From Flavobacterium sp. (lineage in GTDB: Bacteria; Bacteroidota; Bacteroidia; Flavobacteriales; Flavobacteriaceae): 64,000 nucleotides of DNA. The stretch covers positions 124,001-188,000 of the forward strand of contig JAIXSK010000028.1 of NCBI GenBank assembly GCA_027484725.1, given 5' to 3'. A model generated the notes under the pieces. That model saw only the letters and a list, made by a program, of their open reading frames with translations. It made no database searches and was not told where the DNA came from. Positions within the stretch are counted from its first letter, which is position 1. Every line of letters starts with the position of its first letter. Of the stretch, positions 1-64,000 are shown in pieces. A program made the translations under genes and the position numbers.

Positions 1-1011
1 GTAAATGCCTATGTTGGATTTGCTGTAACTTCAGCCGGAACGGTTTTAAAAACGACCGATGCTGGAGAAACATGGAGTTCAACTACAGCCTTTAATGCAA
101 GCTACTATACAAGTCTTTCTTGTGTAAATCAAAATACTCTTTTTATCGCTAAAGATGAATTAAAAAAATCAACTGATGGTGGTCAAACTTTTACCACTAT
201 CATTGCTCCTGCTAACATTTTTTTGATACAGTTTTTAAATGAACAAACGGGTTATATTTCATGTGAAAGTGGTTTTTACAAAACCATTGATGGCGGAAAT
301 AGTTGGACAAGCATGAGCAATTTTCATCCTGATTCGTTCTTTTTTATCGATGAAAATATTGGTTTTCTGGCTTCCCAATCTGGGTATTCAAAAACCACTG
401 ATGGGGGTCAAAATTTTACAGAATTATCATTTGATATGTTGGGCTATCATGGGCAAGTATCTGATGTTTTTGCAACAAATCAAAATACCGTTTGGGATAC
501 TAGCTTGATAATGTTGTTGTGCTGGTGTCCGGACTATAGTTGCATTTCTAAACTAGATTTGAATCAAAATGCAGAAAAACCATATTCGAGCAATTGTGAA
601 GATTTTTTGAATGAGTATGAAAAATACAATGCCATTCATTTTGCCAACGAAACCACCGGATATGTAGTGGGATATGTGATGCCGCCCATGAATACATTTC
701 CGCCAGTGGGCACTATTTATAAAAATTCAACCGGAACTATGCCTTCAATGGGTGTTGAAGAGAACAGAAAAGAAGCTTTTAAAATCTACCCGAACCCGGC
801 GCAAGACAATATCCATGTATCATTTGCAGAAAACAGTAAAAGTGCTGTACAAATTGAAATTGTTGATAGTTTGGGGCAAATTGTATACAGTCAAGAATAC
901 CCGACTTCTAATTTAGTTAGCATTGACACAAAAAATTTCGCCAAGGGAATTTATTTTTTGACTGTTGACCAAAATCAAAACAAACAAACTCAAAAAATTG
1001 TTATTTATTAA
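1..1011 (+). CDS. T9SS type A sorting domain-containing protein with YCF48/BNR-like repeats (5' end outside window)
   Basis: Frame +1 is open from base 1; repeated 'KTTDGGxxW/F' motifs; C-terminal 'IYPNPAQDNIHVSF...GIYFLTV' T9SS sorting signal. Confidence 0.85.
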   Translation, partial: VNAYVGFAVTSAGTVLKTTDAGETWSSTTAFNASYYTSLSCVNQNTLFIAKDELKKSTDGGQTFTTIIAPANIFLIQFLNEQTGYISCESGFYKTIDGGNSWTSMSNFHPDSFFFIDENIGFLASQSGYSKTTDGGQNFTELSFDMLGYHGQVSDVFATNQNTVWDTSLIMLLCWCPDYSCISKLDLNQNAEKPYSSNCEDFLNEYEKYNAIHFANETTGYVVGYVMPPMNTFPPVGTIYKNSTGTMPSMGVEENRKEAFKIYPNPAQDNIHVSFAENSKSAVQIEIVDSLGQIVYSQEYPTSNLVSIDTKNFAKGIYFLTVDQNQNKQTQKIVIY

Positions 1012-1636
1012 TATTTATCAAAGATTTCTAGGATTATTGACCGCTTTTTTGTTGCTTAATTGTACGCAAAAAGAAAACTTCAATATTGCTTGGACGCGGG
1101 AACAAGCGCCCGAACATTTCAATGCCAAATTTGAAACCACCCAAGGCGATTTTGAAATTGAAGTGACCCGAAAATTATCGCCCAAAGCCGCCGATCGTTT
1201 TTATCAATTGGTGAAACATCATTATTTTGACGAGGGCATTTTTTATCGAGTTGTTCCCGGATTTGTGGCTCAATTTGGCAATACTGATGCTGCTTTGATG
1301 CAATCATGGCGCGCTGTGAAAATTCCGGATGAGCCGGTGATTTTAGGCAATGAAAAAGGCTCTGTTAGTTTTGCACGCTCCGGCAAAGAGACCCGTGATT
1401 TAGAACTTTTTATCAATCTAAACAACAACACGGTTTTAGATACATTGCGGTTTGAAGGCGTACAAGGTTTTCCGGCATTCGGACGCGTGATCAGCGGAAT
1501 GGATGTGGTAGAAAAACTTTATTCAGGTTATGCCGAAAGCACCATGGATGACCCAAATATGTACACCAACCCAGCTGCTTTCTATCAAAAATATCCCAAA
1601 CTTGACTTGATTAAAAAAACTCATTTAATTGATTAG
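965..1636 (+). CDS. Peptidyl-prolyl cis-trans isomerase (cyclophilin type), probable lipoprotein; start uncertain (TTG)
   Basis: 'FETTQGDFEIEV...YFDEGIFYRVVPGFVAQFGN' cyclophilin-like; lipobox-like LLLNC; no ATG near the N-terminus. Confidence 0.8.
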   Translation: MTKIKTNKLKKLLFINIYQRFLGLLTAFLLLNCTQKENFNIAWTREQAPEHFNAKFETTQGDFEIEVTRKLSPKAADRFYQLVKHHYFDEGIFYRVVPGFVAQFGNTDAALMQSWRAVKIPDEPVILGNEKGSVSFARSGKETRDLELFINLNNNTVLDTLRFEGVQGFPAFGRVISGMDVVEKLYSGYAESTMDDPNMYTNPAAFYQKYPKLDLIKKTHLID

Positions 1637-1830
1637 ATCACACAACTTGTACTTCAAAAAACAAACTAAAATCATGCATTTATCATAGATGCATTTTGAT
1701 TAAAATTTAATTGCCGGGTTGTTATTATTTGTATAAATTGCCGCTGTTTTAAAAATACTTCAAAAACAAGGCTGTATTTTTAAGAATAGAACAATTTATC
1801 AATACGTAACTAACTAAATCATAAAAAATA

Positions 1831-3066
1831 ATGAAACCCGAAAGTTTAATGATGTCGCATGGTTTTAAACCGGAACTCTCTGAAGGCGCCATCAAATGCC
1901 CTATTTTCATGACTTCTACCTTTGTGTTCAAAAATGCCGAAGAAGGCAAAGCGTTTTTTGAACTCGCTTATGGCAAAAGAGCCAAAAATGAAGGTGAAGA
2001 AATGGGCTTAATTTACAGCCGCATCAACAACCCTGATTTAGAAATTCTTGAAGACCGCTTGTGTTTGTGGGACCAAGCCGAAGATTGCGCCGTTTTTGAA
2101 AGCGGTATGGCAGCCATCACCACCGTACTTCTAGAATTCTTAAAACCCGGTGATGTGGTTTTGTTCAGTAGTCCGGTATATGGCGGAACGGATCATTTCA
2201 TCAAGAAAATTCTCCCTAAATTCAATATTCACTACTTAGAATTTACCGTGGGGCAAAGCCAAGAAGAAATCATTGAGTTGGTCAACAACAGCGGCATGGC
2301 CGATAAACTCGCTTTGGTGTATATTGAAACACCGGCCAATCCAACCAATGATTTAATTGATATTGAAGCGACCAAAGAAATTGCCAAACATTTTTCAACT
2401 TCTGAAAAAGAAGTTTATTTGGCCGTTGACAACACATACCTCGGGCCGGTTTGGCAACATCCGCTCAAACACGGAGCCGATTTGGTTTTGTATTCAGCCA
2501 CCAAATATATTGGCGGACACAGCGATGTGATTGCGGGCGCTTGTTTGGGGAATGCATCTTTGATGGGACGCGTAAAAGGCATGCGTACTTTTCTCGGAAA
2601 CATGGCCAGCCCACACACCGGTTGGTTGCTCTTGCGCAGTTTAGAGACACTCAAAGTGCGTATGGATATGCAAGCTTTAAATGCTGATAAAGTAGCCGAA
2701 ATGCTCAATACGCACCCAAAAGTTGAGAAAGTGTATTATCTCGGAAATTTTAAACCCGGCGATAAACAATATGAAATCAAACAAAAACAATGTGCCACCA
2801 ACGGCGGAATGATTTCTTTTGATATTAAAGGTGGTGAGCAAGAAGCTTTTAAATTTCTCAATGCATTAAAACTGATTAAACTTGCCGTGAGTTTGGGAAG
2901 TACCGAAAGTTTGGCCGAACATCCGGCCACGATGACGCATTGCGATGTAGATGATGCTGACAAAGCTAAATTCTCGATTACTGAAAAAATGATTCGTCTA
3001 TCGATTGGTGTTGAAAATTATCAAGACATCATCAACGACATCCAACAAGCGCTTGAGGTTATTTAA
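1831..3066 (+). CDS. PLP-dependent Cys/Met metabolism enzyme (cystathionine gamma-synthase / methionine gamma-lyase family)
   Basis: 'YSRINNPDLEILEDRL', 'SATKYIGGHSDVIAG' PLP-lysine motif. Confidence 0.9.
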   Translation: MKPESLMMSHGFKPELSEGAIKCPIFMTSTFVFKNAEEGKAFFELAYGKRAKNEGEEMGLIYSRINNPDLEILEDRLCLWDQAEDCAVFESGMAAITTVLLEFLKPGDVVLFSSPVYGGTDHFIKKILPKFNIHYLEFTVGQSQEEIIELVNNSGMADKLALVYIETPANPTNDLIDIEATKEIAKHFSTSEKEVYLAVDNTYLGPVWQHPLKHGADLVLYSATKYIGGHSDVIAGACLGNASLMGRVKGMRTFLGNMASPHTGWLLLRSLETLKVRMDMQALNADKVAEMLNTHPKVEKVYYLGNFKPGDKQYEIKQKQCATNGGMISFDIKGGEQEAFKFLNALKLIKLAVSLGSTESLAEHPATMTHCDVDDADKAKFSITEKMIRLSIGVENYQDIINDIQQALEVI

Positions 3067-3131
3067 CTCGCATAAACTTTTATAAATTTGATGCTCTGCT
3101 GAAGTAAATTTCTTTGGCAGAGCATTTTTTT

Positions 3132-3671
3132 ATGAATATGACACTACAGCAAACAAAGTTTTTAGAAGTTTTACAGCTGAGATTTGCGCAAAATCCCAAC
3201 AGACATCAGGGTATTGATTGGTCTGAGGTTGAGCAAAAACTAATGAATTCCCCCGAAAAATTAGCTTCCGTTTTTGAAATGGAAACCAGCGGTGGCGAAC
3301 CTGATTTGGTTTGTTTTGAGCAACAATGGTTTTATGTGGATTGTGCCGCTGAAAGCCCAATCGGACGGAGAAGTTTGTGTTTTGACAAAGCAGCTTGGGA
3401 CGAGCGCAAAGAACACAAACCTTCAGGAAGCGCTGTAGAAATGGCCCATAAAATGGGCATCGAATTGCTCTCTGAACAACAATACCGAAGTTTGCAATCA
3501 CTCGGAAAATTTGATTTAAAAACCTCGAGTTGGATCCAAACACCCATGAATATTCGTCAATTGGGCGGTGCTCTTTTTTGCGACCGAAGATACGATACCG
3601 TTTTTGTGTATCACAACGGTGCCTCGTCTTATTATGCAGCACGCGGATTCCGGGGTTGCCTTAAAATATGA
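3132..3671 (+). CDS. DUF4256 family protein
   Basis: Overall sequence resembles the DUF4256 family; start chosen at internal ATG 3132. Confidence 0.7.
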   Translation: MNMTLQQTKFLEVLQLRFAQNPNRHQGIDWSEVEQKLMNSPEKLASVFEMETSGGEPDLVCFEQQWFYVDCAAESPIGRRSLCFDKAAWDERKEHKPSGSAVEMAHKMGIELLSEQQYRSLQSLGKFDLKTSSWIQTPMNIRQLGGALFCDRRYDTVFVYHNGASSYYAARGFRGCLKI

Positions 3672-3677
3672 GCTGCC

Positions 3678-4568
3678 ATGAATCGGAAAGACTTTTTAAA
3701 AATAATGGGCTTTTTGCCCTTACAAGCAGCTGCTATGAAACTCAATACCTTACACCAAATATCAGAGCATTTAACGCCCACAGAGCGCATGCCCATTTTG
3801 TTTTTGGGACACGGAAACCCCATGAACGCCATTGAAGACAATAGTTTTACCCGCGGTTTTCAGAGCATGTCCAAAACTTTACCCAAGCCTAGAGCTATTT
3901 TGTGTATCTCGGCACATTGGGAAACCCAAGGCACTTTTATTACCGCTATGGAAAAGCCCAAGACCATTCACGATTTTGGCGGATTTCCCAAAGCGCTTTT
4001 TGATGTGCAATATCCGGCGCCGGGCAGCCCTTGGTTGGCCCAAGAAACCCATGATTTGGTGCAATCAACAAGTGTAACACCCACTTTGGATTGGGGCTTG
4101 GACCACGGATGTTGGACGGTGGTTAAATTTTTATTCCCAAAGGCCGATATTCCGGTGGTGCAAATGAGCATTGATTACAGCCAAGGCGGCGCTTATCATT
4201 ATGAATTGGGCAAACAGCTTGCAGCGCTCAGACGCAAAGGGGTTTTGATTGTGGGCAGCGGAAACACCGTGCACAACTTGAGTATGGTGGCTTGGGACAA
4301 AATAAACGTGCCCGGATATGCCTTTGATTGGGCCACAACGGCCAACGAAAAAATGAAAAATTATATCTTAGACGGAAATCACAAACCGCTGATTGACTAT
4401 AGAAAACAAGGGCGTGCGTTTGATTTGTCGATTCCGACGCCGGAGCATTATTTGCCGCTTTTGTACATTTTGGGCTTACAAGAAAAAGACGAAAAAGCCA
4501 CTATTTTTAACGATGCATTGTTGGCGGGTTCGCTTAATATGATGTCGGTGAAAATTGATAAAGCGTAA
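3678..4568 (+). CDS. ygiD: 4,5-DOPA dioxygenase extradiol-like (LigB superfamily)
   Basis: 'PILFLGHGNPMNAIEDN', 'ISAHWET', 'LDWGLDHGCWTVV' LigB motifs. Confidence 0.85.
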   Translation: MNRKDFLKIMGFLPLQAAAMKLNTLHQISEHLTPTERMPILFLGHGNPMNAIEDNSFTRGFQSMSKTLPKPRAILCISAHWETQGTFITAMEKPKTIHDFGGFPKALFDVQYPAPGSPWLAQETHDLVQSTSVTPTLDWGLDHGCWTVVKFLFPKADIPVVQMSIDYSQGGAYHYELGKQLAALRRKGVLIVGSGNTVHNLSMVAWDKINVPGYAFDWATTANEKMKNYILDGNHKPLIDYRKQGRAFDLSIPTPEHYLPLLYILGLQEKDEKATIFNDALLAGSLNMMSVKIDKA

Positions 4569-4668
4569 AAAAGTTTAGAAAGTTTATGAAGTTGAGTTGA
4601 AAGATTTTTGTAACTGACAACCATGAACTGTTGGCCTATTGTTTTGCGAAAGGTTTCTGTGTGCGCTC

Positions 4669-4730
4669 GCGTGAGCGGTTGGAGCTCAGTGCCGTGCACT
4701 GCGGAAAACGCGACCCGCAGGGGCACGCCC
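4669..4730 (-). repeat. Degenerate member of structured intergenic element family (GGGCGTG...CACGC type)
   Basis: Reverse complement gggcgtgcccctgcgggtcgcgttttccgcagtgcacggcactgagctccaaccgctcacgc; outer GCGTG/CACGC and inner AGTGC-ACG-GCACT stems. Confidence 0.5.
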
Positions 4731-4734
4731 AAAT

Positions 4735-4783
4735 GATTAACGATTGTTGATTGTTGATTTTTGATTGTTGATTTTTGATTGTT
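4735..4783. repeat. Heptanucleotide tandem array (GATTNTT), 7 units
   Basis: gattaac gattgtt gattgtt gattttt gattgtt gattttt gattgtt. Confidence 0.9.
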
Positions 4784-4898
4784 GAAGTAAAGATATCAGT
4801 AGCTGACAACTATAAACTGTCAACTTTTGGTAAAGTTTTGTCTATCATTTTCAATCGTAAAATAAAAAGTCTATTTTTATGGTTCTTAATCAACGGCC

Positions 4899-5348
4899 AT
4901 GATTGAAATTGTAAGAACAGATGCCTCAAATCCGGATTTTTTAAAACTGGTGCGTTCACTAGATATTGAATTGCAATTGCGCGATGGTGCAGAACACGAA
5001 TTCTTTGCGCAATTTAACGGACTTGAAGGCGTGAAATATGCAGTTGTGGCCTACCTTGACGGGAAAGCTGTAGGCTGTGGTGCCATCAAAGCCTATGATG
5101 AACACACCATGGAAATCAAACGAATGTTTGTTGCTGACCACGCACGTGGAAAAGGTATTGCTTCACTGATTTTAAAGAACTTAGAAGCTTGGACCCAAGA
5201 ACTGAACTACCAAAAGTGCATTCTTGAAACCGGACTCAAAATGCCAGAAGCCATTGCCTTGTATACCAAAAATCACTATGAAGTCATTCCGAATTTTGGT
5301 CAATACGCAGGAGTAGATAGCAGTGTGTGTTTTCTGAAAAAAATCTAA
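4899..5348 (+). CDS. GNAT family N-acetyltransferase
   Basis: 'EIKRMFVADHARGKGIASLILKNLEAWT' acetyl-CoA-binding motif. Confidence 0.9.
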   Translation: MIEIVRTDASNPDFLKLVRSLDIELQLRDGAEHEFFAQFNGLEGVKYAVVAYLDGKAVGCGAIKAYDEHTMEIKRMFVADHARGKGIASLILKNLEAWTQELNYQKCILETGLKMPEAIALYTKNHYEVIPNFGQYAGVDSSVCFLKKI

Positions 5349-5437
5349 CCACAAATTGTAACATCAAACATCTGTCACAGACTAAAGCGGCATTGTTTAT
5401 ATGCTGGCTTTTATATTACTGCGGCCCAATCAAAAAT

Positions 5438-7840
5438 ATGCTCATGAGAAAAATCTTTACGGTTGTTTTATTCCTTTGTTTTTTTAGTCTTTTAGCCCAA
5501 AATCAAACCGTTAGCGGATCGGTGCAACCCGCGCAAGCCAATTACAACGTACTGATTTATCCAACCGGAAAAGGCAGCTTTTTAAAAGCCGCATTGACCG
5601 ATGCCAACGGAAAATACATTTTTACTCAAATTCCTGCGGGTGATTATCTTCTTAAGATTGAAGCACCGGGTTTCTTAGAGTATCAATCTGCTCCATTTAA
5701 AGTGATCAACCAATCGGTTGTTTTACCAGCTGCTGTTTTGATAGAAAAAGTAAATCAACTCAGCGAAATTACCGTAAAAGCCAAAAAACCCATGATTCAG
5801 GTTTTGGCCGACAAAACAGTTTTTAATGTGCAAAATACCATCAATGCTACGGGCACTTCGGGGTTTGAATTGCTCAGAAAAGCCCCGGGTGTGGTCATTG
5901 ACAACAACGACAATTTGATTGTTGAAGGAAAATCAGGGGTTTTGATTTATATAGACGGAAAGCAGTCGTATTTAACCGGAACCGACTTGACCAATTTCTT
6001 AAAAACAATTCAAGCCAGTGACATTGACAATATTGAAATCATCACACAACCTTCATCAAAATACGATGCGGCCGGAAACGCTGGTATCATCAACATCAAA
6101 CTCAAAAAAAACAAAAACTTCGGCACCAACGGCAGCGTTTCAAGCGGAACGAACGTTGGTCGTTATCAGACTTCAATCAACTCATTATCACTCAACAACC
6201 GCAATAAGAAAAACAATCTCTACGGAAATTACAGCAACCGATTTGGCGCCAACAAAGATTTCATAAACATCTACCGCGAACAAAGCAATATGATTTTTGA
6301 TTCGCGTTCAAGAACCAAAAACACGGTCAATGCCAACAACCTCAAAATAGGTTATGATTATTATGCCAATGCCAAAAATACTTTTGGGGTGATGCTGAGT
6401 GGCAACTTCAACAACAGTTTTAGCAACGCCCGCACCAGAACCCCCATCAGACCTACCAATACAACTGTTTACGACAGTATTTTAGTGGCACAAAATAACG
6501 ATCATCACCGAACGTATAATTTGTATTCAAATGTCAATTATAAGTATGCCGACACTTCCGGGGTGAGTTTGAATATTGATGTAGACTTCGGGAAATACGG
6601 AAGCAAAAAACAAGTAGATCAGCCCAATACCTATTTGGCCAACGACGAGCAAACGGTATTGAATCAGAACGTAAGCTATCAAAATACGCCTACTGATATT
6701 GATATTGCTACTTTTAAAACAGATTATGAGCAGAGATTCTGGAAGGGTGTGCTGAGTTTAGGAATGAAAACTTCACTGGTACAAACAGATAACACCTTGG
6801 ATTTTTACAACGTAATCAATCATGTAAACATCCTCAATCCGAACCGCAGCAACAATTTTGTCTATAAAGAAAACGTCAATGCTGCTTATATCAATTTTAA
6901 CCGCACCATTCAGAAATTTAATTTTCAGGTGGGTGTTCGTGTAGAAAACACTAATTCTGACGGACAACTCAACGCGCTGGTTTCAACCAACAACGAACGC
7001 GTAAAAAGAAACTACACCAACTGGTTTCCGAGCGGCGGAATTACCTACAACATGACTGATAAACACTCGCTGGCCTTTACATACAGCCGTCGTATAGAAC
7101 GTCCGGATTATCAATCCCTCAATCCGTTTGAATACCAAATTGACGAATTGTCATTCATGCGCGGAAATCCGTTTCTCAAACCGCAATACACCGATAATTT
7201 CAAACTTTCGCACACCTACAATTATGCAATTAATACCAGTTTAAGTTACACACGCGTGACCGACTTTTTTGCGCAAGTAATTGAAGCCTCAGGCACCAGC
7301 AGAAGCTTTTTGACATCGCGCAATGTAGCCACCGAAGAAGTCATCAATTTGGGGGTTTCGTATCCGTTTGATGTCAATAAATGGTGGAATGTTTACTTGA
7401 GCGTGAATGGATACAAAAGCATTTACACCGCCACCAATGATGCATTCAATTCCATCAGTCAGGAAACCTTGAATATTTATGGACAAAATACTTTTAATCT
7501 TCCGAGTGGAATATCTATGGAAGTTTCTGGTTGGTTCAATTCGCCTTCTATTTGGGGCGGAACTTTCAGAACCAGCAGCATTGGTTCATTAGATATGGCT
7601 TTTCAGAAACAATTCCTTAATAAAAAACTCACCGCTCGTTTGGCGTTCTCAGACATTTTGTACACTTCACCTTGGAAAGGCCGCACGCGCTATGCTTTTG
7701 TAAACATTGTGGGCGATGGCGGGCAAGACAGCCGTCAGGTGCGTTTTAATTTGAGTTATAAATTCGGAAATGATGCCGTTAAAAAATCACGTCAGCGGGA
7801 AACCGGATTGGAAGATGAGAAAAACCGTATTGGTCGATAG
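5438..7840 (+). CDS. TonB-dependent receptor / outer membrane beta-barrel protein with N-terminal carboxypeptidase-regulatory-like domain
   Basis: Signal peptide MLMRKIFTVVLFLCFFSLLAQ; CarboxypepD_reg-like region; plug 'GTSGFELLRKAPGVVIDNND'; C-terminal beta-barrel. Confidence 0.88.
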   Translation: MLMRKIFTVVLFLCFFSLLAQNQTVSGSVQPAQANYNVLIYPTGKGSFLKAALTDANGKYIFTQIPAGDYLLKIEAPGFLEYQSAPFKVINQSVVLPAAVLIEKVNQLSEITVKAKKPMIQVLADKTVFNVQNTINATGTSGFELLRKAPGVVIDNNDNLIVEGKSGVLIYIDGKQSYLTGTDLTNFLKTIQASDIDNIEIITQPSSKYDAAGNAGIINIKLKKNKNFGTNGSVSSGTNVGRYQTSINSLSLNNRNKKNNLYGNYSNRFGANKDFINIYREQSNMIFDSRSRTKNTVNANNLKIGYDYYANAKNTFGVMLSGNFNNSFSNARTRTPIRPTNTTVYDSILVAQNNDHHRTYNLYSNVNYKYADTSGVSLNIDVDFGKYGSKKQVDQPNTYLANDEQTVLNQNVSYQNTPTDIDIATFKTDYEQRFWKGVLSLGMKTSLVQTDNTLDFYNVINHVNILNPNRSNNFVYKENVNAAYINFNRTIQKFNFQVGVRVENTNSDGQLNALVSTNNERVKRNYTNWFPSGGITYNMTDKHSLAFTYSRRIERPDYQSLNPFEYQIDELSFMRGNPFLKPQYTDNFKLSHTYNYAINTSLSYTRVTDFFAQVIEASGTSRSFLTSRNVATEEVINLGVSYPFDVNKWWNVYLSVNGYKSIYTATNDAFNSISQETLNIYGQNTFNLPSGISMEVSGWFNSPSIWGGTFRTSSIGSLDMAFQKQFLNKKLTARLAFSDILYTSPWKGRTRYAFVNIVGDGGQDSRQVRFNLSYKFGNDAVKKSRQRETGLEDEKNRIGR

Positions 7841-8155
7841 TTAGTCAGCTGAAGTTACCTCGCCTTGCCATTGCATAAAGCCACCCATTAAGTTATAGGT
7901 GTTTTCAAAACCCAATTGCTGCATGATTTGACATGCTTGAGCACTGCGACCGCCTGCTTTGCAATACACATAGTAGTTTTTGCTTTTATCGAGTTCGTCT
8001 AATTTGTATATAAACCCTTGACCTTCGTAAATATTGATCATTTGGGCATTGGGAATGATGCCTTCACTCCACTCTTCGGGCGTACGCACATCAATAATGA
8101 CTGCATTGTTGTCTGAACTGAGCTGTTCTGCCCATTGTTGTTGGGTTAAATCCAT
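7841..8155 (-). CDS. Rhodanese-like domain-containing protein
   Basis: 'VIIDVRTPEEWSEG', 'YCKAGGRSAQAC' active-site Cys. Confidence 0.92.
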   Translation of the reverse strand: MDLTQQQWAEQLSSDNNAVIIDVRTPEEWSEGIIPNAQMINIYEGQGFIYKLDELDKSKNYYVYCKAGGRSAQACQIMQQLGFENTYNLMGGFMQWQGEVTSAD

Positions 8156-8264
8156 GATGTTTTTCGGGTAAAAATAGTAAAATCAATCAAAAGTAATTTT
8201 TTTGGGTTCGATTAAAACCCCACGCTCTAAGGAATTACATCCATTAACAAAAAAATAACAAAAC

Positions 8265-8310
8265 ATTTGTATATACAAATATAAAACCTACTACATTTGT
8301 ACCTACAAAT
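8265..8310 (+). promoter_or_regulatory. Putative MarR operators: two palindromes overlapping a Bacteroidota-type promoter
   Basis: ATTTGTATATACAAAT (8265-8280) and ATTTGTAccTACAAAT (8295-8310); TACATTTG matches TAnnTTTG at 8292-8299. Confidence 0.7.
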
Positions 8311-8325
8311 TTTGCAATTACAAAC

Positions 8326-8781
8326 ATGAGAATTGAAGAAATTATCAAATCAACTGTTGCGATGTCTGATGCCAAAAAAGCCATCCTCAATTTGATGTAC
8401 ACGCAAAATATCATCGGTGAAAAATTTAGCGAGCTTTTAAAACCTTATGATTTATCCGGAGAACAATACAACGTTTTGCGCATCCTCAGAGGCCAGAAAG
8501 GAGTACCGGCCAATATGTGTGTTATTCAAGAACGCATGATTGCCAAAAGCAGCAACACTACCCGACTCATTGACAAATTATTACTCAAAGAATTGGTAAC
8601 GCGTGAAGTTTGTCCTAACAATCGCCGCAAAATGGAAGTGCTTATTACCCAAAAAGGGCTTGATTTATTAGCGATACTAGACCCCAAAGTAGAAGCACAT
8701 GAGCAAGATTTGGGGGCGCGCTTATTACCCGAAGAACTAATTCAATTCAACGAACTCTTAGAAAAATTTAGAAAAAATTAA
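8326..8781 (+). CDS. MarR family winged-helix transcriptional regulator
   Basis: 'YNVLRILRGQKG...RMIAKSSNTTRLIDKLLLKELVTRE...NRRKMEVLIT' wHTH. Confidence 0.92.
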   Translation: MRIEEIIKSTVAMSDAKKAILNLMYTQNIIGEKFSELLKPYDLSGEQYNVLRILRGQKGVPANMCVIQERMIAKSSNTTRLIDKLLLKELVTREVCPNNRRKMEVLITQKGLDLLAILDPKVEAHEQDLGARLLPEELIQFNELLEKFRKN

Positions 8782-8807
8782 ACTATTAATATTTATATCA
8801 AATCAAG

Positions 8808-9440
8808 ATGAATTCAATTATAGACAGCCTTAAATGGCGTTATGCAACCAAAAAATTCGATGCTTCGAAAAAAATTTCAGCAGAACATTTGGCCATCATC
8901 AAAGAAGCCTTACAACTCAGCGCTTCATCATACGGGTTGCAACCGTACCAATTTATTTTTGTAGAAAATCCGGCACTCAGAGCTCAATTACAACCCGCTG
9001 CCTGGGGTCAGTCACAAATTGTTGACGCCTCGCATTTGCTCGTTTTGGCTAATGAAATCAATTTGAACGAAAAGCACATCGATGCTTATTTTGAAAACAT
9101 GACCAAAACCAGAGGAATCTCTTTAGCGGATGTGCAAGGATACAGCGACTTTATGAAATCAAAAATTACTCCGCTCTCAGAAGAAACCCGAAATATCTGG
9201 ACTTCAAAACAAACCTATATTGCGTTGGGCAAACTTTTAACAGTAGCCGCTTCATTAGAAATTGACGCAACGCCGATGGAAGGTTTTGAACCGGCTGAAT
9301 TCAACAGAATTCTCGGACTTACTGAACGCGGATTAAATGCTTCTTTGGTTGTTGCCTTAGGATATCGCCACGCGGATGATGCCACGCAACACTACACCAA
9401 GGTTAGAAAACCGGCTGAAGAACTTTTTATAACACTTTAA
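8808..9440 (+). CDS. NAD(P)H-dependent oxidoreductase, nitroreductase family
   Basis: 'RYATKKFDASKKI', 'ASSYGLQPYQFIFVE', 'DATPMEGFEP'. Confidence 0.92.
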   Translation: MNSIIDSLKWRYATKKFDASKKISAEHLAIIKEALQLSASSYGLQPYQFIFVENPALRAQLQPAAWGQSQIVDASHLLVLANEINLNEKHIDAYFENMTKTRGISLADVQGYSDFMKSKITPLSEETRNIWTSKQTYIALGKLLTVAASLEIDATPMEGFEPAEFNRILGLTERGLNASLVVALGYRHADDATQHYTKVRKPAEELFITL

Positions 9441-9469
9441 TAATAACAATCTTTAACAATTAAAAAAAC

Positions 9470-10036
9470 ATGAAAAACTTAAAAAAATTAGCTGTATTGG
9501 CATTTGTGGCCATAAGTACTGCAACAGTTTCTGCGCAAACTAAAAAAATCGATGCTGCCAAAAGTGATATTCACTGGGTAGGAAAAAAAGTAACCGGACA
9601 ACACGAAGGAACTGTGAACTTTAAAGACGGAAATTTAGTTTTTAAAGGAGCCGATGTAAAAGGCGGAAAATTTACCGTTGATATGACTTCAATGACGGCT
9701 ACTGATTTGAGCGGTGAATACCAAGGAAAACTCAACGGTCATTTGAAATCGGATGATTTCTTCGGAACTGAAAAATTCCCAACTTCAACTTTGGCATTCA
9801 AAAAAGTAGCTAAAAAATCTGCGGGTGTCTACACAGTAACAGCTGATTTAACCATCAAAGGAAAAACCAATCCGGTAACATTTGACTTAACCGTAAAAGG
9901 AAACACAGCTTCAGCTAAATTGGTAGTAGACAGAACTAAGTACGACATCAAATACGGTTCAGGAAGCTTCTTTGACAACTTAGGCGATAAAGCCATCTAC
10001 GATAATTTTGATTTAACAGTGAATCTAGTTTTTTAA
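9470..10036 (+). CDS. YceI family protein (paralog 1)
   Basis: 'HLKSDDFFGTEKFPTSTLAF', 'ADLTIKGKTNPVTFDL'. Confidence 0.93.
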   Translation: MKNLKKLAVLAFVAISTATVSAQTKKIDAAKSDIHWVGKKVTGQHEGTVNFKDGNLVFKGADVKGGKFTVDMTSMTATDLSGEYQGKLNGHLKSDDFFGTEKFPTSTLAFKKVAKKSAGVYTVTADLTIKGKTNPVTFDLTVKGNTASAKLVVDRTKYDIKYGSGSFFDNLGDKAIYDNFDLTVNLVF

Positions 10037-10059
10037 TCAAGATAAATTGCTAAGAAAAG

Positions 10060-10088
10060 AACCTTGACCTCACCGTCAAGGTTTTTTT
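10060..10088 (+). terminator. Rho-independent terminator
   Basis: AACCTTGAC-CTCACC-GTCAAGGTT followed by T-run. Confidence 0.85.
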
Positions 10089-10152
10089 GTTTTATAAACC
10101 ACTCATTCTCATTTGTTTTGTACATTTGGGTAGTAACACAACAAACACGGCC

Positions 10153-10710
10153 ATGAAAAATCTTGCACTGCTTCTGTTTTTGATCTTCGGATTACAAACT
10201 TCACTGGGTCAATCTAAAAAAATAGACCTCAAAAAAAGTACGCTTACCTGGACCGGTAAAAAAGTCACCGGCGAACATCAAGGTTCACTCAAGTTCAAAA
10301 ACGGAAGTTTGACATTTAAAAACAAGAAGCTTGTGCGCGGGAACTTTGTTGTAGATATGACTTCGCTGAACAACACCGATCAAACCGGAACCGACAAGGC
10401 CAAACTCGAAGGCCACTTAAAATCGGCAGACTTCTTTGATACAGAAGGCTATCCAACAGCACAAATGATCTTCAAAAAAATAATTTCTAAAGGAAAAGGT
10501 TTGTATCAAATTAGTGCTGATTTATCTATAAAAGGAAAAACCAATCCGGTCATTTTTGACTTAAATCTGAAATCAAAATCGGCTACCGCACATTTAGTAA
10601 TTGATCGAACCAAATACGGAATTCAGTATGGTTCTGGAAGCTTCTTTGAAGATTTGGGCGACCGAACCATTTATGACGAATTTGATTTAGATGTTGCACT
10701 GGCTTTTTGA
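10153..10710 (+). CDS. YceI family protein (paralog 2)
   Basis: 'HLKSADFFDTEGYPTAQMIF', 'ADLSIKGKTNPVIFDL'; tandem to 9470-10036. Confidence 0.93.
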   Translation: MKNLALLLFLIFGLQTSLGQSKKIDLKKSTLTWTGKKVTGEHQGSLKFKNGSLTFKNKKLVRGNFVVDMTSLNNTDQTGTDKAKLEGHLKSADFFDTEGYPTAQMIFKKIISKGKGLYQISADLSIKGKTNPVIFDLNLKSKSATAHLVIDRTKYGIQYGSGSFFEDLGDRTIYDEFDLDVALAF

Positions 10711-10760
10711 TGTTGCTGCGCTGATGAATATTCACGATATTTGGCCCGCAAAACAAATCC

Positions 10761-11327
10761 ATGAAAAAAGTAGCCGTCATTGACAATTACGACAGTTTTA
10801 CCTACAACTTGGTGCATTATCTTGAAGATTTAAATGCCTTGGTAACCGTTTTTAGAAATGACGAATTTGCGCTCGATGAATTGCAGCCTTTTGACAAAAT
10901 AGTCCTCTCGCCAGGTCCGGGATTACCGGCACAAGCCGGAAACTTGCTTGAAGTTATTAAAACCTATGCTTCGCAAAAAAGCATCCTGGGTGTTTGCTTG
11001 GGCATGCAAGCCATAGCCGAGGTTTTTGGTGGAAAATTGTCAAATTTACCGCAAGTGCAACACGGAGTTTCTACCATTATTGAAGTAAATACCCAAGAAA
11101 AAATTTACCGCGGACTGCCGCAAAAAATAAACATCGGGCGCTATCATTCTTGGGTGGTGAGTTCTCAAAATTTCCCCGAAGAACTGCTCATAACCGCGCA
11201 AGACAGCCAACAAAATATTATGTCTCTCAGACATCAAACCTTTGATTTAACCGGAGTTCAGTACCATCCGGAAAGTATTCTTACTCCGCTAGGAAAGCAA
11301 ATATTAGCCAATTGGCTCAATGATTAA
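10761..11327 (+). CDS. pabA: Aminodeoxychorismate/anthranilate synthase component II (glutamine amidotransferase)
   Basis: 'VIDNYDSFTYNLVHYL', 'LSPGPG', 'GVCLGMQAI', 'GVQYHPESI'. Confidence 0.92.
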   Translation: MKKVAVIDNYDSFTYNLVHYLEDLNALVTVFRNDEFALDELQPFDKIVLSPGPGLPAQAGNLLEVIKTYASQKSILGVCLGMQAIAEVFGGKLSNLPQVQHGVSTIIEVNTQEKIYRGLPQKINIGRYHSWVVSSQNFPEELLITAQDSQQNIMSLRHQTFDLTGVQYHPESILTPLGKQILANWLND

Positions 11328-11378
11328 TCCTGACTTTTCGATTATTTTTTTCATGTTAATTTATCGTTAAATAAAATA

Positions 11379-11416
11379 TTAAACAAACGTTTAATTTAAA
11401 CAACTGTTTAATTTTG
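11379..11416 (+). promoter_or_regulatory. Putative TetR operators (two copies TTAAAC-N4-GTTTAA) and -7 element
   Basis: TTAAACaaacGTTTAA 11379-11394; TTAAACaactGTTTAA 11396-11411; TAATTTTG 11409-11416. Confidence 0.7.
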
Positions 11417-11438
11417 TCCGAGATTTTAAACTTCGCCT

Positions 11439-12071
11439 ATGATTCCTGCCACGGACTTGAACGAAAAACAAACCAAAATTTTGTTGATAGCCGAAAAACT
11501 CTTTGCTGAAAAAGGCTTCGACGGAACTTCGATCCGCAACATTGCCCAAGAAGCGCAAATCAACATTGCGATGGTTTCGTATTATTTCGGTTCAAAAGAA
11601 AAAATGCTCGAAAGTTTGATTTTGCACCGCATTGAAGACATCAAAATGCAGGTTGAAAATTTATATCGCGAAAGCATTGCGCCTGTAGAAAAAATCAATC
11701 GATTCATTGAATTGTACATAAATACCATCAACAAACACAAATGTTTTTATCAGATTTTGTTGTTTGAACAATCTTCACAAAAACGAGCTATTGACTTCAA
11801 AGCATTTACCGAAGTCAAAAAAGCCAACCTTGAAATTTTCAAAAAAATAGTTGCCGAAGGTCAAGAATTGGGCATTTTCAAACAAAACATCAACATCAAC
11901 CTGATTCCATCAACCATCATCGGAACCTTGGTGCATTTTAGAATGAACCGCCCGCACTATGAAGCCGTTCTGGAATTACAATCAGAAGAAGCCTATGAAA
12001 ACTACATCAAAACCGAACTCACACAACACATAAAACAAACCATTCAATCACTACTCAAATATGAAAATTAA
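11439..12071 (+). CDS. TetR/AcrR family transcriptional regulator
   Basis: 'LFAEKGFDGTSIRNIAQEAQINIAMVSYYFGSKEKML' HTH. Confidence 0.95.
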   Translation: MIPATDLNEKQTKILLIAEKLFAEKGFDGTSIRNIAQEAQINIAMVSYYFGSKEKMLESLILHRIEDIKMQVENLYRESIAPVEKINRFIELYINTINKHKCFYQILLFEQSSQKRAIDFKAFTEVKKANLEIFKKIVAEGQELGIFKQNININLIPSTIIGTLVHFRMNRPHYEAVLELQSEEAYENYIKTELTQHIKQTIQSLLKYEN

Positions 12072-13401
12072 ATCATTCAGCTTTTGGGTTGTTTTTTGGG
12101 GAGGAATTCTGTCTGCCACTGCCCAACAAAAAACGAGCTATTCCATTCGCGAAGCTGTGCGCTTGGCCCTTGAAAAAAGCAATGCAACCCAACTGGCCAA
12201 TGCCCGTGTAAACACGCTAAAATATCAGTACGAAAGCGTCAAAAACAATCGCTACCCTGATGTGAAACTCTCGGGGCAATACATGCGCCTAACCAATGCC
12301 GATATTACCATGAAAACCAATACATCATCAGGTAATTCCGGAAGTTCAAGTGCGGGCAGCAAACCCATCAACCAATTAATTCTGGCGCAAGCCAACGCCA
12401 ACATGCCGCTGTTTTCAGGCTTTAAACTCAAAAACAGCATTGATGCCGCTCAGAATATGTATATGGCAGAAACCGCCATGTCGCAAAACACCCAAGAGAA
12501 CACCGCTATGAAGGTGATTGAACACTACGCAGCCATTTATCAGGCACAGCAAACGGTAGATTTGTTAGAAGAAAGCCTCAAAAGCAATCAGCAGCGCGTG
12601 AAAGATTTTACGGCTATGGAACAAAACGGACTATTGGCGCGTAATGACTTACTCAAAAGCCAATTGCAGGTTTCAAAGGTTGCACTGAGTTTAGATCAAG
12701 CGCGTAAAAATCTAACGATGCTTCGGTTTGAATTGGCGCAATTACTACAATTAGATCCGGAGACTCAAATTTACGTGAGCCCAGAAAACATTGATCCAAA
12801 ACTGTTTACTTATTTGCCCAAAAACACAAATGAAGCACTCTCACGACGCACAGACCTCACTGCTTTGGATTATGAGAAAAAAGCCTCAGAAGCACAAATA
12901 AAAATTGCGCGCAGTAATTATTATCCGTCATTGATGCTCAGCGGAGGTTATATTTACCTGGACTTGCAAAATGCTATTCGCGTTGAGAACGCCATGAATT
13001 TTGGATTGGGTTTATCTTATAATTTGAGTTCGTTGTTTAAAAACGGCACTGAAGTTAAAGCCGCCAAAAGCAAACTTGTAGAAATTGAAAAACAACAAGC
13101 CGAGCGCAGTGACGAGGTAAAAGCCCAAATCAAAAACGCACAAGAAAACTATGAATTGGCGCAAAAGCAAGATCAGGTTTATGCCGAATCAGTCACACAA
13201 GCCTCTGAAAACTATCGCATTGTTCAAGATAAATACGACAACGGATTGGCCAGCACCAATGATTTGCTCGAAGCCGATGTAGAACAACTCTCAGCCAAAA
13301 TTAATCTGGCCAATGCCAAGGCGAATGTAGCGCTCAAATATTACCAGTGGCTCGAAAGCACCGGACAATTACTCGAAACGTTTCAAGATTCTCAAAAATA
13401 A
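12061..13401 (+). CDS. TolC family outer membrane efflux protein
   Basis: Signal peptide; OEP-type helical repeats 'NNRYPDVKLSGQY...'. Confidence 0.93.
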   Translation: MKIKSFSFWVVFWGGILSATAQQKTSYSIREAVRLALEKSNATQLANARVNTLKYQYESVKNNRYPDVKLSGQYMRLTNADITMKTNTSSGNSGSSSAGSKPINQLILAQANANMPLFSGFKLKNSIDAAQNMYMAETAMSQNTQENTAMKVIEHYAAIYQAQQTVDLLEESLKSNQQRVKDFTAMEQNGLLARNDLLKSQLQVSKVALSLDQARKNLTMLRFELAQLLQLDPETQIYVSPENIDPKLFTYLPKNTNEALSRRTDLTALDYEKKASEAQIKIARSNYYPSLMLSGGYIYLDLQNAIRVENAMNFGLGLSYNLSSLFKNGTEVKAAKSKLVEIEKQQAERSDEVKAQIKNAQENYELAQKQDQVYAESVTQASENYRIVQDKYDNGLASTNDLLEADVEQLSAKINLANAKANVALKYYQWLESTGQLLETFQDSQK

Positions 13402-13407
13402 AACCGC

Positions 13408-14487
13408 ATGGAAACTCAAAAAACCAACAAAAAATTCATCTTCATTTTTGCAACGCTGATTCTGTTAGGCGGCAGCTACGGGATTTATAAATATGTGCAT
13501 TCATTGGCACACGAAACTACCGATGACGCACAAATTGAACGAAACATGAACCCTATTATTCCCCGAGTTTCGGGTTATGTTTCAAAGGTATATGTTCAAG
13601 ACAATGACCTCGTAAAAAAAGGCGATACTTTGTTTACAATTGACGATAAAGATTATTGGGTTAAATTAGAAGATGCCAAAGCAGCGCTGATAGCGGCCGA
13701 GGGTAGCTATGAAGCTGCCCAAGCCGATATCGGCAGTGCGGTGGCCAATGTAGCCGCCTCTGAAGCCAATGTACAATCAGCCGGTGGAAACATTGAAACC
13801 GCCAAAATCAGACTGGGTCGTGCGAGCAACGACTTTGAACGCTACAGCAATTTGTATAAAAATCATTCAATTACCAAACAACAATACGAACAAGCCTTGG
13901 CAGCCAAACAAGAAGCCGAAAGCCAGCTCAGAATTTTGCAACAACAACAAAAAGCCAGCGCTTACCAAAAATCAGTAATTGTAGCCAAATCAAAAGTGAG
14001 CAACAAACAAACCGAGGTGGCAGCGGCCAACATTGCCCGGGCCAAAGCGGCGCTCAAAGCAGCAGAACTCAACTTGGGTTATACGGTAATAACTGCAGCT
14101 TGTGACGGACAAGTATCCAAAATCAATATTCAGCCGGGACAATTTATTCAGCCGGGGCAATCGCTTTTTTACATCATCAACAGCGAGCAAGCTTGGGTAG
14201 TGGCAAATTTTAAAGAAACACAATTGAGCAAAATGGTGGCCGGACAAAAGGTAACTTTAAAAGTAGATGCATATCCGGATACTGAATTTGAAGGAAAAGT
14301 AGTTTCATTCTCACCGGCAACGGGTTCAAAATTCTCATTGTTGCCGCCCGATAATGCCACCGGAAACTTTGTTAAAACCATTCAGCGATTGCCGGTAAAA
14401 ATTAGTATTGACGCGAGCAAAGAAGCTGAAAAAGTTAAAAATTTGCGTCCGGGGTTGAACGTTGAAGTAGATGTACATGTGCAGTAA
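13408..14487 (+). CDS. HlyD family secretion protein (EmrA-like periplasmic adaptor)
   Basis: 'TTDDAQIERNMNPIIPRVSGYVSKVYVQDNDLVKKGDTLFTID' biotinyl-lipoyl-like domain. Confidence 0.93.
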   Translation: METQKTNKKFIFIFATLILLGGSYGIYKYVHSLAHETTDDAQIERNMNPIIPRVSGYVSKVYVQDNDLVKKGDTLFTIDDKDYWVKLEDAKAALIAAEGSYEAAQADIGSAVANVAASEANVQSAGGNIETAKIRLGRASNDFERYSNLYKNHSITKQQYEQALAAKQEAESQLRILQQQQKASAYQKSVIVAKSKVSNKQTEVAAANIARAKAALKAAELNLGYTVITAACDGQVSKINIQPGQFIQPGQSLFYIINSEQAWVVANFKETQLSKMVAGQKVTLKVDAYPDTEFEGKVVSFSPATGSKFSLLPPDNATGNFVKTIQRLPVKISIDASKEAEKVKNLRPGLNVEVDVHVQ

Positions 14488-14529
14488 AGATTCATTTGAG
14501 ACAAAAGTTAATTGAAGTCACTGCACAAC

Positions 14530-14603
14530 TAGCCCTGATGGCAGCGGCATCCTTTTGTTCTGGGGTTCAGAACAAAAGATACAGCGAACAGCAGGAAGAG
14601 CTT
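14530..14603 (+). repeat. Structured intergenic element, copy A
   Basis: tAGC-CCTG...ATcCTTTTGTTCTG-gggtt-CAGAACAAAAGAT...CAGG-aag-AGCT. Confidence 0.75.
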
Positions 14604-14637
14604 TAAAAAATAAAAAAACAACCCACAATATTGCTTT

Positions 14638-16215
14638 ATGGTTCAGGCCGATGATTTGGTAGAATACGGTTTTAGACGCGTGATTATTACTATTACCGCG
14701 GTACTCTGCGCGCTTTTGGAAATTGTTGATACCACGATTGTAAACGTGGCACTCACCGACATGCGCGGAAGTTTGGGCGCAACGCTCAACGATGTGGCGT
14801 GGGTGATTACGGCCTATGCGATTGCCAATGTGATTGTGATTCCGATGACGAGTTGGCTCTCGCAGCAATTTGGCCGTCAGAATTATTTTGCGGTATCGAT
14901 TGTGATTTTTACCGTTTCGTCGTTTTTATGCGGAAACGCCAATAATATTTGGGAACTGGTGTTCTTTAGATTCATACAAGGTTTGGGCGGCGGCGCGCTT
15001 TTGGTAACGGCTCAGACCATTATTACCGAGAGTTATCCGGCAGCCAAACGCGGCATGGCGCAAGCTATTTACGGTATGGGCGTAATTGTTGGCCCTACTT
15101 TGGGGCCGCCGTTGGGTGGTTATTTGGTGGACCATTTTTCATGGCCGTATATTTTTTACATCAATATTCCGCTGGGGATTATTGCCACGTTCTTGACTTT
15201 GACTTTTGTGCGCAGCCCGAAATATGGTGAAAAACTCAAAGCGCATCAGGTAGATTGGTGGGGCATTGTTTTTTTGGCCGCCTTTATTGGCTCGCTGCAA
15301 TTTGTGCTCGAACACGGACAACAAGACGATTGGTTCAACGACAACACCATTGTGGTTCTGAGTATAATAAGTGTTTTTGGATTGCTGGCGTTTGTTTGGC
15401 GCGAAATGACTTATGCGCATCCGATTGTCAACCTTAAAGTTTTGGCCGATGGCAATTTGCGCGTGGGTACGCTCATGGGATTTATTCTGGGTTTTGGGTT
15501 GTATGGTTCAACCTTGGTGATTCCGATTTATACGCAACAAATTTTGGGTTGGACGGCTACCGATGCGGGTTTGCTGTTGATCCCGGGCTCAATCACCACC
15601 GCTTTTATGATGCCGATTATTGGTAATATGATTCAGAAAGGCGTTCCGCAACCGTATTTGGTGGCCATCGGATTTTTGATTTTCTTCTTCTTCACTTTGT
15701 GGATGCACAACAATATGACGCCCGACACCGGAAGCGAGCATTTGTTTTGGGCACTCATTCTGCGCGGCATTGGTTTGGGCTTGTTGTTTGTGCCCATTAC
15801 CACCATGGCACTTTCAACGCTTAAAGGAAAAAACATTGGCGAAGGCGCCGCTTTTACCGGAATGATGCGTCAATTGGGCGGTTCATTTGGAATTGCGATT
15901 ATTACTACCTACATCACGAGATTCTCACAAGAACACCGCGTGAATTTGGTGGCCAAACTCGACGTGACCAAACTTGAAGTACAGCAACGTGTAACCCAAC
16001 TACAGCAGGGCTTTATGGCCAAAGGATTCAGTGCCAATGAAGCGCTCAACAAAGCTTATCAAGCCTTAGATTATTCGGTCATGAAGCAAAGCACGGTGCA
16101 ATCATATATGGATGTTTTTATTTATTTGGGGATTTTGTTTTTGTGCTGTATTCCGGTGATTTTGTTCATTAAGAAAGGAAAAAGCAAAGTTGATTTAAGC
16201 GAGGCCATGCATTAA
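14638..16215 (+). CDS. DHA2 family MFS efflux transporter permease (EmrB-like)
   Basis: 14-TM MFS; 'LEIVDTTIVNVALTDMRGSLGATLNDVAWVITAYAIANVIVIP'. Confidence 0.93.
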   Translation: MVQADDLVEYGFRRVIITITAVLCALLEIVDTTIVNVALTDMRGSLGATLNDVAWVITAYAIANVIVIPMTSWLSQQFGRQNYFAVSIVIFTVSSFLCGNANNIWELVFFRFIQGLGGGALLVTAQTIITESYPAAKRGMAQAIYGMGVIVGPTLGPPLGGYLVDHFSWPYIFYINIPLGIIATFLTLTFVRSPKYGEKLKAHQVDWWGIVFLAAFIGSLQFVLEHGQQDDWFNDNTIVVLSIISVFGLLAFVWREMTYAHPIVNLKVLADGNLRVGTLMGFILGFGLYGSTLVIPIYTQQILGWTATDAGLLLIPGSITTAFMMPIIGNMIQKGVPQPYLVAIGFLIFFFFTLWMHNNMTPDTGSEHLFWALILRGIGLGLLFVPITTMALSTLKGKNIGEGAAFTGMMRQLGGSFGIAIITTYITRFSQEHRVNLVAKLDVTKLEVQQRVTQLQQGFMAKGFSANEALNKAYQALDYSVMKQSTVQSYMDVFIYLGILFLCCIPVILFIKKGKSKVDLSEAMH

Positions 16216-16248
16216 AGGCTATCTTTATTTATCAACAAAAATTCAATA

Positions 16249-16304
16249 ATTATTTAGTTTTAAATATATTTGATTACGAATCAAGCTTTTACAAACTAAA
16301 TAAT
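16249..16304 (+). promoter_or_regulatory. Nested palindrome around a TATATTTG (-7-like) promoter
   Basis: ATTATTTAGTTT (16249-16260)/AAACTAAATAAT (16293-16304), enclosing TTGATT-ACG-AATCAA (16270-16284). Confidence 0.6.
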
Positions 16305-16311
16305 CAAAATT

Positions 16312-16656
16312 ATGGGACTCTTTGGCTACAACCTTAAAAAAATTATTGATGAGTTTAGAACCAAAAGTGAAGACTATTCAAATGATTTAAGCAACGAAAT
16401 TCAAGAATCGTTAGAAGATCTAAAATCAGAATACGACCAATATCATGAAGCTTATCCAGAGTTGGTTCATTTTACTGCAAACATTAAAAACAAACTTTCG
16501 CCAGAAGAAGTAAATAAACTTGAGAAGCTATTATTCGCTTTGAGGCATATTGATCATTGCGCCAAAAACGGGGTTCATTTGATGCGTGATTTATACCGAC
16601 ATCAACGCAAAACCACCCGCGAAACTTTACGCTTGTACGAAGAGTTTGACACATAA
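16312..16656 (+). CDS. Hypothetical protein, helical, 114 aa
   Basis: ORF with upstream promoter-like region and downstream terminator; no recognised domain. Confidence 0.75.
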   Translation: MGLFGYNLKKIIDEFRTKSEDYSNDLSNEIQESLEDLKSEYDQYHEAYPELVHFTANIKNKLSPEEVNKLEKLLFALRHIDHCAKNGVHLMRDLYRHQRKTTRETLRLYEEFDT

Positions 16657-16687
16657 AAAAAGTCCCTTGTGAAAGGGACTTTTTATT
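16655..16687. terminator. Bidirectional rho-independent terminator between convergent genes
   Basis: AAAAAAAGTCCCTT-GTG-AAAGGGACTTTTTAT. Confidence 0.85.
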
Positions 16688-17858
16688 AAGCTTTAATTTT
16701 TGATTTCATCGCTTTAGGAACTCCGCCTTTGTGCAGTAAAATTCCCGTTGACTTGAGCTGAACAAACGCTTTGGTCACATATAAATAACCTTTGTAATCG
16801 TTGCTTTCGCCCCATGAATTTTTGACTTTGTAGTATTCTTTGCCATTTTGATCTTTGGCCAAACCCACAATTTGCATGGCGTGGTCATCGGTGGTTGACA
16901 AAGTATACAAGCCTTCTAAACGCATGTCTTCAGTGACTTCTTTTTCTTTGATCGGTCCGTCAAACATGGTTTTTCTTTGTTCTGGCGTGATGTTGTTCAA
17001 ATCTGTATCAGGTACTTCGGCCACACCGTTTCTCCAACTAAAATAAGGCTCTGAAACATCTGATGACCAAGCTACTGTATATCCTTTGGTAACAGCATAA
17101 TCTATAATATCGGTCATTTCTTTCATCGGAACATTATACACCAAATCATAGCTCCAATTGTCTGGCACCGGCAACACTATTTTTTGGTAATAAGGCTGAT
17201 CTTTGTATGATGAAAACTCAATATAATCATCCGGATTAATCCCCACTACTTCTTTGGCGAATGATTTTGGATTATACGTTTTGCCATTATAGGTAAACGT
17301 TTCTGGCAATTTACCCAACTTTTCATCCATATAATTGTTGATGTCATTCACCCAACTAGCGCCTTTGTTCGGGTCTTCATTTTTCATATACGCATCTAAA
17401 ATGGCTTTGAATCCGTCTTGGAATTCTGAAGATTTTACTGTGCCTTTTCCGTAGTCTTCTAAATTGTAAGCTGATTGCGGCATTGCACCATATTTGCGCA
17501 ACATATTCATAACGTCGTGTGTTTCTCCTCCGTCGCCTAAGCCCATATGCCCGTTAAACAAAATATAGTTTCTGGCTTTGCCCAAGTATACATGGCGCGC
17601 TGAGTAAATTTCGGCCAAATCAACCGGTTTTTTTCCGTTTCGGATCATTTCAGATTCTAAAAATGAATTTCCGGAATAACTCCAGCAAGTTCCTGCCGAA
17701 CCTTGATTTTTAATCGAGGTCTTTTCAAGATCAATGACATCAGTAAACACAAATTTTGAGTTGATTGAAGCGTTTCCGATAACTTTTTTAATCAATTCAT
17801 CCTGAGCAAACATACTCATCGAACAAAACGCTGCAGCAAATAATAAAGATTTTTTCAT
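16686..17858 (-). CDS. C1 family peptidase / aminopeptidase C (bleomycin hydrolase-like)
   Basis: 'IKNQGSAGTCWSYSG' catalytic Cys, 'DDHAMQIVGLA' His, 'VKNSWGE' Asn; signal peptide MKKSLLFAAAFCSMSMFAQ. Confidence 0.92.
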   Translation of the reverse strand: MKKSLLFAAAFCSMSMFAQDELIKKVIGNASINSKFVFTDVIDLEKTSIKNQGSAGTCWSYSGNSFLESEMIRNGKKPVDLAEIYSARHVYLGKARNYILFNGHMGLGDGGETHDVMNMLRKYGAMPQSAYNLEDYGKGTVKSSEFQDGFKAILDAYMKNEDPNKGASWVNDINNYMDEKLGKLPETFTYNGKTYNPKSFAKEVVGINPDDYIEFSSYKDQPYYQKIVLPVPDNWSYDLVYNVPMKEMTDIIDYAVTKGYTVAWSSDVSEPYFSWRNGVAEVPDTDLNNITPEQRKTMFDGPIKEKEVTEDMRLEGLYTLSTTDDHAMQIVGLAKDQNGKEYYKVKNSWGESNDYKGYLYVTKAFVQLKSTGILLHKGGVPKAMKSKIKA

Positions 17859-17939
17859 TTTGGTTATATAATTAGCGGGCATAAAAATAGTGAATTACCT
17901 TCAGGCAATAACTTAATTAACAAAATAATAGAGCCATTT

Positions 17940-18698
17940 TTAACGGGTAAAAACAAGTTTTTGGGCCGATGATAGTTGCGCATCAAAACCATAACCTTCA
18001 TAGTTGAACCCTTTGAGTTCTTCAACCGTTTCTACGTTTTGATCAATAATATAACGCGTCATCAGTCCGCGGGCTTTCTTGGCAAAAAAGCTGATCATCT
18101 TGAGTTTTCCGTCTTTGTAATCTAGAAAATCGCACGTGATTACAGGCGTTTTCAAATCTTTAAACTGAATGGCCGAAGCATATTCGTTACTCGCTAAATT
18201 AATGAGCAACTCGCCTTTTTTGAGTTCTTTGTTGAGCGATTGTGTCAAGATTGGCTTCCAGTATGCATACAAATCTTTAGATTCATCCACCGGAAGTTTC
18301 GTGCCCATTTCTAATCGGTACGGTTGCATCAAATCAAGCGGCTTGAGCAAACCGTATAAACCCGATAGTATGCGCACCCGCTCTTGTAAAAGCGGCAATT
18401 TATCTTCCGGTATGTGATAAGCGTCTAATCCAACATACACATCACCGGCAAAAGCATAAATGGCCGGGCGAGCATTCTCGGGTGAAAAAGGTGTTTTCCA
18501 TGCTTTATTGCGCTGCCAATTGAGCTGCGCCAAAGCGTCTGAAATGGACATGAGTTCAGCTAAATCAGCAGGTTTTTTCTTTTTGAGTTCTTTATTAATA
18601 ATGCGACTGTGCTTTAAAAAAATCGGTTGTGTACACTGATTCGTAGGCAAAGCCGTTTCAAAATCAAGCGATTTAGCGGGTGATAATAAGATTTTCAT
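17940..18698 (-). CDS. yaaA: Peroxide stress protein YaaA
   Basis: 'MKILLSPAKSLDFE', 'FAGDVYVGLDA', 'ILSGLYGLLKPLDLMQPYRLEMGT'. Confidence 0.94.
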   Translation of the reverse strand: MKILLSPAKSLDFETALPTNQCTQPIFLKHSRIINKELKKKKPADLAELMSISDALAQLNWQRNKAWKTPFSPENARPAIYAFAGDVYVGLDAYHIPEDKLPLLQERVRILSGLYGLLKPLDLMQPYRLEMGTKLPVDESKDLYAYWKPILTQSLNKELKKGELLINLASNEYASAIQFKDLKTPVITCDFLDYKDGKLKMISFFAKKARGLMTRYIIDQNVETVEELKGFNYEGYGFDAQLSSAQKLVFTR

Positions 18699-18745
18699 CG
18701 ATGGGAATTTTATCTTTCAAAAATAACATTTTCAACTGAAAACCA

Positions 18746-20281
18746 CTAACCCAACCAACCTTCTCTGTCTAAACTTCTGTATTGAATGGCTTCAGCAATA
18801 TGTTTGGCCTGAATTGATTCAGCAGCTTCTAAATCAGCAATGGTTCGGGCTACTTTGAGAATTCGGTCATAAGCGCGCGCTGACAAATTGAGTCGTTCCA
18901 TGGCAGTTTTGAGCAATTGTCCCGAGGCTTCATCAAGCTGGCAAAACTTTCGAATAAGCCTACTGCCCATTTGTGCGTTGTAATGTACTTGCGGATGTGC
19001 TGCAAATCTTTGGCCCTGAATAGCTCTGGCTTGGGTAACGCGTGCGCGGATGTTTTGACTGCTTTCGGCCGGATGTTGATCAGATAACTTTTCAAACGGC
19101 ACCGGACTCACTTCAATATGAATGTCAATTCGATCTAACAATGGACCCGAAATTTTACTCAGGTAGCGCTGCATTTCATAGGGTTTGGGCGCATTAATCG
19201 TTTCTGAATCGACAAAAAAGCCCCCCGGACTCGGATTCATGCTGGCCACAAGCATAAATGAAGCTGGGTAAGTCACGGTAAATTTAGCGCGAGAAATGGT
19301 GACTTCGCGGTCTTCGAGCGGTTGGCGCATCACTTCAAGTACATCGCGTTTAAACTCAGGTAATTCATCTAAAAACAAAACGCCGTTGTGCGCCATAGAG
19401 ATTTCACCGGGTTGCGGATAAGTTCCGCCACCCACCAAAGCGACATTAGAAATGGTATGATGCGGACTGCGAAACGGACGACTGCGCATGAGTCCGGATT
19501 CTTTGACTTTGCCGGCCACGCTGTGGATTTTGGTGGTTTCAAGTGCTTCTTCAAGCGTCATTGGAGGCAAAATACTGGGCAACCGTTTGGCGAGCATGGT
19601 TTTTCCGGCGCCGGGTGGCCCAATGAGTATGATGTTGTGTCCGCCGGCAGCAGCAATTTCCATACAGCGCTTGATGCTTTCTTGCCCTTTGACATCACTA
19701 AAATCATGCTCAGGAATTACATCAGTGATGCATAAATCTTCAAGCGTTTCAGCAGGTTCAGGTATGAGGTTGTTTTTTCCTTCAAAAAAATCAATCACTT
19801 CTTGCAAGTTCTCAACGCCATAGACTTCTAAACCAGAAACAATCGCAGCTTCGCGCGCGTTTTGCTTGGGCAAAAAGAATCCTTTAAAACCTTCGGCTTT
19901 GGCTTTGACCGCAATGGGCAGTGCTCCTTTAATAGGTTGTAAACTCCCATCCAGCGATAGCTCACCCATCATGACATAATTTGAGTAATCATCACAAACC
20001 AATTGCCCCGAAGCGATTAATATGCCCAGCGCCAAAGTTAAATCATAGGCAGAACCTTCTTTGCGCAAATCGGCCGGTGCCATATTGATGGTGATTTTTT
20101 TTCCGGGTAAAACGTAGCTGTTGTTTTTGAGTGCTGCAGCAATGCGATAACTGCTTTCTTTGATGGCGTTGTCGGGCAATCCGACCAAATGATACCCAAT
20201 GCCGGTATCAATGTTGACTTCAATAGTGATGGTGGTGGCTTCAACGCCAAAGACGGCGCTTCCGTAGACTTTTACTAACAT
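18746..20281 (-). CDS. YifB family Mg chelatase-like AAA ATPase (ComM-like)
   Basis: 'GLPDNAIKES', 'LIGPPGAGKTMLAKRLPSILPPM', 'FRSPHHTISNVALVGGG'. Confidence 0.95.
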   Translation of the reverse strand: MLVKVYGSAVFGVEATTITIEVNIDTGIGYHLVGLPDNAIKESSYRIAAALKNNSYVLPGKKITINMAPADLRKEGSAYDLTLALGILIASGQLVCDDYSNYVMMGELSLDGSLQPIKGALPIAVKAKAEGFKGFFLPKQNAREAAIVSGLEVYGVENLQEVIDFFEGKNNLIPEPAETLEDLCITDVIPEHDFSDVKGQESIKRCMEIAAAGGHNIILIGPPGAGKTMLAKRLPSILPPMTLEEALETTKIHSVAGKVKESGLMRSRPFRSPHHTISNVALVGGGTYPQPGEISMAHNGVLFLDELPEFKRDVLEVMRQPLEDREVTISRAKFTVTYPASFMLVASMNPSPGGFFVDSETINAPKPYEMQRYLSKISGPLLDRIDIHIEVSPVPFEKLSDQHPAESSQNIRARVTQARAIQGQRFAAHPQVHYNAQMGSRLIRKFCQLDEASGQLLKTAMERLNLSARAYDRILKVARTIADLEAAESIQAKHIAEAIQYRSLDREGWLG

Positions 20282-20392
20282 GGCAAATAAAAATTTTAAT
20301 GGCGAATAATTGTAAAGGCTAAAATTAATAAAATTTTAATCTCAAGGCTTCTGCAATTCATTTATTTTTGCGTCCAATAAACAAAAAACAAC

Positions 20393-20767
20393 ATGGGATT
20401 ATTCAATGCAATTTTAGGAAACGCTTCAGAGGTAAGCCTCGAACAAGTAGCCAAAGAATTTGAACCGATTATTGTAGATGGCGAACACATCGAATTGGCT
20501 TTTAAATTGGTCAAAGACATGTTCATCTTTACCAACAAACGTTTGATTTTGGTTGAAAAACAACTGGTGGGCAGCAAAGTCGATTATTTGTCAATTCCGT
20601 ACCACAGTGTGGTAAAATTCTCAAAAGAAAGTGCCGGATTACTTGATTTAGATGCCGAACTCAAAATCTGGATTCGCGGCGAGGCTGCACCAATTGTCAA
20701 ACAATTTGGCAAAGGCGGAAACAACATCAATGAAGTTTATCGCGTTTTAAGCAAACATATTCTTTAA
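20393..20767 (+). CDS. PH domain-containing protein
   Basis: 'FKLVKDMFIFTNKRLILVEKQ' bacterial PH domain-like. Confidence 0.85.
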   Translation: MGLFNAILGNASEVSLEQVAKEFEPIIVDGEHIELAFKLVKDMFIFTNKRLILVEKQLVGSKVDYLSIPYHSVVKFSKESAGLLDLDAELKIWIRGEAAPIVKQFGKGGNNINEVYRVLSKHIL

Positions 20768-20774
20768 TAAAATC

Positions 20775-20803
20775 AAGACCGGCCATAGAGTCGGTCTTTT
20801 TTT
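20775..20803 (+). terminator. Rho-independent terminator
   Basis: AAGACCG...CGGTCTT + T-run. Confidence 0.8.
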
Positions 20804-23093
20804 AAAACTGAAATCGAACAAAAATATTAGGTGTAAAACCCAATGAAAAATACTCTTGAAGTTTATATCCGGTAGTGTTCAAACTTCCGGCAGTAGCATA
20901 TTGACGCTCATACTCGCGTGCCAGCAAGGTTTTGCGATTATATAAATTATAAATTGAAAATCCGGTTTTGGCTGACCAGTTTTTTTGATGTGCAAATTCA
21001 TATATCCCAGAAAGGTCAAAACGGTGGTAAACCGGTAACCGCTGAGTATTAAAGCCAGTGACTTTGTTGTTAGCATCTAACTCGCTGTACGGTTTTCCGG
21101 TATGCCAAAACCAACCGCCGGTGAGTGAAAATCGGTTCCATTTTCGGAACAAAGACAAACTCAGAGCATGTCGAATGTCGGCATTGGTCGGAAAATATTG
21201 CTCTTCATTCACACCGTCAAATCTATTTTGAGAATCTTGATAACTATAGGTCATCCAAATGCGACCTAAGCGGGTATTTTTCTGAATCAGCACATCAATT
21301 CCTTTGGTAAAACTCTGTCCTTGATGCATTCCAAAATCAATCGGATTCAAAAAACCAAAGGTGAGCGATGTCAATCCGGTAGCTGTTTTGTAATAAAAAT
21401 CAGCATCAAAAACCCAAGAACCTGTTTTGTAAATCAAACCCGAAGTGTACTGATGCGACTTTTGCAAAGGATATACCTGATTATCTGCCAACACCCAAAC
21501 ATAATTTTCTAAACTCAAATCATTGACAGTACTTTCACGAACTTGACTCACCAATTGACTCTTTTGTTCATACGAGCTTTGCCAAGTCCAAGAAGTGCCC
21601 CATTTGCGCTGCAAGAATAATCTGGGCTCCCAATACTCTGAAGCCAAAACACTGAATCGGCTGTAGCGCAATCCGGTTTGAAACAACCATTCATGAAACT
21701 CGTACTTGGCCGAACCAAACAAAGTGTGTGTACGGTTAAAACCTTGTTTTTGGTCTAGTTGAATATTGATGTCTTGATTCAAACTGTTGAATGAATGAGA
21801 AATATCGTACCCTGACAATTGATAACCCGCCTGTAATTGCATTTTGTCTGTCAATTTGAAATTCCAACTGATTTCTGCTCCAGAATCAGTTACGCGATTT
21901 CGTTTTAAAAATTGCTCAAAAGTACTTTGGGTTGGAAATTTAGTTTTGCGATAATCAAAAATATAACCTGAATAATGCAACAAAACCTTTTGCGAAAATT
22001 GTTCGCTGTAGCGCTGATTCCAAATCCAACTATAACCTTGATTTGAAATATTCATCTTTTGATTTTGTGTCAACGAATTGTCAAGTGTATTAAAATCAAG
22101 TTGGTTGTCAATCCAAATAGCCGTAGCAGAAAAATCAGTGTTGCGGTTGGGTTTGTAATTGAGCTTGGCTGTGAAATCTTCAAAACCAAATTTATTTTGG
22201 TCGTCAAAATCTTTGAATCGGGTATTCTGAAACACCTTGGTTGCCAGCGAATTAAAAGTAGGCGATTGCAGCCATTGGGTGAAAGATTTTCTTCCGGCCA
22301 ACTGCAAACCAAGTTTATTTTTAAGAATCGGGCTATGCACATAGGCATCGGCATTGAGTGCATTGAGTCCGGCACTTACTTTGGTTTTGGAGGGAATTTC
22401 ATCAGTAGCATGTATTGAAATCAAGCTTGAGAGTCGTTCGCCGTATTGCGCATCTGTAGCCTTGTTTTGATAATCTACTGTTTGGTTTATATTGGGATTG
22501 AATGCAGAAATCATTCCGTATAAATGTCCGGGATGATACATGCGAATACCGTCCCAGAGAATTAAATTTTGGTCAAATGATCCCCCGCGTACATACAAAC
22601 CGCTGGCCGTTTCATTCGGACTTTTCACACCGGGTAATTGCTGAAGTGACAACAATATATCTGTATCAGTAACGCCTGGTAAAGCTTCAACTTTTTGCGG
22701 AAAAAGCTGAATTTGATTGTTGTTTTTTTTGATGCCTTTAGATAAAAAACAATCTATCAAAACCTCTTGTAACTGCTCTTGTAACATCAGTTCTTGATCA
22801 GACGAAGACAAGGCATAATATCGACCGTCAATAGAGTTAATTTTTAAACGCGTCTGCTGTTCAATAGCTTGATGAATTTGCGCTAAAGTGTATAATGCCT
22901 TGGGTAAATTAAGTTTTTGTTGTACCACCAAACTATCGGCATACGAATAACGAACGTCAAACTGCTGTTCAATTATTTTGAGCGCTTGAGCCAAAGGTTT
23001 CTCTGAGAATTCGGTCAAATGAGACACTGACTTTTGCGCCCAACCGCAGTGGGTGAAGAGCAAAATCAGTAAGAGCCTCAATAACAGCTTCAT
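20802..23093 (-). CDS. TonB-dependent receptor with N-terminal secretin/STN-like domain (FecA-type)
   Basis: STN-like 'SEKPLAQALKIIEQQFDVRYSYADSL', plug 'LPGVTDTDILLSLQQLPGVKSPNETASGLYVRGGSFDQNLILWDGI'. Confidence 0.92.
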   Translation of the reverse strand: MKLLLRLLLILLFTHCGWAQKSVSHLTEFSEKPLAQALKIIEQQFDVRYSYADSLVVQQKLNLPKALYTLAQIHQAIEQQTRLKINSIDGRYYALSSSDQELMLQEQLQEVLIDCFLSKGIKKNNNQIQLFPQKVEALPGVTDTDILLSLQQLPGVKSPNETASGLYVRGGSFDQNLILWDGIRMYHPGHLYGMISAFNPNINQTVDYQNKATDAQYGERLSSLISIHATDEIPSKTKVSAGLNALNADAYVHSPILKNKLGLQLAGRKSFTQWLQSPTFNSLATKVFQNTRFKDFDDQNKFGFEDFTAKLNYKPNRNTDFSATAIWIDNQLDFNTLDNSLTQNQKMNISNQGYSWIWNQRYSEQFSQKVLLHYSGYIFDYRKTKFPTQSTFEQFLKRNRVTDSGAEISWNFKLTDKMQLQAGYQLSGYDISHSFNSLNQDINIQLDQKQGFNRTHTLFGSAKYEFHEWLFQTGLRYSRFSVLASEYWEPRLFLQRKWGTSWTWQSSYEQKSQLVSQVRESTVNDLSLENYVWVLADNQVYPLQKSHQYTSGLIYKTGSWVFDADFYYKTATGLTSLTFGFLNPIDFGMHQGQSFTKGIDVLIQKNTRLGRIWMTYSYQDSQNRFDGVNEEQYFPTNADIRHALSLSLFRKWNRFSLTGGWFWHTGKPYSELDANNKVTGFNTQRLPVYHRFDLSGIYEFAHQKNWSAKTGFSIYNLYNRKTLLAREYERQYATAGSLNTTGYKLQEYFSLGFTPNIFVRFQF

Positions 23094-24019
23094 TCAAAAA
23101 GTTCGATGGTTCCGTCTGGATTGGTTTTGTGTTTGAGTTGTAAAGGTAAACAAACTGATTGTAATGCGGTCTCTAATGATTGATGCGGGAAACTTCCGGT
23201 ATAACTTATCTGTGCTAAATTTTGCGGATAAATAATCGAACAATGATATTGCTTTTCAAGTTGTTGCACTACCCTTTGCAAAGGCATATTGGTAAAAGAT
23301 GATTCTCCTGAAATCCATGAGGGTTGGGTATGGAGGATTTGATTCCAAGTTTGTACCTGAGAGCCATTAATGCGCACATTCATTCCGCGGGTCAAAATCC
23401 ATTCTTGACCTTGGTGCAGAACGCGCACTTTTCCTTCATAACAGGTAACTTCTAAAAAATCTTTTCCGGTCAAAACATTGAACTGAGTGCCCAGAACTTG
23501 TACTGCTCCTACCGACGTTTCTACCGTAAACTTACTGCCTTTAGAAACTTTAAAAAATGCCTCTCCGTTTAATTTGAGTTGTCGGTTCATTGAAAACCAC
23601 CGCGGATAATCTATCTGTGAATGGGCATTTAAAATAACTTGTGAATGATCGCTCAAAGCCAAGGTTTGTGTAGTCCCGTAGGGCGATGCAATATGTTCAG
23701 AGAATGAAAACATTGCGTTCCATCCCAAAAACAAAAGTATTGAAGCCGCAACAGCAATTGATGCATACAATGAGATCAGCTTGCCTTTTGATGCAACCGC
23801 TTTAGGTTGATTGATTTTATCTTGAATTGCTGCAAACTGAGCTTCGAGATTAGGTTCTGACAACTCAATCATTCGTATGCCTTGACGCAATTTTAGGTAA
23901 GCCCGATAATCTGACTCAGAAACAAGTGCGCGCAATTCATCATCTGAAATGACACCCTCCATCCATGCTGCCAAAAAAGGCTCATGCTCATCTGAATATA
24001 ACAACGAATCGTTCATCAT
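23090..24019 (-). CDS. FecR family anti-sigma regulator
   Basis: 'YGTTQTLALSDHSQVILNAHSQIDYP', 'GEAFFKVSKGSKFTVETSVGAVQVLGTQFNV'. Confidence 0.94.
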   Translation of the reverse strand: MMNDSLLYSDEHEPFLAAWMEGVISDDELRALVSESDYRAYLKLRQGIRMIELSEPNLEAQFAAIQDKINQPKAVASKGKLISLYASIAVAASILLFLGWNAMFSFSEHIASPYGTTQTLALSDHSQVILNAHSQIDYPRWFSMNRQLKLNGEAFFKVSKGSKFTVETSVGAVQVLGTQFNVLTGKDFLEVTCYEGKVRVLHQGQEWILTRGMNVRINGSQVQTWNQILHTQPSWISGESSFTNMPLQRVVQQLEKQYHCSIIYPQNLAQISYTGSFPHQSLETALQSVCLPLQLKHKTNPDGTIELFE

Positions 24020-24021
24020 AC

Positions 24022-24543
24022 TTAAACATTTTTTACAACTTGCCGAAGAGACACCAACGCCAGATGCATTCTTTTTTCTACTGCCTTTACCGATAAGTCT
24101 AAAACTGAGGCAATTTCAGCATAAGACTGATTTTCAAATCTATTCATCATAAAAACCACACGTTGCTTTTCGGGCAAATCAGCGATGGCTTTTTCGAGTT
24201 GTTTTTTTAGTTCGGTTTCTTCCATTAGAAACTCTGGAGTTTCTGCGTGGGTAGAACCAGGTTGTGTTTTCCACTGAAAATCTGCTACCACTTTATCGTG
24301 CTTGATCATATTGAGTGAAAGCCTGATGGCAGTGGTATACAAAAAACTTTTGGCTTGTTCGGGTTTTAAAATTCCACAATTTTCCCAAAGTTTTACAAAG
24401 GCATTTTGGGCAATGTCATCGGCGCGCTCAGCATCTTTGAATTTAAATACCAAAAAGTTTCTCAGGGTCTTAAAATGCGTCGTGAAAACCGATTTAAAAA
24501 CGGCTTCAGAACAAAGACACAACTGATTGCTTTTTTCTGGCAT
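24022..24543 (-). CDS. ECF-type RNA polymerase sigma factor
   Basis: Sigma2 'DDIAQNAFVKLWEN' and sigma4 'LPEKQRVVFMMNRFENQSYAEIASVLDLSVKAVEKRM'; aggagg ribosome-binding site. Confidence 0.95.
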   Translation of the reverse strand: MPEKSNQLCLCSEAVFKSVFTTHFKTLRNFLVFKFKDAERADDIAQNAFVKLWENCGILKPEQAKSFLYTTAIRLSLNMIKHDKVVADFQWKTQPGSTHAETPEFLMEETELKKQLEKAIADLPEKQRVVFMMNRFENQSYAEIASVLDLSVKAVEKRMHLALVSLRQVVKNV

Positions 24544-24567
24544 TTCATTACCTCCTAAAATTCGTTA

Positions 24568-24596
24568 CCACACGTTCTTTATGCAAGAACATGTGG
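24568..24596 (-). promoter_or_regulatory. Inverted repeat in leader/promoter of ECF sigma operon
   Basis: CCACAcGTTCTT-TATGC-AAGAACaTGTGG. Confidence 0.6.
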
Positions 24597-24646
24597 CAAC
24601 GGGCAACTTAATTTAACTCCTTTTTCAATTATTTAAAGATAAATAT

Positions 24647-26098
24647 TTACGGACATGAAATCTGAATTTGATTCTCAAATGCTTGTTGGTTCACAAAGGT
24701 GTATGAACCACTGGCAAACGACACCACTATCGGATAACTTACCACTGGCATCGGAGTAACATTCGGATTAAAATATTGCAATAATTCACCGTCAGAATTT
24801 ACAGTATGAACTGCTCCGTTGTACTGTACCTGAACCGGATAGGTAATATTGAAACAATTCCCTAATGCTTGACTAAAATTATATGATGGATTCAAGCAAT
24901 TTACGTAATCAGTTGGGGTATATCCCGCACACTGTGCAAAACATGGATTACTGAAAGTGATTGTGTTGCCTTGATTGTCATGAACACATACCGGATTGTA
25001 TTCAGTGGTACAGTTACATCCTCCACAATTTGGTGTTGACCATTGTTGTGATGAACTACAATTACTGTTTACCCCAAAATCAACGGTTAAGAAATCAGCA
25101 CCGCTGCTGTTCATAATTGGATAATTGTCAATGGTGACGGGTAAATCAGACAACAAATAGGTTCCAATCGGCTCATATAAACTATTATACACTACAAAAT
25201 GATCTGTAGGAGCATTGGTGTATACAAAATTGATGGTCAGCGAATAACCCCCTGCAGGATTACAATTCCCAGCGGTAGTAGTTAAATTACTGATAACACA
25301 TTGATTTGAATTACACGGAACCAAATTATTTTGCGTGTAGCCGGCACACTGAGCAAAACACATATTGCCGAATTCAACAATTCCATTGGGTGTTTGCACA
25401 CAAACCGGCTCGTAATTCTGAGGACAGTTACACGAACCTTGATTACAATTGTTCACCATTTGATAAAAATCATAGGTATTGTTTAGCACCATCGTTTGAT
25501 TTTGGTAAATAACTGAAATCGGGAATACTACTTCAATAACTCCATTAAAACCCGGAGCATCTCCAAACTGCATTAACTCTGATTGATTGTTAATCGTCAC
25601 CACTTGACCATTGTAAGTCAACTGAATCGGAAAAACCAAATCAAAACAAAAAGTATGTTGCAAATCTTCAACAAAAGTAGGTACTCCACATTGCATGATT
25701 AGCGCAGTGAGTTCTTGTTCATTGTTGATGGTTTGCAACGCACCACCACTTTGTACTTCAAACGGAAACACAACACCTGCCAGAAACATATTAGGCGATT
25801 CATTTTGAAGAATGCTTAATAAGCCGTCCAAACTGGCAACTGTAACGGTTGTACCGTTGTTGTACGAAAAAGTCATCGGAAACACAAAATCAAAACACAA
25901 CATGGCAGCAGCCGGATTGGCCGCAGTTGCATTTTTACCGTGGGTAACGGTGTGCTCCAATTTGAGCTTGTTTAAAACTGTTCTCAGAGCTACGCTATGC
26001 TCTGTGGCAGTTTCGCCTTTGATAGAATTGTCATCAGAACAAGAGTAAAATGTTCCGACCAACAAAACCATCGTTAATAAAAATTTAATCTTTCCCAT
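24647..26098 (-). CDS. Lipoprotein with two Kazal-type inhibitor-like modules and three copies of an unrecognised repeat domain
   Basis: Lipobox VGTFYSC; 'CNCPQNYEPVCVQTPNGIVEFGNMCFAQCAGY' and 'CNCTTEYNPVCVHDNQGNTITFSNPCFAQCAGY'; repeats 'CFDLVFPIQLTYNGQVVTINNQSELMQF'. Confidence 0.75.
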   Translation of the reverse strand: MGKIKFLLTMVLLVGTFYSCSDDNSIKGETATEHSVALRTVLNKLKLEHTVTHGKNATAANPAAAMLCFDFVFPMTFSYNNGTTVTVASLDGLLSILQNESPNMFLAGVVFPFEVQSGGALQTINNEQELTALIMQCGVPTFVEDLQHTFCFDLVFPIQLTYNGQVVTINNQSELMQFGDAPGFNGVIEVVFPISVIYQNQTMVLNNTYDFYQMVNNCNQGSCNCPQNYEPVCVQTPNGIVEFGNMCFAQCAGYTQNNLVPCNSNQCVISNLTTTAGNCNPAGGYSLTINFVYTNAPTDHFVVYNSLYEPIGTYLLSDLPVTIDNYPIMNSSGADFLTVDFGVNSNCSSSQQWSTPNCGGCNCTTEYNPVCVHDNQGNTITFSNPCFAQCAGYTPTDYVNCLNPSYNFSQALGNCFNITYPVQVQYNGAVHTVNSDGELLQYFNPNVTPMPVVSYPIVVSFASGSYTFVNQQAFENQIQISCP

Positions 26099-26194
26099 AG
26101 CAATTTTTTTTGATAGCGTTTTTTTAATGAGACAACCCAATGAGTCATCACCCTCCTTTTTTTTGAATATTTTTTTCATTTTTTTTCTGAAAAT

Positions 26195-26221
26195 AAAAAA
26201 ATCCCAACAAACATTGGGATT
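26195..26221 (-). terminator. Rho-independent terminator (minus strand)
   Basis: AATCCCAA...TTGGGATT; T-run on minus strand. Confidence 0.8.
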
Positions 26222-26227
26222 CGGAGA

Positions 26228-28246
26228 TTATTTTCTGTAAGTAGAAATTCCTTTTTTGAGCCAAGATTCAAAAGATGCTACATCTGTATAACTAATGGTT
26301 GGCTGTTGTGTGTTGAGATTTTTCTCTTGCTGATCAATGAGTACATACAAAGGCTGGGTGTTTGTATGATATCGACTGATCATAAAATCAGTCCATTGAT
26401 CGCCGATGGTTTCTATTTGTTCACCGGTTTCTTTTGAGATGTGTTGTTGCTGAGTCGGCAATGGTCGTTTATCATCTACAAACAACGAAATCAAAACCAC
26501 TTGTTCTTTTAAGATAGGCAAAATGCGCGTATCTGACCAAACGTTGTTTTCCATTTTACGACAATTCACACAGGCAAATCCGGTAAAATCAAGCATGATG
26601 GGTTTATTGATTTTTCGGGCATAGGCCATCCCTTTTTCATAATCGTCAAAAACAGTAATCCCGTGCGGGCCTGATTTGGCTCCTTCAGGCAATTCTTGTT
26701 GTATGGTTACCGAACCAGAATTACCCAACCCATGCGGACTTTCGCTGTATTCGAGCGGCGGTGGAAACGCATTGATGAGTTTAAGAGGAGCGCCCCACAA
26801 GCCCGGAATTAAGTAAACGGTAAAGGTCAAAACCAAAATACCCAGAAGCAATCTTCCCACTGAAATATGCGTGAGCGGACTGTCGTGTGGCGTACTGATT
26901 TTTCCGAAAAGATACAAAGCCAAAACACCAAAAATAGCAATCCAAATGGCCAGGAAAACTTCGCGCTCTAACCAATGCAACTGCAAAACCAAGTCAGCAT
27001 TTGATAAGAATTTAAAGGCCAGAGCCAATTCTAAAAATCCTAAAAATACTTTTACTGTATTGAGCCAACCGCCTGATTTAGGCAAAGAATTGAGCCAACC
27101 CGGAAACATCGCAAACAACATAAACGGCAGGGCCAAAGCCAATGAAAAACCAAGCATTCCCACAATCGGTCCAATACCACCGCGCGAAGCCGCTTCAAAA
27201 AGCAAAGTGCCTACAATGGGTCCGGTACATGAAAACGAAACTACGGCCAAAGCCAAAGCCATAAACAAGATGCCAATAATGCCGCCACGATCTGCCTGAC
27301 GGTCTACTTTATTAGCCCAAGTATGCGGCAAAACAATTTCAAAAGCACCCAAAAATGAGATGGCAAAAACCACCAAAAGAATAAAGAAAATTACATTGAA
27401 CCAAACATTAGTGGCCAAAGCATTCAGTGCATCTGCCCCAAAAATAGCGGTCACGAGCGAACCTAAAATCACATAAATCGCAATAATTGAGATTCCGTAA
27501 ATGAGGGCATTCTTCTTTCCTTCAGCTTTGGTCTTGCTCTGTTTGGTAAAAAAACTCACCGTCATCGGAATCAGCGGAAACACACAAGGCGTCAGCAAAG
27601 CTGCAAATCCTGAGAGAAAAGCAATCAAAAAGACACCCCACAAACTGCGCGGAACGGTTTTAGAAGCGGCTTCAACGTTAGCGGTTTGAACGGTTTTGGC
27701 GGCTGTTGAATCAACTACCGGAGCCACTTCAGGCGCTTCATCAACAACTGTGATTGTATCTGATGTGACTACTTCTTGCACTACAGCTGTTGCGGGTTCA
27801 GAGCTAGGAATGGCAAAAGTAAATTTCTTAGTAAAGTTGCTACACATCTGCTTACAAGCCTGATAATCAACTGACGCATCAATGGTTTTGACACCTGATT
27901 TAACCTCGACTTCTTGCTCAAAATGCGCTTTGTTTTCAAAGTAAATTTCATCCACACCAAACACCTCATTAAAGGTTTTGTGCGTACCCGTTTCTTTGGT
28001 TTTACCAATGAGTTTAAAATCTTTTCCGACGTTGACATATTTAATTTCGGTAGGCAATGCACCGCCGTCTGGGGTAAATTGCGAATACATATGCCATTCT
28101 TTTTCAATTTGCGCATCTAAAACCAAAACATAGTGGTTGTCTGATTTTTTGCGAACGCTGTTTTTCCATTTGACGGGATCAACAAGTTGGGCATGTCCTG
28201 AAATAAGAAAGGTCAAAGACCAAAACAGAAAAAAGATTTTTTTCAT
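26228..28246 (-). CDS. Protein-disulfide reductase, DsbD family
   Basis: N-terminal DsbD-alpha-like domain, multi-TM CcdA-like region 'LTPCVFPLIPMTV', C-terminal thioredoxin-like 'DFTGFACVNCRKME'. Confidence 0.94.
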   Translation of the reverse strand: MKKIFFLFWSLTFLISGHAQLVDPVKWKNSVRKKSDNHYVLVLDAQIEKEWHMYSQFTPDGGALPTEIKYVNVGKDFKLIGKTKETGTHKTFNEVFGVDEIYFENKAHFEQEVEVKSGVKTIDASVDYQACKQMCSNFTKKFTFAIPSSEPATAVVQEVVTSDTITVVDEAPEVAPVVDSTAAKTVQTANVEAASKTVPRSLWGVFLIAFLSGFAALLTPCVFPLIPMTVSFFTKQSKTKAEGKKNALIYGISIIAIYVILGSLVTAIFGADALNALATNVWFNVIFFILLVVFAISFLGAFEIVLPHTWANKVDRQADRGGIIGILFMALALAVVSFSCTGPIVGTLLFEAASRGGIGPIVGMLGFSLALALPFMLFAMFPGWLNSLPKSGGWLNTVKVFLGFLELALAFKFLSNADLVLQLHWLEREVFLAIWIAIFGVLALYLFGKISTPHDSPLTHISVGRLLLGILVLTFTVYLIPGLWGAPLKLINAFPPPLEYSESPHGLGNSGSVTIQQELPEGAKSGPHGITVFDDYEKGMAYARKINKPIMLDFTGFACVNCRKMENNVWSDTRILPILKEQVVLISLFVDDKRPLPTQQQHISKETGEQIETIGDQWTDFMISRYHTNTQPLYVLIDQQEKNLNTQQPTISYTDVASFESWLKKGISTYRK

Positions 28247-29559
28247 GAGTACAAAGTTATTTTGAGTATTTTTTGGGTTGAACTGCTAATTTTAAAACGT
28301 TCATCTGCACGGTGGTTAACTATCCAAACCACAGCATCGCCCGAACAAAGCAACCAAGTATTTTGTTTTTCAAGCAACGAAAAGCGCTCGTCTTTAAAAT
28401 ATTTGCTCACTTTTTTGGATTGGCCGTTCATGCCCAGCGGATAAAAAACATCCCCGTTTTGCCATGGGCGCAAACACAGTGGAGCTTGTAATTTATCAGC
28501 GTCGACAAAGATAACCGAATTGCCCAAAGCTTGCATGTCGGCTACTTGACTAATCGAAATTTTTAAGGGAAAATTAACGCCATCGGTCAAAGAAACCTCA
28601 TACGTTTCATCGGTTGAAGTCTCTAATAACGGATACAAAATCAGTTGCTGGCGATCTTTGAGCAACCCGTAATTTTTAGAAAAAACTTGCTTGCCCGATT
28701 GCGCCGAGCACAAATCATAAACATCTTGCCAAGCCGTAAATCCGTAGGGTTGCAACCAATGGTATAAATAGGCTGGGTAGTTATTTCGTTTGAGCAATTT
28801 TGACAAATCAATACTGAATTTATTTTCATCAGCAGATACAACTTCTGCGTAAAATTGTTCGACAGCATCTTCGGCCAAAGAACGCGTTTGTTGGACATGC
28901 ATCAAGGTATTTTGAAAGGATGACAGAAAATCATCCGATGTTTTTTTCAACTCAGGCACCAAATGATGTCTGATTTGATTGCGCAAGTATTTGTCTGAGG
29001 CATTGCTGCTGTCTTCACGCCACAAAAGTTGCTCATCTTGCGCATATTTTAAAAGGGTATTTCGATCAAATAGCAACAGCGGACGAATAATCTTTCCGTT
29101 TTGCTCAGGAATACCGCAAAGCCCATCGATTCCGGTGCCGCGGCTCAGATTAATCAGAAAAGTTTCAAGCACGTCATCGGCCTGATGCGCCGTCAAAAGA
29201 TAATCGTAATTTTCTTGCGCCAACAACGCGTCAAACCAAGTATAACGCAACTTACGCGCAGCCATTTGAATTGAAATTCCTTGGTTTTGCGCATACACTT
29301 CAGTGTCAAATTTTCTGGAATAAAAAGGCAATTGATGTTCTAGCGCGTAATTTTGAACGAACATTTCATCGGCATCGCTTTCGTCGGCACGCAGACCAAA
29401 ATTCACATGAGCAACTGCTATTGAATAGGGTAATTTCTGAAACAAATCAAGCAAAACCATACTGTCGATTCCGCCGCTGACGGCTAGTAAAAGTCTTTTT
29501 CCGTTTAAGAAACTGAAGTTTTCTTGCAGCTGTTTTTGGAATCGTTCAAACATGCTCAA
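28243..29559 (-). CDS. tilS: tRNA(Ile)-lysidine synthase TilS
   Basis: PP-loop 'LLAVSGGIDSMVLLDLF', 'LLTAHQADDVLETFLINLSRGTG'. Confidence 0.95.
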   Translation of the reverse strand: MSMFERFQKQLQENFSFLNGKRLLLAVSGGIDSMVLLDLFQKLPYSIAVAHVNFGLRADESDADEMFVQNYALEHQLPFYSRKFDTEVYAQNQGISIQMAARKLRYTWFDALLAQENYDYLLTAHQADDVLETFLINLSRGTGIDGLCGIPEQNGKIIRPLLLFDRNTLLKYAQDEQLLWREDSSNASDKYLRNQIRHHLVPELKKTSDDFLSSFQNTLMHVQQTRSLAEDAVEQFYAEVVSADENKFSIDLSKLLKRNNYPAYLYHWLQPYGFTAWQDVYDLCSAQSGKQVFSKNYGLLKDRQQLILYPLLETSTDETYEVSLTDGVNFPLKISISQVADMQALGNSVIFVDADKLQAPLCLRPWQNGDVFYPLGMNGQSKKVSKYFKDERFSLLEKQNTWLLCSGDAVVWIVNHRADERFKISSSTQKILKITLYS

Positions 29560-29577
29560 AGGTATACATTTGAAACA

Positions 29578-30918
29578 TTAAGTCAATACTTCACGCATGG
29601 CTTTGGCTTTGACCAAACATTCTTCGTATTCATTTTCCGGCACCGACAAAGCCGTAATGGCGCTGCCTACTGAAAATGAAACGTATTGATTTTGCTCATT
29701 ATACAAAATACTGCGAATCACTACGTTGAAGTCAAAATCACCTGCTGGCGTAAAATAACCCACGGCGCCGCTGTATAATCCGCGTTTGGTTTCTTCGAGT
29801 TGTTCGATGATTTGCAGAGCTGAAATTTTAGGCGCTCCGGTCATACTACCCATCGGAAAAGTAGTTTGCAAAGCAGCAACAGCTTTACAGTCGGGCGACA
29901 TTTCAGAGGTGATGGTTGAAATCATCTGATGCACTTGTTCAAACGAATATATCGCGCATAATTCTTCTACTTGCACCGAGCCTTTAGCCGCGGTTCGCGA
30001 TAAATCATTGCGCACCAAATCAACAATCATGATGTTTTCTGAGCGCTCTTTCGGGTCAACCGATAATTGTTCTTTGGCTTGCTCATCTAGCGCTGTATCG
30101 GCAAAACGGCGCGCCGTTCCTTTGATGGGCTGTGAAATGAGTTTGTTGGCTACTTTTTTGAGATACCGCTCGGGCGAGGCCGACATCAAATAATGTTTGT
30201 AATTTCTGAGTAAAACGGCAAACGGCGGATGCGAAATGGCGTTAAGTTTTTGGAATTGTTGCCACGGATCAATAGAGGCATTTTCTGCATAAAATTCCAT
30301 GCAAAAATTGGCCTCATAAACATCGCCGGCTTGAATGTGTTTTTGCAAAGATTGCACTTTCTCAAGATAGGCTTCGGGCGAAATACGCGCCTGAATATTT
30401 AAAGAAATTTGTGCTTCTTGACCGGAAATAGGCTGTTTTTGAATCGATGCCCAATCTTCATCAAGTTCATCGTCACACAAAGGCAAATAAGCAACTTCCA
30501 GCTGATTTCCGCGCAACAAAAACAGTTTTTTGGGTTGAAAGAAAAACAACTCCGGAAACTGCAAACCATCAAAATTCTGCGATTTTAAATCTTCAACATC
30601 GTTTTTTAAATCATACGACAAATAGCCAAAAAGCCAATCTTGTGTGGTTTGTTGGTATTGATTGAGCTGTTCAAAAGCATTGTAATGATCGGTTTGGATA
30701 GAAGTCAACGCATCGACGGCCAAAACAAAATCAAAATCGCTGTAAGCCGCTTGATGCGCATTGCTATCGAGCAAAACCACTTCGCGAAAACTACGCGACC
30801 ATTCAAGCAACTGTTGCTTTAGTTTTTCAGGATTTGCAATGGAATGATGTACCGATGTTCTCAAGATAGTTTTTTTATCGCGGCTAAAATTACAACAAAG
30901 CGGGCAAATTTTTGGCAC
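29578..30918 (-). CDS. pabB: Anthranilate synthase component I family / aminodeoxychorismate synthase component I
   Basis: 'PIKGTARR', 'ENIMIVDLVRNDLSR', 'FPMGSMTGAPKI'. Confidence 0.92.
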   Translation of the reverse strand: MPKICPLCCNFSRDKKTILRTSVHHSIANPEKLKQQLLEWSRSFREVVLLDSNAHQAAYSDFDFVLAVDALTSIQTDHYNAFEQLNQYQQTTQDWLFGYLSYDLKNDVEDLKSQNFDGLQFPELFFFQPKKLFLLRGNQLEVAYLPLCDDELDEDWASIQKQPISGQEAQISLNIQARISPEAYLEKVQSLQKHIQAGDVYEANFCMEFYAENASIDPWQQFQKLNAISHPPFAVLLRNYKHYLMSASPERYLKKVANKLISQPIKGTARRFADTALDEQAKEQLSVDPKERSENIMIVDLVRNDLSRTAAKGSVQVEELCAIYSFEQVHQMISTITSEMSPDCKAVAALQTTFPMGSMTGAPKISALQIIEQLEETKRGLYSGAVGYFTPAGDFDFNVVIRSILYNEQNQYVSFSVGSAITALSVPENEYEECLVKAKAMREVLT

Positions 30919-31039
30919 ACTTTTTATTGCGCAGCCGGCAACTGACTTTTAAAAAAATGATTGGCCTATGCAGTGAATAATACGCAAAGCGAAACCCGCA
31001 GATTTTAATACTTATTTATTCACTTAACCAATTATTTTT

Positions 31040-31960
31040 ATGAAAACACCTCGTTTTTGGGTACTCACTACCCTATTGCTCACCGCACTTTTTTTTGCTT
31101 GCAAACAAGGCGAAATTCCGGCAGAAGAAGCTGCTGCACCCGGTGAATTATCAGCCATACAGACCGATTCAATCAGTCAAAACACGCTCAAACCACTGAA
31201 TCAAAGGCCACTGGTGCGCACAGCTGACTTAAAAGGAAAAGTCAAAAATGTGGCTCAATCCACTGAAATCATTGAAAACGCAACGCGCCGATTGGGCGGT
31301 TATGTGGTTCAATCGCATTTGCACAGCAACATTATAGAGACCGGACAAGTCAAAATAAGTCGCGACAGCACTTTAAAAACCACGCGTTTCAATGTCGAGA
31401 ATACCATTAAAATCAGAGTTCCGAACAAACAACTGGATACTTTGGTTCAGGCGATTTCAAGAGAAGTTTGTTTTTTAGATAGCAGAAACCTTGACCAAAA
31501 CGATGTTTCGTTGGATGTACTCAGAAATCAAAAAACGGTTGCCCGCCAAGAAAAAAAGCAACAAAGACTCACCACCGCCATCGATCAAAAAGGCAAGAAA
31601 CTCAATCAGGTGGTTGCCGCTGAAGATCACTTAGAAACCACACAATCTGAAGTAGATGAGGCACAAATCAATCAATGGTCGCTCAAAGATCAGGTGGCAT
31701 ACAGCACCATCAGCATTCAACTGTATCAAGATGAAACGGTTGCTTCAAATGTGATTGCCACCATCAAACCCATTGATGATTATCATCCGGCCTTTGGGGT
31801 ACAATTATTAGAAAGCGTGCAAACCGGTTGGTTCATACTTGAAGGTATTTTGGCTTTTATCGTGCAACTTTGGAGTTTGATGGTACTCGGAATTTTGGGC
31901 GTTTGGTTGTTTCAGAAGTTCAGAATTAAAAATGATAAAAAGCTTCACCCTAGTTCTTAA
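31040..31960 (+). CDS. DUF4349 domain-containing lipoprotein
   Basis: Lipobox ALFFAC; 'TADLKGKVKNVAQSTEIIENATRRLGGYVVQS' DUF4349-like; C-terminal TM. Confidence 0.8.
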   Translation: MKTPRFWVLTTLLLTALFFACKQGEIPAEEAAAPGELSAIQTDSISQNTLKPLNQRPLVRTADLKGKVKNVAQSTEIIENATRRLGGYVVQSHLHSNIIETGQVKISRDSTLKTTRFNVENTIKIRVPNKQLDTLVQAISREVCFLDSRNLDQNDVSLDVLRNQKTVARQEKKQQRLTTAIDQKGKKLNQVVAAEDHLETTQSEVDEAQINQWSLKDQVAYSTISIQLYQDETVASNVIATIKPIDDYHPAFGVQLLESVQTGWFILEGILAFIVQLWSLMVLGILGVWLFQKFRIKNDKKLHPSS

Positions 31961-31966
31961 AAACAA

Positions 31967-31993
31967 AAAGCCGTTCTGTGTGAACGGCTTTTT
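31967..31993 (+). terminator. Rho-independent terminator
   Basis: AAAAAGCCGTTC-TGTGT-GAACGGCTTTTTT. Confidence 0.85.
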
Positions 31994-32014
31994 TATGGTA
32001 GAAAAAATTGTTTT

Positions 32015-33418
32015 TTATGTGTGTAATGCACGGTTGTCGGTAGCAGCCAAAGCAGCTTCTTTGATGGCCTCGGCAAAAGTCGGATGCGCGTGGCTCATGC
32101 GTGAAATATCTTCGGCAGAAGCACGGAATTCCATGGCGGTAACCGCCTCGGCGATTAAATCAGCTGCGCGGGCGCCAATCATGTGCACACCCAAAACTTC
32201 GTCGGTTTGAGCATCGGCCAAAATTTTGACAAATCCATCGGTATCACCTCCGGCACGAGCACGACCCAAAGCTTTAAACGGAAAGCTTCCGGCTTTATAA
32301 GCAACGCCGGCTTCTTTGAGTTGTTCTTCGGTTTTGCCCACCGCAGCCACTTCCGGCCAGGTATACACCACGCCCGGAATTAAATTGTAGTCAATGTGTG
32401 GTTTTTGTCCGGCTAAATATTCGGCTACCATCACGCCTTCTTCTTCGGCTTTGTGCGCCAACATCGCTCCGCGTACCACATCGCCAATCGCGTATATGTT
32501 TGAAGCGGTTGTTTGCAAATGATCGTTTACTTGAATTTGTCCGCGATCCGTTATTTGAACACCCGCTTTTTCGGCTTGAAGCCCATCGGTATAAGGGCGA
32601 CGACCCACGGCTACCAAACAATAATCACCTTCTAAAACCAATTCGGCACCTTTGGCATCATCGGCTTTTACCGTAACGGCTTTTCCTTTGCGACTCACTT
32701 CTTTTACCTTGTGCGAAGTATAGAATTTCATGCCTTGCTTTTTGAGTACTTTGGTGAGTTCTTTGGAGAGCGCTGCATCCATACCCGGAATAATGCGGTC
32801 TAAATATTCAACCACCGAAACCTGAGCGCCCAAACGCAAATACACTTGTCCGAGCTCGATTCCGATCACACCGCCGCCAATAATGATCAGATGTTTAGGA
32901 ATTTCAGTAAGTTTCAAAGCTTCGGTGGATGTAATGATGCGCTCTTTGTCAATTTTAATAAACGGCAAACTCGACGGTTTTGAACCGGTAGCAATAATGC
33001 TGTATTTAGCTTCAATGGTTTGCACACTGCCATCGGCTGCCGTAATGTTGATATGCGTAGCATCAGCAAACGAACCCAAACCATTAAAAACGGTGATTTT
33101 GTTTTTTTCCATGAGGTAGTTGATGCCACCAACGGTTTGATCTACGACTGATTGTTTGCGGGCAATCATCTGGGCCAAATTGACTTTGACTTTACCGCTG
33201 ATTTCGATTCCGTTTTCGGCCATATGCGCCAACTCGGCATAATGATGTGATGATGACAACAAAGCTTTTGAAGGAATACAACCCACGTTGAGGCAAGTTC
33301 CGCCTAAAGAATTGTATTTTTCGATGATCGCAGTTTTGAATCCCAACTGGGCAGCACGAATAGCCGCTACATATCCACCCGGACCAGAACCTATTATAGC
33401 AACGTCAAATGAACTCAT
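32015..33418 (-). CDS. lpdA: Dihydrolipoyl dehydrogenase
   Basis: 'GSGPGGYVAAIRAAQLG', 'GGTCLNVGCIPSKALL', 'HAHPTFAEAIKEAAL'. Confidence 0.96.
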   Translation of the reverse strand: MSSFDVAIIGSGPGGYVAAIRAAQLGFKTAIIEKYNSLGGTCLNVGCIPSKALLSSSHHYAELAHMAENGIEISGKVKVNLAQMIARKQSVVDQTVGGINYLMEKNKITVFNGLGSFADATHINITAADGSVQTIEAKYSIIATGSKPSSLPFIKIDKERIITSTEALKLTEIPKHLIIIGGGVIGIELGQVYLRLGAQVSVVEYLDRIIPGMDAALSKELTKVLKKQGMKFYTSHKVKEVSRKGKAVTVKADDAKGAELVLEGDYCLVAVGRRPYTDGLQAEKAGVQITDRGQIQVNDHLQTTASNIYAIGDVVRGAMLAHKAEEEGVMVAEYLAGQKPHIDYNLIPGVVYTWPEVAAVGKTEEQLKEAGVAYKAGSFPFKALGRARAGGDTDGFVKILADAQTDEVLGVHMIGARAADLIAEAVTAMEFRASAEDISRMSHAHPTFAEAIKEAALAATDNRALHT

Positions 33419-33562
33419 AGAATATGATATTTTAAAGAGGTTTTTTAAAAATTTGTGTCAAAATTAGGGCTTTTTTTTGAACCTTGAGGCCAAAAGATGG
33501 CTAATTTAATAGGGCTGAAAATGAGCGATAAAAACCTGTAAGTTGATGATAAATAATTACAT

Positions 33563-35521
33563 TTGATAAAAATTGCAGCTATGAAAAAGTTATTTTACCT
33601 AGGAGTGCTCCTCATTTCTATGAGTTTGAACGCACAGTTTTTTGAAGGATTTGAAAATAGTGTTTTTCCACCAAGTGGTTGGTTAGCAACTAATGCTGGG
33701 ACTTCAGATGGTCAATTTTGGAAAAAAAATACTCTACCTTGGCCTGCTTATGAGGGAACCAATTGCGCTTTTGTAGACAGAAGTAATATTGGCCAAGGAA
33801 ACACCTCAGAGAATTGGTTGATCACACCAGCCATTACAATAGGCGCCAGCAAGGCATTGTCTTTTTATTGTCGTCAAACAATTATGGGTGACCATGGCAC
33901 TTTATATCAAGTAAGGATATCAACTACTTCACAATCAGATTTAAATAGCTACACTACCATTGCCAGTTGGCCTGAAAGTGCTATGATTCCGACGCTTGAT
34001 TATATTCGCATTGGATTCTCTTTGGCAGCATATGAAGGGCAAACGGTACACATAGCTTTTGTAAAGGTTTTTACACAACCCGGAGCAACTACCGCAGGTG
34101 ATCGTTGGTTGCTTGATAATGTAGCGGTGGGAGACATTCAGCCCAACGACACGGGGCTCAGTCCTGTTATGGTGGGTCAAATACAAGGGCATATTCAATA
34201 TGCAACACAGCCCGATTGCAGCGATGGAGTTCCGTTTAATAGTTCCATGGTTAATATTTCGGGCGATTTGAACTCAAGTGTATTCACAAATGATCTCGGA
34301 AACTACTATTACCGTTATTATGGTTTAACCGACAATGTGATTGTTACACCTAATTTGATGGCTCCTAACTATTTTAATGTTACGCCTCCTTCATACACTT
34401 TTAATTTTACAGAACAATTAACCAATGTAAATGCTGATTTTTGTATTGCTCCAAACGGAGTTCATCCCGATTTGGATATCGCCTTAACACCTGTAAATGG
34501 AACAAGTCCTGGATTTGATTCTAAATATAAAATTACTTATCAAAACAAAGGGACCACGGTACAATCGGGCCAAATTAATCTAGCCTTTCAAGACGGAGTA
34601 TTAGATTTTGTCAGTGCATCACCTCTACCCGACAACATACAAACCAACAATCTTGTGTGGAATTTTACCAATTTAGCACCGTTTGAAAGTCGATCAATCG
34701 ATTTTTTATTAAACTTAAATACCCCGCAAGAAAACCCACCGTTAAACCTAGGAGATGTCCTGCAATACACTGCTCAAATCAGTACAACCCAAGCTGATGA
34801 AACTCCTTCTGACAACATGGCTTATCTCAACCAAACCGTTACCAACTCACTTGATCCGAATGACAAGCAAGTATCCATTTCTGATTATGGAATTATAGCT
34901 GATGATTGGCGCGATTTGCTCTATACAATTCACTTTCAAAACCTAGGAACGGCCGCTGCTGAAAAGGTAGTCATTACAGATTTCTTAAATTCCAGACTTA
35001 ATGCCAACACTTTTCAACTGGTTGCTTCGAGCCACAATGTTGAAACTAAATACGACAGCAGCAATCGAAAATTAAAGTTCACTTTTGACAACATCAACTT
35101 ACCGCCTATGGCTTCAGATGAAGCAGCCAGTCAGGGTTATGTGTCTTTTAAAATAAAACCAAACGCCGATGTCGTCGAAGGCGAAACCATTAAAAATTCA
35201 GCCTCGATTTATTTTGATTTCAACGATCCGATTATTACCAACACCACTTCAACCTTTTTTTATTCGGTATTAGCTACGAATCATTCTGATAAAGAAACAA
35301 TAGCTTTATACCCGAATCCGGTTGATGATGTGTTGCACATTCAAGCCAATCCTGAAATCAGCGTATATGAGTTACAAGTATATAATTTAATGGGACAATT
35401 GGTTCAGAATGCTCATCTATTAGATAACTCAATCAATGTATCCAAACTAAAACCGGGTATTTATTTGGTTGAATTAAGTTCAAATTTGGGCCAGCAAACC
35501 TTCAAGATTATCAAGCAATAA
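33563..35521 (+). CDS. Choice-of-anchor J / T9SS type A sorting domain-containing protein
   Basis: Signal peptide; 'FFEGFENSVFPPSGW'; C-terminal 'LYPNPVDDVLHIQ...GIYLVELSS'. Confidence 0.88.
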   Translation: MIKIAAMKKLFYLGVLLISMSLNAQFFEGFENSVFPPSGWLATNAGTSDGQFWKKNTLPWPAYEGTNCAFVDRSNIGQGNTSENWLITPAITIGASKALSFYCRQTIMGDHGTLYQVRISTTSQSDLNSYTTIASWPESAMIPTLDYIRIGFSLAAYEGQTVHIAFVKVFTQPGATTAGDRWLLDNVAVGDIQPNDTGLSPVMVGQIQGHIQYATQPDCSDGVPFNSSMVNISGDLNSSVFTNDLGNYYYRYYGLTDNVIVTPNLMAPNYFNVTPPSYTFNFTEQLTNVNADFCIAPNGVHPDLDIALTPVNGTSPGFDSKYKITYQNKGTTVQSGQINLAFQDGVLDFVSASPLPDNIQTNNLVWNFTNLAPFESRSIDFLLNLNTPQENPPLNLGDVLQYTAQISTTQADETPSDNMAYLNQTVTNSLDPNDKQVSISDYGIIADDWRDLLYTIHFQNLGTAAAEKVVITDFLNSRLNANTFQLVASSHNVETKYDSSNRKLKFTFDNINLPPMASDEAASQGYVSFKIKPNADVVEGETIKNSASIYFDFNDPIITNTTSTFFYSVLATNHSDKETIALYPNPVDDVLHIQANPEISVYELQVYNLMGQLVQNAHLLDNSINVSKLKPGIYLVELSSNLGQQTFKIIKQ

Positions 35522-35544
35522 CACCTAAATTCATAAAAACAAAA

Positions 35545-35575
35545 AAAACCGCCTCCCCACAGAAGCGGTTTTTTA
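35545..35575. terminator. Rho-independent terminator
   Basis: AAAACCGCctccccacagaaGCGGTTTTTT. Confidence 0.8.
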
Positions 35576-35589
35576 CAAAATAGTAAATC

Positions 35590-36360
35590 TTAGTGGTGGT
35601 GCGGGCCATCGTGCATATGTGTTCCTCCATGCATGTGTTGATGCAATTGGGTAGCCAAAGCGTTGTTGCCATCGGTATCATCCGGGCCAATTTCAATCAC
35701 GCCATCACCATCGCCGTCAACTGCTGTAGATAAATCAACATGGCTCATGATTTCGTTCAAATCAAAATTAAACACCAAATCATAAGTTCCGTTGGTAATC
35801 ACTAAGTTTTGATTCGGATCATCGTAATCCAGCTCAAATTTCTCGTTTAAGTTATGCCAAAAAACAAACGGAGTTCCGTCAATAGTTCCGCGCACTTCAA
35901 GTGTTTTGTTGTAGATGGGTGAAGCGCTGTCTGTACTTGGGCTCATTTTAAATTCAACTTCTTCATAGGTTCCGTTCGGAATACTCACCGAAGTAACCTG
36001 AGCCGTGGTGTTGAGCAAATCTAAAACCCACGGACCTTGCAATTCGTTGGTATCATCGCTGTTGAAAAATCCGTGATCATCATCGCCATCCATATGACCG
36101 TTGTCGTGACCATTGTGTTCGTGACCTTGTCCGTGCTCATCTTGAGCATTGAATTCAATTTCGCGAATGTTCACCACAAAACTGGTGATGTCAATTGCGG
36201 CTGCAGCGGCATTACGCCCGGCTGAATTGGTGTAGGTGGCACTCGCTTTAATTTGAAGCGTGGCATTGTTTGTAGATGAAATGCTACTGCTGTCAGAAGA
36301 GCAGGAAGTCATTAAAAAAAACGACCCTAAAACCGGCATTAAAGTTTTGAAGTTTTTCAT
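35590..36360 (-). CDS. Histidine-rich lipoprotein, possible metal-binding
   Basis: Lipobox FFLMTSC; 'DEHGQGHEHNGHDNGHMDGDDDHG', C-terminal 'HQHMHGGTHMHDGPHHH'. Confidence 0.75.
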   Translation of the reverse strand: MKNFKTLMPVLGSFFLMTSCSSDSSSISSTNNATLQIKASATYTNSAGRNAAAAAIDITSFVVNIREIEFNAQDEHGQGHEHNGHDNGHMDGDDDHGFFNSDDTNELQGPWVLDLLNTTAQVTSVSIPNGTYEEVEFKMSPSTDSASPIYNKTLEVRGTIDGTPFVFWHNLNEKFELDYDDPNQNLVITNGTYDLVFNFDLNEIMSHVDLSTAVDGDGDGVIEIGPDDTDGNNALATQLHQHMHGGTHMHDGPHHH

Positions 36361-36516
36361 TGTGATTTGAGTTTTAAATTAATATTGGTTGGTTTCTTTC
36401 AAAACAAACATCTGTAAACAAACCCTAAGTCTGAGGCTTGTTAAAATCTGTTTACAGTTATCTAAAGGATAAAAATCAAACGCATTATATTGCCAAACTT
36501 TATCTACTTTTGCGGC

Positions 36517-37932
36517 ATGGGAAGAAAAAAAACCGACAAAATTATTTTTGAAAATATCCGTATTACCGATGCCGGAGCCAAAGGCGTTTCGGTAGCCAAA
36601 GCACCCGACGGAAAAGTCATTTTTGTGCCAAATGTAGTACCCGGTGATGTAGCCGATATTCAAACTTTTAAAAAGCGTAAAGCCTATTACGAAGGCAAAG
36701 CCATTCGCATCAAAGAATATTCTGCCGATCGCGTGGAGCCGGTTTGCCAACATTTTGGGGTTTGCGGCGGTTGCAAGTGGCAAAACATGCGTTACGACAA
36801 ACAGTTAGACTACAAACACAACGAAGTGCTGAATCATTTGCAACGCATTGGTAAAGTGGAACTTCCCGAATTTGAACCGATTTTGGGTTCAGCGCAAACT
36901 TTTTTCTACCGCAACAAAATGGAGTTCGGATTCTCGAATGCTCGTTGGCTGACCCAAGCCGAAATTGACAGCGAAGACAACCACGACAACCGCAATGCCG
37001 TTGGTTTTCACATTCCGAAAATGTGGGATAAAATCCTCGATATTACGCATTGTCATTTACAACAAGATCCGTCGAATGACATCCGAAACGCGATTCGCAC
37101 TTATGCCAATCAAAACAACTTAGCCTTTTACGATCCGCGCAACCGGGCCGGATTGCTCAGAACACTCATGATCCGGACGGCATCCACCGGCGAAATCATG
37201 GTGCTGATTCAGTTTTTTGAAGAGCAAAAAGCCCAGCGAGAAGCCTTACTGAATTATCTCATCGAGACTTTCCCACAAATTACTTCACTACAATATGTCA
37301 TCAACGGCAAAGCCAACGATACCATTTATGACCAAGATGTGATTTGTTACCACGGCCGCGATTATATTATTGAAGAAATGGAAGGCTTGCAGTTTAGTGT
37401 GAATGCCAAATCATTTTATCAAACCAATTCGGCGCAAGCTTATGAACTCTACAAAATTACACGAGAATTTGCCGGATTGACAGGCACAGAAACCGTATAT
37501 GATTTATATACCGGAACCGGAACCATTGCGCAATTCGTCTCTAAAAAAGCGCAAAAAGTCATTGGTGTTGAAAGCGTTCCTGAAGCCATTGAAGACGCCA
37601 AAGCCAATGCAAAAAGAAACAACATCACCAATTGCGAATTTTATGTAGGCGATATGAAAGCCGTGTTCAACGATGCTTTTATTGCCCGCCACGGAAAACC
37701 CGACGTGGTTATTACCGACCCGCCGCGCGATGGCATGCACAAAGATGTTATTGAACAATTGCTCAAAATTGCTCCGCAGCGCATTGTTTATGTGAGTTGT
37801 AATTCGGCCACACAAGCACGTGATTTGGCGCTTTTAGACAGTCAATACCGCGTAGCGCGCGTACGCCCGGTAGATATGTTTCCGCAAACGCACCATGTAG
37901 AAAATGTTGTACTTTTACAGCGCAAAAACTGA
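36517..37932 (+). CDS. rlmD: 23S rRNA (uracil(1939)-C(5))-methyltransferase RlmD
   Basis: TRAM-like N-terminus, 'CQHFGVCGGCKWQ' Fe-S Cys, 'DLYTGTGTIAQF', 'TDPPRDGMHKDV', 'YVSCNSATQARDL'. Confidence 0.95.
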   Translation: MGRKKTDKIIFENIRITDAGAKGVSVAKAPDGKVIFVPNVVPGDVADIQTFKKRKAYYEGKAIRIKEYSADRVEPVCQHFGVCGGCKWQNMRYDKQLDYKHNEVLNHLQRIGKVELPEFEPILGSAQTFFYRNKMEFGFSNARWLTQAEIDSEDNHDNRNAVGFHIPKMWDKILDITHCHLQQDPSNDIRNAIRTYANQNNLAFYDPRNRAGLLRTLMIRTASTGEIMVLIQFFEEQKAQREALLNYLIETFPQITSLQYVINGKANDTIYDQDVICYHGRDYIIEEMEGLQFSVNAKSFYQTNSAQAYELYKITREFAGLTGTETVYDLYTGTGTIAQFVSKKAQKVIGVESVPEAIEDAKANAKRNNITNCEFYVGDMKAVFNDAFIARHGKPDVVITDPPRDGMHKDVIEQLLKIAPQRIVYVSCNSATQARDLALLDSQYRVARVRPVDMFPQTHHVENVVLLQRKN

Positions 37933-37945
37933 TTTTGATTTTGCC

Positions 37946-38461
37946 ATGAACATGAAAAAAACAGCGTTGCTCGGTTTGGTTTTATTGGTTTTTAGCTTCG
38001 GATGCGAAAAAGACGACATCTGTAGCGAGACCACACCTACTACTCCGCGTCTGATTATTGATTTTTACGATTTTACCAATCCGACCTTGACCAAAAACGT
38101 CACCAATTTGGCCATCATTGGCGAAGGAATGACCACGCCATACGAAACCTACAATGGTGTAAGCAAGATTCAAGTGCCGCTGGATGTTGCACAAAATCTA
38201 TCCAAATATCAGTTTGTGCTCAATTACGACAACAGTAATCCGGATTTTGTCAATACTGATTTGATGGAATTTGATTACAGTCGTTCACAAGTATACGTTT
38301 CTAGAGCTTGCGGATACAAAACTTTGTTTACTTTAAGCAACACTACGCCATTTATTCATACTGATGCTACCACACCTGATGGTTTGTGGATGCGCAATAT
38401 CACCGTTGTTCAACCAGCCATTTCCAGCGAAAATGAAACACACCTTGAGATTTCTTTTTAG
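37946..38461 (+). CDS. DUF6452 family lipoprotein
   Basis: Lipobox VFSFGC; 'CSETTPTTPRLIIDFYDF'. Confidence 0.75.
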   Translation: MNMKKTALLGLVLLVFSFGCEKDDICSETTPTTPRLIIDFYDFTNPTLTKNVTNLAIIGEGMTTPYETYNGVSKIQVPLDVAQNLSKYQFVLNYDNSNPDFVNTDLMEFDYSRSQVYVSRACGYKTLFTLSNTTPFIHTDATTPDGLWMRNITVVQPAISSENETHLEISF

Positions 38462-39161
38462 TTTGCTGATGCTGGGATCAACCGTTGTTTTGGCACAAGA
38501 CAAAGCAGCAAAACCCAAAGATTCGGCGGCGGTTAAAACCAATCGATATGGCATTCGCGCGGGTGTTGATTTGTTTAAAATTGCCCGTTCATCTTATGAA
38601 AAAGACTACAAAGGTTTTGAAGTAGTGGGCGATTATCGTTTGACCAAAAAATACTATCTCGCCGGTGAAATCGGAAATGAAAACAAAACCACCGATGACG
38701 ACCGTCTCAACTTTACCACCAAAGGAACGTATTTTAAAGTAGGTTTTGATTATAATTTATATGAGAATTGGCTCGACATGGAAAACATGGTTTACATCGG
38801 TATGCGCTATGGTGTGAGCGCCTTTAGCCAAACCTTGAACAGCTATAAAATCTATGATCGATATCAATATTTTACACCTACACAAACCATTGAGTCCGGC
38901 GAAAAATTTGACGGCTTATCAGCGCAATGGGTAGAAGTCGTAGCCGGAGTCAAAGCCAAAATCATCAACAATTTCTATTTAGGCTTTAGCTTTAGAATCA
39001 ACAAACTCGTGAGCAACAAAAAGCCCGACGGTTTTGACAATTTATACATTCCGGGTTTTAACCGCACTTATGACGGAACCTTTGGCGCGGGATTCAATTA
39101 TACGCTTTCGTATATGATTCCGATATATAAGAAAAAAGTTCCGGTGAAAATTACGAATTAG
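38433..39161 (+). CDS. DUF6048 family protein
   Basis: Signal peptide MKHTLRFLFSLLMLGSTVVLAQ; 'GIRAGVDLFKIARSSYEKDYKGFEVVGDYRL'; overlaps the 3' end of the preceding gene. Confidence 0.78.
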   Translation: MKHTLRFLFSLLMLGSTVVLAQDKAAKPKDSAAVKTNRYGIRAGVDLFKIARSSYEKDYKGFEVVGDYRLTKKYYLAGEIGNENKTTDDDRLNFTTKGTYFKVGFDYNLYENWLDMENMVYIGMRYGVSAFSQTLNSYKIYDRYQYFTPTQTIESGEKFDGLSAQWVEVVAGVKAKIINNFYLGFSFRINKLVSNKKPDGFDNLYIPGFNRTYDGTFGAGFNYTLSYMIPIYKKKVPVKITN

Positions 39162-39394
39162 AAATTACGAATTACGAATGAGTGATCAGGCGTTTTTATT
39201 GCGTAACGTCTTTTGGATTCAGCAGATGATTTTCAAAAATTACGAATTAGAAATTACGAATGAGTGATCAGGCGTATTTATTGCGTAATGTCTTTTGGAT
39301 TGAGCAGATGATTTTCAAAAATTACGAATTACGAATGAGTGATCAGGCGTTTTTATTGCGTAATGTCTTTTGGATAGAGCCGATTATTTTCAAA
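39147..39394. repeat. Tandem direct repeat (82 and 75 bp spacing): partial copies of the IVP ORF 3' end separated by ATTCGTA-type heptamers
   Basis: 'gagtgatcagg' at 39180, 39262, 39337; each copy encodes LKII(C/G)(S/*)IQKTLRNK(N/Y)A* on the minus strand; heptamers between copies. Confidence 0.92.
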
Positions 39395-39699
39395 AGTTCA
39401 TTGGCTTCATACATCAAACTTTCGCTTTCTACTTTATCGATATAATTTGTATCTGTCAATAATCTAATCCAAAAAAGTGTTTCTCTGGCTTCTTTGTATG
39501 CAATAGAAAGTTTAGACAAAAAGTCTTTTTCAGACTGACCTCCAATCGCTTCTTCAATATTAGCTGCAATCGAAGTACCTGATCGAAGCAGTTGCTTGCT
39601 TAATATGTACTCTTTATTATTCTCGCACAATTGTTTGTATAAATTGACAATCCTGACAGCAAAAGCATAACTCTTCATTTGCACGATATTTTCCTTCAT
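39343..39699 (-). CDS. Four helix bundle protein (23S rRNA-intervening sequence protein family, TIGR02436/PF05635-like)
   Basis: 'SYAFAVRIVNLYKQLCENNKEYILSKQLLRSGTSIAANIEEAIGGQSEKDFLSKLSIAYKEARETLFWIRLL' family signature. Confidence 0.93.
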   Translation of the reverse strand: MKENIVQMKSYAFAVRIVNLYKQLCENNKEYILSKQLLRSGTSIAANIEEAIGGQSEKDFLSKLSIAYKEARETLFWIRLLTDTNYIDKVESESLMYEANELLKIIGSIQKTLRNKNA

Positions 39700-39705
39700 A
39701 CACAA

Positions 39706-39817
39706 ATTCGTAATTTAAAATTTACAATTCGTAATTCGTAATTTAAAATTTACAATTCGTAATTCGTAATTCGTAATTCGTAATTCGTAATTCGTAATTC
39801 GTAATTCGTAATTATTT
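39706..39817. repeat. Heptanucleotide array: 15 units (ATTCGTA/ATTTAAA/ATTTACA; last 8 are perfect ATTCGTA) plus an edge ATTATTT
   Basis: Direct heptad-by-heptad reading 39706-39810. Confidence 0.95.
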
Positions 39818-40048
39818 AATTTTCCTAAACCCTTTCATAAAAATCCAGCGCATGAAAATGTGCTCGCCATCATTGGTTTTAACCGCTTGAAATTGCGGAG
39901 CCAATAACGTTCCGGCCACAAAAGCCGTAAACATCAGCCACATGCCTGATAAGTGTGAATAGGATTTAAGAATCAATTGCAATCCGATAAAAATAGATCC
40001 AAACGAAAGCAGTTGAAAAATAAGTGCACGTATTTGTAGTTTGGTCAT
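39812..40048 (-). CDS. Small membrane protein, hypothetical
   Basis: 78 aa with two hydrophobic segments; 2 bp downstream of the RlmL-like gene. Confidence 0.7.
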   Translation of the reverse strand: MTKLQIRALIFQLLSFGSIFIGLQLILKSYSHLSGMWLMFTAFVAGTLLAPQFQAVKTNDGEHIFMRWIFMKGFRKIK

Positions 40049-40050
40049 GA

Positions 40051-41223
40051 TTAATTTTCTTTGTAGTTAGGGTTAAACTTCGCCCGCTTGCTGCCTTCAT
40101 ACATTTCGTACTTCACCAAACGCGCTTCGAGGCTTCCGTTGTAAAGTTTAATTTTGCGCGAGGGTTTAAGCCCGACAAACTTCAAAGCTTCTAAGTTGGC
40201 GGTAATAAACCAAGCGTGCGTTCCGGGGTAATTTTGTTTTAAGGTATCGCCTATTTCACGGTAAAAACGCTCCATTTCAATGTCTAAACGTTCGCCATAC
40301 GGCGGATTAAAAACCATGTGCAACGGGCCTTGCGTTTCTTTTTGTGTATCAAAAAAGTTGCGCTCTTGCACCGTAATATATTCGCTCAAATTGGCATTCT
40401 CTATATTGTCTTTGGCTTTGCTTACAGCACTGGGCGCTTTGTCATAACCTTTAATAGTATACCTGAATTCGCGCGTGCGGTTGAGCAATGAATCGGTAAC
40501 TTTGTCAAACAAATCAGCATCCCAATCCGGCCATTTCTCAAAGGCAAATTCTCGGCGGTTGATGTTGGCCGGAATATGACACGCAATCATCGCAGCTTCA
40601 ACCAACAAAGTTCCGCTCCCACACATCGGATCCAGAAAATCACTCTGTCCGTCCCAACCCGAAAGCAACAACATCCCAGCGGCCAAAACTTCATTAATCG
40701 GTGCTATATTGGTGGCGGTTCTGTATCCGCGATGGTGCAACGAAGCGCCGGAAGTATCAAGCGAAACCGATACCTGATCGCGATCAATATGCACGTGAAT
40801 ACGCAAATCCGGATGTTCTTTTTCAATGCTTGGTCGCGCTCCGGTTTTGCTGCGGAACTGATCTACAATGGCATCTTTGGTTTTGAGCGCCACAAACTGA
40901 GAATGTGTAAAATGCTCAGAATGCACCGTTACATCTACCACAAAAGTTTGGTGGTCGAGCAAGTATTTTGACCAATCCACATCAGAAATTCCTTTGTACA
41001 AAAGCGTTTCATTAAAAGCCCGAAAACGGTGAATGGGTTTGAGAATCTTCAGCGCCGTACGCAAAGCCAAATTAGCCTTGTACATAAAACCTTTGTCGCC
41101 TTTAAAGTTCACCACGCGCAATCCGGCTTGAACGTCTTGTGCGCCCAAAGCTTTGAGTTCGGCAGCCAGGATTTCTTCAAAACCAAAAAAGGTTTTGGCC
41201 ACCATTTTAAAATTATTTTCCAT
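40051..41223 (-). CDS. THUMP domain class I SAM-dependent RNA methyltransferase (RlmL-like)
   Basis: THUMP N-terminus; 'DFLDPMCGSGTLLVEAAMIA', 'MVFNPPYGERL'. Confidence 0.93.
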   Translation of the reverse strand: MENNFKMVAKTFFGFEEILAAELKALGAQDVQAGLRVVNFKGDKGFMYKANLALRTALKILKPIHRFRAFNETLLYKGISDVDWSKYLLDHQTFVVDVTVHSEHFTHSQFVALKTKDAIVDQFRSKTGARPSIEKEHPDLRIHVHIDRDQVSVSLDTSGASLHHRGYRTATNIAPINEVLAAGMLLLSGWDGQSDFLDPMCGSGTLLVEAAMIACHIPANINRREFAFEKWPDWDADLFDKVTDSLLNRTREFRYTIKGYDKAPSAVSKAKDNIENANLSEYITVQERNFFDTQKETQGPLHMVFNPPYGERLDIEMERFYREIGDTLKQNYPGTHAWFITANLEALKFVGLKPSRKIKLYNGSLEARLVKYEMYEGSKRAKFNPNYKEN

Positions 41224-41288
41224 TGTAAAATCAGGTAATCGGTGCAAAAATAGTCTAAATTTGCCCTCGAAATTGATTCAAGTAACAA

Positions 41289-42050
41289 ATGACCGAAGAT
41301 TCATCAGCGAAAAACACCCAACCCAACGTAAGCAGCAATTGGTTTGCCTCGTGGTTTGATTCGCCGTATTATCATATTTTATACAAAGAGCGCAATTATC
41401 GGGAAGCCCAAATTTTTATGGACAACCTGACGCATTACCTCAACTTGCCCGAAAAAGCCAAAGTGCTTGATTTGGCTTGCGGCAAAGGCCGACATGCTAT
41501 TTACTTAAATCAATTGGGTTATCAGGTGCTCGGGGCTGATTTGTCGGTCAACAGTATTGCCATTGCCTCAAAAAATGCCAATGAAACCTTGCGTTTTGAA
41601 GTGCACGACATGCGCGAGCCCTTTGAAGAAAAGTTCGATGCCATTTTTAATTTGTTTACCAGTTTTGGCTATTTTCAGTGCGATGAAGACCACCTCAAAA
41701 CGCTCATCGCCATCAAAGAAAGCCTCACCGAATATGGCTTTGGCGTGATTGATTTTATGAATGTCAACCAAGTCTTGTCCACACTGGTTCCCGAAGAAAC
41801 CAAAACCGTCGACGGCATTGATTTTCACATCAAACGCTACCCTACCGAAGGCTACATTTTTAAAGAAATCAGCTTTACTGACCAAGGTCAAAATCATCAT
41901 TATACAGAAAAAGTCCGCGCCTTTACCCTACAAGATTTTCAATCGCTCATGGAACAAGCCGGTATTTATTTACTTGATATTTTTGGCGATTACAAACTCA
42001 AAAAATTCCATAAAACCGAAAGCGAACGCCTGATCATGATCTTCAAATGA
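41289..42050 (+). CDS. Class I SAM-dependent methyltransferase
   Basis: 'KVLDLACGKGRHAIYLNQLGYQVLGADLS'. Confidence 0.92.
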   Translation: MTEDSSAKNTQPNVSSNWFASWFDSPYYHILYKERNYREAQIFMDNLTHYLNLPEKAKVLDLACGKGRHAIYLNQLGYQVLGADLSVNSIAIASKNANETLRFEVHDMREPFEEKFDAIFNLFTSFGYFQCDEDHLKTLIAIKESLTEYGFGVIDFMNVNQVLSTLVPEETKTVDGIDFHIKRYPTEGYIFKEISFTDQGQNHHYTEKVRAFTLQDFQSLMEQAGIYLLDIFGDYKLKKFHKTESERLIMIFK

Positions 42051-42718
42051 TACCATATTTATTACCCTTTTTATCGGTGATTTTGGGTTATGGTTTGGCC
42101 ATCGGATTTCAACCCAAAAAGAAAAAAAGCCTCAAATTGTTGTTGGCTTTTAGCGGTTCATTTTTGCTGTCCATGACCGTTATTCATTTATTACCCGAAA
42201 TTTATCGCACCCAAAATCCGAATGTTGGCTTATACATCATGCTGGGTATTTTGTTGCAAATCATCTTAGAATACTTCTCGCAAGGCGCTGAACATGGGCA
42301 CGTGCACGGACACGACCCGCTCACCAAAATTCCGTGGTTGCTTTTGGGCAGTTTGTGTCTGCACGCTTTTCTTGAAGGCTTACCCGTGAGCCAATATCCC
42401 GAACTTGCGCTGGGCATCAGCATTCACCACTTGCCCATTGCCATCATTCTCACCCTGTTTTTAATCAACGGAGGTTTGAGCAAAATGCAAACCCTGCTCA
42501 TGATGTTGCTTTTTGCGCTCATGACTCCGGCAGGCGCTTGGCTCGCAAGTCATTGGCCGGATGTAGTGCAGTATCAATCGTATTTTACCGCATTGGTCAT
42601 TGGAATTTTATTCCACATTTCCTCGACCATTATTTTTGAAAGCAGCGAAGGACACAAATTCAACTTGGCCAAAATCACGGTCATTATTTTGGGCTTTGCG
42701 CTCGCTTATTTGATTTAG
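42047..42718 (+). CDS. ZIP family metal transporter
   Basis: 'HAFLEGLPVSQ', 'ISIHHLPIAIIL'; His-rich loop EHGHVHGHD. Confidence 0.9.
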   Translation: MIPYLLPFLSVILGYGLAIGFQPKKKKSLKLLLAFSGSFLLSMTVIHLLPEIYRTQNPNVGLYIMLGILLQIILEYFSQGAEHGHVHGHDPLTKIPWLLLGSLCLHAFLEGLPVSQYPELALGISIHHLPIAIILTLFLINGGLSKMQTLLMMLLFALMTPAGAWLASHWPDVVQYQSYFTALVIGILFHISSTIIFESSEGHKFNLAKITVIILGFALAYLI

Positions 42719-42798
42719 GGCGTGACCACAAGGGTCGGGCTATTCGTTGCAATCTTTTTTCGTTCCTCAAAAAGGATTTTCACTGCTATCCCTCACGC
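42718..42798 (-). repeat. Structured intergenic element, copy E (minus orientation, alternative outer stem)
   Basis: Outer GCGTGA/TCACGC; core on minus strand GATAGCAGTGAAAATcCTTTTT...AAAAAAGATTGCAACGAA. Confidence 0.65.
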
Positions 42799-42804
42799 GG
42801 AAAA

Positions 42805-42865
42805 AGACACGCTCCGCTCTAGACACGCTCCGCTACAGACACGCTGCGCTACAGACCCCTGCGCT
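42805..42865. repeat. 16-bp tandem repeat, 3 copies plus a partial
   Basis: agacacgctccgctct / agacacgctccgctac / agacacgctgcgctac / agacccctgcgct. Confidence 0.9.
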
Positions 42866-42912
42866 TTGGGATAAAAGGAATCGTCGGTTTCACGAATTCA
42901 ATTACTTCAAAA

Positions 42913-42947
42913 ATCAACAATCGTTAATCTTCAATCGTTAATCATTA
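42913..42947. repeat. Heptanucleotide array, 5 units (ATCNNNA)
   Basis: atcaaca atcgtta atcttca atcgtta atcatta. Confidence 0.85.
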
Positions 42948-43145
42948 CAGACCGATGCGCTTGAGGACAAAAGGGACGTAAGATGATTCATCGCTGAATC
43001 AAACCATAGAAAACGCTGCGCGAGTGGACATCTCGATTGTTCAAAAACTTTGCGCCTTTCCAAGCAAAATTCCCTACTTTTGAGTCTTTGAAAATAACAA
43101 CATTTATTCCGCTGCCCTCTATACAATTCGGCAGTAACTTGGCCC

Positions 43146-43208
43146 AACATAAATCATTCAACATACAACATTCAACATACAACATTCAACATACAACATT
43201 CAACATTC
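43146..43208. repeat. Heptanucleotide array, 9 units (AACATWC), in the murQ leader
   Basis: aacataa atcattc aacatac aacattc aacatac aacattc aacatac aacattc aacattc. Confidence 0.93.
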
Positions 43209-43218
43209 AAAATAACAA

Positions 43219-44040
43219 ATGTCCTTCACCAAAACCACCGAACAAGCCTCGCATTATCAAGCACTCGAAGAGATGTCTGTGCATGATTTACTTGCCAACA
43301 TCAACCGCGAAGATCAAACCGTTCCGCTGGCTGTTGAACGCGCTCTGCCACAAATTGAAAAATTGGTTAGCCGCGTGGTCGAGCAACTCAAAAAAGGCGG
43401 GCGTTTGTTTTATATCGGTGCCGGAACCTCGGGTCGTTTGGGTATCGTCGATGCTTCTGAATGTCCGCCTACCTATGGCGTGCCGCATGATCTGGTCAAC
43501 GGCATCATTGCCGGTGGTGACCAAGCCATTCGCCGCGCGGTTGAAAACGCCGAAGACAACACCACACAAGCCTGGCTTGATTTAGAAGCCAACCACATTG
43601 GCCCGGATGATTTTGTGATTGGCATTGCTGCATCGGGCACGACACCTTATGTGCTAGGCGGCCTTGAAGCCTGTCACCAAAAAGGCATCGCTACCGGCGG
43701 AATTACTTGCAACGCCGGAAGCCCATTGGCGCTTACCGCGCAATACCCTATTGAAGTGGTCGTGGGTCCGGAATTCGTGACCGGAAGCTCGCGCATGAAA
43801 GCCGGAACCGCGCAAAAACTCGTTTTGAATATGATTTCTACCACAGTCATGATTCAGTTGGGGCGCGTAAAAGGCAACAAAATGGTTGATATGCAACTCA
43901 GCAACAACAAACTTGTAGAGCGCGGCGTGCGGATGATTATGGATGAAATTCCGGTAAGTTATGAAGTTGCCGCAGCATTATTAGAAAAACACGGCAGTGT
44001 GCGCCAAGCGGTTGCGTTTTATCAATCACAAGCATCATGA
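43219..44040 (+). CDS. murQ: N-acetylmuramic acid 6-phosphate etherase
   Basis: 'GRLFYIGAGTSGRLGIVDASECPPTYG', 'GNKMVDMQLSNNKLVERGVRM'. Confidence 0.95.
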   Translation: MSFTKTTEQASHYQALEEMSVHDLLANINREDQTVPLAVERALPQIEKLVSRVVEQLKKGGRLFYIGAGTSGRLGIVDASECPPTYGVPHDLVNGIIAGGDQAIRRAVENAEDNTTQAWLDLEANHIGPDDFVIGIAASGTTPYVLGGLEACHQKGIATGGITCNAGSPLALTAQYPIEVVVGPEFVTGSSRMKAGTAQKLVLNMISTTVMIQLGRVKGNKMVDMQLSNNKLVERGVRMIMDEIPVSYEVAAALLEKHGSVRQAVAFYQSQAS

Positions 44041-44336
44041 TTGGGTTTTATTTGCTCTCGGCAGCCATTCCGTTGCTTTGGGTTTGGAGCTTATGGTGGT
44101 TGCGTCGTTGGCGAAACTTCAGAGTTTATTTTTGGAGTAACTTTTTGCTGGCTCTTTTTTATCTGACTGTTCTGGGCTTTTTTGGATCACAGTTTTTTGA
44201 GCAAGACCCGTATGGTCTGAAAAAAATTGCACTCATCTTTTTTATCCTGCTCGCACACAGTATAGGAAGTTTTATTTTTGCTTTATTGTTTCGTTTTAAA
44301 TACGCCGCCCAATGGGAACCAACCGAGAAGTCCTAA
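44037..44336 (+). CDS. Hypothetical membrane protein
   Basis: Three hydrophobic helices; 4-bp overlap with murQ. Confidence 0.7.
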   Translation: MIGFYLLSAAIPLLWVWSLWWLRRWRNFRVYFWSNFLLALFYLTVLGFFGSQFFEQDPYGLKKIALIFFILLAHSIGSFIFALLFRFKYAAQWEPTEKS

Positions 44337-44545
44337 ACCAAGGAATCAAAAAATTAGCATTTGCCCTACCGGCTTTATTTACCGGGCCGGCAGTGATTTA
44401 CAACGCCTTCATCAACAAACAAAACAACTGGCACTATTTGGTTTTAGCCATTGGTATTGCCATTTGCTTGACGGGCGTTTATTTGATGTTTCGCGGTATT
44501 CAGCTGATGGTAAAAAGTATGTTTGACTACAATGATGACGAATGA
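44312..44545 (+). CDS. DUF6095 family protein
   Basis: 'GIKKLAFALPALFTGPAVIYNAFINKQN'. Confidence 0.8.
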   Translation: MGTNREVLNQGIKKLAFALPALFTGPAVIYNAFINKQNNWHYLVLAIGIAICLTGVYLMFRGIQLMVKSMFDYNDDE

Positions 44546-45120
44546 ATGAATTACTCTACATAGACCAAACTTTTGAACACTACCAAGGGCAAAACGGCCG
44601 CATTGCCAACAAAGAATTTGACGGTTGTCATTTTGTAAACGGTCAATTTTCAGGTTGCGATTTTTCGGGCAGTATTTTTACAGCCTGTACTTTTACTGAT
44701 TGCAATTTGTCTATGGCACAACTCAGCGCAACGCAACTGGCCCATGTGGTTTTTAAAAATTGTAAAATGCTCGGGCTTACATTTGATCAATGTTCTGATT
44801 TTTTGTTTGAAGTTTCTTTTGATCATTGCGCGTTAGACTTTTCATCATTTGCTTACAAAAAAATGCCCAAAACATCTTTTGCCGGATGTTCACTTAAAGA
44901 AGTAAGTTTTGTTGGAACTGATTTGAGCGGTGCCGATTTTGACCATGCCGATTTAACCTTGGCGGTTTTTAACCAAACGCAACTGGCCGGCGCTGATTTT
45001 ACTTCGGCACGCAATTTTACCATTGACCCACAATACAACCCGATGAAAAAGGCGCGTTTTTCTAGCCACGGACTCATCGGTTTGCTCTCACAATACGATA
45101 TAAAACTTGATTTGTCATGA
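44542..45120 (+). CDS. Pentapeptide repeat-containing protein (Qnr/McbG-like fold)
   Basis: A(D/N)LXX-type repeats: 'CDFSGSIFTACTFTDCNLSMAQLSATQLAHVVFKNC', 'GTDLSGADFDHADLTLAVFNQTQLAGADF'. Confidence 0.9.
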   Translation: MNELLYIDQTFEHYQGQNGRIANKEFDGCHFVNGQFSGCDFSGSIFTACTFTDCNLSMAQLSATQLAHVVFKNCKMLGLTFDQCSDFLFEVSFDHCALDFSSFAYKKMPKTSFAGCSLKEVSFVGTDLSGADFDHADLTLAVFNQTQLAGADFTSARNFTIDPQYNPMKKARFSSHGLIGLLSQYDIKLDLS

Positions 45121-45692
45121 AGATAAACGAAACCTATCTCGAAAGCGTTCGCAAGCAATTTTTGTATTACAAAATGCTCGGTGAGAAAGCCATGGCGCAA
45201 TTGGAGCCGGAACAATTTTTTGTCATGACTAATGAAGACACCAACAGCATCGCCACGATTGTCAAACATTTGGCGGGAAATATGCTTTCGCGCTGGACTG
45301 ACTTTTTAACCACCGACGGCGAAAAAGAATGGCGCCACCGAGACAGCGAATTTGAAAATGATTTGCAAACACCCGAACAAGTTTGGGCTTTGTGGAATCA
45401 AGGTTGGACGTGTTTTTTAGGGGCGCTTGACAGCTTATCGGCGCAGCAATTGGGCGAAATTATATACATCCGCAATGAAGGCCATACGGTTGTGGAAGCC
45501 ATCAACCGACAGTTGGCACATTATCCGTATCACGTGGGACAAATAGTGTTTTACGCCAAGCAACTCAAAGCCACGCCGTGGGAAAGTTTGTCGATTCCGC
45601 GCAATGCTTCAAAAAGTTATAATGCCGATAAATTTGCACGTGAAAAAGGCATTCGTAACTTTACAGACGACGAGCTTAATCGGCTACGCTAA
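45117..45692 (+). CDS. DUF1572 family (DinB-like) protein
   Basis: 'TIVKHLAGNMLSRWTDFLTTDGEKEWRHRDSEF'. Confidence 0.85.
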   Translation: MKINETYLESVRKQFLYYKMLGEKAMAQLEPEQFFVMTNEDTNSIATIVKHLAGNMLSRWTDFLTTDGEKEWRHRDSEFENDLQTPEQVWALWNQGWTCFLGALDSLSAQQLGEIIYIRNEGHTVVEAINRQLAHYPYHVGQIVFYAKQLKATPWESLSIPRNASKSYNADKFAREKGIRNFTDDELNRLR

Positions 45693-45695
45693 CCC

Positions 45696-45771
45696 GCAGC
45701 CCTGGTGGAAGTGGCGTCCTTGCCGACTGGGGTTCAGGCGGCAAGACACAACGAACGACAGGATTAGCTGC
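45696..45771 (+). repeat. Structured intergenic element, copy C
   Basis: GCAGC-CCTG...GTcCTTGCCG...CGGCAAGAC...CAGG-att-AGCTGC. Confidence 0.75.
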
Positions 45772-45781
45772 CCAAATAAAA

Positions 45782-46156
45782 ATGATGAAAAAATATTTGC
45801 TTTTAATTTTAGTTCCGCTGCTGAGCGCTTGCTACCAAACCAAGTGTAATTGCAACGATTTTAAAACCGGAAAATTTGAATCTGTGGTGGTCATCAATGG
45901 TGTGCAACAACGCACCATTTCTGAACGAACCGACTCTTTGGTTATTGAAACCTACAAAGGAAAAACTGATACCGCAACAATTCGTTGGGTGAGCGATTGC
46001 GAATATGTGTTGCGCCAAATGCACCCCAAAACTATGGCCGAGCAAAAAGCTATTTCGATTAAAATTTTGACAACCAACCAAAATTCGTATACATTTGAAT
46101 TTGGGTTGGTAGGCGACGATGCGCGCCAAAAAGGAACCGCTCGTAGAATTGAATAA
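45782..46156 (+). CDS. Small lipoprotein, hypothetical
   Basis: Lipobox LVPLLSAC; 'CNCNDFKTGKFE...'. Confidence 0.75.
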   Translation: MMKKYLLLILVPLLSACYQTKCNCNDFKTGKFESVVVINGVQQRTISERTDSLVIETYKGKTDTATIRWVSDCEYVLRQMHPKTMAEQKAISIKILTTNQNSYTFEFGLVGDDARQKGTARRIE

Positions 46157-46167
46157 ACAAACATTAC

Positions 46168-46938
46168 ATGGAAATTTTTCTGAACCCGAATGCCTGGGTA
46201 GCCCTATTAACCCTGACTTTTTTAGAAATTGTCTTGGGTATTGACAACATTATTTTTATCTCCATCACCACCGGGAAATTGCCCGAAGAACAGCGCAAAA
46301 AAGCCACCAAACTCGGTATGTTTTTGGCCATGTTTATGCGCATTGTGTTGCTTTTGGGCATTTCTGTGCTCATTGCCATGAAAGAGCCTTGGCTGAGTTT
46401 TCACTACAACTGGTTTAGTGCAGATGTTTCAGGACAAAGCATTATTTTGCTGTTGGGCGGTTTGTTTTTGATGTACAAAAGCACGCATGAAATTCACGAA
46501 AAAGTGGATCAGAAAGGCCAAGAAGAAAAAGAAATCAAAAGCTCGGCGGCCGCATCATTTGGCAAAGTTATTTTTCAAATCATCATGATTGATTTGGTGT
46601 TCTCTTTTGATAGTATTCTCACGGCAGTGGGTATGACCAACGGTATTGAAGGCGCTTTGTACATTATGATTGCCGCGGTGGTTATCTCGGTGCTCATTAT
46701 GATGCAGTTTGCGGTTCCGGTGGGGAATTTTGTTAACAAACATCCGTCGATTCAGATTTTGGGCTTGTCGTTTTTGATTTTGATTGGCTTTATGCTTGTT
46801 ACTGAAAGCGCACATTTGGCCCATGCTTCGTTCTTTGGCAACCATGTAGAATCGGTTCCGAAGGGCTATTTGTACTTTGCCATTGCGTTCTCATTACTGG
46901 TAGAAGTTTTGAATATGAAAGCCACCAGAAAAAAATAA
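46168..46938 (+). CDS. TerC family integral membrane protein
   Basis: 'LEIVLGIDNIIFISITTGKLPEEQRKKA', 'DLVFSFDSILTAVG'. Confidence 0.94.
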   Translation: MEIFLNPNAWVALLTLTFLEIVLGIDNIIFISITTGKLPEEQRKKATKLGMFLAMFMRIVLLLGISVLIAMKEPWLSFHYNWFSADVSGQSIILLLGGLFLMYKSTHEIHEKVDQKGQEEKEIKSSAAASFGKVIFQIIMIDLVFSFDSILTAVGMTNGIEGALYIMIAAVVISVLIMMQFAVPVGNFVNKHPSIQILGLSFLILIGFMLVTESAHLAHASFFGNHVESVPKGYLYFAIAFSLLVEVLNMKATRKK

Positions 46939-46989
46939 AGTGTAAGATTTTCAAAACGACCTGCGCGGTTTTGAAAACCTTGTAGGTCT

Positions 46990-47028
46990 AAAAAACAAAG
47001 GCTGTCTCCAATTCAAGACAGCCTTTTT
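46990..47028. terminator. Rho-independent terminator between convergent genes
   Basis: AAAGGCTGTCT...AGACAGCCTTTTT. Confidence 0.85.
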
Positions 47029-49755
47029 CTATTCTAAAGACAATGTAATTTGTCCGTCATCATCGAGTTCTGTAGGAATATCCGGTGCATCAAATTCATC
47101 TGAAGCTGCGGGCATTGTTTCAGGTTCGGGTTCTTCAGGTGCTTCATACGGCAATGATTCAAGCAAATTGATTTGTTTGAGTTTATCGGTCGTGAGTTGA
47201 TTACCCATCGCTTTGAAGCCTTTAACAGTGATAAATGCCTCCATATCTACCACCAAATTCTCTTTCTGTACCCCTTTGTTTTTGGCAAACACCAATTCAG
47301 CTACCGGGCGATAATCTGTCGAGACAATCTCTAAACGCGTATTCGGATGGTCATTGATGAACGAATCTTCTTTACCTTCTGATTCTACCAAGAAACGCTT
47401 CAAGAAATAGCGTTCTTTTTCTCCGTCAAAATAAATGGCCGAAATGGGTTTGGTCGGAATCCATTTCTCAAGCACAATCATGTCTTCGTCAAAGTGCGTG
47501 GTTAGTTCCGGAATAATGGTTTTTATTTTTCCGGATTGATGAATGATCAGCAAACGATCGTTGGGTTTAAACTCGCCCAAAAGTTCGCCGCGGCCATCAA
47601 CATTCAGGCGCTGCACCGTATCGTCAAACCAAACTTTTCTGGGGCGCAAGGTTGAGATGCCTTTTTCTTTGAGCTCAATTTTCTTGATCGGATATTTGCT
47701 CACGGTGTTTCCGCGTGAGGCGCGCCCTTTGATGGCAATATCGGCAAAATCAACATCCCATTTGAGCTTTTTGATGCTGCCCACCTGACGCAATAAGACG
47801 GTAACGGTTTCAGCTTCACCATTCGGATTGGCCGAGAAATACAGCACCATACTGCCCGGTTTTTCTTGGGTCAAATCATAAAACTTATCGCGTGTAATGC
47901 CCGAAACGTTGAATCGTTTAATGAACGCCGCTCCGTTTTTACCATCGCGATAAATCATGTTGTAAATGGTGCGTTTGTCATTTTTGTCAAATACCGTTGC
48001 ATGAATGATGTCTTTGCCCACAAATTTCTTGTCATCGACTTTGGTAACCATCATACGGCCATCGCGCAAAAACACAATCACATCGTCAATATCAGAACAA
48101 TCGGCTATATATTCATCGCGTTTCAGGCTGGTTCCGATAAAACCTTCCTCGCGGTTGACATAAAGTTTAGTGTTGCGCAAAACCACTTTGGTGGCTTCAA
48201 TGGTGTCAAAGTTGCGGATTTCTGTTTGACGCTCTCGGCCTTTGCCGTATTTGTCTTTGAGGTTCTGAAAATAGGCAATCGCAAAATCAGTCAAATGATC
48301 TAAATCGTGTTTGACCTGCTCCATTTCGGCTTCGAGTTTGGCAATGCCTTCGTCGGCTTTGTCTGAGTCAAAACGGGTGATGCGGATCATTGGAATCTGG
48401 GTGAGCTTTTGCAAATCGTCGTCGTTGATCTCGCGTACAAAATCTTTTTTGAATTTGTCAAATCGCTTGTATAAATAGGCATACAAGGTTTCTCGATCAG
48501 AGTACAATTTGAAGTCGATGTACATTTCTTCGCGGATGAAAATCTTCTCGAGCGTTGATAAATGCCATTTGTTTTCAAGTTCATCCAGCTGAATTTCAAG
48601 CTCGCGTTTAAGCAAATGCTTGGTGCGCTCGGTCGATAAACGCAACATTTCAGAAACGCCCATAAACACCGGACTGTTGTCAACAATCACACAGCCCAGC
48701 GGCGCTATAGATGTTTCACAAGCGGTAAACGCATACAGCGCATCAATGGTTTTATCCGGCGATACACCCGGCGGAAGGTGAATTAAGATTTCAACTTCGG
48801 CAGCGGTGTTGTCTTCTATTTTCTTGACTTTGATTTTGCCTTTCTCATTGGCTTTCAAAATACTGTCAATGAGGGTGGATGTGTTGGTTGTAAACGGAAT
48901 CTGGTTGATCACCAAAGTCTGTTTGTCCAATTGAGAAATTTTGGCACGCACCCGAACACGACCTCCGCGCATACCGTCGTTGTAATTGGAAACGTCGGCA
49001 ATACCGGCCGTCGGGAAATCAGGAAATATCGTGAAAGGTTTTCCTTTAAGAATTTTAATCGAAGCATCAATGAGCTCGTTGAAATTGTGCGGCAGAATTT
49101 TGGTAGATAAACCTACGGCGATTCCCTCACCGCCTTGAGCCAGCAACAAAGGGAATTTTACCGGCAAATGAACCGGTTCGTTTTTTCGTCCGTCATAACT
49201 GAGTTGCCATTGGGTAACTTTGGGCGAATACAAAATTTCTTGCCCGAGCTTTGAAATGCGCGCCTCAATATAACGCGAAGCCGCAGCGCCATCGCCCGTA
49301 AGGATGTTCCCCCAGTTTCCTTGCATATCAATGAGCAAATCTTTTTGACCAATTTGCACAATGGCATCGCCAATACTCGCATCGCCGTGCGGGTGGTATT
49401 GCATGGTGTGCCCTACTATATTGGCTACTTTGTTGTAGCGCCCATCGTCAAGCTCTTTCATGGAGTGCATGATGCGGCGTTGTACGGGTTTGAAACCGTC
49501 TTCAATGGCCGGAACCGCGCGCTCGAGAATTACATACGAGGCGTAATCCAAAAACCAGTCTTTGTACATACCGGTTACTTTGGTAATGGTATCGTCGGGG
49601 TTTTCGTCGTTTTCGTAAAAATGACTTCCGGTAGATGGCCGAATTACCTCGTCAAAACCTTCGGCATTTTCTTGAGCTGAGGCTTCTTCGTTGGGCTGTT
49701 CTCCTTCGGGAAGGTTATCAAATTCTTCTTCGTCTTTCATTTTTTTGGGTAACAC
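47029..49755 (-). CDS. parC: DNA topoisomerase IV subunit A (DNA gyrase/topo IV A family)
   Basis: 'AIEDGFKPVQRRIMHSM', 'AASRYIEARI' active-site Tyr region; adjacent to the B subunit. Confidence 0.93.
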   Translation of the reverse strand: MLPKKMKDEEEFDNLPEGEQPNEEASAQENAEGFDEVIRPSTGSHFYENDENPDDTITKVTGMYKDWFLDYASYVILERAVPAIEDGFKPVQRRIMHSMKELDDGRYNKVANIVGHTMQYHPHGDASIGDAIVQIGQKDLLIDMQGNWGNILTGDGAAASRYIEARISKLGQEILYSPKVTQWQLSYDGRKNEPVHLPVKFPLLLAQGGEGIAVGLSTKILPHNFNELIDASIKILKGKPFTIFPDFPTAGIADVSNYNDGMRGGRVRVRAKISQLDKQTLVINQIPFTTNTSTLIDSILKANEKGKIKVKKIEDNTAAEVEILIHLPPGVSPDKTIDALYAFTACETSIAPLGCVIVDNSPVFMGVSEMLRLSTERTKHLLKRELEIQLDELENKWHLSTLEKIFIREEMYIDFKLYSDRETLYAYLYKRFDKFKKDFVREINDDDLQKLTQIPMIRITRFDSDKADEGIAKLEAEMEQVKHDLDHLTDFAIAYFQNLKDKYGKGRERQTEIRNFDTIEATKVVLRNTKLYVNREEGFIGTSLKRDEYIADCSDIDDVIVFLRDGRMMVTKVDDKKFVGKDIIHATVFDKNDKRTIYNMIYRDGKNGAAFIKRFNVSGITRDKFYDLTQEKPGSMVLYFSANPNGEAETVTVLLRQVGSIKKLKWDVDFADIAIKGRASRGNTVSKYPIKKIELKEKGISTLRPRKVWFDDTVQRLNVDGRGELLGEFKPNDRLLIIHQSGKIKTIIPELTTHFDEDMIVLEKWIPTKPISAIYFDGEKERYFLKRFLVESEGKEDSFINDHPNTRLEIVSTDYRPVAELVFAKNKGVQKENLVVDMEAFITVKGFKAMGNQLTTDKLKQINLLESLPYEAPEEPEPETMPAASDEFDAPDIPTELDDDGQITLSLE

Positions 49756-49858
49756 AAAGTTTTGCCTAGTTTATTGCCAAGTCTACCTATGTGTTTATTT
49801 AGTTATTCTAAATCATTCTTTTAGTCGTGAAAACTTCTAGAAACTTTGTGTTCCAAGA

Positions 49859-51709
49859 CTACTCTATCACATCCAACTCAACCTTCAAATTATTGATGAT
49901 GAAATCCTGACGATCGGGCGTGTTTTTGCCCATGTAGAACTCTAACAAAGTCTCAATAGAAGTATTTTTGTCGAGCATGACCGGATCTAAACGGATGTCT
50001 TCGCCAATAAAGTGTTTGAACTCATCGGGCGAAATTTCTCCGAGCCCTTTGAATCGGGTGATTTCAGGTTTGGGTTTGAGTTTTTCGATGGCTGCTACGC
50101 GCTCTTCGTCGCTGTAACAGTAGATGGTTTCTTTTTTGTTGCGCACCCGAAACAGCGGTGTTTGCAAAATAAACAAATGCCCTTCTTTGATGAGCTCGGG
50201 AAAAAACTGTAAAAAGAACGTAATGAGCAACAAACGAATGTGCATCCCATCCACATCGGCATCAGTAGCAATGACAATGTTGTTGTAGCGCAAGTTGTCG
50301 TAATCTTCTTCAATGTCTAAAGCCGCTTGCAACAAATTGAATTCTTCGTTTTCGTAGACAATCTTTTTGGTCATGCCATACGAGTTGAGTGGCTTTCCGC
50401 GCAAACTAAACACCGCTTGTGTATTGACATCGCGGCTTTTGGTTATGGAACCAGAAGCAGAGTCACCCTCAGTGATAAACAAAGTGCTTTCTAAACAGCG
50501 TTCGTGTTTGGCATCGGTAAGGTGTACCCGGCAATCGCGCAGTTTTTTGTTGTGCAGACTGGCTTTTTTAGCGCGTTCCCGAGCGAGTTTCCGAATGCCC
50601 GAAAGTTCTTTGCGCTCGCGCTCGGCTTGCAAGATTTTTTTGAGTAAAGCATCGGCCGTTTCGGGGTTTTTATGCAAGAAATTGTCCAGTTTGGTTGAAA
50701 CAAAATCATTGATAAAAGTTCGGATGCTCGGGCCATTGGGGCCAATATCGGTTGAACCTAATTTGGTTTTGGTTTGCGATTCAAACACCGGTTCTTCAAC
50801 TTTTACAGAAACCGCTGCCACAATTGATTTTCGAATATCTGAAGCCTCAAAGTTTTTGTTGTAAAAATCGCGGATGGTTTTGACTACTGACTCGCGAAAA
50901 GCGTTGAGATGCGTTCCGCCTTGGGTGGTATTTTGCCCATTGACAAATGAGTGGTATTCTTCAGAATACTGCGACTTACTGTGTGTGAGGGCCAACTCAA
51001 TATCATCGCCTACCAAATGAATGATTGGATAAACCATGTCTTCATCGGCAATGGTTTCTTGCAATAAATCTTTGAGCCCAAAGTCTGAATAATACTTTTC
51101 GCCATTGAAATAAATGGTCAGGCCGGTATTGAGATAGCAATAGTTTTTGAGCATGCGCACCACATACTCATTGCGGTATTTGTAGTTTTTAAAAATGGTA
51201 TCATCAGCCACAAACGACACTTTGGTTCCGCGGCGTTTGGTACTTTCTTGTACTTCTTCTTCCAGGGTGAGATTTCCGGCGGTGAATTCGGCGGCTTTTT
51301 GCTGGTTGTCGCGCACTGATTCTACCCGAAAATAATTCGATAGTGCATTGACTGCTTTGGTACCGACGCCGTTGAGTCCGACCGATTTTTTAAATGCTTT
51401 GGAATCATATTTACCGCCCGTGTTCATTTTGGAAACCACATCAACCACTTTGCCCAGCGGAATCCCACGGCCATAATCGCGTACGGTAACCATTTTGTCT
51501 TTGACGGTGACTTCAATGGTTTTGCCCGCACCCATGACAAACTCATCGATACAATTGTCAATGACTTCTTTGACCAAGATATAAATACCGTCGTCGGGCG
51601 AGGAGCCATCGCCGAGTTTTCCGATGTACATACCCGGTCGCATGCGGATGTGTTCTTTCCAATCCAGCGAGCGTATATTGTCTTCGGTATATTGTGTTTG
51701 TTCTGACAT
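49859..51709 (-). CDS. parE: DNA topoisomerase IV subunit B
   Basis: 'RPGMYIG', 'KTKLGSTD', '[12 protein letters not shown]', 'RFKGLGEI'. Confidence 0.95.
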
Positions 51710-51883
51710 GGTATAAAAATCGAATAGCACGCTAATTTAAGGCATCGCTTCTGATTTTAAAAGGTATGAGAATCAAAGTTATCAAACGGATATTGACAAT
51801 GAATAACGATGCTGGGTTGTGGTCGCACGAAACAAAAAACTTCACAAACCACGAGTCATTTATCTTTCATCAATCATTTGTAT

Positions 51884-52023
51884 CGCCCCGGATGGCAGCA
51901 AAAAGCATTGAGCCCAAAAAAGCTTTTTTGCCGACTGAAAAAAGCGACCGCAGAAGCGCTTTTGAAGCCGAGCAAAAAAACGTATTTTGGGCTTAATCTT
52001 GGCGCGAACAGCCGGAAATGGCG
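51884..52023 (+). repeat. Structured intergenic element, copy D (expanded loop)
   Basis: CGCC-CCGG...GAGCCCAAAA...TTTTGGGCTT...CCGG-aaat-GGCG; internal GCTTTTTT...AAAAAAGC hairpin. Confidence 0.65.
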
Positions 52024-52037
52024 CCCTAAAACGAAAA

Positions 52038-53552
52038 CTACTTGTCGTAATATTTACTCAATTTCATATTGAGCTCTTTGGGGTTGAACGGCTTGATGAT
52101 GTATTCATTGATGCCAATTTGCAAGGCGCGGTCCAAGTAGCCAAATGAGGCCGATGCCGTGAGCGCAATAATCGGAACGAGTTTGTCGGTCAGACGAATG
52201 GTGGTGGTGGCTTCATAACCGTCCATGACGGGCATGGAAAGATCCATGAGGATAACATCGTAGTGGTTTTGGTTGTATTTCTGAATTCCGACGAGTCCGT
52301 TTTCAGCAGTATCTACTTCAACCTCCCATTGAGACATGATTTTCTGGGCAATTTTGGTATTGATGATGTTGTCTTCAACAAGCAAAACTTTTAGTCCTTT
52401 GAGGTTTTCTTCTTTGTAATCGTCGTGCAAATCGCGCGTGTTGACCGCTGCGTGTTTGAGATCAACCGGCAAGTGCATCGTAAAATAAAAATTAGAACCC
52501 CGGCCTACTTCGCTCTCAAATTTGATTTCAGAACCCAAGAGTGCGAGTAGTTTTTTGGTAATGACCAATCCGAGCCCGGTGCCTCCGTATAGGCGAGAAG
52601 TTTTGGTTTCGGCTTGGGTGAATTTTTCAAAAATGGTTTCAAATTTACTGGGTTCAATACCAATACCTGAATCAATGACTTCAACTTTAAAGGTTGAGAA
52701 GTTGCTTTGTAAAGCGATTTGTTTGAGCCTGATTTGAATTTTGCCTTCATAGGTAAACTTCACGGCATTTGAGACCAAATTGGTAATGACTTGGTTGATG
52801 CGCAATGGGTCAGAAATAAGATTCGGAACAAAATCTGAATCAACAACTACTTCAATGGTATTGAGGTTTTCTGAGGCGCGGGCCTCCATTGATTTGGCAA
52901 TTTGGTGGACGAGTTCTTTGAGATTGAACGGAATTTTCTCAATGTCTACTTTACCCGCCTCAATTTTACTGAAATCAAGAATATCGTTAATGAGCAGGAA
53001 TAAATTTTGCGCTGAATGTTTGAGCACTTCTATATTCTCTTGAAAACTTTGCAATGAGTTTTCTTTTTCCATGATGTAAATCAGACCAATAATTGCATTG
53101 AGCGGTGTTCTGATTTCATGACTCATAATGGATAAAAAGTCTGATTTGGCATCGTTGGCCTTTTTAGCATCGGCAATGGAATCGTATAATTTTTTCTGAA
53201 TATCAGCCTTAATTTCAATCTCTTTGTGCAGAATATGCAGCAAATCTAAAAGGTTTTCATCGTCGAGTTCGTGTCCGTCGGCATTGAGTTGCTTGATGGC
53301 TTCGACGAGTTTTTTTTGAAAGAACCTTCTTTTTTCAAGTTCATCTTTGAGTTTTGAGGTAATTTCAGCGTATTCTTTGTCGTTGAGTCGAGCGGATTGT
53401 TCAGACAACTCGGCATCTTTATCGTAATTCAAATACGTTTGATGGACGATTTTAATAAACGATTGCAACGACGGATTTTGCTCAATTAAATCATCGCTGA
53501 GCCATTTATCAAGCTGTCGTTTTAGGTTTCTATGGAGTTGAGACTTGTCCAT
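52038..53552 (-). CDS. Cytosolic hybrid histidine kinase with C-terminal receiver domain
   Basis: H-box 'FLSIMSHEIRTPLNAI', 'GGTGLGLVITKKL', receiver 'VLLVEDNIINTKIAQ...VILMDLSMPVMDG'; no TM segment. Confidence 0.95.
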   Translation of the reverse strand: MDKSQLHRNLKRQLDKWLSDDLIEQNPSLQSFIKIVHQTYLNYDKDAELSEQSARLNDKEYAEITSKLKDELEKRRFFQKKLVEAIKQLNADGHELDDENLLDLLHILHKEIEIKADIQKKLYDSIADAKKANDAKSDFLSIMSHEIRTPLNAIIGLIYIMEKENSLQSFQENIEVLKHSAQNLFLLINDILDFSKIEAGKVDIEKIPFNLKELVHQIAKSMEARASENLNTIEVVVDSDFVPNLISDPLRINQVITNLVSNAVKFTYEGKIQIRLKQIALQSNFSTFKVEVIDSGIGIEPSKFETIFEKFTQAETKTSRLYGGTGLGLVITKKLLALLGSEIKFESEVGRGSNFYFTMHLPVDLKHAAVNTRDLHDDYKEENLKGLKVLLVEDNIINTKIAQKIMSQWEVEVDTAENGLVGIQKYNQNHYDVILMDLSMPVMDGYEATTTIRLTDKLVPIIALTASASFGYLDRALQIGINEYIIKPFNPKELNMKLSKYYDK

Positions 53553-53554
53553 GA

Positions 53555-54697
53555 TTATGATTCGTAGAGTGTGGCTATGGTCATGGTTTGGTTGTGCAAT
53601 TCACAGGCAACTTGGTCTAAGGTGGGCGAAATTTCACCATACGAATAAAAGCCGCACAATATGGCGGATGGGCCAAATATATCGCGAACCACCTCGAGTT
53701 CTTCTTCAACGCGATCGCCCAAAACAATTCTTCGGCCCACACAACTGACCAACAAAGCCAATTGTCGCGCAGTTACTGAATTGTTTTGCACTTTTGCGGC
53801 AGCTTGAGAGGAGGCATCAATGAGTCGATCAGTATTGGCTTTCATCAATCGGACCGAAGAGCCTTCAGGAATGTTTCCGGCAAAGGTCATGGTTTTGTTT
53901 TCTTCATCTATAGACAAAATGGTGCGCACCACAGTTGTAGTACTGCCTTTTTCGCGCATTGAAAGCGGAAAATACAAAGACGAACCCGGCAGTTCATCAG
54001 CATATTTGCCCAAATAATCTTTGTACAAATCTAAAGCATGATGGTCGCCGATTTTGTATAATACGTTTTGCTTGGATTGGGTCACTTCGCGCTCCGGACC
54101 AAAATCGCTCCAACCGCCTTCAGAACCAAAACCAAAATGGATGTGATTTCCGTAAAATCCGATCACTACAATTTTTCCGGCAGTGGCATCTTCATTGAGC
54201 CCGACGATGGTTTTTTCAAAACTGTATTCGTCACCGGCCAAACCGCCAAAAATAGGAATGTTTTTATGGGTTTTATCAATGAGTTCGTTGATGAGTTCTG
54301 TGCCGTTGACGTTGCTCCCTTCTGAGAGAACAAGCAAAGATTGTAAATCATCAGCCCACAAGTCTTCATTGATTTTGTGACCTAAATCATGAATACTTGC
54401 ATTAGAAATAATATCAACCACTGAAGTTTTGATATAGGTTTTTTCAAACTCAATCGCTGTGGCTACAATGTTGGTTTCAATAGCACAGCGATTTGATATT
54501 TGCCCCGAAGAAGAACAGATGACAATTTGCGCATTGGGATATTTAGCGCTTAGTAAGGCATAAGGCTTTACTTGTTCAAGCAGTGTTCTTTGGCCAAAGG
54601 CCAGCACCAAATTTGCCTTTTGGGCATCAAATTTTGGATCATGAAAAACTGAGGATGATTGATTCGTAGTACTGATGGACAGTTGTTCTACATTCAT
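53555..54697 (-). CDS. FIST (FIST_N/FIST_C) sensory domain protein
   Basis: 'LVLAFGQRTLLEQ', 'IFGGLAGDEYSFEKTIVGLNEDATAGKIVVIGFYG', 'LLVSCVGRRIVLGDRVEEELEVVRDIFG...GFYSYGEISP'. Confidence 0.93.
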   Translation of the reverse strand: MNVEQLSISTTNQSSSVFHDPKFDAQKANLVLAFGQRTLLEQVKPYALLSAKYPNAQIVICSSSGQISNRCAIETNIVATAIEFEKTYIKTSVVDIISNASIHDLGHKINEDLWADDLQSLLVLSEGSNVNGTELINELIDKTHKNIPIFGGLAGDEYSFEKTIVGLNEDATAGKIVVIGFYGNHIHFGFGSEGGWSDFGPEREVTQSKQNVLYKIGDHHALDLYKDYLGKYADELPGSSLYFPLSMREKGSTTTVVRTILSIDEENKTMTFAGNIPEGSSVRLMKANTDRLIDASSQAAAKVQNNSVTARQLALLVSCVGRRIVLGDRVEEELEVVRDIFGPSAILCGFYSYGEISPTLDQVACELHNQTMTIATLYES

Positions 54698-54782
54698 GTA
54701 TTAGCTCTTTGAAAGATAGAAAAAATGTGAAAACAGATAACATTTTGTTTGTATAAAGTAACGCAAAGCAGTTGGAATAAAC

Positions 54783-54810
54783 AAAAAAACCTGTAAAATA
54801 ATTTACAGGC
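54783..54810 (-). terminator. Rho-independent terminator (minus strand)
   Basis: CCTGTAAA-ataa-TTTACAGG; T-run on minus strand. Confidence 0.8.
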
Positions 54811-54835
54811 TTTGTAGTATTAGTTTGACAATGGC

Positions 54836-55930
54836 TTAGACGTTGAATCTAAAGTGCATCACGTCACCGTCTTTGACAATATAATCTTTTCCTTCAACCC
54901 GAAGTTTTCCGGCTTCTTTTACTTTGGCCTCAGAGCCGTATTTTGAGAAATCTTCGTAGGCAATCACTTCGGCACGGATGAATCCTTTTTCAAAATCAGT
55001 GTGAATTACGCCTGCGGCTTTTGGAGCTGTATCGCCAATATTAATAGTCCAAGCGCGCACTTCTTTGACTCCGGCTGTAAAATACGTTTGCAATTTCAAC
55101 AACTTATACGCGGCACGAATCAAAACGGCAGAACCGGGTTCGGTTAAGCCCATATCTTCCAGAAAAACTTGTCGTTCTTCGTAGCTTTCTAACTCAGTAA
55201 TATCTGCTTCGGCACCCACCGAAAGAATGATCACTTCAGCATCTTCGTCTTTAACGAGTTCTCGAACTTGATCAACGTATTTGTTTCCGTTCACCGCTGA
55301 ACCTTCATCAACATTACACACATACAAAACAGGTTTGTTGGTAATCAATTGAAAATCTTGCATGAATGCTTCTTCATCTTGGTTTTGAGGAACAACGGTT
55401 CGAGCTGATTTGGCTTGCAATAAAGCTTCGCGAATGCGGTCTAAAAGTGCTTTTTCGGCTTGCGCTTCTTTGTTGCCGGTTTTGGCCGCACGATTGACTT
55501 TTTCAAGACGTTTATCAACCGTTTCTAAGTCTTTTAACTGCAACTCTATATCAATCGTTTCTTTGTCGCGGATGGGATTCACGTTGCCATCTACATGCAC
55601 AATATTGTCGTTGTCAAAACAACGCAAAACGTGAATGATGGCGTTGCATTCACGGATATTCCCGAGGAATTGATTCCCCAAACCTTCACCTTTGCTGGCG
55701 CCTTTGACCAAACCGGCAATATCCACAATATCCACCGTGGCCATTTGTACCCGTTCTGGTTTGACCAGTTCTTCTAAACGCACAATGCGCGGATCAGGAA
55801 CGTTGACAACACCAATATTGGGCTCGATGGTACAAAACGGAAAGTTCGCACTTTGGGCTTTGGCATTAGACAAACAATTAAACAAAGTTGACTTCCCTAC
55901 GTTGGGCAATCCGACAATTCCTGCTTTCAT
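54836..55930 (-). CDS. ychF: Redox-regulated ATPase YchF
   Basis: 'GIVGLPNVGKSTLFNCLS', 'NFPFCTIEPN', 'GLVKGASKGEGLGNQFL'. Confidence 0.97.
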   Translation of the reverse strand: MKAGIVGLPNVGKSTLFNCLSNAKAQSANFPFCTIEPNIGVVNVPDPRIVRLEELVKPERVQMATVDIVDIAGLVKGASKGEGLGNQFLGNIRECNAIIHVLRCFDNDNIVHVDGNVNPIRDKETIDIELQLKDLETVDKRLEKVNRAAKTGNKEAQAEKALLDRIREALLQAKSARTVVPQNQDEEAFMQDFQLITNKPVLYVCNVDEGSAVNGNKYVDQVRELVKDEDAEVIILSVGAEADITELESYEERQVFLEDMGLTEPGSAVLIRAAYKLLKLQTYFTAGVKEVRAWTINIGDTAPKAAGVIHTDFEKGFIRAEVIAYEDFSKYGSEAKVKEAGKLRVEGKDYIVKDGDVMHFRFNV

Positions 55931-56012
55931 ATCTAGTGGAGATTAACCGTTAAAAAAGGTGTGCAAATATAACGGTTTAAATCTTTTTTGAAAGCGCGGT
56001 TTTTGGTAAATT

Positions 56013-57182
56013 TTATTCAGGTAATTCTTCGAGCGTTTCAAGCACTTTTTGCTCTTCTTCAGTAGCGGTTAAACCTGATTCGTTCCAGTATTTTGAGAGC
56101 ACCACGTCTTTTTTATTGTAGAGCGTTTTGTCTTTAAAAACCTCAGCTTCTTTATAGGTATAATTTTGAGTACTGAACTCATGGGTAAAGAAGTAGTTGC
56201 GCACCTCTATGTCTTTGGTTTTGTCTTTTTCAACTTTCTCAAAACCAATTTCTTCTTTAGAACTCAGCAAATAATAATGGTTGTTGTAAATTTTGTAAAT
56301 GGTTTTGTACATTGATTTGTATATGTTTCTGGCACCAACCCGTGTTTTGTCTTTGAGCTGAGCCAAAACTGCTGGTGAAACACTTGAACTGACCTCAACA
56401 ATTAACTTGCGTTTGGGGTCATATATAATTGAGAAATCATCGTGCATTCCGCGGGAATTTTCATTGGGAACCGCACTGATGATGTTGAACTCTTTGTTTT
56501 TAGAATACACTTTGATGACAAAATCATATTCTTTGCGTGCCTCAGCCACCAAAAGCGGATTGAGGTATTTGAAGTTGTAGTAATTCTCCATGATATCGTT
56601 GAGATTATAACCCAACAAATCCGGAATTACGTCTTCTTGCACCAAACTGCGCGCACGGTTTTGTTCTACCAAAATAACGGCATCAATATTTTTGGACTTC
56701 CCGAGCAACTGAAAATTCATGAGCCCGTCATTGTAGTATGCATAATTGCCATTGAGTTTAAAAAACTCGCGCGTATACACTTTGAGCCTGGCTGGAACGG
56801 TGAGTTTTAATTTTGAATTGTCAATCAATGAAGCTAGAATTTTTTGCGGATGCTTGTTAAAGACCAAAATCTCTTCAAGATCAGTTACATTGTTGCGCAA
56901 ATAAATTACTGTTGATTTTTCTTTGAGCGACAAAGAACGGATGTTCACCGGCAAATAAGATGAATGACGAATTTGAATATTTGAAGCACCAGAGAGTTCA
57001 AAAGTAACAATTCCTTCGTGATTGCTGATTAGATTTTCTTTGGTTTTAAGAATGGTGACCGTTGCATCTTCAATGGGCTGATGCGTTTCTTCATCTTGAA
57101 GGATAAGAATGCGCTCCACTTTTTGTGCAGTAACTGAAAAACCCAACAAGCAAACAAAAAAGAACGCAATCTTCTTTAACAT
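56013..57182 (-). CDS. Secreted protein with carboxypeptidase-like regulatory domain
   Basis: Signal peptide; 'ILQDEETHQPIEDATVTILKTKENLISNHEGIVTFEL'. Confidence 0.8.
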   Translation of the reverse strand: MLKKIAFFFVCLLGFSVTAQKVERILILQDEETHQPIEDATVTILKTKENLISNHEGIVTFELSGASNIQIRHSSYLPVNIRSLSLKEKSTVIYLRNNVTDLEEILVFNKHPQKILASLIDNSKLKLTVPARLKVYTREFFKLNGNYAYYNDGLMNFQLLGKSKNIDAVILVEQNRARSLVQEDVIPDLLGYNLNDIMENYYNFKYLNPLLVAEARKEYDFVIKVYSKNKEFNIISAVPNENSRGMHDDFSIIYDPKRKLIVEVSSSVSPAVLAQLKDKTRVGARNIYKSMYKTIYKIYNNHYYLLSSKEEIGFEKVEKDKTKDIEVRNYFFTHEFSTQNYTYKEAEVFKDKTLYNKKDVVLSKYWNESGLTATEEEQKVLETLEELPE

Positions 57183-57283
57183 ACAACTTATATTTTAACA
57201 GATTTATTGAGGATTTTGAAAAGATTAATCAAAAAATCAATTTATCTATCTGGGTTAAAAATATAAATCTCAAAGAAATTGAC

Positions 57284-57310
57284 AAAAAAAATCCTGAAAT
57301 AAATTCAGGA
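57284..57310 (-). terminator. Rho-independent terminator (minus strand)
   Basis: TCCTGAA-ataaa-TTCAGGA; T-run on minus strand. Confidence 0.75.
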
Positions 57311-57316
57311 AATTTC

Positions 57317-57667
57317 TTATTCATTGTGCAAAAAGGCTTGTCTATTGAGCAGAGTTTCCTCTGACTCAACGTGGTTGTCATCCGGTATACAACAATCTAC
57401 CGGGCAAACTGCTGCACATTGTGGTTCTTCGTGAAAACCTTTACATTCAGTACATTTACCGGGTACAATATAATATATGTCGTCTGAAATAGGTCTTTGC
57501 GGTGCATCGGCATCAACTTCGGTTCCGTCAGGCAAGACTACTTTTCCGTGCAATTTGGTTCCGTCTTTGTAGCGCCAATCATCGGCTCCCTCATAAATAG
57601 CTGTATTCGGACATTCAGGTTCACAAGCACCGCAATTGATGCATTCGTCAGTGATAATTATAGCCAT
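57317..57667 (-). CDS. 4Fe-4S dicluster ferredoxin
   Basis: '[19 protein letters not shown]', '[22 protein letters not shown]'. Confidence 0.95.
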
Positions 57668-57768
57668 GACTTTGTTTGTTTGAATTGGAGCTAGACATAA
57701 AGTCTACGCTTATTTTGCTTATTTTTGCGGCAAAATTACAATCAAAACAGTTCAAAAACAAGTAACGA

Positions 57769-58827
57769 ATGTCACAAAACAATAAAAAGAAATCTTTTAT
57801 TGAATTAGGAAAATTTCTCGCACAATTTTCACTCGATGCTTCAAAGCCCAATGAAGCTGTTGTGTTCAACGATTTGTTTTTTGACCGTTTTGAAAACCTT
57901 ATCAAAGAATCACAATCGCACAACGGTTGGTTTACGCCAGAGCAAGTTTATTTTGCCGTGCAATCGTGGGCTAAAGCGCTGACTGAAGAAAACCTAAATC
58001 AATGGCTGTCAGCTTATCCACAGATGGCCAAATCAGTAAAAACTGTAGGCTTGGTTTTGGCCGGAAACATTCCTCTGGTGGGCTTTCACGATTTTTTATC
58101 GGTGCTGGTTTCGGGGCATAAAGTATTGGTCAAAACCTCATCCAATGATCAGAAATTATTGCCGTTTTTGGCTGAGTATCTTGGTGCGGTTTCACCTGAG
58201 TTAAAAAATCAAATCACTTTTACATCGGGTCAACTAGAAAATTACGATGCCGTGATTGCCACCGGAAGCAACAATACCGCGCGCTATTTTGAATATTATT
58301 TTAAAGACAAACCAAGCATTATTCGCAAGTCGCGAAATTCAGTAGCGGTTTTAAACGGACAAGAAACTTCAGAACAATTGACGGCTTTAGGCGAAGATAT
58401 TTTTAGGTATTTTGGCCTTGGTTGCCGCAACGTATCAAAGTTGTTTGTACCAAAAGGTTATGACTTCAAAGCTTTTTTTGAAGCAATGTTTGCCTATCAA
58501 GATGTAATTCACTACGAAAAATACGCCCACAACTACGATTACAACAAAGCTGTTTTTTTGATGAGCAATTTTAAAATTCTCGACAACGGATTTTTGACCA
58601 TCAAAGAAGACAACAGTTATGCCTCGCCTATTTCAAGTGTGTTTTATGAATATTATGACTCGCTTGAAGAAGTCAAAACCAGACTTGAAACAGACCGCGA
58701 TTTGTTGCAATGCATCGTCTCTAATAACTTAATTGAGCACAGCATTCCGTTTGGAAAAACCCAAAAACCCGAGCTTTGGGATTATGCCGATCATGTAGAC
58801 ACTTTGGCTTTTCTTTTTGATTTGTAA
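57769..58827 (+). CDS. Acyl-CoA reductase (LuxC family)
   Basis: 'GLVLAGNIPLVGFHDFLSVLVSGHKVLVKTSSND', 'FGLGCRNVSKLFVP'. Confidence 0.88.
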   Translation: MSQNNKKKSFIELGKFLAQFSLDASKPNEAVVFNDLFFDRFENLIKESQSHNGWFTPEQVYFAVQSWAKALTEENLNQWLSAYPQMAKSVKTVGLVLAGNIPLVGFHDFLSVLVSGHKVLVKTSSNDQKLLPFLAEYLGAVSPELKNQITFTSGQLENYDAVIATGSNNTARYFEYYFKDKPSIIRKSRNSVAVLNGQETSEQLTALGEDIFRYFGLGCRNVSKLFVPKGYDFKAFFEAMFAYQDVIHYEKYAHNYDYNKAVFLMSNFKILDNGFLTIKEDNSYASPISSVFYEYYDSLEEVKTRLETDRDLLQCIVSNNLIEHSIPFGKTQKPELWDYADHVDTLAFLFDL

Positions 58828-59018
58828 AAAGAGATTTTAGAAGATTTAATTCATCAAAAACCTAAAATCACAGAAAATTATACAACAGAAATCGACGAAA
58901 TACATTTTTTCATTTGTTAACTACAACGTTTTCGTTAATAACATACACAAAACTGAATATAGAATAAATTGTTGCAATCGAATGCAATTCCGAGATTTGC
59001 GGCTTAAAATTTTATACT

Positions 59019-60104
59019 ATGCTCACCGAAGTCATCAAGAAACACAATTACAGCGCAGGCCCATGCATACTGCCACAGGAAGTTTTTGAAAAATCAGCAC
59101 AAGCTATTTTAGATTTTAACGGATCTGGCTTATCGATTTTAGAAATTTCGCACCGCAGCAAAGATTTTATCGCGGTCATGGAAGAAGCGCGCGCTTTGGT
59201 TTTGGAACTCCTCGGGCTCACCGGTAAAGGTTATCAAGCTTTGTTTTTGAGCAGCGGCGCCAGTATGGAATTTTTGATGGTTCCTTATAATTTGATGAAA
59301 GAAAACGGGAAAGCCGCTTATCTCGATACCGGAACTTGGGCCAACAACGCCATCAAAGAAGCTAAATTGTTTGGTCAGACTGAAGTGGTTGCTTCGTCAA
59401 AAGACGCCAATTACAGCTTTATTCCGAAAGATTATGCAATTCCGGCTGATGCAGATTATTTTCACTGCACCAGCAACAATACCATTTTTGGAACACAGAT
59501 GAAAAGTTTCCCGAAAACGAGCATTCCGTTGGTGTGTGATATGAGTTCGGATATTTTTTCACGCGTGTTGGATTTTTCAAAATTTGATTTGATCTACGCC
59601 GGAGCTCAGAAAAATATGGGCCCTGCCGGAACGACTTTGGTGGTGGTCAAAGAAGAAATTCTGGGCCATACCGGACGCACAATTCCGAGTATTTTAGATT
59701 ATCAGAAACACATCAAAGCCGATAGTATGTACAATACGCCGCCGGTTTTTCCGGTATATGCCTCATTGCTCACCTTGCAATGGATTAAAAACAATGGTGG
59801 TATTGCGGCCATGGAAAAAATCAACAACGCCAAAGCCGAATTGCTTTATAATGAAATTGATCGCAATCCATTATTCAGAGGAACCGCTCAAGTAGAAGAC
59901 CGCAGCGCCATGAACGCAACCTTCTTGCTCAAGGACGAATCTAAAGCCGCTGAATTTGATCAAATGTGGAAAGCAGCAGGAATTTCGGGGATTGCCGGCC
60001 ATCGTTCGGTGGGTGGTTATCGCGCCTCAATGTACAACGCGCTTCCGCTCGAGAGCGTTCAAGTGCTCGTAGATGTGATGCGCGCTTTTGAACAAAAAGC
60101 TTAA
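59019..60104 (+). CDS. serC: 3-phosphoserine/phosphohydroxythreonine transaminase
   Basis: 'KHNYSAGPCILPQEV', 'MSSDIFSRVLDFSKFDLIYAGAQKNMGPAGTTLVVV'. Confidence 0.97.
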   Translation: MLTEVIKKHNYSAGPCILPQEVFEKSAQAILDFNGSGLSILEISHRSKDFIAVMEEARALVLELLGLTGKGYQALFLSSGASMEFLMVPYNLMKENGKAAYLDTGTWANNAIKEAKLFGQTEVVASSKDANYSFIPKDYAIPADADYFHCTSNNTIFGTQMKSFPKTSIPLVCDMSSDIFSRVLDFSKFDLIYAGAQKNMGPAGTTLVVVKEEILGHTGRTIPSILDYQKHIKADSMYNTPPVFPVYASLLTLQWIKNNGGIAAMEKINNAKAELLYNEIDRNPLFRGTAQVEDRSAMNATFLLKDESKAAEFDQMWKAAGISGIAGHRSVGGYRASMYNALPLESVQVLVDVMRAFEQKA

Positions 60105-60120
60105 GCGAACACGAAAGTCC

Positions 60121-60196
60121 TAGCCCGGATTGCAGCGGCAGCCTTTTGCTTGCTTCTTGAGCAAGGAAAAGCTATAGCGAAAAGCCGGAATAGCTT
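60121..60196 (+). repeat. Structured intergenic element, copy B
   Basis: tAGC-CCGG...AGcCTTTTGCTTGC...GAGCAAGGAAAAGCT...CCGG-aat-AGCT. Confidence 0.75.
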
Positions 60197-60267
60197 CAAA
60201 AAATAAATAATTAACGAGTGAAAAGCTCCTAAACCCAGCCGCTCAGTAACTCAGCAACTCTAAATAA

Positions 60268-61230
60268 ATGAAAGTATTAGCCAACGACGGAATCTCAAAA
60301 AGCGGCATTACTGCTCTTGAAAAAGGCGGATTCAAAGTGATTACCACCAAAGTAGCCCAAGAACAAGTGGCTGCGTATATGAATGCAAATCAGATTGAAA
60401 TTTTGCTCGTGCGCAGTGCCACCAAAGTGCGCAAAGAACTCATTGACAGTTGTCCGAACCTGAAAATCATCGGTCGCGGTGGTGTGGGCATGGACAATAT
60501 TGATGTGGAATATGCACGCAGTAAAGGGATTCACGTGATCAACACGCCTGCTTCTTCCTCAGAAAGTGTGGCCGAATTGGTGTTTGCTCATTTGTTTACC
60601 GGTGTGCGCTTTTTGCAAGACGCCAACCGCAATATGCCGCTGGAAGGCGACAGCAACTTTGACGGATTGAAAAAAGCCTATGCCAACGGTATTGAATTGC
60701 GCGGGAAAACGCTTGGAATCATCGGCTTTGGACGCATTGGGCAAGCTACGGCCAAAATGGCTTTGGGCTTGGGAATGAAAGTGATTGCCGCTGATAAATT
60801 TGTAGACAACGCACAGATTAAAGTGGATTTTTACAACGGTCAGTTTATTAACGTAGATATAGTGACCGAGCCTTTAGAAGACGTAATCAAACACGCTGAC
60901 TTTATTACGCTGCACGTTCCGGCGCAAGAAGGTTATGTGATTGGTGCCGATGAAATTGCGACCATGAAAAAAAATGTAGGCATCATCAATTGTTCGCGTG
61001 GTGGCGTGATTGACGAAGTAGCACTCATAGCCGCGCTTGATGAAGGCAAAATCATGTTTGCCGGCTTGGATGTTTTTGAAAACGAACCGAATCCGGAGAT
61101 TCAGATTTTGATGCATCCGAAGATTTCGCTCACACCGCATATTGGTGCCGCTACACTTGAGGCGCAAGACCGCATTGGGACTGAATTGGCAGAGCAAATC
61201 ATCAGTTTGATGAAATCAGAAAAAGCTTAA
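60268..61230 (+). CDS. serA: D-2-hydroxyacid dehydrogenase / phosphoglycerate dehydrogenase
   Basis: 'LKIIGRGGVGMDNIDVEYARSKGIHVINTP', 'TLGIIGFGRIGQATAKMALGLGMKV', 'INCSRGGVIDE'. Confidence 0.94.
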   Translation: MKVLANDGISKSGITALEKGGFKVITTKVAQEQVAAYMNANQIEILLVRSATKVRKELIDSCPNLKIIGRGGVGMDNIDVEYARSKGIHVINTPASSSESVAELVFAHLFTGVRFLQDANRNMPLEGDSNFDGLKKAYANGIELRGKTLGIIGFGRIGQATAKMALGLGMKVIAADKFVDNAQIKVDFYNGQFINVDIVTEPLEDVIKHADFITLHVPAQEGYVIGADEIATMKKNVGIINCSRGGVIDEVALIAALDEGKIMFAGLDVFENEPNPEIQILMHPKISLTPHIGAATLEAQDRIGTELAEQIISLMKSEKA

Positions 61231-61251
61231 TTAATTTCAGATTCATAGTAT

Positions 61252-61280
61252 AAAAGCCGGGGTTACGCTCGGCTTTTTTT
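61252..61280 (+). terminator. Rho-independent terminator
   Basis: AAAAGCCG-gggttacgct-CGGCTTTT. Confidence 0.8.
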
Positions 61281-61314
61281 ATTACATTTGGTGGAACGCT
61301 AATCCTTTAAAATC

Positions 61315-61872
61315 ATGTTTGAACAACTCACACAACTCGTACAACAATTTGGTCAAGACGCCGTAGTCAACAATTCAGAGGTTCCGAATGAACACAACCA
61401 AGAGGTCATGAACACGGCCAGTGAATCAATCCTTTCGGGCTTAAAAAACATCGCAGCACAAGGCGGAACTGCTGATTTAGCAACACTCATGCAAGGCAAT
61501 AATGCCGGCGATGCATCAAACCCTGTGGTGCAACAACTGACCCAAAAACTCACAGGCGATTTGGGCGAAAAATTTGGTTTGAGCAGTGAGACAGCTTCAG
61601 GCGTGGCCGGAAATTTAATACCACAAGTATTGAGCAATTTGGTGGGTAATGCCAAAGATCCGAACCACAAAGGCTTTGAAATGTCAGACTTGGTGGGCGC
61701 TATTACCGGTGGTCAAGGCAGTTCAGGTTTGATGGATGCCATCAATCAATACGGCGGACAATTTGGGCTCGACCAAAACGCAGATGGCAAAGTTGACATG
61801 AGCGATGCCATGGCAGCTGTGAGCAAAAAAGGAGGCATTGGCGGTTTGCTCGGAAAACTATTTGGCAGATAA
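61315..61872 (+). CDS. Hypothetical protein (EF-hand-like DxNxDGKxD motif)
   Basis: 'DQNADGKVDMSDAM'; preceded by TACATTTG -7-like element. Confidence 0.75.
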   Translation: MFEQLTQLVQQFGQDAVVNNSEVPNEHNQEVMNTASESILSGLKNIAAQGGTADLATLMQGNNAGDASNPVVQQLTQKLTGDLGEKFGLSSETASGVAGNLIPQVLSNLVGNAKDPNHKGFEMSDLVGAITGGQGSSGLMDAINQYGGQFGLDQNADGKVDMSDAMAAVSKKGGIGGLLGKLFGR

Positions 61873-61956
61873 AAGTCGAAAGTTGTAGTTGTTAAATAGG
61901 TTTGAAAAGCAACTGAGTTGAGCGCATTTGACTAATTTTAGGCAAACTTTTGAATC

Positions 61957-62367
61957 GTGAAAATCGGATTAAAAATAGCATTGTCTTTGGCCTTTGTAGT
62001 GGTTTGTTCTGCTTGGAACAAAAGCCTTCCGAAGCCAAAATCAACCGTTGATTTTCAGAAAGTTTCTGATACGGTACGCATTGCCAATGATTCAATAGAG
62101 TATGAAATCATCATCATCGAACCCGGCTTTGACAGTTGGCTGGCCACGGCCAAACCCAGAAATTATTTTTCTCTGGTTTATCTTGAAAACAAAAACAGAC
62201 TATGGGTATCTGAATGGAATCGCCGTGTGTTAGACAGTCGTTACAATCAAAATTTATACGAAATGCGCATTGATTACGAGCCGCATATTCGCTACGGTTT
62301 TGAAGTTAATTATCTTTTATATCAATATTTTAGCTATTTTCAACAACGATACAAGCAACGATTATAA
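61957..62367 (+). CDS. DUF6146 family protein
   Basis: 'YEIIIIEPGFDSWLATAKPRNYFSLVYLENKNRLWVSEWNRR'. Confidence 0.85.
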   Translation: MKIGLKIALSLAFVVVCSAWNKSLPKPKSTVDFQKVSDTVRIANDSIEYEIIIIEPGFDSWLATAKPRNYFSLVYLENKNRLWVSEWNRRVLDSRYNQNLYEMRIDYEPHIRYGFEVNYLLYQYFSYFQQRYKQRL

Positions 62368-62397
62368 ATCAATTACCTTTGCCATCATTTTTGACTC

Positions 62398-62712
62398 ATG
62401 CCTACTTTTAAACAGCGCTGGAACATTCAATCAAATGCACAACTTACGGTGATTATCATTGTATTTGCGCTCACTGGTTCGGCTTCGGCTTGGTTGTCAA
62501 AACCGTTTTGTTTGTGGTTGGGCATCTCCAAAGATGCATTGGGTTTTTGGTTTACACCGGTTCGGTTGCTGTTGATTTTTCCGATTTATCAAGTGTTGTT
62601 GGTCTTGATTGGTTTTTTGTTTGGCCAATTCAAATTCTTCTGGAAGTTTGAAAAGAAAATGCTCCGCAGCATGCGTTTGGGTTTCTTGTTGCCCAAAGAA
62701 AATGAAGATTAA
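62398..62712 (+). CDS. DUF6787 family membrane protein
   Basis: 'FKQRWNIQSNAQLTVIIIVFALTGSASAWLSKP'. Confidence 0.8.
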   Translation: MPTFKQRWNIQSNAQLTVIIIVFALTGSASAWLSKPFCLWLGISKDALGFWFTPVRLLLIFPIYQVLLVLIGFLFGQFKFFWKFEKKMLRSMRLGFLLPKENED

Positions 62713-63251
62713 CTTTTGAGCCAGTCGGCAAAATATTTTCTGAGCTTACTCACTTTAGGACTAATCACAAAACTGCAATATCCTTGGTCTGGGTTTCGGT
62801 TGTAGTAATTGTGATGATAAACTTCGGCCTCATAAAAAATGGTAGCTTCTTCAAGTTGCGTCACCACCGGCGCATCAAAAATTTCAGCTGCTTTGAGCTG
62901 AGCTAAATATTCTTCAGCTGCTTGTTTTTGCTGGTCATCGAGATAAAAAATCGAACTTCTGTACTGTGTGCCGATATCGTTGCCTTGACGATTGAGCGTG
63001 GTGGGGTCGTGCGTAGCAAAGAAAATATTCAGCAGCATTTCAAATGAAATGACTTCCTGGTCAAAAACAATTTCAATGGCTTCTGCGTGGCCGGTATGTC
63101 CGGTGCAAATTTGCTCATAAGTTGGGTTCGGCCGACGACCACCAATATAACCAGGTGTGACTTTTTGCACACCGCGTACCTTTAAAAAAACGGCTTCGGT
63201 ACACCAAAAGCAACCGCCCGCTAAGATGGCTCGTGAAAGTGATGGATTCAT
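62709..63251 (-). CDS. msrA: Peptide-methionine (S)-S-oxide reductase
   Basis: 'AILAGGCFWCTEAVF', 'GYIGGRRPNPTYEQICTGHTGHAEAIEI'; internal ATG used as start. Confidence 0.95.
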   Translation of the reverse strand: MNPSLSRAILAGGCFWCTEAVFLKVRGVQKVTPGYIGGRRPNPTYEQICTGHTGHAEAIEIVFDQEVISFEMLLNIFFATHDPTTLNRQGNDIGTQYRSSIFYLDDQQKQAAEEYLAQLKAAEIFDAPVVTQLEEATIFYEAEVYHHNYYNRNPDQGYCSFVISPKVSKLRKYFADWLKS

Positions 63252-63330
63252 AGAATTGTTTTGCGCAAAGATAAAACAAACACGCGGCCGAAGATGAAAA
63301 ATTTGTTTCTTTGCAAGACATTCAAAGCTC

Positions 63331-63996
63331 ATGATTTTAGCGCAAAATATTTTTAAAAACTACGACGAACTTCAAGTGCTCAAAGGCGTTGATTTACATA
63401 TCGCCAAAGGCGAAATTGTCTCCATCGTCGGAGCTTCTGGCGCAGGCAAAACAACCCTGTTGCAAATTCTCGGAACCCTAGATAAACCAACTGTTCACGA
63501 AGGAACAAAACTTGAAATTGACGGTCAAGATATTTTGAAAATGAGCGATAAAACCTTGTCGCAGTTCAGAAACTTGCATTTGGGTTTTATCTTTCAGTTT
63601 CATCAACTTTTACCTGAATTTACAGCACTCGAAAATGTATGTATTCCGGCATTTATAGCGCAAAAAGACAAAAAAGAAACCGAGGCCGAAGCAATCAGAT
63701 TGCTAACTTATCTGGGGCTTTCAGAACGAGCAAACCACAAACCCTCAGCACTTTCGGGCGGAGAACAACAACGCGTGGCCGTAGCCAGAGCGCTGATCAA
63801 CAAACCGGCGGTGATTTTTGCCGACGAACCCTCGGGCAATCTTGACACCCAATCGGCTGAAAACCTGCATCAATTGTTTTTTAAATTGCGCGATGAACTA
63901 GGGCAAACCTTTGTGATTGTGACGCACAATGAAGAACTCGCACAAATGGCCGACCGCAAACTCGTGATGGTAGACGGCCAAATATCCGGCAGATAA
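63331..63996 (+). CDS. lolD: ABC transporter ATP-binding protein (LolD-like)
   Basis: Walker A '[11 protein letters not shown]', '[15 protein letters not shown]', '[12 protein letters not shown]'. Confidence 0.92.
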
Positions 63997-64000
63997 AATG

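What the first reader, a model, noticed from the sequence alone, without database searches (positions are those of the whole stretch)
39147..39817. Candidate uncharacterised mobile element: IVP/four-helix-bundle ORF bounded by inverted heptamer arrays
Read on the minus strand, the order is (TACGAAT)-type array, four-helix-bundle ORF of the 23S rRNA-intervening-sequence protein family, then (ATTCGTA)-type array. The heptamers on the two sides are in inverted orientation, like terminal inverted repeats built from a 7-mer. The unit sits between two unrelated convergent genes, and both stop codons touch the arrays: TAG at 39159-39161 lies inside the left repeat, TTA at 39812-39814 in the edge heptad. 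Established: this family occurs in insertions within 23S rRNA genes and is structurally related to the Avd accessory protein of diversity-generating retroelements. Inference: the ORF plus arrays is a non-autonomous mobile unit here located outside rRNA.
Basis: partly seen in the sequence, partly recalled or inferred. Interest (0 to 1): 0.82.

Follow-up and report, generated by a model that had tools for sequence, protein, structure and literature searches.

The report
S23 gene with cognate repeat arrays
A small, conserved bacterial gene of unknown job sits between mirror-image arrays of a 7-base repeat, and this turns out to be the rule for its whole family: each gene has its own repeat, which is also scattered elsewhere in the same genome, so the protein probably recognises that repeat.

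Summary
Window 39343-39699(-) is an S23/23S-IVP four-helix-bundle gene (PF05635, TIGR02436) between inverted AATTACG heptad arrays. It is not a one-off. In 20 Flavobacterium-type genomes 78% of 81 S23 genes have matched inverted arrays against 1.4% of 847 control genes. Distant bacteria, including other phyla, show the same (51% against 3.5%). The repeat unit (period 7 or 8) differs between elements, is the same on both sides of one element, and follows the S23 clade. Copies of the same unit without the gene lie scattered in intergenic DNA of the same genome and are nearly absent elsewhere. For example, CTAAGnnn x3 occurs 4-95 times in six S23-clade genomes and 0 times in the other 35. Solo arrays are mostly inverted pairs (19 against 0 of opposite polarity). 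S23 is under purifying selection (dN/dS 0.05-0.14). At the window's site 43 of 46 scorable species lack the gene, and in five of them the stop codons abut. Reverse transcriptase in trans is not needed. Best reading: a slow, mostly vertically kept S23 plus cognate-repeat system that works like REPIN-RAYT but has no transposase. It generalises the 23S rRNA intervening sequence. Recognition of the repeat by S23 and the movement step are inferred.

The parts
39343..39699 (-). S23/IVP four-helix-bundle gene (PF05635, TIGR02436), 118 aa from ATG (TTG at 39705 is the longer mechanical start)
   Evidence: solved relative 2rld (E 6.5e-32); dN/dS 0.14 against sister species G138
39705..39813 (-). 5' array of the S23 gene: 15 heptads reading AATTACG (and TTAAATT/GTAAATT variants) towards the gene; eight perfect units at 39754-39809
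   Evidence: about 4 units in sister species G138
39147..39342 (+). 3' array of the S23 gene: AATTACG/AATTAGA heptads at 39149-39176, 39238-39258, 39320-39333, inverted relative to the 5' array
39163..39319 (-). two extra tandem copies (82 bp 39163-39244, 75 bp 39245-39319) of the ORF's 3' end plus heptads; the third copy is the ORF's own end (39320-39395)
   Evidence: absent from G138, so a recent local duplication
38430..39161 (+). left neighbour, DUF6048 gene (PF19515, E 6e-99); its TAG stop lies in the array
39812..40048 (-). right neighbour, conserved 78-aa ORF without a Pfam family; its stop touches the array
40051..41247 (-). RlmL-like rRNA methyltransferase gene (UPF0020, THUMP)
42805..42865 (+). 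solo array GACACGCTCCGCTNNA, same unit that brackets another S23 gene of this genome (L002/L083, G000:C38)

Best explanation
The unit is one member of a widespread class: a gene for an S23 protein bracketed by inverted arrays of about 4-5 copies of a short repeat (period 7 or 8, conserved core plus variable bases) that is specific to that S23 clade. SHOWN: the architecture; the match of both arms; the coupling of unit to S23 clade; dispersed solo copies of the same unit in the same genome, mostly as inverted pairs in intergenic DNA; purifying selection on the protein; long syntenic persistence with presence/absence and orientation differences between species. INFERRED: S23, a homopentamer in its solved relatives, binds its cognate array, one core per subunit or so, as DNA or RNA; the inverted pair is the unit that is occasionally copied to new intergenic sites with or without the gene inside, the S23 protein acting in trans and host enzymes doing the cutting and joining. 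It works like a REPIN-RAYT pair (resident gene plus population of hairpin repeats), with a non-enzymatic oligomer in place of the transposase. The classical 23S rRNA intervening sequence would be the same element landed in an rRNA gene.
For: Inverted arms: 78% of 81 S23 loci against 1.4% of 847 control genes, Fisher p 2e-68; 51% against 3.5% in 80 distant loci, p 1e-18, with Ignavibacteriae, Chloroflexota, Planctomycetes and other MAGs. Periods 7/14 in 34 and 8/16 in 17 of 63 arms sets, flat in background; CTNAG arrays have 4 units in 35 of 58 and spacing 8 in 169 of 170. Unit follows protein: Mantel r 0.42, p 0.0005; 29 of 30 loci of the window's clade (57-93% aa identity, 8 different neighbourhoods) keep an AATTnnn heptad. 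Solo copies are cognate: GACACGCTNCGCTNNAGACACG 13 in G000, 0 in 40 others; GCTGAGNNNCTGAGNNNCTGAG 24 in G000, 7 and 5 in two others, 0 in 38; CTAAGNNN x3 51/20/80/95/92/4 in the six other genomes with the LLIWQKSM clade, 0 in the other 35; ATTCGTAATTCGTA 27 in G000 and 11 in G013, 0-2 in 39 others and enriched in 35 clade genomes of 250 (mean 6.1 against 0.75, p 2e-7). Solo arrays: 19 pairs '+ then -', 0 '- then +'; 17 of 17 CTNAG solos outside ORFs. dN/dS 0.05-0.14. Site data. Pentamer: 2rld with five chains and PMC4990558.
Against: No binding, excision or insertion was observed. Most close S23 pairs between species are syntenic, so movement of the gene is rare. The gene-repeat link is not absolute: 13 of 35 clade genomes lack the exact 14-mer and 8 of 215 others have 5 or more; G022 has CTGAG solos without a clade gene found (MAG 86% complete). 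No catalytic domain in the unit and no clear target-site duplication. The k-mer test in sampled DNA is weaker (12 of 63 elements rank first among 20 genomes, p 0.004).
Confidence: 0.6

Rival explanations
1. RNA-level module: the arrays are binding or processing sites in transcripts (3' UTRs, terminators, IVS-like RNase III stems) that S23 binds to control RNA stability or termination; dispersal of arrays is a by-product of recombination and selection.
For: 23S IVS RNAs have complementary ends cut by RNase III, and Coxiella's S23 ORF is preceded by tandem GACAGAT heptads (PMC4990558); arrays often touch stop codons and bracket intrinsic terminators at the DUF6048 site in six species.
Against: No excess of G-U-preserving changes between arms in sense RNA (48 against 80 in the other direction); solo arrays are not consistently in sense orientation to genes (5 sense, 12 antisense upstream neighbours); no Rfam family at the locus.
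Confidence: 0.2
2. Retro-mobile element served by a reverse transcriptase in trans, S23 acting like Avd of diversity-generating retroelements.
For: S23 and bAvd are related families (L006 matches both PF22296 and, weakly, PF05635); the window has tandem 3'-end copies like 5'-truncated insertions.
Against: No PF00078 match in G008, G012, G013, G019 (99% complete) with 2-6 S23 genes; the host's DGR Avd has no arrays; the tandem copies are absent from G138 and look like local duplication.
Confidence: 0.06
3. The arrays are ordinary slipped-strand microsatellites next to a conserved gene, without any relation to S23.
For: Arrays are the main indel sites between window and G138 (3 of 4 indels of 10 bp or more in aligned blocks, plus the two arms).
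Against: Slippage cannot give matched inverted arms of element-specific sequence, clade-linked units or genome-specific solo families of fixed size and polarity.
Confidence: 0.03
4. The S23 gene is a resident host gene whose product regulates or protects its own repeats at DNA level (a nucleoid-type or replication-fork role, like a partition or anti-hairpin protein), and the repeats are spread by another, unseen enzyme such as a RAYT or PD-(D/E)XK (GxxExxY) nuclease.
For: Strong purifying selection and synteny; GxxExxY nuclease genes have the same inverted-array architecture in 4 of 4 cases found; RAYT-like genes are present in the genus (L111).
Against: GxxExxY arrays have other periods and units; no partner gene is linked to S23.
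Confidence: 0.11

Closest known systems
Intervening sequences (IVS) of 23S rRNA genes with S23 ORF (Leptospira, Coxiella)
   Same: Same protein family; ORF between complementary ends; Coxiella's IVS has tandem heptamers (GACAGAT) before the ORF (PMC4990558).
   Different: Here the unit lies between protein genes, not in rRNA; the ORF is under purifying selection whereas Coxiella's is decaying; solo cognate arrays are dispersed in the genome.
REPIN-RAYT systems
   Same: Vertically kept gene flanked by, and associated with, a population of short inverted-repeat hairpins dispersed in intergenic DNA (PMC8049555). A RAYT-like gene in G007 (L111) is picked up by the same flank test.
   Different: S23 has no HUH/Y1 transposase domain; arrays are tandem 7-8-mers rather than one REP palindrome; unit differs by clade.
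TAACTGA heptamer repeats of Beggiatoaceae, Cyanobacteria and Bacteroidetes (MacGregor 2015, PMC4679880)
   Same: Abundant intergenic tandem heptamers with unknown agent.
   Different: Described without inverted pairing or any S23 link (the paper has no mention of S23); candidates proposed there were S1, Csp and CsrA.
Diversity-generating retroelement Avd / bAvd (PF22296)
   Same: Distantly related four-helix-bundle pentamer.
   Different: Avd sits with a reverse transcriptase and variable repeats and has no flanking arrays in this genome (L006).
GxxExxY proteins (TIGR04256, PDDEXK_3)
   Same: Also bracketed by inverted short-repeat arrays, 4 of 4 cases here.
   Different: Unrelated protein, a predicted nuclease; repeat periods about 9-11.

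Membership tests
PF05635 / TIGR02436 (S23, 23S rRNA IVP) | profile score above curated cut-off over the full length | tested here: met
   98.2 bits against 33.8, residues 5-109; 109.2 against 24
23S rRNA intervening sequence | S23 ORF between complementary ends | tested here: met
   inverted AATTACG arrays
23S rRNA intervening sequence | location inside a 23S rRNA gene | tested here: not met
   lies between DUF6048 and a 78-aa ORF/RlmL; no rRNA match
23S rRNA intervening sequence | excision from RNA by RNase III | not testable with these tools
   needs RNA work
REPIN-RAYT | gene encodes a HUH (Y1) transposase | tested here: not met
   only PF05635 found
REPIN-RAYT | gene flanked by inverted repeats that also occur dispersed as inverted pairs | tested here: met
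REPIN-RAYT | gene kept at the same locus across species | tested here: met
   most close pairs syntenic; six species at the DUF6048 site
Diversity-generating retroelement | reverse transcriptase, template and variable repeat nearby | tested here: not met
   the genome's RT genes are on C9 and C23, none at the locus on C22; window protein does not match PF22296
DNA transposon / insertion sequence | transposase in the unit | tested here: not met
   single ORF, PF05635
DNA transposon / insertion sequence | target-site duplication | tested here: inconclusive
   TAATTAC at both outer ends in G013 matches the empty site in G014/G018/G052, but is itself the array unit

The most novel reading that the evidence does not exclude
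A transposase-free repeat-propagation or repeat-recognition system: S23 pentamers read a clade-specific 7-8 bp repeat code, and each S23 lineage founds and maintains its own genome-wide family of inverted short-tandem-repeat hairpins. This would explain heptamer repeats of many bacterial genomes and the origin of 23S rRNA intervening sequences, with the nuclease family GxxExxY running a parallel system.
Probability: 0.35. Interest if true: 0.92.

Novelty: new variant of a known kind. Interest (0 to 1): 0.8.

Why it matters
S23/IVP proteins are common in bacteria and have no known function; heptamer repeats in Bacteroidota, cyanobacteria and giant sulphur bacteria have no known agent. The data link the two: gene and repeat predict each other genome by genome. 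That makes the function of S23 directly testable (bind the protein to its own repeat against another clade's), gives a source for 23S rRNA intervening sequences, and offers a second, transposase-free comparison to REPIN-RAYT. If the code is real, hundreds of natural protein-repeat pairs are available to read it.

Tried and rejected
Reverse transcriptase in trans: rejected as a need. Sense-RNA stem under selection: no G-U signal. Arrays as sense 3'-UTR elements only: orientation mixed (few cases). First alignment A1 too diverse for a collection scan; A2 worked. Sampled k-mer test gave only a modest effect. A first solo census by regular expression found no AATTnnn or TTAGTnA solos in the sampled loci. 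Literature: nothing linking S23 genes to flanking repeats among the open papers searched; subscription papers were not covered. No structure prediction was run, since a solved relative exists.

Full report
WHAT IS THERE. The window holds, at 39147-39817, an ORF of the S23 / 23S rRNA-intervening-sequence-protein family (PF05635 98.2 bits, cut-off 33.8; TIGR02436 109 bits, cut-off 24) with heptad arrays on both sides in inverted orientation. The likely start is ATG 39699. The left side is more complex than described: it contains two extra tandem copies, 82 and 75 bp, of the ORF's 3' end plus heptads. The sister species G138 (85-95% DNA identity, collinear over the window) has the same element at the same site with 93% protein identity, but only about four heptads on the right and no tandem copies. 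So the long array and tandem copies in the window are recent local expansion. ATTCGTA is 3.6 times more frequent than expected in the window and none of 100 shuffles reaches the count.

THE PATTERN IS GENERAL. The own genome has six PF05635 hits. By eye three others sit between inverted arrays of quite different units: an octamer CTGAGnnn, a 16-mer GACACGCTnCGCTnnA, and GTTTAnnnn. I took 81 PF05635 loci from 20 genomes and aligned each left flank to the reverse complement of the right flank. A local score of 16 or more is reached by 78% of S23 loci, 1.4% of 847 other genes in the same DNA and 2.9% of cross-paired flanks (Fisher p 2e-68 against the other genes). In 80 further loci from named genomes, mostly other Bacteroidota with a few from Ignavibacteriae, Chloroflexota, Planctomycetes, Verrucomicrobia and others (mostly MAGs), it is 51% against 3.5% (p 1e-18). 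The best period of the arms is 7 or 14 in 34 and 8 or 16 in 17 of 63 sets; background is flat. For the CTNAG family the number of units is mostly four (35 of 58 arrays) and the spacing is 8 in 169 of 170. These are arrays of defined size, unlike free-running microsatellites. One of the few control genes that scored is a RAYT-like Y1 transposase gene between REP-like palindromes (L111), a positive control for the method; another is a GxxExxY gene (see below).

THE UNIT BELONGS TO THE S23 CLADE. Array similarity rises with S23 protein identity (Mantel r 0.42, p 0.0005). In the window's own clade, 29 of 30 loci with proteins 57-93% identical to the window's keep an AATTnnn heptad in both arms, although they lie in eight different gene neighbourhoods. 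Noncoding DNA at that divergence would not be expected to stay recognisable, so the core is either selected or renewed by a process tied to the element (inference).

SOLO COPIES ARE COGNATE. Whole-genome exact searches over 41 genomes, with the reversed pattern as control, gave: GACACGCTNCGCTNNAGACACG 13 in G000, 0 in 40 others; GCTGAGNNNCTGAGNNNCTGAG 24 in G000, 7 in G009, 5 in G022, 0 elsewhere; CTAAGNNNCTAAGNNNCTAAG 95, 92, 80, 51, 20, 4 in G008, G015, G006, G004, G005, G009 and 0 in 35 others (reversed controls are 0 to 20 per genome). Those six and G000 are the seven genomes in which an S23 of one syntenic clade (LLIWQKSM, 72% or more to a reference) was found. G022 is the exception: five CTGAG solos and no clade gene found in its six S23 loci (86% complete MAG). 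ATTCGTAATTCGTA: 27 in G000 and 11 in G013, the two with an AATTACG-flanked clade gene, 0-2 elsewhere. In 250 genomes of the genus the 35 with a window-clade S23 have a mean of 6.1 copies against 0.75 (p 2e-7); 8 of 215 others have five or more, so the link is strong but not exclusive. Within the LLIWQKSM clade the unit itself has changed by species (CTGAG, CTAAG, ACAAAG) at one syntenic locus, and the solo copies have changed with it. Solo arrays lie between genes (0 of 17 CTNAG solos inside ORFs) and mostly as inverted pairs with the polarity of the S23 arms: 19 pairs '+ then -', none '- then +', spacers 8-143 bp. That is the layout of REPINs.

THE LOCUS. Between DUF6048 and the small convergent gene, 46 species could be scored: 43 have no S23 gene, and in five of these the two stop codons abut directly (TAA|TTA or TAA|TCA, gap 0). 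Six species bracket the intrinsic terminator there with CTNAG arrays, at least one has other heptads, and three have the S23 element. A wider search adds three more carriers; in two of the six (G013, G184) the gene is in the opposite orientation. In G013 the outer ends read TAATTAC, the sequence of the empty site in G014, G018 and G052, but since this is also the array unit a target duplication cannot be claimed. Gain, loss and inversion are therefore all seen at this site between species; the events themselves are old.

THE PROTEIN IS FUNCTIONAL. dN/dS is 0.05-0.14 in six close pairs. A solved relative with five chains (2rld) matches the window protein at E 6.5e-32, and the Xanthomonas S23 is a homopentamer of four-helix bundles (PMC4990558).

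HOW IT MOST LIKELY WORKS. Shown: the architecture, the coupling of unit to clade, cognate solos, purifying selection, slow turnover. Inferred: S23 pentamers bind their own array; an inverted pair brings two bound arrays together as a hairpin or looped complex; rare copying of the pair, with or without the gene, to intergenic sites follows by host enzymes. No catalytic domain is present in the unit, so the chemistry must come from elsewhere. The closest working analogy is REPIN-RAYT, where a vertically kept gene maintains a population of hairpin repeats (PMC8049555). It fails REPIN-RAYT membership because there is no HUH transposase. The closest relative by descent is the 23S rRNA intervening sequence, and the Coxiella IVS has tandem GACAGAT heptamers before its S23 ORF, which fits the same architecture; its 3' end was not examined here. 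The location criterion for an IVS is not met.

Reverse transcriptase (PF00078) is missing from four 99%-complete genomes with 2-6 S23 genes. The genome's own DGR Avd (L006, bAvd PF22296, beside an RT gene on C9) has no arrays. An RNA stem under selection finds no support in the G-U test, although an RNA role is not excluded.

NOVELTY. Full-text searches found no paper linking S23 genes with flanking repeat arrays. MacGregor 2015 described TAACTGA heptamer arrays in several phyla and left the agent open, without mention of S23. The library holds open papers only. I call it a new variant of a known kind (IVS-like unit outside rRNA, with REPIN-like dispersal), with a fair chance that it is a kind of its own.

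Noticed in passing
L314:10477-10854 (-) (G138), opposite window 49763-49824; also L253, L137, L257: GxxExxY genes (TIGR04256, PDDEXK_3 predicted nuclease) are bracketed by inverted arrays of other short repeats (period about 9-11) in 4 of 4 cases; in G138 one is an 823-bp block where the window has 62 bp.
   Followed up: partly
window 43145-43214: Array of CAACATT/CAACATA heptads with no cognate S23 gene identified in this genome; differs in length from sister species G138.
   Followed up: no
window 4742-4785 and 42919-42947: Further heptad arrays GATTGTT and AATCGTT; GATTGTT-type units also lie beside the S23 genes L005 and L133.
   Followed up: no
L006 (G000:C9:1-2408): A diversity-generating retroelement region: bAvd (PF22296) beside a reverse transcriptase, with variable-repeat-like sequences.
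   Followed up: no
L079 (G000:C22:82500-88500): Stretch with several different array families intermixed and repeated about every 400 bp, a possible graveyard or hot spot of solo arrays.
   Followed up: no
DUF6048 site in G006, G008, G015, G059, G066, G074 (L184, L179, L181, L173, L185, L183): CTNAG arrays sit on both sides of an intrinsic transcription terminator that other species have without arrays (only one arm is seen in G015).
   Followed up: partly
window 51810-52037: The sister species has about 5.7 kb where the window has 228 bp.
   Followed up: no
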